Virus record (IMG/VR): IMGVR_UViG_3300033978_000856
Location: 1 to 22,551 of that record
Length of the DNA stretch: 22,551 bases
Source: a virus
Reading direction: 5' to 3' (one strand)
Part shown: one piece after another, positions 1 through 22,551 of the stretch
How positions within the stretch are numbered: the stretch's first letter is position 1
How the letters are laid out: the number at the start of each line of letters is the position of its first letter
Notes under the pieces: generated by a model
Database searches by the model: none
The model's input: only the letters and a program-made list of their open reading frames with translations
What the model was told of the DNA's origin: nothing
Translations under genes and position numbers: made by a program

Positions 1-100
1 TTGACCAATGTTCCTCCTTTAGCTTTTTCCTCTTTTTAGCTTTTGGATAGGAAACTCTTAATCCGTCGCTATCAGTTGATTTTCTTTTTTTACGTGGCAT
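1..100 (-). CDS. Basic protein, N-terminal fragment (runs off window)
   Basis: An open frame starts with ATG at 100 on the minus strand and stays open to the window edge (33 codons visible). The visible part begins MPRKKRKSTDSDGL and is very rich in Lys/Arg, as in a nucleic-acid-binding tail, but no domain can be named. It lies downstream of the minus-strand promoter-like box at 365-370. A strong Shine-Dalgarno-like AAAGGAGG inside it (13-20) is followed by a TTG at 6-8. It is therefore possible that the real gene starts at that TTG and the first 90 bases are leader. The coding call is tentative. Confidence 0.4.
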   Translation of the reverse strand, partial: MPRKKRKSTDSDGLRVSYPKAKKRKKLKEEHWS

Positions 101-122
101 CGGCTTAACGGGGTGTGAAACA

Positions 123-170
123 TTTTCCCCTTAGTGAAAGTTAATTCGGATTAACTATCACTAAGGAAAA
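123..170. repeat. Long imperfect palindrome with TCGG loop
   Basis: The left arm 123-145 pairs with the right arm 150-170 around a 4-base loop (TCGG, 146-149). Pairing has one A/A mismatch and a 2-base C bulge. There is no T-tract after the stem on either strand, so it is not a classical terminator. A regulator-binding site, RNA processing site or replication/resolution site are possible. Confidence 0.75.
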
Positions 171-278
171 GCGATCGCTTGGTGATTAGCCCGCGATCGC
201 TTTCACTGATTAAGCTAGTTCAATTTCGTTGTTAATTTGCATTGTTGTCAGTGGGGTTGAATAAGGAAGATCCCACAG

Positions 279-312
279 GCGATCGCAATCCGACTCTGAG
301 GTGTTGCGATCA
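279..312. repeat. 34-bp HIP1-bounded repeat, copy 1
   Basis: This differs at 3 of 34 positions from the copy at 4674-4707. The shared core is TCCGACTCTGAGGTG, with GCGATCGCA on the left and TGCGATC on the right, so the ends are inverted HIP1 sites. This copy is intergenic and the other lies inside a gene. Confidence 0.75.
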
Positions 313-340
313 TGTTGGTTATTTAATTTTATTTCTAATA

Positions 341-372
341 TATTCTGACATATCCATAATAGATTGTCAATA
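341..372 (-). promoter_or_regulatory. Promoter-like element toward the left-edge gene
   Basis: On the minus strand the 17-mer TATTGACAATCTATTAT (372-356) contains a perfect -35 TTGACA (370-365). The same 17-mer occurs upstream of the gene starting at 7727. The -10 is unclear: GAATAT at a 19-bp spacing is the best candidate. Confidence 0.45.
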
Positions 373-392
373 CATTAGACAAAATAGATTAA

Positions 393-1949
393 TTAATCCC
401 AAATTCTTTCGGCGGGATAAAACCCTGTTCCTGACTTGAGATAAACTACGGTCAGGATATTATCGGAATAGATATAGGGTAAATCATCGGCGATTAAAAA
501 TCCTGCTCGATTTTTAGTTACCACAATTCCAATTCCATCTTTCGTTCTTTCATAAGGAAAGGTCAATGTTTCTGGTTGACCGAATCCTGAGTGATCCACA
601 ATGACGTATTTAGTGCCGTCATCAGCGATCGCGTAAGGAGAAAACAAGGTTTCTGCCACCTTGAATTGTCCTCTGTTCTCTGTAACCACCAGAGAATTAG
701 AGGTTACATAGTAAGGGATATTTACAGCCGGAGAGTAACCACAACCTCTCGCAGTTACGACCTCTTTTTTCATGCGATTTAGCGGCATGATTCCTAGTAG
801 TAAATCATGTTGTTTTATGGCTATTAATCCATATTCATTGTCAACGCAGATTTCTATATCTTGATTTGCCGCTTCGAGTAAAGAAATTAATTTTCTAGCA
901 TCAACATAGATTAATTTGTCAACTACAGAAACACCGTTGGTTAGGGTATAGCTGTTCTCTAGTAGTTCTGTATGTGATTTGATGGTGACTTTGCCGTCTT
1001 CAAATTGCAGCCACATATCAAAAACTTCTTTGTTTGTGAGTCCGTCAGATTCGGCGCACAATTTAAAGATTTCCAGTTCCCTTTTTATGGAACTTAATTC
1101 CCATTTACTGATTACCGCTACTACGGTTTCTGGTACAGTAAATTCCCAGTCAGTCGCAAAATTACGACCTTCCGGCATTCTCTGAGTAATGGTGATCCCA
1201 TTCTCGAAAAACTTAATAAATCCATAACGCCCATCGTCTCCAGTAATAAAACTAAAACTTGGATTACTGAAGACTTGCAACGGCGTAACTGATGGAATGA
1301 TAACCTCAATATCAGATGCTACGGCTTTAGCTACTACTTTTTGCCCGTCAGTGGCTATCATTTTCCCGTTGCCGATATTCACGCCCTGCGTTGTTGGATA
1401 AGTCATGTCTTTGCGACAATGTGGCTTTAACTTTTTGAAGTTATTGACAAGGTTGGGGATATTGTGAACATCTCCTACCACTTCGGGAGTAGCCGGAAAT
1501 TCATCGGCACTCATGCAAGCGATCGCTTGCATGGATGATTTATAGGCAATATTAAGAACTAATTGATCGTGTTCTGTGATTGATTGACTAAGATTGACGC
1601 GATAAAAACTTTTGTTTTTTGGCACATCTTTAGCGGACTCAATAATCTTTTCAATCAAAAAAGCAGGGATACAGATCGCGCCATCTTCTAAAATTTCACC
1701 ATCTAATTCTACTTCGATAAAAGTATCTAGGTTGGTAGCAGTCAATGTGATCCTGCCATGTTTAGCTGACAATAAAAAGTTAGCTAGTACAGCATGGGTG
1801 GGGCGTTTAGGAATTGCTTTTTTACAGATTGCGATCGCCTCTTTTAACACATGAGGCTTTACATTTATATTAATTCTTGGTTCTACTGTTATCCTAATTT
1901 TCTCTAAGAGTATTTCTAACTTATCAATTAAATCCAAAACGGCTTGCAT
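393..1949 (-). CDS. DnaN-like DNA polymerase III sliding clamp with C-terminal extension
   Basis: This is a ring-forming processivity clamp homologue. With ATG at 1949 it is 518 residues, against about 370-390 for host DnaN. That start is preferred because AGGAG sits 5 bases upstream; the frame is open to 1991. Clamp domain I is clear in the segment around AIPKRPTHAVLANFLLSA and LTATNLDTFIEVELDGEI. Domain II shows GVNIGNGKMIATDGQKV. Domain III ends in LLLGIMPLNR, matching the usual DnaN C-terminus. About 126 residues follow, holding two related segments (SLVVTENRGQFKVAETL and IGIVVTKNRAGFLIADDL). A clamp this long on a mobile element is probably the element's own processivity factor, or a decoy for host clamp ligands. 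The clamp assignment is firm; the role of the extension is unknown. Confidence 0.85.
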   Translation of the reverse strand: MQAVLDLIDKLEILLEKIRITVEPRININVKPHVLKEAIAICKKAIPKRPTHAVLANFLLSAKHGRITLTATNLDTFIEVELDGEILEDGAICIPAFLIEKIIESAKDVPKNKSFYRVNLSQSITEHDQLVLNIAYKSSMQAIACMSADEFPATPEVVGDVHNIPNLVNNFKKLKPHCRKDMTYPTTQGVNIGNGKMIATDGQKVVAKAVASDIEVIIPSVTPLQVFSNPSFSFITGDDGRYGFIKFFENGITITQRMPEGRNFATDWEFTVPETVVAVISKWELSSIKRELEIFKLCAESDGLTNKEVFDMWLQFEDGKVTIKSHTELLENSYTLTNGVSVVDKLIYVDARKLISLLEAANQDIEICVDNEYGLIAIKQHDLLLGIMPLNRMKKEVVTARGCGYSPAVNIPYYVTSNSLVVTENRGQFKVAETLFSPYAIADDGTKYVIVDHSGFGQPETLTFPYERTKDGIGIVVTKNRAGFLIADDLPYIYSDNILTVVYLKSGTGFYPAERIWD

Positions 1950-2001
1950 ATTTTCTCCTGTTAAGTTAAAAGTGCCGGGACGACCCAGCACTAATGTTTA
2001 G

Positions 2002-3102
2002 TTATTCTTGATCTTCGTCCTCATCATATTCCTCATCATCATCGGTGTCGGGTTCTTCCTGCTCGAGTAGATTGACAGCGATCGCTGTTAGCCTATTAAT
2101 TAACTCCAAGATGTCAATTACTCCCAAGTTCAGGCTTTCAATATGTGCTAAAAGTTCCAGGACGCGATCGCTCACCTCCTCGTTGTCGCCGTCATCACAA
2201 TCATCATCTTCATAATTGATGTTTGTGGCGGTTAGTTCTAATTCTTGTTGATCTACTACTTGATCTACTACCATAAAATCCTCGGTTTGTGAATTTGAAA
2301 TTGCCAGTTTCAATGCTTCGGCAATGCGTGAATAATTCCATTGTTCATCATAGGCTTTGCGCCAATCAAACTCAGGAAGTTCAGTAATGCCGAGATCGTG
2401 TTCTAGCATAAATAAGTAGTCTGCCTTTTCTTTTGCAGCCCACGCTTCGTATATCTTTGTTCCTGCCTTATCGGTCAGGATGGTTAGAATTTCTAATAGT
2501 AAATTGTCCGATATGTTCTCTAATTTGATCTTGTTGCTGTATAACATATCGCAACTAATACTAACGCTTGTGGAGTCAATTGTCAAGTGTTCTGAGATAC
2601 GCAAAAATTCGTTATTAGTAGACAGTTTTGGAGGGTTGCAATCTAGAATTGCGGCTGCTTTTTTGCCAAATTCTACTCTTTGATCCATTTGATATTTATT
2701 CTCCAAAAAGATTTTTTTACACCTTTCATAAAGTTCGATGTAGCTAGGGATTAATCTTTTTTGAATATCTCTAGCGATCGCGCTGGGTTCTTTATTTGCG
2801 GAAACTGTTATTTCCATTGTGTAACTATCTTTCACTTTGCGATTAATAATTTCGCCGAAATAGCGATCGTTTCCACCTCTTTCTTCGCCGAGAGATTTGT
2901 CTAGATGAGCCGATGCCTGAATTTGGATTCTTTTGCCCGTTCTATCCTCACTAATGAGGATGCAATACTCACCATTTCTGAGATAATTGATTTGATTCTC
3001 TTTCATAAATTCCCATCCGGGAAGATGGATAGAAATTTCTCTTGCAGCACGTTCTAGCTCGGCGTATTTAACCGAGAGATCAGATGATAGATTGTATGGC
3101 AT
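2002..3102 (-). CDS. Hypothetical protein with acidic C-terminus
   Basis: A 366-residue soluble protein that I do not recognise. The N-terminal half has a mixed alpha/beta pattern (WEFMKENQINYLRNGEYCIL, then EMTVSANKEPSA-type strands). The middle is helical, and roughly the last 70 residues are dominated by Asp/Glu (EEPDTDDDEEYDEDEDQE at the end). An AAAGGAA sequence lies 9 bases before the ATG. It sits 4 bases after the VWA gene and 52 bases before the clamp start, so the three are probably one transcript. The acidic tail could mimic DNA or bind a basic partner, which is inference only. Confidence 0.7.
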   Translation of the reverse strand: MPYNLSSDLSVKYAELERAAREISIHLPGWEFMKENQINYLRNGEYCILISEDRTGKRIQIQASAHLDKSLGEERGGNDRYFGEIINRKVKDSYTMEITVSANKEPSAIARDIQKRLIPSYIELYERCKKIFLENKYQMDQRVEFGKKAAAILDCNPPKLSTNNEFLRISEHLTIDSTSVSISCDMLYSNKIKLENISDNLLLEILTILTDKAGTKIYEAWAAKEKADYLFMLEHDLGITELPEFDWRKAYDEQWNYSRIAEALKLAISNSQTEDFMVVDQVVDQQELELTATNINYEDDDCDDGDNEEVSDRVLELLAHIESLNLGVIDILELINRLTAIAVNLLEQEEPDTDDDEEYDEDEDQE

Positions 3103-3106
3103 GGAT

Positions 3107-4837
3107 TTAAATTCCTTTGATTATGCCATTTAGGTTTGCAGTGTCTTCAAAACTATTAACGGGAATAACCACGTCAGATACCGCAGCGAGATTTTTTGCA
3201 AATTCGGAGTCAGATGAACCGACTAAAATCCCATGTACTTTGAGGTGGTCAATTCTCTTTTTCTCTGCGGCTAACTTTTCCAGAAATTCATAATCTTCAA
3301 CGATGCTGCGGTCTTCGCCGTCAGTTAGCAGAATTACATCTGCTTTTTTGTAGGTGGCATCTGAAGAGATTATTTTTAGGGCTTTACTCAGTGCTGGTTT
3401 CCACCGGGTTGAGGGCTTGCTATGGAACATCATGAACTCATCCAGATGTTCATGGGTTATATCCTTGTTGGATATGGTGTAGCAGACTCGACCGCCAAAC
3501 CCAATAAACAGACATTCTCGATTTTGCTTTTTGGAAGCCTTAGATACCATTAGCGCGAACGCTTTAGCCCAAACGTATCTAGATTCATGACCCAATAGAG
3601 TATTCATTGAGCCAGTTTCATCTATTAAGAGGATAACGGGACCGCTACCTCTGGAAGAGGCTTTATTCCGGTACTGGGACAATTTGCGCTCGGCAAACTC
3701 TAGATAGAACTGATCTTCATCTTTGCAATGCTCATCCAACACCAGTCGGCTGATATCATTGCCGTTCTCGCAACGGGCAGATTCTTTTTTAGAACCTGCG
3801 TTGGTTTTCGTAAAATCAAACATTCCACGCATCTTGCCCATCATATTCAGAATTTTCCGAATATGCGGCTGGGAATATTTGACGGTTGTAGCCACTTGTG
3901 TGGCTTGTTCTCGTTCGCTCATTCCTGGCATATCACCGGTCAGATTTCCTGAACGGCTAAATTCTAACGATTCCAAAGCATTTTCGACTGCTTGGTTGCA
4001 AATATGCTTGCAATAGTCGGTTAGGCGATCGCCATCAACAAGAATCTCATTAAGTTCTCGATATGCCGCCTCCCACGCTGCCACGCGGGATTGATGCTGT
4101 GCGGATGATGCAATACCCAATCTACTCGCCGACTGGATTTGTCTTTGCAATGTGGACAAATCGGCGGTGTCGCTATGGTAGATTTTGGGGCAATTTAGCC
4201 CTTGCAGTAGCCATGCGATCGCGCACAGTTCGGCGTGGTTGTTTTGCTCCATACCGAAGGATTGGCTTTTCTCTAGTAGTTCTTCCCATCGAGGAGACGC
4301 GGTTAATCCTAAGTGAAAAGCTTCTTTCCAGACTTCGTGTAGCTCTGGTGGTGTGGGGTTGTGGAACTTGCGATCGTCCCGTGATTTAATGCGGGTCAGG
4401 AGTTCCCTGCCAAAATTATGTTTGAGGTCAACACTAACTCCGGGAAGATTTTCGACATTATTGAGTACGGCTTGAATGACGCTGTAACTGATTTTGTTAG
4501 GAACATATTTGTCAGGTATGTTCCATCTTTGAGCCGATCGCAGTAAATCGGCTCTGGTGATACTGCATTTAGGAACAGTCCACCAAAGCATAACCCCGAT
4601 CTTTTTGGCGTATGCCGATGTCTGTTCCTGAAACAATGAATGTTTCATGGACGGTATTTTGTAAGTGGACAATGCGATCGCACTCCGACTCTGAGGTGAT
4701 GCGATCGCTTTTGATTTTGATTTAATAAACGGCTCTACGACTTGATCTTCTTTCGCTACGAGATTTAGTAGGGATTGTTTCTGCGTTTTCGGCTCTGACC
4801 ACCGAAGAAATACCAATAGTTGCAGTTTTTGGATCAA
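3107..4837 (-). CDS. VWA (von Willebrand factor A) domain protein
   Basis: The C-terminal third is a VWA domain with a metal-binding (MIDAS) site: DETGS at about residues 406-410 (usual DxSxS, here with Thr), the Thr of KPSTRW, and the Asp of LLTDGED at about 505-509. The N-terminal 400 residues are mostly helical and unassigned. Such proteins usually work with MoxR-type AAA ATPases as metal-dependent chaperone pairs; no such ATPase is visible here. The start is uncertain. The frame opens at a TTG (4837) with no ribosome site, and the first ATG is at 4648 (513 residues, weak ribosome site). The overlapping frame 4722-4961 looks like the missing N-terminus in another frame. The domain call is strong and the start is weak. 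Confidence 0.85.
   Translation of the reverse strand: MIQKLQLLVFLRWSEPKTQKQSLLNLVAKEDQVVEPFIKSKSKAIASPQSRSAIALSTYKIPSMKHSLFQEQTSAYAKKIGVMLWWTVPKCSITRADLLRSAQRWNIPDKYVPNKISYSVIQAVLNNVENLPGVSVDLKHNFGRELLTRIKSRDDRKFHNPTPPELHEVWKEAFHLGLTASPRWEELLEKSQSFGMEQNNHAELCAIAWLLQGLNCPKIYHSDTADLSTLQRQIQSASRLGIASSAQHQSRVAAWEAAYRELNEILVDGDRLTDYCKHICNQAVENALESLEFSRSGNLTGDMPGMSEREQATQVATTVKYSQPHIRKILNMMGKMRGMFDFTKTNAGSKKESARCENGNDISRLVLDEHCKDEDQFYLEFAERKLSQYRNKASSRGSGPVILLIDETGSMNTLLGHESRYVWAKAFALMVSKASKKQNRECLFIGFGGRVCYTISNKDITHEHLDEFMMFHSKPSTRWKPALSKALKIISSDATYKKADVILLTDGEDRSIVEDYEFLEKLAAEKKRIDHLKVHGILVGSSDSEFAKNLAAVSDVVIPVNSFEDTANLNGIIKGI
4674..4707. repeat. 34-bp HIP1-bounded repeat, copy 2 (inside VWA gene)
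   Basis: Second copy of the element at 279-312 (3 mismatches in 34). It codes for the linker around SKAIASPQSRSAIAL of the VWA frame, just downstream of where the 79-codon overlapping frame ends (4722). Confidence 0.75.
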
Positions 4838-4961
4838 TGTCTACTGCAATAACTTCATCATCGTCGCAAAGGTCAGAATCATCCGGCTTACAGCCGAACA
4901 TTTCTTCATAGTCAATAATTTCTAGGTCAACTTTTGTGGAATGTCCAAATAATCTGTTCAT
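4722..4961 (-). CDS. Small acidic ORF, possible frame-displaced N-terminus of the VWA protein
   Basis: 79 codons from ATG 4961, with no clear ribosome site. The first 45 residues look coding: KVDLEIIDYEEMFGCKPDD followed by VIAVDIDPKTATIGISSVV. The last 20 become Arg/Ser-rich, as in an out-of-frame tail. It overlaps the VWA open frame by 116 bases; that frame is displaced by +1 and has only a TTG start. The simplest reading is one ancestral gene from 4961 to 3107 broken by a one-base change, or joined by +1 frameshifting. A separate small gene is the alternative. Confidence 0.5.
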   Translation of the reverse strand: MNRLFGHSTKVDLEIIDYEEMFGCKPDDSDLCDDDEVIAVDIDPKTATIGISSVVRAENAETIPTKSRSERRSSRRAVY

Positions 4962-5068
4962 GGTATTTTTGATCTAGTCCCGATACTAGATGATTTTATA
5001 AATGTTCCGGGAAGGCGATCGCTCGGCATTGCACCGAGTAGCAGCGTTAAACTGGCGATCGCGGTATG

Positions 5069-5584
5069 CTATTCAAAGCCGCACTCTCTCCAGAGTGCAT
5101 AGGACATTTGATGATCTGGGTATGACTGAACCCAGTTAGCATAGAGACTGAATTTGTAGGGTTTTAATCCTAGCGACGGCGTGGATATAGTTTCTGCTGG
5201 TTGTATTCTGAAAGGTTTCAGAACAACCTCAAGTTTGCGAATTATGCGAATTACGCGATCGCTTGTTGTGTTCGATGACTGCAAGGTTTTTAAGACTTCT
5301 AACCCGACTTCGGGTGAGAAGTCAGACCAATATTTATAATATCTAGGACGCAACGGCGGTAAATCAGTGTTGCCTAGTATTTTTAGTTCTAATCTTATTT
5401 CGCCTAGATAGGCTTGACGGTTGATATGATCCACATATTCATAGCGGTCAATGATATCTTCTGCGGTGTCTATAGCGATCTGTAGCTTGCGATCGCTAGT
5501 AGATTTTTGATATTTCTTGATAGTCTCATTAATGCTATCTAGGGTCAAAATGACGCTAGATATTAGACTTTTTATTATTTCCAT
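5069..5584 (-). CDS. Hypothetical protein, paralogous N-terminus with the next gene
   Basis: 171 residues, not recognised. The first 18 or so residues (MEIIKSLISSVILTLDSI) resemble those of the gene starting at 5916 (METITNLINSVLLTLDNL), also at DNA level; the remainder differs. The shared segment is an amphipathic helix, perhaps a docking or oligomerisation tag. The rest is a soluble helical protein rich in Tyr/Lys/Arg. No Shine-Dalgarno is visible; the upstream 25 bases are TTAGTTAG-type repeats. Confidence 0.6.
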   Translation of the reverse strand: MEIIKSLISSVILTLDSINETIKKYQKSTSDRKLQIAIDTAEDIIDRYEYVDHINRQAYLGEIRLELKILGNTDLPPLRPRYYKYWSDFSPEVGLEVLKTLQSSNTTSDRVIRIIRKLEVVLKPFRIQPAETISTPSLGLKPYKFSLYANWVQSYPDHQMSYALWRECGFE

Positions 5585-5607
5585 GTTAGTTAGCGTTAGT
5601 TAGCTAG

Positions 5608-5916
5608 TTAGTAAACTTTATAAATTGTTCCCTGATACAGGTAATTTTGCTTATCGTGGTAAGTGCCAGACAATAGATCCCCGTGCTTATATCCTGGATT
5701 TTGGCACGATACGCGGACAATCCCATATTTATGAGAATATCCGAAATAATGAAATTGCGACGAATACATTGGGATCTTACTGTTGATAGTTCCCAGGTAA
5801 ACTACTGCTATCCGTTCTAATTTGTCTTGAGTTTTTTCTGATATAGAGCTAACGATTAACTCTAAGTTGTCTAGCGTCAATAAGACGCTATTGATTAGAT
5901 TTGTTATTGTTTCCAT
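5608..5916 (-). CDS. Hypothetical protein, paralogous N-terminus
   Basis: 102 residues from ATG 5916; the frame is open to a GTG at 5940. ATG 5916 is chosen because from there the N-terminus matches the neighbour starting at 5584. After the shared helix comes a small beta-rich segment with many Tyr/His/Gly (SSQFHYFGYSHKYGIVRV, GDLLSGTYHDKQNYLYQG), like a small barrel. Function unknown. Confidence 0.55.
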   Translation of the reverse strand: METITNLINSVLLTLDNLELIVSSISEKTQDKLERIAVVYLGTINSKIPMYSSQFHYFGYSHKYGIVRVSCQNPGYKHGDLLSGTYHDKQNYLYQGTIYKVY

Positions 5917-5966
5917 GATTTTGATAGTAGAATACAGCACTAATTTAGTGCTGTATTGTGGGTTAG

Positions 5967-6215
5967 TTATCGTTGGCGATCTATCCGTTTCTGTTCCATT
6001 TTTTTTTGCATCCTTTTTTCTATGAATGCAATTTGTGATTTATAGCCGATCGTTCTATGGATCAGACTATTAATTAATTCGAGTCTGCTCAACTTATGAT
6101 CCAACGGATCATATTGATTAATAGATTTGCAGAAATCTATTAATCCTTTTTTTGTAGGGAAGTTATTTAAATAAGCGATCGCAGTATCGCGATCGGTTAT
6201 TTCTTCCCAGGCTAC
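5967..6215 (-). pseudogene. Start-less ORF behind the Pro-repeat gene (frame -1)
   Basis: Reading on the minus strand from 6215, an 82-codon frame ends at TAA 5967-5969. It looks genuinely protein-coding (KVAWEEITDRDTAIAYLNNF, LIDFCKSINQYDPLDHKLSR, then a Lys/Arg-rich end). It has no ATG, GTG or TTG until well inside it. It lies in the -1 frame relative to the 194-codon gene whose stop is at 6212-6214. Either it is the real C-terminal domain of that protein, cut off by an indel in the repeat or reached by -1 frameshifting, or it is a decayed gene. Coding character is moderately convincing. Confidence 0.5.
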
Positions 6216-6796
6216 TTTACCGGTGGCGCGGACGGTGGCTTGCTAGTTGGTGGCGCGGACGGTGGCTTGCTAGTTGGTGGCGCGGACGGTGGCTTGCTAG
6301 TTGGTGGCGCGGACGGTGGCGCGGATGGTGGCGCGGATGGTGGCTTGCTAGTTGGTGGCGCGGACGGTGGCTTGCTAGTTGGTGGCGCGGACGGTGGCGC
6401 GGATGGTGGCGCGGATGGTGGCGCGGATGGTGGCGCGGATGGTGGCGCGGATGGTGGCGCGGACGGTGGCTTGCTAGTTGGTGGCGCGGACGGTGGCGCG
6501 GATGGTGGCGCGGATGGTGGCTTGCTAGTTGGTGGCGCGGATGGTGGGATATCCGATTCATCAACCTCAACTAATTTAGTTTCTAATTTCTGAGATTCTA
6601 TACCGGCATTAATCGCGCTATTATTACTTAACTGCAATTTAGCAAGTATTTTCTGAGAATTATCAAAATAGGTTTTTAAATTATTAATAGCGTCTTGACT
6701 ATTTTGATTCAATTCTACCAATAGCGCGGCCGTTTTTTCTAATTCTGTAACTTGACTTTTCAAGCTTGCTATGATTTGATCTTTATTGTCTGTCAT
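6212..6796 (-). CDS. Coiled-coil plus proline-rich repeat protein
   Basis: 194 residues. Residues 1-75 are a coiled coil (IIASLKSQVTELEKTAALLV and following). From residue 86 to the end there is almost only SAPP (18 copies) and TSKPP (7 copies), ending in VK. Such Pro-rich tails form extended stalks or linkers and are typical of surface, tail-fibre-like or scaffold proteins. No signal peptide or membrane segment is seen, so it is cytosolic or virion-associated. The abrupt end at the repeat, with a coding-like frame right behind it, suggests the C-terminal domain is missing. Confidence 0.65.
   Translation of the reverse strand: MTDNKDQIIASLKSQVTELEKTAALLVELNQNSQDAINNLKTYFDNSQKILAKLQLSNNSAINAGIESQKLETKLVEVDESDIPPSAPPTSKPPSAPPSAPPSAPPTSKPPSAPPSAPPSAPPSAPPSAPPSAPPSAPPTSKPPSAPPTSKPPSAPPSAPPSAPPTSKPPSAPPTSKPPSAPPTSKPPSAPPVK
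6221..6541. repeat. 12-bp/15-bp tandem repeat array
   Basis: The array mixes two units on the plus strand: GGTGGCGCGGAY (12 bp, SAPP on the minus strand) and GGTGGCTTGCTAGTT (15 bp, TSKPP). Runs of SAPP between TSKPP units, N to C, are 1, 3, 7, 1, 3, 1, 1, 1. Units are multiples of three, so copy-number changes keep the frame. The repeat also leaves one other minus-strand frame and one plus-strand frame open; these are shadows. Confidence 0.95.
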
Positions 6797-6875
6797 GATT
6801 TTAATCTCTGTTAAGTTGTGATTTGACTAATGAGAATAGATCGTTATGTGTCAGATAACGATCTATCAATTGATT

Positions 6876-7727
6876 CTAATTTTGTGACGCGATCGCTGCT
6901 TCTATGTCTTCCTTAGACACGCCGTTATCTATGATGTAATTGCATAACAAGCCGCGATCGCTGCATTTACGTCCACCTTTAGAAAATGCGTAATGCAATC
7001 GTGTCCAGGTGGTATCAGGATTTTCATGCCAAAAATTAACAATGTAATCTATCCACTCTTGACTAATTACAATATCTTTATCCGTTCCCATTAAAACATT
7101 GATAACCCTCTTATCTTCATTGATTACAGAAGAACTATAGCCACCGTTTAAGCCATCTGCAATGATTTTATCGGTTGGGATACCGTGCCACGATTTTAGC
7201 AGATTGTAGTAATTAAAATTTTTGGCACTTACGCGATCTTTTTTCTCGGTTTGAGTTTTTTCTGGTTTACTTTTTTTAGTTTTTTTGTTCTCATTTTTAA
7301 CGGCTTTAACGGCTATCTTTGATAGCTTGCCGATTAGCTTTAAAATTTGATTGCTGGATAGATCAGCGCATAGATCAGCGATCGCGTCAATTGTAGTTTC
7401 GTTGGTAGTTTCGTCTGTAGTTTCGTTGGTAGTTTCGTCTGTAGTTTCGTCTGTAGTTTCGTTGGTAGTTTCGTCTGTAGTTGCATCTTCTGTAGTTGAT
7501 ATCGTTACAATATGGTTATCTGACAACCAATAAGAATCATTAAAATTAGTAGCCTCATTTATGAAGCTAAAATATTCACGTTCATCGTGAGTTAATAACT
7601 GGATGCAAGATACATCGTGTTTATTATCCAGTGTAATTTCATGTTTGTGGTTAGTTAGTATTTTGATTTGTTTAGAGTCAAATCTGTCTTTTAGTTCAAT
7701 CAAGTTAAATGTTTTAGTGTTTGTCAT
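6876..7727 (-). CDS. Hypothetical protein with Thr/Glu repeat linker
   Basis: 283 residues, not recognised. An N-terminal domain (about 1-80) is joined by a repeat linker of TTDE/TTNE units (about 80-112) and a Lys-rich segment to a C-terminal domain of about 120 residues. That domain contains NFNYYNLLKSWHGIPTDKI and WIDYIVNFWHENPDTTWTRL. The linker comes from a 12-bp tandem repeat. The gene is first after the long non-coding stretch and has a promoter-like box at 7791-7796. The leader GAGAAAGAAAA before the ATG is a weak ribosome site. Confidence 0.65.
   Translation of the reverse strand: MTNTKTFNLIELKDRFDSKQIKILTNHKHEITLDNKHDVSCIQLLTHDEREYFSFINEATNFNDSYWLSDNHIVTISTTEDATTDETTNETTDETTDETTNETTDETTNETTIDAIADLCADLSSNQILKLIGKLSKIAVKAVKNENKKTKKSKPEKTQTEKKDRVSAKNFNYYNLLKSWHGIPTDKIIADGLNGGYSSSVINEDKRVINVLMGTDKDIVISQEWIDYIVNFWHENPDTTWTRLHYAFSKGGRKCSDRGLLCNYIIDNGVSKEDIEAAIASQN
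7393..7488. repeat. Eight 12-bp tandem units
   Basis: GTAGTTTCGTTG and GTAGTTTCGTCT units alternate irregularly (the last is degenerate), giving the TTDE/TTNE linker. The array is in phase with codons, so it can expand or contract without breaking the gene. Confidence 0.9.
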
Positions 7728-7781
7728 TTTTCTTTCTCACTTACTGGCAGCTTATTAGAATAAATTTATATTTACACAATG

Positions 7782-7798
7782 ATAATAGATTGTCAATA
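7782..7798 (-). promoter_or_regulatory. Promoter -35 region for the gene starting at 7727
   Basis: The minus-strand 17-mer TATTGACAATCTATTAT (identical to 372-356) has TTGACA at 7796-7791. The -10 is less clear: AAATAT at 17 bp or TATAAA at 20 bp. Confidence 0.5.
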
Positions 7799-8046
7799 GT
7801 TTACAGAAAATATTCTAAAATGCTTACTGTATATAGATTTGAACATCTGTACTATTATCAATTAATCACTATATATATAGTTAATTAATGTCAATTAATC
7901 ACGGCTTATATAATTAAAAATCGGCTCACCTAAGCGTACCTTGTTTACTGAAAAATCACGGTTAAATAATTTAATGCCGCACTAAAAAGCGTACCGCAAG
8001 AAATATTGATTACGGTACATTTAATATTATTAAAATGCGGTTAACG

Positions 8047-8115
8047 GATCACGTATTCGATCCCGTGACGTTGTATAAAGCATATATAGGATCGCGGGAT
8101 CGTTGATCCGGGATC
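8047..8115. repeat. GATCCCG/CGGGATC dyad cluster
   Basis: GATCCCG (8059-8065) is the inverse of CGGGATC (8095-8101), and GATCCGGGATC (8105-8115) is itself nearly palindromic. Several GATC motifs in 70 bp suggest a protein-binding cluster. Confidence 0.5.
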
Positions 8116-8123
8116 ATGAATTA

Positions 8124-8175
8124 TTTTAGTGATTTTTAGTGAAAATTTTTAGTGATTTTTAGTGATTTTTAGCGA
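8124..8175. repeat. Iteron-like array of TTTTTAGTGA
   Basis: Five copies of T(4-5)AGYGA start near 8124, 8133, 8146, 8156 and 8166; most are spaced 10 bp (one helical turn), with one 13-bp gap. The last merges into a HIP1 site. Origin iterons or cooperative regulator sites are possible. Confidence 0.65.
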
Positions 8176-8220
8176 TCGCTCTATTCAATAATATGAGTTT
8201 AGCGATCGCTGGGCTGTCAA

Positions 8221-8904
8221 TTACTCAAATGAATTAATAGCCATTTCCACTAGATCATCCGGCGTGGCCATTTTATGAGTTTTAGCTTTACGTTCTGCCA
8301 TGCGTTCAAATAACTCAATGGTTTCCTGCTCAAACTTCTGCATATTATCTCTGTCGCATTCAAAATGACGACGGTTGAACAATCTTTCGTTAACTTTGAT
8401 TGTCCATTGCTTATAGTCATTTGGATTTGGCTTAGTTCCAAACAGTTCTAGCGAGCGATCGCGTAAAATATCAGTCCATAACTTCCTAGCCATGATACGC
8501 TTCATCCGTAAAGCTATTAACTGGTTTCGTTCGTCTTCCTCAACCTTCTTACCAAAAGCTCTATCAAATCTGCGCTCTAGTCCTTCTTGCAGTATTGCAT
8601 CAATAAATGCTCTAGCGGTTAAGTTCCCTCGCTTGTCCAGTTCTCTGATCAGCTTGGTGAAATCAGCTAGATCGATAGCATTTACGGCTTTTGGGTTTAG
8701 CTCAGTTTTGACTTTTAAGTGGGACTGGAAAGCTATGCCATACAAGGATTCTAGCTGTTTTGCACTTCTATTTGGTGGGACTAAATTTATGCTTACTATC
8801 TGGGGAATAGCTACTATATATCTTCCATCTGGCAGCATCAATCCTTCGATTTTTGCAAATCCTAAATCAACTGTTGCAACAACAGCTTTTGTGGTATCGT
8901 TCAT
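8221..8904 (-). CDS. Conserved cyanobacterial phage/regulatory-type protein
   Basis: 227 residues from ATG 8904, chosen because GAGG lies 7 bases upstream; the frame is open to 8961. The N-terminal part (FAKIEGLMLPDGRYIVAIPQ, then TELNPKAVNAIDLADFTKLI and ELDKRGNLTARAFIDAIL) follows a pattern I recall from cyanobacterial hypothetical proteins, loosely like Bro-N/antirepressor proteins of phages. The C-terminal half is helical and Arg/Lys-rich. It is monocistronic between two non-coding regions and could be a phage regulator. Family resemblance is from memory; the regulatory role is inferred. Confidence 0.65.
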   Translation of the reverse strand: MNDTTKAVVATVDLGFAKIEGLMLPDGRYIVAIPQIVSINLVPPNRSAKQLESLYGIAFQSHLKVKTELNPKAVNAIDLADFTKLIRELDKRGNLTARAFIDAILQEGLERRFDRAFGKKVEEDERNQLIALRMKRIMARKLWTDILRDRSLELFGTKPNPNDYKQWTIKVNERLFNRRHFECDRDNMQKFEQETIELFERMAERKAKTHKMATPDDLVEMAINSFE

Positions 8905-9008
8905 AGTGTGACCTCGGATATAGGTTACTAGCTCCTGGGGACTCGGTGTTGATAGCACCATCCCGCGAGGGGCATTGATTAATTATACCATAAAAATAGT
9001 AAATAATG

Positions 9009-9040
9009 TTTAGCGATCGCCTCTACAAACGATCGCTAAA
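9009..9040 (-). terminator. HIP1-containing hairpin after the methyltransferase gene
   Basis: An 11-bp perfect stem, TTTAGCGATCG (9009-9019) with its complement at 9030-9040, has a 10-base loop. It lies just behind the minus-strand stop at 9045 and a T-rich stretch follows it on that strand. Likely operon end. Confidence 0.5.
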
Positions 9041-9044
9041 ATAA

Positions 9045-9980
9045 CTAAACCTTGCTCAATATTTCATCGCGAATATGTTGAGCGATCGCCTTCATCATTA
9101 AAGGTGGAACTGAATTTCCCATGCGATTAGCCGCATTTTCCCAAGAGGTAAATTTGAAGTCATCAGGGAAGGAAGAAATGCGTTTTAACTCACCAGTATG
9201 CAATAGTCGAGGCTCTGCCCAATGGTAAAGACTTTGACTATGTTTTGGAAGACAAAACGACACGCGATCAGGGTGTAACTTCTTTCGACTAGCAAACTTA
9301 CCTAATGGTGTTCCTGGTTTAGTTTCGTGCCAATATTTAATATAAGTTGGAGTCAAAGGTTTGGCATCTGGTTCACAGACTAAATCCTTAAAAGCTTCCG
9401 ACACCGATATTGTTTTAGTAAACGGTTTGGGATGGCTTGGCGATATTCCTAAATCTTTGCGGACACCAATTATGATTACTCGTTCTCTGCCTTGGGGAAC
9501 ACCAAAATAACAAGCGTTCATCACTTGTCCTTTGACCTTATAACCAGATTCTCGCAGTAATTTTACCACCTGCAAATAAACCTGTTTCATGTGGCTTTTA
9601 ATCATGCCACCGACATTTTCAAAAGTGAAAACTTTAGGCTTAAAAGAGTTTAGTAACCTGGCATATTCCTTGAATAAACTATTACGAGGATCGTTTAAAT
9701 CTCGCTTGCCGGATGAGCTAAATCCTTGGCACGGAGGGCTTCCGCTAAACACATCTAATTCCCCTGGTTTTAGTCCAGTAATCCTTAAAGCTTCTTCGCC
9801 GGATAATTTAGCAATGTCGCCAGCATATAGATTAACTTCGGGGAAATTCATGCGGAAAGTGGTAATAGCATCAGGGTCAAATTCAACCGCGAGAAGTTCT
9901 TTAAATCCGGCTAACTTCCATCCTAAACTACTACCACCTGCACCTGAGAAAGTATCAACTACAGTGTATTTTTTTACCAT
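9045..9980 (-). CDS. DNA (cytosine-5) methyltransferase
   Basis: 311 residues with all main C5-methyltransferase motifs in order: motif I DTFSGAGGSSLG (9-20, SAM binding), motif IV SGSPPCQGFSS with catalytic Cys84, motif VI ENVGG (121-125), motif VIII QGRER (163-167), motif IX around KRISSFPDDF, and motif X GNSVPP near the end. The target-recognition region between VIII and IX is short. It is the last gene of the virion-like operon and overlaps the ParB-like gene by 7 bases. No restriction endonuclease is adjacent, so it is an orphan enzyme, probably protecting phage DNA. The target cannot be read from the sequence; the HIP1 core CGATCG is a candidate given its abundance. Confidence 0.95.
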   Translation of the reverse strand: MVKKYTVVDTFSGAGGSSLGWKLAGFKELLAVEFDPDAITTFRMNFPEVNLYAGDIAKLSGEEALRITGLKPGELDVFSGSPPCQGFSSSGKRDLNDPRNSLFKEYARLLNSFKPKVFTFENVGGMIKSHMKQVYLQVVKLLRESGYKVKGQVMNACYFGVPQGRERVIIIGVRKDLGISPSHPKPFTKTISVSEAFKDLVCEPDAKPLTPTYIKYWHETKPGTPLGKFASRKKLHPDRVSFCLPKHSQSLYHWAEPRLLHTGELKRISSFPDDFKFTSWENAANRMGNSVPPLMMKAIAQHIRDEILSKV

Positions 9981-10522
9981 TTAAAATTGCAGTTAGGACA
10001 AGTATGCTTAGTTTTAGCTAATTCTCCCTCATCAATATCTTTGTTGTCATCAGGAGGATCGCTGCCAAATAGATCGCCATTATCTTGATTCATGCCTTCA
10101 AGAAGTTTATCAAGTTCACCTTCTGCAAAGTAGTCACCAAGATCGACTTCTTCTGATATTTCTGCTAACACTTCGGCTGACCAAGTTAGCGAAACTTCTG
10201 AGGTTCTATTATCCGCGATCGCTAACTCTTTAGCTTTAGGATCGGTATCTAAATCTAAATCAGTTCGTTGAACAACTACTAATTTTGTGCCGTCAGTTTG
10301 GACAATAATAGTATCTTCAAAACCGCTTTCTACTGCTGTTTCTGTGGTCTTATTCCCAGCAATTATTTTACCGTTTTTATCAACTACAATCGAACGCCCT
10401 GCTCCTAACTTGGTAAGCGATCGCTCAATCATGTAACGACCACGTTCTGTGCCTAAATTGGCGTTTCTGTCGTCGGGAATTAAGTCTGCGATTTTTCCCT
10501 CAATAATTTTTGGTTTAGCCAT
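9974..10522 (-). CDS. ParB-like N-terminal domain protein with Cys knuckle
   Basis: 182 residues. Residues 1-110 follow the ParB/sulfiredoxin-like fold pattern: LIPDDRNANLGTERG, GAGRSIVVDKNGKIIAG, then LAIADNRTSEVSLTWSAEVL. The rest is acidic (Asp/Glu-rich), ending in CPNCNFKW, a lone CxxC knuckle. In phages this domain is often fused or adjacent to DNA methylases or sits near packaging genes, and here it overlaps the methyltransferase start by 7 bases. It shares TAATG with the upstream gene, so the three are translationally coupled. It is probably a DNA-binding or nucleotide-binding partner rather than a partition protein. Confidence 0.75.
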   Translation of the reverse strand: MAKPKIIEGKIADLIPDDRNANLGTERGRYMIERSLTKLGAGRSIVVDKNGKIIAGNKTTETAVESGFEDTIIVQTDGTKLVVVQRTDLDLDTDPKAKELAIADNRTSEVSLTWSAEVLAEISEEVDLGDYFAEGELDKLLEGMNQDNGDLFGSDPPDDNKDIDEGELAKTKHTCPNCNFKW

Positions 10523-11085
10523 TATTGAATAATTGCCTCTACTATTTTTACTCCCTGTCTCGCTGCACGGCGTTCATCTAGCCATCGCTCCTCTTCTTCA
10601 GTTATTGCGCTTTCTTTAGAAGGTATTACAGCGATCGCTTGAGATTCGATTTGTGGTTTTACTTCTACTGCCAAAGTGGAATTGTTTTTCTGAAATTCCT
10701 TAGATAATTCGTTAGCGATCGCCTGACTCATTTCATATTCAACATTGCCTAATTTCTGTTTTAGGGAATTAATTGATTGATTAATAATCGCACGTTGACT
10801 AGAATCTTTTGTTTCCTCTAATCTTTTCTCTAATGCGGCCAGTGAAAAGACACCGGTGAAAATAGCAAATTCATATTCATCAAGGGTAAAGATAAAATCT
10901 GATTGACTATTCCAACTGGCAATTTCTGGAGGAATACTGGGACAGGCTCTACTAACGCAGTAAGCAGCGATCGCGTCATCGGCAGGAGAAGCAAAAGCAT
11001 TTTTAGTACAAGTTTGAATTTTATTACCCAAAGTACCAATATTGGCAATTGGATAGGATTGACCACGCAATTTAAAAACAGCCAT
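10522..11085 (-). CDS. Hypothetical virion-associated protein (tail-chaperone-like position)
   Basis: 187 residues, not recognised. It starts MAVFKLRGQSYPIANIG, has a helical middle (VFSLAALEKRLEETKDSSQR) and an Arg/Glu-rich end. GAGG precedes the ATG. It lies between two other unassigned virion-like genes and the ParB-like gene. Its position and size would suit a tail assembly chaperone or connector, but nothing in the residues proves this. Confidence 0.6.
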   Translation of the reverse strand: MAVFKLRGQSYPIANIGTLGNKIQTCTKNAFASPADDAIAAYCVSRACPSIPPEIASWNSQSDFIFTLDEYEFAIFTGVFSLAALEKRLEETKDSSQRAIINQSINSLKQKLGNVEYEMSQAIANELSKEFQKNNSTLAVEVKPQIESQAIAVIPSKESAITEEEERWLDERRAARQGVKIVEAIIQ

Positions 11086-11087
11086 GA

Positions 11088-11606
11088 TTACCTCATTAAA
11101 TGTAAGCCATTGATGTCAACTTTGATTAAAATTAGAGCCGTTGCCGAACAGGTGACAGTAGCAATCCAGGAATTTAGAGAGTTGGCAACATTACCTTGTG
11201 GGCGTTTTGCTTGAGCTAAAATTCCTAAAAAACTTTCATCGGATCTAATTTCAGCTACTAATTCATCATTATCATAATACTCCTTTAACTTAGGAATACC
11301 ATGATGTAAGTCTAACATTAATCTGGCTTTTTCAGCTTCACCCTCAACTCTTGTGTTAATTCCTGACTTGAGAATTAAATCCATTCGCATAGATAAAAGT
11401 TGATGGCCACCGCGAACTTCTGAACCATAACTTCTATCTCTATCCGGTTCGATACTATTTAGAGTGATAACTCCATATCTTTCGCCGGGAAGAATATTAT
11501 CCTCTGAGTAAAAAGTTTTTAATTGGAATAATTCAACAAATCGAGTGTTAAGAGTGGTGAAAAAATCTGCACATAATTCGGCGTAGGGACTTAAATTAGA
11601 AGGCAT
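11088..11606 (-). CDS. Hypothetical virion protein, possibly tail-terminator-like
   Basis: 172 residues. An N-terminal helix (LCADFFTTLNTRFVELFQL) is followed by beta strands around YGVITLNSIEPDRDRSYGSE and LLSMRMDLILKSGINTRVEG, then a second helical part and a strand-rich end (VTCSATALILIKVDINGL). The order helix, strands, helix, strands resembles tail terminator/joining proteins, which is a weak structural guess. It overlaps the upstream gene by 11 bases and ends 3 bases before the next start. Confidence 0.55.
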   Translation of the reverse strand: MPSNLSPYAELCADFFTTLNTRFVELFQLKTFYSEDNILPGERYGVITLNSIEPDRDRSYGSEVRGGHQLLSMRMDLILKSGINTRVEGEAEKARLMLDLHHGIPKLKEYYDNDELVAEIRSDESFLGILAQAKRPQGNVANSLNSWIATVTCSATALILIKVDINGLHLMR

Positions 11607-12261
11607 GGGGAATACAAATATTTAACTGCTCTAATTTTAACAAGACAGCCTCTTTGCTTTGCACAAATAATTCTGGTAATTCTTCCATTGCTTCTTTGAA
11701 GTCAATCCAATCTTTATCTGACTCCTGATTTGGATCTCTCATCCTCTCATTGGCTTGTCGGCTCATCAAGGCCAGTTCTTCCAAGCTGTGAGATTCCCAT
11801 AATTTAGGAGCATGGCGCTTAAATATTAAAAATAAATCTACTTTGACATCAAGCACCTCATCGCCAGTTGTGGGATATTCTGGAGCATTGGGATCTGGTG
11901 GTGGGACTTCTTTTAGGGAGAAGCCCATTAATTGTTCTAGCAATGATAAACCGGGGCGATAAGTTTCACCATCTCCTACTGGTTCGGTGCAAATGCAAAA
12001 ATGGTGACGACTGGCAGGGGTTAGATCGTCGGGGTCAATTTTTAAATTTAGAACTGAAAATAATTTTCTGATGTAGAGATTAAAGTGCTTATAAACATCC
12101 TCTGCTATTTCTTCAGGTGGCCAAACTGGAAAACTTGAGTCTGATATTTTCTGTAAAAGTTCAACGTGATATGCCCTGATGATTCTGTGGCGATGAGCAG
12201 GGATATCTTGTTTAAATAACAAAATATAGTCAGAATTATTGAAATCTAAACGAATATACAT
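11596..12261 (-). CDS. Hypothetical virion-operon protein
   Basis: 221 residues, no domain recognised. A beta start (MYIRLDFNNSDYILLFKQD) is followed by helices. The middle has CICTEPVGDG and a Pro-rich bend (EVPPPDPNAPEYP), and the C-terminal helices are rich in Glu/Lys. It is the first gene of the left part of the virion operon and is divergent from the small-gene cassette at 12385. It overlaps the next gene by 11 bases. Confidence 0.6.
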   Translation of the reverse strand: MYIRLDFNNSDYILLFKQDIPAHRHRIIRAYHVELLQKISDSSFPVWPPEEIAEDVYKHFNLYIRKLFSVLNLKIDPDDLTPASRHHFCICTEPVGDGETYRPGLSLLEQLMGFSLKEVPPPDPNAPEYPTTGDEVLDVKVDLFLIFKRHAPKLWESHSLEELALMSRQANERMRDPNQESDKDWIDFKEAMEELPELFVQSKEAVLLKLEQLNICIPHAF

Positions 12262-12287
12262 ATTTTAAAGATACGGACACTTTACTA

Positions 12288-12316
12288 TTGACAAGGATAA
12301 AATATAATGATTTAAT
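12288..12316 (+). promoter_or_regulatory. Sigma-70-type promoter of the small-gene cassette
   Basis: A perfect -35 TTGACA (12288-12293), a 17-bp spacer and -10 TTTAAT (12311-12316). The start of transcription would be near 12323, exactly at the foot of the hairpin 12322-12354. The flanking CTATTGACAA matches the boxes at 7791-7796 and 365-370. Confidence 0.7.
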
Positions 12317-12321
12317 ATAAA

Positions 12322-12354
12322 TGTGAGGCAAGGGAAGGAATCCCAAGCCACACA
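12322..12354 (+). promoter_or_regulatory. 5'-end mRNA hairpin or operator
   Basis: The arms are TGTG-A-GGC-AA-GGGA and TCCC-AA-GCC-A-CACA around the loop AGGAA. It spans the predicted transcript start, so it may stabilise the mRNA 5' end, or the dyad may bind a repressor such as the ribbon-helix-helix-like protein encoded in the cassette. Confidence 0.6.
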
Positions 12355-12374
12355 AAAAAGAGTATCTCGCAGGA

Positions 12375-12399
12375 GTATTGTATCATGTCTTTCAAGCAA
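12375..12399 (+). repeat. 25-bp direct repeat over a gene start, copy 1
   Basis: Covers part of the ribosome site and the first five codons (MSFKQ). It matches 12650-12674 at 24 of 25 positions, so the two cassette genes share an identical start module. Confidence 0.8.
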
Positions 12400-12624
12400 A
12401 TTGCTTACTACATTTTTGATCGAATTGAAAAAGATGAATTAGGTTGTTACTGGGGATACAAAGGCAACAAGTTTTGCGAAGTTTTTCCAATATCAGCAGA
12501 CGACACAGAAGCAGAATTAATCCGAAATGGATTTGCAAAATGTGACGCTCCAGATACGGAAACATTCTGCACCGAAGAGTCAAACATCAAGTGCAATGAA
12601 GATGGTTCTTGGGATCTGTTGTAA
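12385..12624 (+). CDS. Small acidic protein (cassette gene 1)
   Basis: 79 residues, clearly acidic, with several Cys (LGCYWGYKGN, FAKCDAPDTETFC, NIKCNEDGSW). AGGAG lies 9 bases before the ATG. First gene of a plus-strand cassette set into a minus-strand virion operon. Not recognised. Size, charge and context are those of phage moron or anti-host proteins, but no function can be assigned. Confidence 0.7.
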   Translation: MSFKQIAYYIFDRIEKDELGCYWGYKGNKFCEVFPISADDTEAELIRNGFAKCDAPDTETFCTEESNIKCNEDGSWDLL

Positions 12625-12649
12625 TTGAAAATGTAAATTACTGATAGAG

Positions 12650-12674
12650 GTATTATATCATGTCTTTCAAGCAA
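12650..12674 (+). repeat. 25-bp direct repeat over a gene start, copy 2
   Basis: Second copy of the module at 12375-12399, with one mismatch; after MSFKQ the two proteins are unrelated. Confidence 0.8.
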
Positions 12675-12947
12675 GCAATTCTTGATCAAGATTTATACGC
12701 ATCTTTTGTATCCTCCTCTGAATGGATATCTTGTTTGGATAAAATTAGAGAAATTTCTCCAGCAGTTGCAGATGCTATCAATAAGTACGGTATTGGAGAA
12801 AGCATTTGTGACGATGAACCTTATGCTGGGCAATATGAATTTGAGTCTGGACAAAGAAATGCCGTAAAGCTAGTCAATTCTGTTCTAATGGAGTCTGATA
12901 AATACAATACCTTAGTTAGCCATTCGGCTTTAAGGAGGGATAAGTGA
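12660..12947 (+). CDS. Small acidic protein (cassette gene 2)
   Basis: 95 residues, acidic and helical (WISCLDKIREISPAVADAIN, then ESGQRNAVKLVNSVLMESDK). GAGG lies 9 bases upstream of ATG 12660. It shares the first five residues and the leader with cassette gene 1, and its stop overlaps the next start (GTGA at 12944-12947). Function unknown. Confidence 0.7.
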   Translation: MSFKQAILDQDLYASFVSSSEWISCLDKIREISPAVADAINKYGIGESICDDEPYAGQYEFESGQRNAVKLVNSVLMESDKYNTLVSHSALRRDK

Positions 12948-13195
12948 CTAGAAAACAGGAGAGCATAACCCTCTCGCTTTCGTTAGAACACAAAGCCGAA
13001 CTCGAAAAACTCTCCCTAGAATTTAGCTGTACATGGGGAAATAAGCCCAATGTTTCCGGGCTGATGAAAGCAATAGCAGAAGGCGATATTCTGCTATCAA
13101 AAACTGACAAACTCGCAAAGCAAAAGCGGGCATTAATCAAGGATGCGATCGCCAGCATTCAAGACGCACTCACAATACTACTGGAATTAATTTGA
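12944..13195 (+). CDS. Ribbon-helix-helix-like small regulator
   Basis: 83 residues starting at GTG 12944 with a strong AAGGAGG 5 bases upstream. It starts MTRKQESITLSLSLEHKAEL (a beta strand then a helix), followed by LSLEFSCTWGNKPNVSGLMK. I recall this opening as the N-terminus of cyanobacterial regulators, some carrying WYL domains; here it stands alone. The strand-helix-helix pattern fits an RHH DNA-binding dimer. It overlaps the previous gene by 4 bases. A role in regulating the cassette promoter is plausible. Confidence 0.7.
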   Translation: MTRKQESITLSLSLEHKAELEKLSLEFSCTWGNKPNVSGLMKAIAEGDILLSKTDKLAKQKRALIKDAIASIQDALTILLELI

Positions 13196-13197
13196 TC

Positions 13198-13440
13198 ATG
13201 TTGCAAGCACAAATAGAAAATTATGTTGAAGAATCTCCTGTTTGCGGATTCGCTAAAGAAATCTTCTTGAAAATGGTAAAACTGGGTGAAATAAAAAATT
13301 GGATATTTTGGACGAGCGATCAAAATCAGACAGAACAATTACTGCAAGAAGCGATTGATAGTTGTCATCTAAGACCTGACTTCATATTAGATGAAGAATT
13401 ATATCGTGGTGACATCGCTCAATTGATTAACGAATTGTAA
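13198..13440 (+). CDS. Small hypothetical protein (cassette gene 4)
   Basis: 80 residues from ATG 13198 (a TTG at 13192 would add two). Mostly helical and mildly acidic, with WIFWTSDQNQTEQLLQEAID in the middle. It starts 2 bases after the regulator stop and ends just before the cassette terminator. Not recognised. Confidence 0.65.
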   Translation: MLQAQIENYVEESPVCGFAKEIFLKMVKLGEIKNWIFWTSDQNQTEQLLQEAIDSCHLRPDFILDEELYRGDIAQLINEL

Positions 13441-13451
13441 AACCTAAATAC

Positions 13452-13474
13452 AGCCCCTATCATGGGGCTTTTTT
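13452..13474 (+). terminator. Rho-independent terminator of the cassette
   Basis: Stem AGCCCC/GGGGCT (13452-13457 with 13464-13469), loop TATCAT, then a run of T. It lies 12 bases after the last cassette gene and 5 bases from the convergent virion gene. Confidence 0.9.
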
Positions 13475-13478
13475 ATTA

Positions 13479-14123
13479 TCAATTTATAGCCTCAATTGTT
13501 CTCTCAGAAATTCGCATTACAACCTTCTTTTTTTGTTTAAGACTAGAATTACTATTAATAACTTTACCCACTATTCCTGAGTACCAAACAGCATTATTTT
13601 CTACATAAATTAAATGTGCTTTAATCTCAGATAGTGGAATTGGCATAGTCATCACTTGCCGAGGAATACAAATATCAGTCCTGATTTTTACTAATTTATC
13701 ATTAACATTCTCGCTAACAAAGATTCTCCCATCTTGGGATATAGCAATTTGGTCATCAAATTTAACTTCTGACTTTTTGACAATCTCTAAACCCTTGGCT
13801 TCACTTTCCTTTTCCCCTTCACTTATTAAATACCAAGCGATCGCGCTATCAATAGAATGAAGTGTAAAATCACTGCTGCCGGAAAACTTTAATTTACCAA
13901 CTTTATTTTTGACTTTAGTTTCTAATATTTCTGTAATTATAGAATTTTCTTCCACAATAAAATCTGAACCAGCCGCAATAGAGGTTAATTCTGCGGGTTG
14001 GCTATTACCCTGAAACGTCATTGATAATTCAGTTTCAGACAGTGTGATGGAATTGTTGACAGCGATCGCATCAACAACTTTTCCTTTAACTTCTAGCCAA
14101 GCCCGACAGAATTGTTTAGACAT
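13479..14123 (-). CDS. Hypothetical virion-like protein
   Basis: 214 residues, beta-rich. It starts MSKQFCRAWLEVKGKVVDAI, and long strand-forming stretches follow (NNSITLSETELSMTFQGNSQ, KVGKLKFSGSSDFTLHSIDS). Its ATG shares TAATG with the stop of the upstream structural gene, so the two are co-translated. This suggests a virion component, perhaps tail or decoration, but the family is not recognised. Confidence 0.6.
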   Translation of the reverse strand: MSKQFCRAWLEVKGKVVDAIAVNNSITLSETELSMTFQGNSQPAELTSIAAGSDFIVEENSIITEILETKVKNKVGKLKFSGSSDFTLHSIDSAIAWYLISEGEKESEAKGLEIVKKSEVKFDDQIAISQDGRIFVSENVNDKLVKIRTDICIPRQVMTMPIPLSEIKAHLIYVENNAVWYSGIVGKVINSNSSLKQKKKVVMRISERTIEAIN

Positions 14124-14767
14124 TATACTCTAGGGATACCTGCGTCAGTTTGCAAAGTGTCTATCGAACGTGGACCTGCTGTAGTCAAATTGGAAACAGG
14201 AAGTACAACTACCGGAGAAGCTGCGCCGTTATACCAGTTGCCACCTAAAGTAACAGTGGGGAATTTATTTGTGTTGACAGTGAAAGAAACATCCAAGTCT
14301 ACAACTTTCCGATGTAGTGTTGTTCCAGAGTTAGCGGTAGTCGTGGCAATAACAACGTTGCCAACTGTACTAGAATCTGTATTCGCCAAAGTAAACGCTT
14401 GACCGGGAATCGCACTAGTTATGGTAATAACTCCGGCGGCTGATGTTGCCGCTACGTTAGGATTAGTGTTAATCAGTGTTGCCAAAAATGCGGCCATCGT
14501 TGTCACTGTGTCGCCAGCAGCTTTTTTGTGGCGATAAATCCAGGTTGTACCACCGACTGTTAAATGAACAGCAATATCATCGCCGTTAGAACCAGCCGAC
14601 AATGTTACTGTGGAAACTTGAGCAACAGCAGAGGGATCTAAGGTTAGATTCTGAGTGATTCTGACTGTGTTAGCACTGGGAAAACTTATTTGATAATCTG
14701 TTTCTAAAGTAGTTGCTGTCACGGTAGCAGAAGTGGGACGATCGTATGATAGAGTTCCAACAGACAT
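14123..14767 (-). CDS. Phage structural protein (tail or surface, beta-sandwich)
   Basis: 214 residues, rich in Thr, Ala, Val and Asn, with almost no Cys. The segment WIYRHKKAAGDTVTTMAAFL, then NPNVAATSAAGVITITSAIP and GQAFTLANTDSST, matches a pattern common in phage tail/baseplate and adhesin proteins (a helix bringing in a pair of strands with A-T-A-x-G-x-I-T-I-T). The end is strand-rich with conserved Gly/Asn. First gene of the minus-strand virion operon. Likely a major tail or decoration protein; the exact role is undecided. Confidence 0.7.
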   Translation of the reverse strand: MSVGTLSYDRPTSATVTATTLETDYQISFPSANTVRITQNLTLDPSAVAQVSTVTLSAGSNGDDIAVHLTVGGTTWIYRHKKAAGDTVTTMAAFLATLINTNPNVAATSAAGVITITSAIPGQAFTLANTDSSTVGNVVIATTTANSGTTLHRKVVDLDVSFTVNTNKFPTVTLGGNWYNGAASPVVVLPVSNLTTAGPRSIDTLQTDAGIPRV

Positions 14768-14810
14768 AATTGTTTAGTTAGTTTTAATACTTGAATTATT
14801 TTAACTTATT

Positions 14811-14853
14811 AATTAAGCGATCGCTCTAACAAAAAGTAGGCGATCGCTTAATT
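14811..14853. terminator. HIP1-centred hairpin
   Basis: A 14-bp perfect stem, AATTAAGCGATCGC (14811-14824) with its complement at 14840-14853. It lies between the end of the minus-strand Csx3-like gene and the start of the structural gene. There is no strong T-run, so termination is only likely. Confidence 0.5.
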
Positions 14854-14855
14854 AT

Positions 14856-15260
14856 TTATTTTTTCTTCTGATAAGCTTGTCTCTCTGGCGCGTGATTTTT
14901 GTGGACTTCGCAATATGGATAAATTGCGTCACTCCTTAAATCAGAATTACACACAAGGCAGTTCATACTAGCTGCTATTTCACTAGCTATAGGCATATCC
15001 GGATCAAATGATGTTGTGACAATAGCTATAGGCTTGCCCGCTTCTTTAATGGCTTGCCATTTACATCTATTCCTGTAGTGGCTAATTATGGGTGCTGCTA
15101 ACCAGTAGGGTATTCTCCCACAGGATATGATTAGTCCCTTTGTTCCATTAATTTCCGGGAATGTCATCTGTAGTAAGTCTAGTCTATCTGCTTTTCCTCT
15201 GACTTGAATAAATATCCAAGTCTCCAGGTCTTTTTCTACGGTGGTAATTTTTGTAGTCAT
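14856..15260 (-). CDS. Csx3-like protein with C-terminal zinc-finger-like tail
   Basis: 134 residues from ATG 15260 (ATG 15269 and TTG 15284 also possible; no clear ribosome site). Residues 41-54 (KGLIISCGRIPYWL), then APIISHYRN and, after an insert, IAIVTTSFDPDM (79-89), follow the order of the Csx3 (Cas_csx3) signature. In that family a strand ends in a Gly-Arg-x-Pro turn, then a helix with His, then a strand ending in Asp-Pro. The N-terminal strand/helix spacing also fits. Unlike typical Csx3 it ends in C101-x2-C104 ... C117-x2-H120, a likely zinc site. Csx3/Crn3 proteins cleave cyclic oligoadenylates of type III CRISPR systems. It is divergent from a second Csx3-like gene. The Csx3 call is from memory of the family and is moderately sure. 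Confidence 0.6.
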   Translation of the reverse strand: MTTKITTVEKDLETWIFIQVRGKADRLDLLQMTFPEINGTKGLIISCGRIPYWLAAPIISHYRNRCKWQAIKEAGKPIAIVTTSFDPDMPIASEIAASMNCLVCNSDLRSDAIYPYCEVHKNHAPERQAYQKKK

Positions 15261-15288
15261 GATCAACATCTTAGCTAAATTCAAAATA

Positions 15289-15321
15289 ATTATAGTAGGA
15301 TGCTTGACAACTTACTATAAT
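15289..15321. promoter_or_regulatory. Operator-like inverted repeat in the divergent promoter
   Basis: ATTATAGTA (15289-15297) is repeated inverted as TACTATAAT (15313-15321), a perfect 9-bp dyad with a 15-base centre. It places a TATAAT on each strand and encloses the plus-strand -35 TTGACA, so one bound dimer could shut both genes. Confidence 0.7.
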
Positions 15322-15333
15322 CTTTGCTATTGT
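15304..15333 (+). promoter_or_regulatory. Promoter of the plus-strand Csx3-like operon
   Basis: -35 TTGACA (15304-15309), an 18-bp spacer and -10 TATTGT (15328-15333). It overlaps the inverted repeat 15289-15321. The minus-strand gene can use TATAAT at 15294-15289. Confidence 0.55.
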
Positions 15334-15372
15334 AATTTACATAATGAAGAAGCCAAGGAGCTACTACATAAT

Positions 15373-15675
15373 ATGTCCACTTATAATATTGACTTAGTTG
15401 ACGGCATCGTTAAAGTTGGATTTGGCGAGCCAGCGCAAAATGACCAAATCGTTAAAGATGCAAAAGCCCAAGCTGATGATTTGGTAGCTTCCGGCAGATT
15501 GAATGGTCAATTGGTTAAGATTAGCGGTCCCGCTTCTCTTCCTGTTGCTTTTGTTCTAGCTAAATCTTTTTCTGCGGTTGCTGCGGCGATCGCTTGCTAT
15601 GATCCCAAATTGCAAAAATATGTGGTTGCTATCAGCCACAATCCTAAATACCAAATTGGTGATTTAGTTGATTAA
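15373..15675 (+). CDS. csx3: Csx3-family protein (ring-nuclease fold, altered His positions)
   Basis: 100 residues from ATG 15373 (AGGAG at 15356-15360, a long 12-base spacing); the frame is open upstream but the extension is not Csx3-like. VKISGPASLPVAFVLA (48-63), YDPKLQKYVVAISHNP (76-91) and GDLVD at the end match cyanobacterial Csx3. The family fold binds and, in Crn3, cleaves the type III CRISPR messenger cA4. In the relatives I recall, the helix after LPVA carries AHxxxH; here it reads AKSFSAVA, so both His are lost, while the Asp-Pro and Ser-His pairs are kept. It may bind the messenger without fast cleavage, act on another ligand, or be inactive. No CRISPR array or cas gene is in the window. 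It heads a plus-strand gene series. Confidence 0.75.
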   Translation: MSTYNIDLVDGIVKVGFGEPAQNDQIVKDAKAQADDLVASGRLNGQLVKISGPASLPVAFVLAKSFSAVAAAIACYDPKLQKYVVAISHNPKYQIGDLVD

Positions 15676-15682
15676 GGAGATT

Positions 15683-15724
15683 ATGATTAAAAAGCTAATC
15701 AAATTAAAAGGGTTTTTCCATTAG
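15683..15724 (+). CDS. Possible 13-residue leader peptide
   Basis: AAGGAG (15674-15679) precedes an ATG that opens MIKKLIKLKGFFH and stops at 15722-15724, inside a hairpin arm that masks the next gene's start. It is too short to prove coding, but the arrangement is that of a leader peptide. Confidence 0.35.
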   Translation: MIKKLIKLKGFFH

Positions 15725-15746
15725 CTCACCCTACTAAAGAGCTAAT
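15693..15746 (+). promoter_or_regulatory. Alternative hairpins upstream of the small Cys/Arg protein
   Basis: ATTAGCTC (15720-15727) pairs perfectly with GAGCTAAT (15739-15746), one base before the ATG at 15748. The same arm can instead pair with AGCTAAT at about 15693-15699. Two exclusive stems over a possible leader peptide suggest translation-coupled control. Confidence 0.5.
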
Positions 15747-15747
15747 C

Positions 15748-15927
15748 ATGAAATTCAATCCTATTCGTATTTGTTCTTGTCGCGCTTGCCGTCATGGCCG
15801 CCAACGCCGTTTCTACTACAAAGTAGCTAACCGTAAGTTTCGCCACAAAAACAAACAATCTTTAAAAAACCTCAGCGATTTTGATAAATTCAATGAAATC
15901 TTAATCGCTGCTGGCTATACCGACTAA
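15748..15927 (+). CDS. Small basic Cys-rich protein (59 residues)
   Basis: 59 codons from ATG 15748. It starts MKFNPIRICSCRACRHGRQR and then RFYYKVANRKFRHKNKQSLK: a C-x-C-x2-C cluster in an Arg/Lys-rich context, suggesting a small zinc-binding, nucleic-acid-binding protein. The last 20 residues form an acidic/helical end. There is no clear Shine-Dalgarno; the start sits against a hairpin. A terminator follows 9 bases later. Unrecognised. Confidence 0.6.
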   Translation: MKFNPIRICSCRACRHGRQRRFYYKVANRKFRHKNKQSLKNLSDFDKFNEILIAAGYTD

Positions 15928-15935
15928 TCTTTTAG

Positions 15936-15961
15936 GGCATATATTTTGATATGCCTTTTTT
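15936..15961 (+). terminator. Rho-independent terminator
   Basis: Stem GGCATAT/ATATGCC (15936-15942 with 15949-15955), loop ATTTTG, then six T. The next gene starts only 4 bases later, so it may act as an attenuator. Confidence 0.75.
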
Positions 15962-15964
15962 AAT

Positions 15965-16411
15965 ATGCAGCAAAAATGCTTAGAAAAATGGAATAGTAAT
16001 TTATTTTGGGAGTTAGTTGATCCTCCTAAAGTAACCATCTCCAGTTATCTCAACTGGGTTGAATATGAGGAATACATGAAAGCTATTCTGCTTGATTGTG
16101 TTCCTGGAGAACTCGGTAGATTATTGGTAGACTTCCCCGCCAACTCTACCGAAGACAACAGATTGCACACGCATCCAGCAAGCGATCGCTGTGTAACAGT
16201 TATCAAAGGTAGTGGAGATTTTATCTGCTATCGTGACAAAAAAGTTCAAAAGTTTCCTTTAGTTCCTGGCGTTCGTGTCTGGATGCCAAGAGGAATTTTA
16301 CACACTTTTAAGAGTGGAAATGAAGGGTTGTTAGTTGAGAGCCTACACAATCCCTTTATTCCACTAGACCATCCCAAATGCTTGATTTATCCAAAGTTAG
16401 CAATTGAGTAA
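15965..16411 (+). CDS. Small cupin-fold protein
   Basis: 148 residues from ATG 15965. Cupin motif 1 is visible as LHTHPASDRCVTVIKGSGDF (HxH, but no Glu at the usual place), and motif 2 as PGVRVWMPRGILHTFKSGNE with PxG and His. A single-domain cupin could bind a metal and a small molecule (enzyme or sensor). The start at 15965 directly follows a T-tract and has no ribosome site; ATG 16076 has GAGG 5 bases upstream and would give 111 residues that still hold the whole cupin core. The stop overlaps the TTG alternative start of the next gene. The fold is fairly sure; the substrate is unknown. Confidence 0.75.
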   Translation: MQQKCLEKWNSNLFWELVDPPKVTISSYLNWVEYEEYMKAILLDCVPGELGRLLVDFPANSTEDNRLHTHPASDRCVTVIKGSGDFICYRDKKVQKFPLVPGVRVWMPRGILHTFKSGNEGLLVESLHNPFIPLDHPKCLIYPKLAIE

Positions 16412-16418
16412 TTTAATT

Positions 16419-17618
16419 ATGCGTCAAGAGTGGCTAGGTTTGTTAAGAGATTTGCCAGTCTCTATAAATAATTTGGCAGACCCCAGTATTTTACGGCTTT
16501 CCACAGAGGCAAAGCTAAACCAGTTGGTGAGCGATCGCCACACTGGACCGGTGGCAATCATCACTAAAGGAGATTTATCTTCTCCTTGGTGGAAAGAACG
16601 ATTAAAGTATTGGGCATCAAATCTTAATTTATTTGTGTTTGCTTCTATTTCTCATCTCCCCAAAGAGATGGAATCAGCACCAACAGAAAATCGCTACAAA
16701 ACATTAACTGCGGCTAGAGAGTCCGGTGCTTGGGCGATCGCTTACATTCGCCCCATTATCCACACAATCAACGACTCTCCAGAGTTGATCGCAGAAATGT
16801 TTACTCGGAGTGTTGATGCTGGCTGTCATGCGATCGTTTCATCTGGATTTCGAGGAGATAATCAAGTTGTATCCGATGCAGGGATGCAAAATGTACCCGC
16901 ACCAGATGGACAAAGCTGGATGCGAACTTTAAAGATCACCCCAAAATCAACATCTCAATTGATGCGATCTTTAGCTGCGAGTTTAAAAGTTCCATACTGG
17001 ACTAGAACTCAATGCGCGGTAACAGCATTGATGGGAAAAAAACGGGCATTAAATCCGTATTACAACGCTCCCAAATTTGTTGACTGTTTAACCTGCCCAA
17101 TTTCCGATAGCTGTGCAGGTGTAGCGCAATTTATCAAACCAGCACCACACAGTATTGAACTCCTAGAGTATCTAGGTTTTAAAATTGAAGTTCACACAGC
17201 CTCGGAAAGATATCAAAAATGCCCAGTAGAGGTTCGCTCTCAGTGTTCCCTCTGCTGTACGAACTGCCCCAAAGCCCCCGATATGGGGATGCCGTACATT
17301 AATATCCGCACTCACGACAATGGTTTTCCCTCTTGGGGTGAAATGAGTTTTGCCAGGTTTATCACCGGAGGAATGCTGGCAACTGATCCATTAATCCCAC
17401 CTGGCGAAAATTCAAATATTCGCATCCATCCTCGCTTTGAATTGCCAAACCAATTGTATGGAGTCAATTCTTGGATGGTATGGAGCGAATACGTTCCAGC
17501 CAATAAATGCTTTGATTGCAAGTATTGTTTCTTGTCCATGTTTAAAGATGTTCTGCCTCCAGAATATCAGGTGACAGTTGGCATGAGTCCGGTTCAAATC
17601 CTCCAACATGAAATTTAG
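16419..17618 (+). CDS. Radical-SAM-barrel-like protein lacking the N-terminal CX3CX2C
   Basis: 399 residues from ATG 16419 (TTG 16404 also possible). Residues 43-150 look like the middle and end of a spore-photolyase-type radical SAM barrel: GPVAIITKGDLSSPWWKERL, LFVFASISHLP, an Arg-Tyr-x-Thr helix, IAYIRPIIHTINDSPELIAE and HAIVSSGFRGD. The part that normally carries CX3CX2C is missing. Cys cluster elsewhere: C223/C226/C232, C268/C276/C279/C280/C283 and C364/C367/C370 (CFDCKYC). These could hold Fe-S clusters or zinc. It may be truncated, work with the complete radical SAM protein encoded at 18440, or be a derived family. It follows the cupin directly. Homology is judged by eye. Confidence 0.6.
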   Translation: MRQEWLGLLRDLPVSINNLADPSILRLSTEAKLNQLVSDRHTGPVAIITKGDLSSPWWKERLKYWASNLNLFVFASISHLPKEMESAPTENRYKTLTAARESGAWAIAYIRPIIHTINDSPELIAEMFTRSVDAGCHAIVSSGFRGDNQVVSDAGMQNVPAPDGQSWMRTLKITPKSTSQLMRSLAASLKVPYWTRTQCAVTALMGKKRALNPYYNAPKFVDCLTCPISDSCAGVAQFIKPAPHSIELLEYLGFKIEVHTASERYQKCPVEVRSQCSLCCTNCPKAPDMGMPYINIRTHDNGFPSWGEMSFARFITGGMLATDPLIPPGENSNIRIHPRFELPNQLYGVNSWMVWSEYVPANKCFDCKYCFLSMFKDVLPPEYQVTVGMSPVQILQHEI

Positions 17619-17627
17619 GAGTTAATC

Positions 17628-17795
17628 ATGGAAAGAAAAGATCTGAAAATTTACGAATTCCGACTGGCTCATCAAGGAATGCCTCAAACTATCGAGGCTT
17701 TCAACCTAGATGAAGCTGTGACAGAAATAAATAGAATGTATCCCTATGCTCAATTTGGGCAGGTTACATTCAAAGGATATGCTTCAAGACAATAA
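17628..17795 (+). CDS. 55-residue small protein
   Basis: 55 codons, with AGGAG 6 bases upstream of ATG 17628. The sequence (MERKDLKIYEFRLAHQGMPQ, then a DEAVTEINRMYP helix and a short strand) is a plausible small alpha/beta domain. It sits 9 bases after the barrel protein and 7 bases before the kinase. Unrecognised. Confidence 0.6.
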   Translation: MERKDLKIYEFRLAHQGMPQTIEAFNLDEAVTEINRMYPYAQFGQVTFKGYASRQ

Positions 17796-17802
17796 TTGAA
17801 AA

Positions 17803-18450
17803 ATGAAAATTATTTTCATTGGTTTGCCTGGATGCGGAAAGACAACTCAAGCAAAAAGATTGTCTGAACATCTGGGCATTTCTTATATCTCAATGCGGCA
17901 GCTAGTTCAAGAGTCTGATTTAGTTAAATCCGATTCTTGGCAACCACTATCCGATAATTTAGCCGTTCAGATTTGTGGTAAAGCGATCGCTGACAAGTCA
18001 GATTTTGTTCTTGATGGTTTTCCTAGAAATAAGAAACAGCTTCAAGAACTAAAAATAGAAGATTCCGTTGTTATCTTTTTGGATATTTCCTTGGAGGAAA
18101 GTGAACAAAGAATGTTAAAACGTGGCGATAAGAAAGAAGCGATCGCTACTCGTGTCACTCTAGAAAGACAACGTTTTCCAGAGTTAATAGAAAGTATTCC
18201 CAGGCATAAATGGGACGGAGGTTTGGCAGACATTGTTATCAAGATTAATGGTCAAAACTCGTTAAATGCCATTACGTCAGAAATAACTAATCATCCTATT
18301 ATTTGGTTCATGGGATTAAGTAAAGAAGTTCAAAATAAACTGCTTTATTTTTATGATCCTTATGATGGATGTTTTGGCTCTATCTTTAATCTAAATGATC
18401 CAGAGTATGCAGTTAATAAGCTAAGAGAGGAATTAAAAGATGAGTTTTAA
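17803..18450 (+). CDS. Adenylate-kinase-like P-loop nucleotide kinase
   Basis: 215 residues. Walker A GLPGCGKTT (7-15); DGFPRNKKQ (71-79) is the adenylate-kinase NMP-binding signature; VVIFLDISLEESEQRMLKRG is the strand before the LID. The LID is short and the C-terminal 50 residues (IIWFMGLSKEVQNKLLYFYD and onward) are not part of usual adenylate kinases. It probably phosphorylates a nucleotide or a modified nucleoside. Its stop overlaps the radical SAM start by 11 bases, so they are co-translated. No ribosome site is visible. The kinase call is firm; the substrate is not known. Confidence 0.85.
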   Translation: MKIIFIGLPGCGKTTQAKRLSEHLGISYISMRQLVQESDLVKSDSWQPLSDNLAVQICGKAIADKSDFVLDGFPRNKKQLQELKIEDSVVIFLDISLEESEQRMLKRGDKKEAIATRVTLERQRFPELIESIPRHKWDGGLADIVIKINGQNSLNAITSEITNHPIIWFMGLSKEVQNKLLYFYDPYDGCFGSIFNLNDPEYAVNKLREELKDEF

Positions 18451-19321
18451 ATTTGAGGTTGGTGAACCTGCTTGCCCTGTAGCTTGTAAATACTGCCACG
18501 TCACAGAACTTGATGTTGACAGAACTGCTAATTGGAGTCAGGGCTTAGTGGGAGTAAATAAGGCGTGTACTTTCATGAATGTGCCACCTTGGATCAATAA
18601 AGACAAAGCGACAAGTGATCGCTTTTACAATTTTCCCTGGCGTTTATTAAAAGGGGATTTCGCCGGCTGGACGGCTGTTACAGATGGTTTAATGCCGGAT
18701 CTGAGAAAATATTTTTGGCACTGGATTGAGATGGTTTCTCCTATAGCCAAACTTACAACTGTAGTCAGTAAATGGCCAATCAATGCCGATTTTATGGAGG
18801 AGTTATCCAGAATAGAGAATTTCTATCTGGTAATCACAATAACTGGCGCAGAAGCCATTGAAAAGGTCTCCACACGACTTTTGCTCCGTAATCTGGAGAG
18901 AGCTAAATTTTATGGAGTAAAGGCACTGCCTATGGTTCATCCTTATATTTCTGGAGTTAGCAATATTTCATTCCTTCCAGAATTAAAAAAATTAGGATAC
19001 GACGAAGTTTGTTTTAAAGGACTTCGCTATAATTCCGAAACAATGGGTTCTTGGATGCCCGAAACTTCTAAACTTCTGTACCAAGGACACGGCATAGAGG
19101 AAGTTTTACCCGATGACGGATGGCAACAAAAAATAGAAGATGCAGGTTTGTCTCTGCTGTCTCCAAAGCAGTGGTATTACAGGGAAGCAATCAATAATCA
19201 ACCAAAATTATCGCAAGATGAAGCGATCGCTAACGTAGATCAACTTCTCCATCTAGCTCAAATTGCCAGTTCGGCTAACGAGGATGTTGTGAGGCGATCG
19301 CTTGTTGAACGTCGAATGTGA
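18440..19321 (+). CDS. Radical SAM protein (spore-photolyase-like)
   Basis: 293 residues. The cluster motif CPVACKYC (C12, C16, C19) is a canonical CX3CX2C. Further barrel features are GWTAVTDGLMPDLRKYFWHW, LTTVVSKWPINADFMEEL, LVITITGAEAIEKVSTRLLL, and a strand with KALPMVHPYISG. It would cleave SAM to make a 5'-deoxyadenosyl radical; the substrate is unknown. ATG 18440 has GAGGAA upstream and overlaps the kinase stop. It resembles the barrel part of the protein at 16419, so the two are probably homologous partners. It ends 17 bases before a strong terminator. Confidence 0.8.
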   Translation: MSFKFEVGEPACPVACKYCHVTELDVDRTANWSQGLVGVNKACTFMNVPPWINKDKATSDRFYNFPWRLLKGDFAGWTAVTDGLMPDLRKYFWHWIEMVSPIAKLTTVVSKWPINADFMEELSRIENFYLVITITGAEAIEKVSTRLLLRNLERAKFYGVKALPMVHPYISGVSNISFLPELKKLGYDEVCFKGLRYNSETMGSWMPETSKLLYQGHGIEEVLPDDGWQQKIEDAGLSLLSPKQWYYREAINNQPKLSQDEAIANVDQLLHLAQIASSANEDVVRRSLVERRM

Positions 19322-19338
19322 AAAAATAATTGAAATTT

Positions 19339-19361
19339 AGCCCCGTCACAGGGGCTTTTTT
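19339..19361 (+). terminator. Rho-independent terminator after the radical SAM gene
   Basis: Stem AGCCCC/GGGGCT (19339-19344 with 19351-19356), loop GTCACA, then a T-run. The stem is identical to that at 13452. Confidence 0.9.
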
Positions 19362-19408
19362 ATTGGCATTTAACTTAATTTGGATAAGAGTTCAGTAGCA
19401 TGGAGTAT

Positions 19409-19432
19409 GGCTAACGCTACGCTACGCTATTG
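19409..19432. repeat. Short GCTAC-type tandem repeat
   Basis: GCTAACGCTACGCTACGCTA, a low-complexity repeat of the kind seen between genes in filamentous cyanobacteria. The 242 bp between the terminator and the portal gene hold nothing else firm apart from an AT-rich, promoter-like TATGAT at 19528. Confidence 0.45.
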
Positions 19433-19563
19433 GAATGAAGAATGAAAAACATTTTTCTTTTATCTTCTCTACTCCCTACTCTCTGCTATATCAAGTTTTC
19501 TGTATCCTGAATCTTTATTTAATTTGATATGATACTAAATATCAGTAATTTATTAAAATCTCT

Positions 19564-22551
19564 ATGTCAGATGATATTTTAGATATTCTAAAAAATGACT
19601 CAGCCGATAATGATATGAATATTCGGCTTGACGCTACCATAACTAATGTGTTGACAAAAATGGGGACTGGGAGCGATCGCGTAGAACACACAACGCCAAA
19701 CGGGATTGGCTATTGGAGTCAACAAACATTAGAAGATTTAGCAGAACATTTGATTTTAAATAGAATAGCTACAGCCAAGGTAGATGCGGCTACTCAAAAA
19801 GGCTGGGAATTGATGCTGGGAACTGAAGGCGATGAAGATATCCTAGAAGAATTTAATGATTTACATGAGGAATTGGGAGTAGAAGAAGCATTTAATGAAG
19901 CCCAGTTTCAGGCAAATATTTATGGTGGTGCTGCGATTATTATTGTTATTGATGATGGTAAACCAGCTTATGAACCAATTGATGATAAAAATATCAAAAA
20001 AATAGTTAGATTAGAAGTCCTAGATAGATATAAAATAGAGCCTGTTTTGGCGGTAACAGACGTTAATCCTCTATACCCTGATAAATATAGATTAATTCTG
20101 CCGGAGTATGTTAGAAAAAACTTACAAAAAGTCACTGAAAATAATCCTGAATATCTTATTGATAAAAGTAGGATTATTAGATTTGATGCTGATGGAATTA
20201 GATCAACTCCTGATATGTTGCGAAAAAATCAGGGATGGGGAAAAAGTTTATTAGCTGCTTTATGGGAGGACTATCGTGATTGGAAAAGTTCTCTAAAAGC
20301 AACCGGGGCAATGGTTCAGGATGCAAGTCTTTTTGTACAAAAGATAAAAGATTTGTCAAAAATGATGAAAAATAAAGATGCTGATTTATTAGAAGCAAGA
20401 TTAAAATTAAACCGAATGATGATTAGTGTATTTGGTGGAGTAGCACTAGATTCTGAGGGTGAAGATATTAATTTTGCAAGTAGAAATTTTGCAGGTGTTC
20501 CCGAAGTTGCTACACAGCAAAGAGATAGTTTTATTGGTGTTTCTGGTGTACCTCATGATAAGTTGTTTGGTGAATCTCCATCTGGTTTAGGTGCAACTGG
20601 AGAAAGTGAAGAAAAGAATTGGGCGGCTCATATAGCTGACTTTCAATCTAGTAGATGGAAGAAAAAATTACGCACTTTATTTAAGTTGATTTTCCTGAGT
20701 AAAGAAGGTCCTACTAGCGGAAAACCTATCAAAGGATGGAGTATTAAGTTTCTCAATCTCATGGTTGAGAGTGAAGCCGAAAAAATCTCAAACATGGCTA
20801 CGATGGCATCAACTGATCAGACTTATATTTCCGCTGGAGTATTACTTGTAGAAGAAGTTAGACAATCCAGATTTGGTAAGTCAGGTTTTTCCTCTGAAAC
20901 TACGCTCGATGATGCCCTATTCAAGAAACAGCAGGAAGAAGCCAAGCAGCAAGCGCAAGATCCCTATGGTGGTTATGGCGGTTTCCCTGAAGAACAAGCA
21001 CCACCAGAAGAATTGTCATCGGAAGAAGCAGCGATTCAGCAGGACTCTTATGATTATCGCGCTGATGCTGTTGATATTTCTACTCTTAAACAAAAGGATG
21101 GGAAAGTATTTTATCGTGGCAAATGGTGGCAACCAAATAATCCTATGCCAAGCGATCGCTCTGGCAAGAAAAGAATGGTGTTAGCTAAGGAAGGAAATCA
21201 AGTTGCTTTGGTTCATTATGGGGCTGAAGGTTATAAACATAATTACTCGCCAGAAGCTAAGAAAAGCTTTTTGGCAAGGATGCAAGGAGTAAAAACTAAG
21301 GATGGAAAAGCTGCTTACAAAGATAAATTTAGTCCTGCGTATTGGGCTATTAAAGATTTATGGAATCCCAGTGAACCTGCTGATGGTAGTGCAAAATATG
21401 ATTCTATAAGTGTTGGCGGATTTGCAGATGAGCTAAATGTCAGTAGTTATTCCCGTCCCAAAAAAGTTATCAACTGGAATAATATTGGCATCGGGATTAC
21501 TCACGAACCTGGAGATATTCGTTTTCCGATGAGTGAACCTATGAAGTGTGGATATGGTCATATTCGCGGTTCTTATGGCGATGCTCCTGACAAAAAAGCC
21601 CTTGATGTTTATGTGGGAGATGATTTAAAATCTCCTAACGGCTACAAAGTTAGACAATTAGACCCCAAAACCGGATTTTATGATGAGGACAAATATTTTA
21701 TAGGATTTAAAACACCGGAAGATGTTAGGAATAATTTTATTTATCATGCTGGTATTCATAGATTTGGCGGTATTGAGCCAATTAAGCCTGATGAATTAAG
21801 TGTTTATCGTCAAGATAACTGCGGTTGTAGTGTTCCAGAAATCAGTGATGGAACTCAAATATTGTCAGGCGATCGCCGTGTCACTGTTGCAAATGATGAA
21901 AATATTATTGCTGCGATTAGTTCCATTTATCCTGAAGAAATAACCAGTTTAGATAAGTGGAATTTAGCAGCAAATGGTAATATTTTTGGTGAGTTTTCTG
22001 GTGATTATGGAACTTACAAATTTGGCATTAAGAAGGGTTTAAACCAGGATGTTTTAACCTATAAATGGAATAGAGAATCAAAATTAGACTCTAGGATAAA
22101 TGAGCGCAAGGGATACCACTGGGTTAGCAGCAAGGAAGTTAAAGGTGGTGGCTACTGGCGGAAAAATCCTGGCAAATCTCTGAAATCTCCTGAATCCAAG
22201 GAACAAAACATTTCTAAAGAAAATAAGTCTAAATCTAATGGCGCGGGTATAAGTTTAGCGATCGCTGGAGGAGTAACAGCATTAGGAATAGCTGGAGGAG
22301 CTACAGCTTTAGCCTTAGCAGGCCGTGGTGGCAGTGGTAGTGGAAATCCTGGTAATACAAATCCACTAGGTCCAGAAGTTGAAAAAACTAAAGCTAAAGC
22401 TGAACAAGAGGCTCGCGCTAGATCAGAACAGGAAGCTAAAGTTAAGGCTGAAAATGAAGCTAAAGTTAAGGCTGAACAGGAACGAATTAAACAAGAACAG
22501 GAAGCTAAAGTTAAGGCTGAAAATGAAGCTAAAGTTAAGGCTGAACAGGAA
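19564..22551 (+). CDS. Phage portal protein (DUF1073 type) fused to further domains, 3' end beyond window
   Basis: ATG 19564 opens a frame of 996 codons with no stop by the window end; no clear ribosome site. Residues 1-440 are a DUF1073-type portal, as seen in GVPHDKLFGESPSGLGATGE, FQANIYGGAAIIIVIDDG and SRIIRFDADGI. Residues 505-610 hold a domain known from viral and giant-virus proteins (VALVHYGAEGYKHNYSPEAK, SPAYWAIKDLWNP). Residues 637-755 resemble the pyrophosphatase-like domain of phage polyvalent proteins: CGYGHIRGSYGDAPDKKALD, VYVGDD, then LDPKTGFYDEDKYFIGF. About 893-925 is a hydrophobic Gly/Ala segment, and from 930 a charged 23-residue repeat begins. The portal forms the dodecameric DNA gate; the extra domains may enter the host with the DNA. 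Very long for a portal (usually 400-550). Confidence 0.85.
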   Translation, partial: MSDDILDILKNDSADNDMNIRLDATITNVLTKMGTGSDRVEHTTPNGIGYWSQQTLEDLAEHLILNRIATAKVDAATQKGWELMLGTEGDEDILEEFNDLHEELGVEEAFNEAQFQANIYGGAAIIIVIDDGKPAYEPIDDKNIKKIVRLEVLDRYKIEPVLAVTDVNPLYPDKYRLILPEYVRKNLQKVTENNPEYLIDKSRIIRFDADGIRSTPDMLRKNQGWGKSLLAALWEDYRDWKSSLKATGAMVQDASLFVQKIKDLSKMMKNKDADLLEARLKLNRMMISVFGGVALDSEGEDINFASRNFAGVPEVATQQRDSFIGVSGVPHDKLFGESPSGLGATGESEEKNWAAHIADFQSSRWKKKLRTLFKLIFLSKEGPTSGKPIKGWSIKFLNLMVESEAEKISNMATMASTDQTYISAGVLLVEEVRQSRFGKSGFSSETTLDDALFKKQQEEAKQQAQDPYGGYGGFPEEQAPPEELSSEEAAIQQDSYDYRADAVDISTLKQKDGKVFYRGKWWQPNNPMPSDRSGKKRMVLAKEGNQVALVHYGAEGYKHNYSPEAKKSFLARMQGVKTKDGKAAYKDKFSPAYWAIKDLWNPSEPADGSAKYDSISVGGFADELNVSSYSRPKKVINWNNIGIGITHEPGDIRFPMSEPMKCGYGHIRGSYGDAPDKKALDVYVGDDLKSPNGYKVRQLDPKTGFYDEDKYFIGFKTPEDVRNNFIYHAGIHRFGGIEPIKPDELSVYRQDNCGCSVPEISDGTQILSGDRRVTVANDENIIAAISSIYPEEITSLDKWNLAANGNIFGEFSGDYGTYKFGIKKGLNQDVLTYKWNRESKLDSRINERKGYHWVSSKEVKGGGYWRKNPGKSLKSPESKEQNISKENKSKSNGAGISLAIAGGVTALGIAGGATALALAGRGGSGSGNPGNTNPLGPEVEKTKAKAEQEARARSEQEAKVKAENEAKVKAEQERIKQEQEAKVKAENEAKVKAEQE
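22432..22551 (+). repeat. 24-bp units in a 69-bp higher-order repeat
   Basis: EAKVKAEN/EAKVKAEQ units at 22432, 22456, 22501 and 22525 with a 21-bp spacer (ERIKQEQ) after each pair; the 69-bp period continues past the window. Coiled-coil-like, strongly charged. Confidence 0.9.

Follow-up and report, generated by a model that had tools for sequence, protein, structure and literature searches.

A divergent pair of Csx3-like genes in a mobile phage module, with a possible role against type III CRISPR signalling

Head to head on a phage contig, at positions 14856 to 15675, lie two small genes, CSX3_2 on the plus strand and CSX3_1 on the minus strand, that belong to or resemble the Csx3 family. 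All 22,551 bases of one IMG/VR record make up the window (the whole stretch of DNA that we analysed). Whether the pair constitutes a mobile phage module that acts against type III CRISPR signalling, with CSX3_2 sequestering cyclic tetra-adenylate (cA4) and CSX3_1 serving as its partner or regulator, we consider an evenly balanced question. A counter-defence role had been raised as a possibility by an earlier sequence-only reading of this DNA, and we retain it as the likeliest one.

The phage contig and its cargo island

The contig, a virus record, is akin to Aphanizomenon phage vB_AphaS-CL131 (CL131): a near-identity DNA search of 50,697 catalogued phage records matched this phage alone, with 83% identity across 30% of the window. 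The first description of the region as prophage-like was accordingly given up. Upstream of the pair is a 214-aa protein (14123-14767) with a CL131 orthologue at 83%; downstream, from 19564, is a portal/minor head gene (CL131 orthologue, 82%; PHROG category head-and-packaging). According to the CL131 annotation, the structural gene and the portal adjoin in that phage, 70 bp apart. In the window they are separated by an insertion:

14813-19527, no strand assigned: cargo island of 4.7 kb, missing from CL131 (blastn junction, L001 8763-8773)

The Csx3 pair stands first in this island. Both open reading frames were confirmed on opposite strands, as was their position between structural genes and portal. 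They are followed, in order, by p59, a cupin-like protein, p404, a 55-aa protein, an adenylate-kinase-like protein and a radical-SAM-like protein. No cas genes were seen among the open reading frames of the window; the neighbours of the pair are phage and cargo genes. Elsewhere, at 6212-6796, a 194-aa phage protein ends in a long proline-rich repeat of SAPP and TSKPPSAPP units, across which three frames are open.

CSX3_2, the plus-strand protein

15373-15675, plus strand: CSX3_2, 100 aa, homologous to the stand-alone Csx3 of cyanobacteria, with loss of the metal-site histidines

The open reading frame spans 15241-15675, and the likeliest start is the ATG at 15373, which is preceded by an AAGGAG ribosome site. 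CSX3_2 scores 28.4 bits (E 1.5e-6) against PF09620, above the Pfam gathering score of 21 bits, and matches the PADLOC Csx3-AAA model at 5.9e-24. Both proteins of the pair exceed the Pfam threshold and both fall well under the equivalog cut-off of TIGR02579 (18.1 and 21.1 versus 55.4 bits; NCBIfam); these are the two profile models proposed for checking them. The nearest plasmid relatives of CSX3_2 are stand-alone, 101-aa Csx3 proteins of two Nostoc plasmids, 58% and 55% identical; their genes lie next to those for Csx3-AAA and for type III proteins, and run divergently from that of a WYL-type CRISPR regulator (TIGR03985). By sequence, CSX3_2 is a member of Csx3 at the superfamily level, and the same comparisons show that it descends from the stand-alone Csx3 found in type III loci of cyanobacteria.

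Structure prediction is consistent with this assignment. The AlphaFold (AF2) model of CSX3_2 has a pLDDT of 70, and its sole Foldseek match at E <= 0.001 is cA4-bound AfCsx3 (6yud; E 3.4e-4, probability 1.00, TM 0.61). By VIA-align, 89 of its residues superimpose on AfCsx3 with Z 7.7, a score that the cA4-binding region of Cat1 equals, on a scale where unrelated STAS folds reach Z 6, little below. A PDB profile match at 2e-22 is circular because AfCsx3 itself was in the alignment; the Foldseek match is an independent test. With this structural match and the one in Pfam, the outcomes named beforehand as refuting the first reading mostly did not come about.

CSX3_1, the minus-strand protein

14856-15260, minus strand: CSX3_1, diverged Csx3-like protein, 134 aa, with a C-terminal zinc-finger motif and basic tail
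14901-14960, minus strand: CSX3_1 zinc-finger motif, C-x2-C ... Y-P-Y-C-x2-H, kept in the window, L008 and the distant L034 homologue

The reading frame extends over 14856-15284, with the likeliest start at the ATG at 15260. The match of CSX3_1 to PF09620 is again above the gathering score of 21 bits (24.0 bits, E 3.4e-5), and five PADLOC Csx3 models match weakly (AAA-Csx3, 1.3e-6). Compared profile to profile (hhalign), CSX3_1 and Csx3 align with 62% probability (E 7.5e-5). Its AF2 model is too poor for structure search (pLDDT 41.5), so that the comparison with AfCsx3 proposed for both proteins bears out CSX3_2 alone. Homologues of CSX3_1 occur in other viral loci, identified here by L numbers: 98% identical in L004, 92% in L008-L010 and 29-34% in L034 and L052. 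Of the two distant ones, L034 matches no Csx3 model and L052 does not match PF09620; the L034 result counts against our preferred explanation.

In the hhalign alignment the SFDP of CSX3_1 falls on the SHxP strand of Csx3, and therefore the H80 position is Phe and the D69 position Glu (Asn in L034). The Asp-Pro that had been taken for a Csx3 feature is thus not the catalytic one, and the L034 homologue lacks it. Homology to Csx3, first claimed for both genes, is upheld by the Pfam and PADLOC matches, with the qualification that CSX3_1 has none of the catalytic positions: equivalents of D69, R71 and H80 are absent and the ligand-contact residues are largely lost. What is conserved is of another kind, namely PE-x-x-GTKG, YRNRxxWQ, C-x2-C...PYC-x2-H and a Lys-rich end. 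The suspected zinc-like tail is therefore real. CSX3_1 is under strong purifying selection (dN/dS 0.03, window versus L008), from which we take both reading frames to be genuine genes. On its sequence, CSX3_1 is probably a heavily diverged, paralogue-like relative of Csx3 rather than an enzyme of the Csx3 family. We found no relatives of it in 84,980 prokaryote species, plasmids or INPHARED phages, the genome scan having used short peptide patterns that may miss distant ones. To our knowledge, no Csx3-like zinc-finger protein has been described in the role of divergent partner.

Distribution and mobility of the pair

The divergent arrangement is not confined to the window. L034, a 154-kb phage whose portal is 38% identical to that of the window, carries both genes head to head (CSX3_1 34% and CSX3_2 55% identical to the window). 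L004 and L005 are phages whose portal is unrelated to that of the window, and yet the pair and the cupin gene are 93-94% identical to it in DNA and are bordered by truncated fragments of p221 and p404; recent horizontal transfer is therefore indicated. The two-gene module first suspected here is thus borne out, as a mobile one. In L008-L010, CSX3_1 and the palindrome described below are kept, and CSX3_2 and most of p59 have been deleted at a clean junction that joins 15334 to 15910. The pair is therefore not obligate, which counts against our preferred explanation.

Several observations concern these and related loci in their own right. At L004 7961-8236, a 91-aa chimeric reading frame combines the first ~56 residues of p221 with the zinc-finger end of CSX3_1, apparently a product of recombination. 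At L034 8001-8681, a Csx3 reading frame carries on, in the same frame, into 130 aa of unrelated C-terminal sequence, possibly a fusion or the loss of a stop codon. L035 (6158-8297), apparently a Bacteroidota phage, encodes a viral Csx3 with intact active-site His beside two PAPS-reductase-like genes, a possible counter-defence cluster. Two phage-like elements are filed as plasmids: L026 (Nostoc C052 pC052_F), with a Csx3 gene (7959-8273) beside terminase and ribonucleotide reductase genes, and L045 (Pyramidobacter YE332), with a canonical crn3 (6603-6887) among integrase, LexA, DNA polymerase and VapE genes.

The intergenic region and a possible regulatory circuit

15289-15321, no strand assigned: palindrome, operator candidate, 11-bp arms and 11-nt spacer, ATTATAGTAGG-ATGCTTGACAA-CTTACTATAAT, over the -35 region
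15304-15333, plus strand: CSX3_2 promoter-like site, TTGACA, 18 nt, TATTGT; 10/12 matches, TG before the -10, by consensus match only

A palindrome with fixed spacing lies at the -35 region in the window, L004, L008 and L034. That of L034 has the same place and spacing as that of the window and a different arm sequence; the two have in common the core AT[GA]CT[TA]GACAACTT, which overlaps the -35 box of the promoter-like site and, among 56 loci, occurs only here. The case for an operator rests on this same place, same spacing and common core. It is suggestive, not proven, because these genomes contain many inverted repeats of this size, one to five per 20 kb for any given spacer. The idea that 11-bp arms with an 11-nt spacer form a phage-wide class of operators was discarded. 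A spacer of 11 is not special in these genomes, and a Markov-null probability of 0.002-0.003 per intergenic region is therefore too optimistic.

These features invite an explanation that is chiefly regulatory, in which dimers of CSX3_1, by way of zinc finger and basic tail, would bind the palindrome and repress the divergent operon until a ligand relieved repression and turned on CSX3_2 and the cargo. We regard it as unlikely. The recurrent palindrome favours it, as do the survival of palindrome and CSX3_1 where CSX3_2 and p59 have been deleted and the WYL-type regulator that is divergent from csx3 in Nostoc CRISPR loci; the commonness of inverted repeats, the lack of a known DNA-binding domain in CSX3_1 and the erosion of its ligand-contact residues stand against it.

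The CSX3_2 active site

15526-15639, plus strand: CSX3_2 active-site stretch, SGPASLP loop, AKSFSA with the H57 and H61 positions, YDPK with D69 and the R71 position, and SHNP with H80, from ungapped alignments with CRISPR-locus and viral relatives

In AfCsx3 the Mn ligands are likely to be H57 and H60, while R71 holds on to the scissile phosphate and H80 pins cA4; H60 and D69, both of them essential, sit on opposing faces of the dimer (PMC7371418). Of these hallmarks of Crn3, CSX3_2 has D69 and H80, and so keeps the cA4-facing Gly, Asp and His; it lacks the Mn-site histidines, H57 being replaced by Lys and H61 (H60/H61) by Ala. R71 has become Lys and R46 Pro. With AfCsx3/Crn3 (PDB 6yud, 3wzi), a cA4 ring nuclease, CSX3_2 thus shares predicted fold, D69 and H80 equivalents and dimer-face logic, and differs from it in these four positions and in falling under the TIGR02579 equivalog cut-off. 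The Nostoc type III stand-alone Csx3 (WP_114082153.1, pNsp_a) is closer. It is of the same size as CSX3_2, 58% identical over the full length, divergent from its neighbour gene, and has the same GP-S-P loop, D69, K71 and H80; unlike CSX3_2 it retains H57 and a His one place past H60 (H61), and it is found beside cas genes rather than a portal gene.

Since the change of R71 to Lys and of R46 to Pro is common to the CRISPR-locus relatives, neither is phage-specific; we count both against sequestration of cA4 nonetheless. The metal-site His pair is absent identically in the window and in L004, which comes from another metagenome. Among mobile-element relatives, both His are present in L034 and L035, one in L029 and the Nostoc C052 phage-plasmid, and neither in L036; the Pyramidobacter prophage-like record has canonical HxxH, DPR and H. 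A general rule that mobile-element Csx3 proteins lack the metal-site His was discarded on account of the intact L034, L035 and Pyramidobacter examples. Retention varies, and the loss is therefore a trait of this lineage.

CSX3_2 might nevertheless be an active ring nuclease, either through other residues or by borrowing its missing face from CSX3_1 or a host Csx3, and this we hold to be unlikely. Borrowing is conceivable because two dimers together form the active site of Csx3, and AfCsx3 H60A and D69A complement one another in trans (PMC7371418). A helix His in CSX3_1 (SHYRNR) would fit, too: it is Trp in the L034 homologue, whose CSX3_2 keeps both His. However, CSX3_2 is without both metal-site His and CSX3_1 without equivalents of D69, R71 and H80, and CSX3_1 retains the helix His in L008-L010 even though CSX3_2 is absent there.

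Proposed role of the pair

We return to sequestration. On its Gly/Asp face CSX3_2 probably still binds cA4, and the conserved His of the second face would pin it. With both Mn-site histidines gone, cleavage is improbable; by analogy, CSX3_2 may stack cA4 between dimers and so sequester it, the model being the AfCsx3 H60A mutant in vitro. Csx3 binds cA4 with a KD below 0.1 uM, extended fibres with cA4 are described for the inactive H60A variant of AfCsx3, and expression of Csx3 reduces Csx1 immunity in E. coli (PMC7371418). Csx15, similarly, sequesters cA4 in head-to-tail filaments, and such a binder can act as a sponge (PMC13148439). Uptake of cA4 by CSX3_2 would blunt cA4-activated effectors during infection. 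Type III-B and I-D systems are present in strains of A. flos-aquae, two of which hold spacers against CL131, the relative of the window phage (PMC6293099).

CSX3_1, in turn, may be a partner subunit of CSX3_2 or a divergent regulator that reads the palindrome, with about equal probability. Its position, the palindrome and their joint persistence after loss of CSX3_2 favour the regulator; the partner is favoured by common descent and by the two faces of the active site in Csx3. The boldest version, a signal-responsive counter-CRISPR circuit in which CSX3_1 would sense cyclic oligoadenylate, free the palindromic operator and induce a catalytically dead CSX3_2 that polymerises around cA4, seems to us quite improbable.

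The cargo cassette

15748-15927, plus strand: p59, small basic Cys-rich protein (CxCxxC), deleted along with CSX3_2 in L008-L010
15965-16411, plus strand: cupin-like protein, slightly under the Pfam Cupin cut-off, syntenic in L004, L008-L010 and L016
16404-17618, plus strand: p404, cysteine-rich protein of 404 aa, no family
17803-18450, plus strand: adenylate-kinase-like P-loop protein (Pfam ADK, 3.7e-13)
18440-19321, plus strand: radical-SAM-like protein, CPVACKYC as Cx3Cx2C motif, from weak matches of relatives to PF04055 and synteny

The genes from cupin through p404 and adenylate-kinase-like to radical-SAM-like protein form a mobile cassette whose order is kept in the window (15965-19321), L008 (5998-8783) and L016 (7555-10761), the last a very different viral contig of 74 kb. 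p59 is ~70% identical by eye to L034 10735-10914, and better conserved than the Csx3 genes. By eye p404, with its many cysteines, resembles a partial radical-SAM barrel; relatives of it were found neither in catalogued phages or plasmids nor in a genome scan by short peptide patterns, and none of the radical-SAM-like protein in catalogued phages. A link between the adenylate-kinase-like protein and the AAA domain in Csx3-AAA was rejected: judged by eye only, the P-loop contexts look different, and the Pfam match is to ADK.

We know of no CRISPR link for a cupin/radical-SAM cassette, and this counts against counter-defence. The Csx3-like proteins could serve the cassette, for instance as a subunit that binds a small molecule, with no role in CRISPR. 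The synteny of CSX3_1 with cupin, p404 and radical-SAM genes in L008-L010 agrees with such a role, to which we give little credence: in L016 the cassette has no adjacent Csx3, and in L004 (p404 truncated) and L034 the pair occurs without the full cassette. That CSX3_2 is a functionless, decaying remnant of a host-acquired gene, as loss of both metal-site histidines and its precise deletion in L008-L010 might suggest, is scarcely credible given its dN/dS of ~0.11 (window versus L004), the recent transfer from phage to phage and the preserved ribosome site and promoter.

Relation to known systems

The phage ring nuclease families already catalogued are Crn2 (AcrIII-1), Csx20 and Csx16. AcrIII-1 (DUF1874) is likewise phage-encoded with cA4 as presumed target, and differs in family and fold and in being enzymatic, where CSX3_2 is predicted not to cleave; when both proteins were scanned against Pfam with E values up to 1 allowed, PF09620 was the sole match, and DUF1874 did not appear. 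The phage sponges Tad1, Tad2, Acb2 and Acb4, and the sponge-like CRISPR protein Csx15, are comparable by analogy, through the proposed sequestration of a nucleotide signal; no family of the Tad1/Tad2/Acb2 type appeared among the Pfam or PHROGs matches, and no sequence relation was found. Pyramidobacter YE332 crn3 (WP_317539484.1), on a prophage-like record of 18 kb, is also a Csx3 on a phage-like element, in contrast with canonical residues (HxxH, DPR, H80), a score of 72.3 bits and a single gene, next to which no zinc-tailed partner was seen. A tblastn search with CSX3_1, CSX3_2 and two further small Csx3 queries found no relative in 50,697 phages, and we found no description of a phage Csx3 in the open-access literature. 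Across 28,114 phage genomes, a survey published in 2025 names AcrIII-1 (36), Csx20 (4) and Csx16 (2), and Crn3 is not among its named families (PMC12409355).

Significance

Phage antagonists of cA4 are already known, and a phage Csx3 pair would be new among them; if the proposed role is true, phage Csx3 adds a further family. The metal-site His of CSX3_2 have been lost naturally and the binding face kept, which makes the choice between cleaving and sequestering directly testable, and its viral relatives with intact sites are the matched controls.
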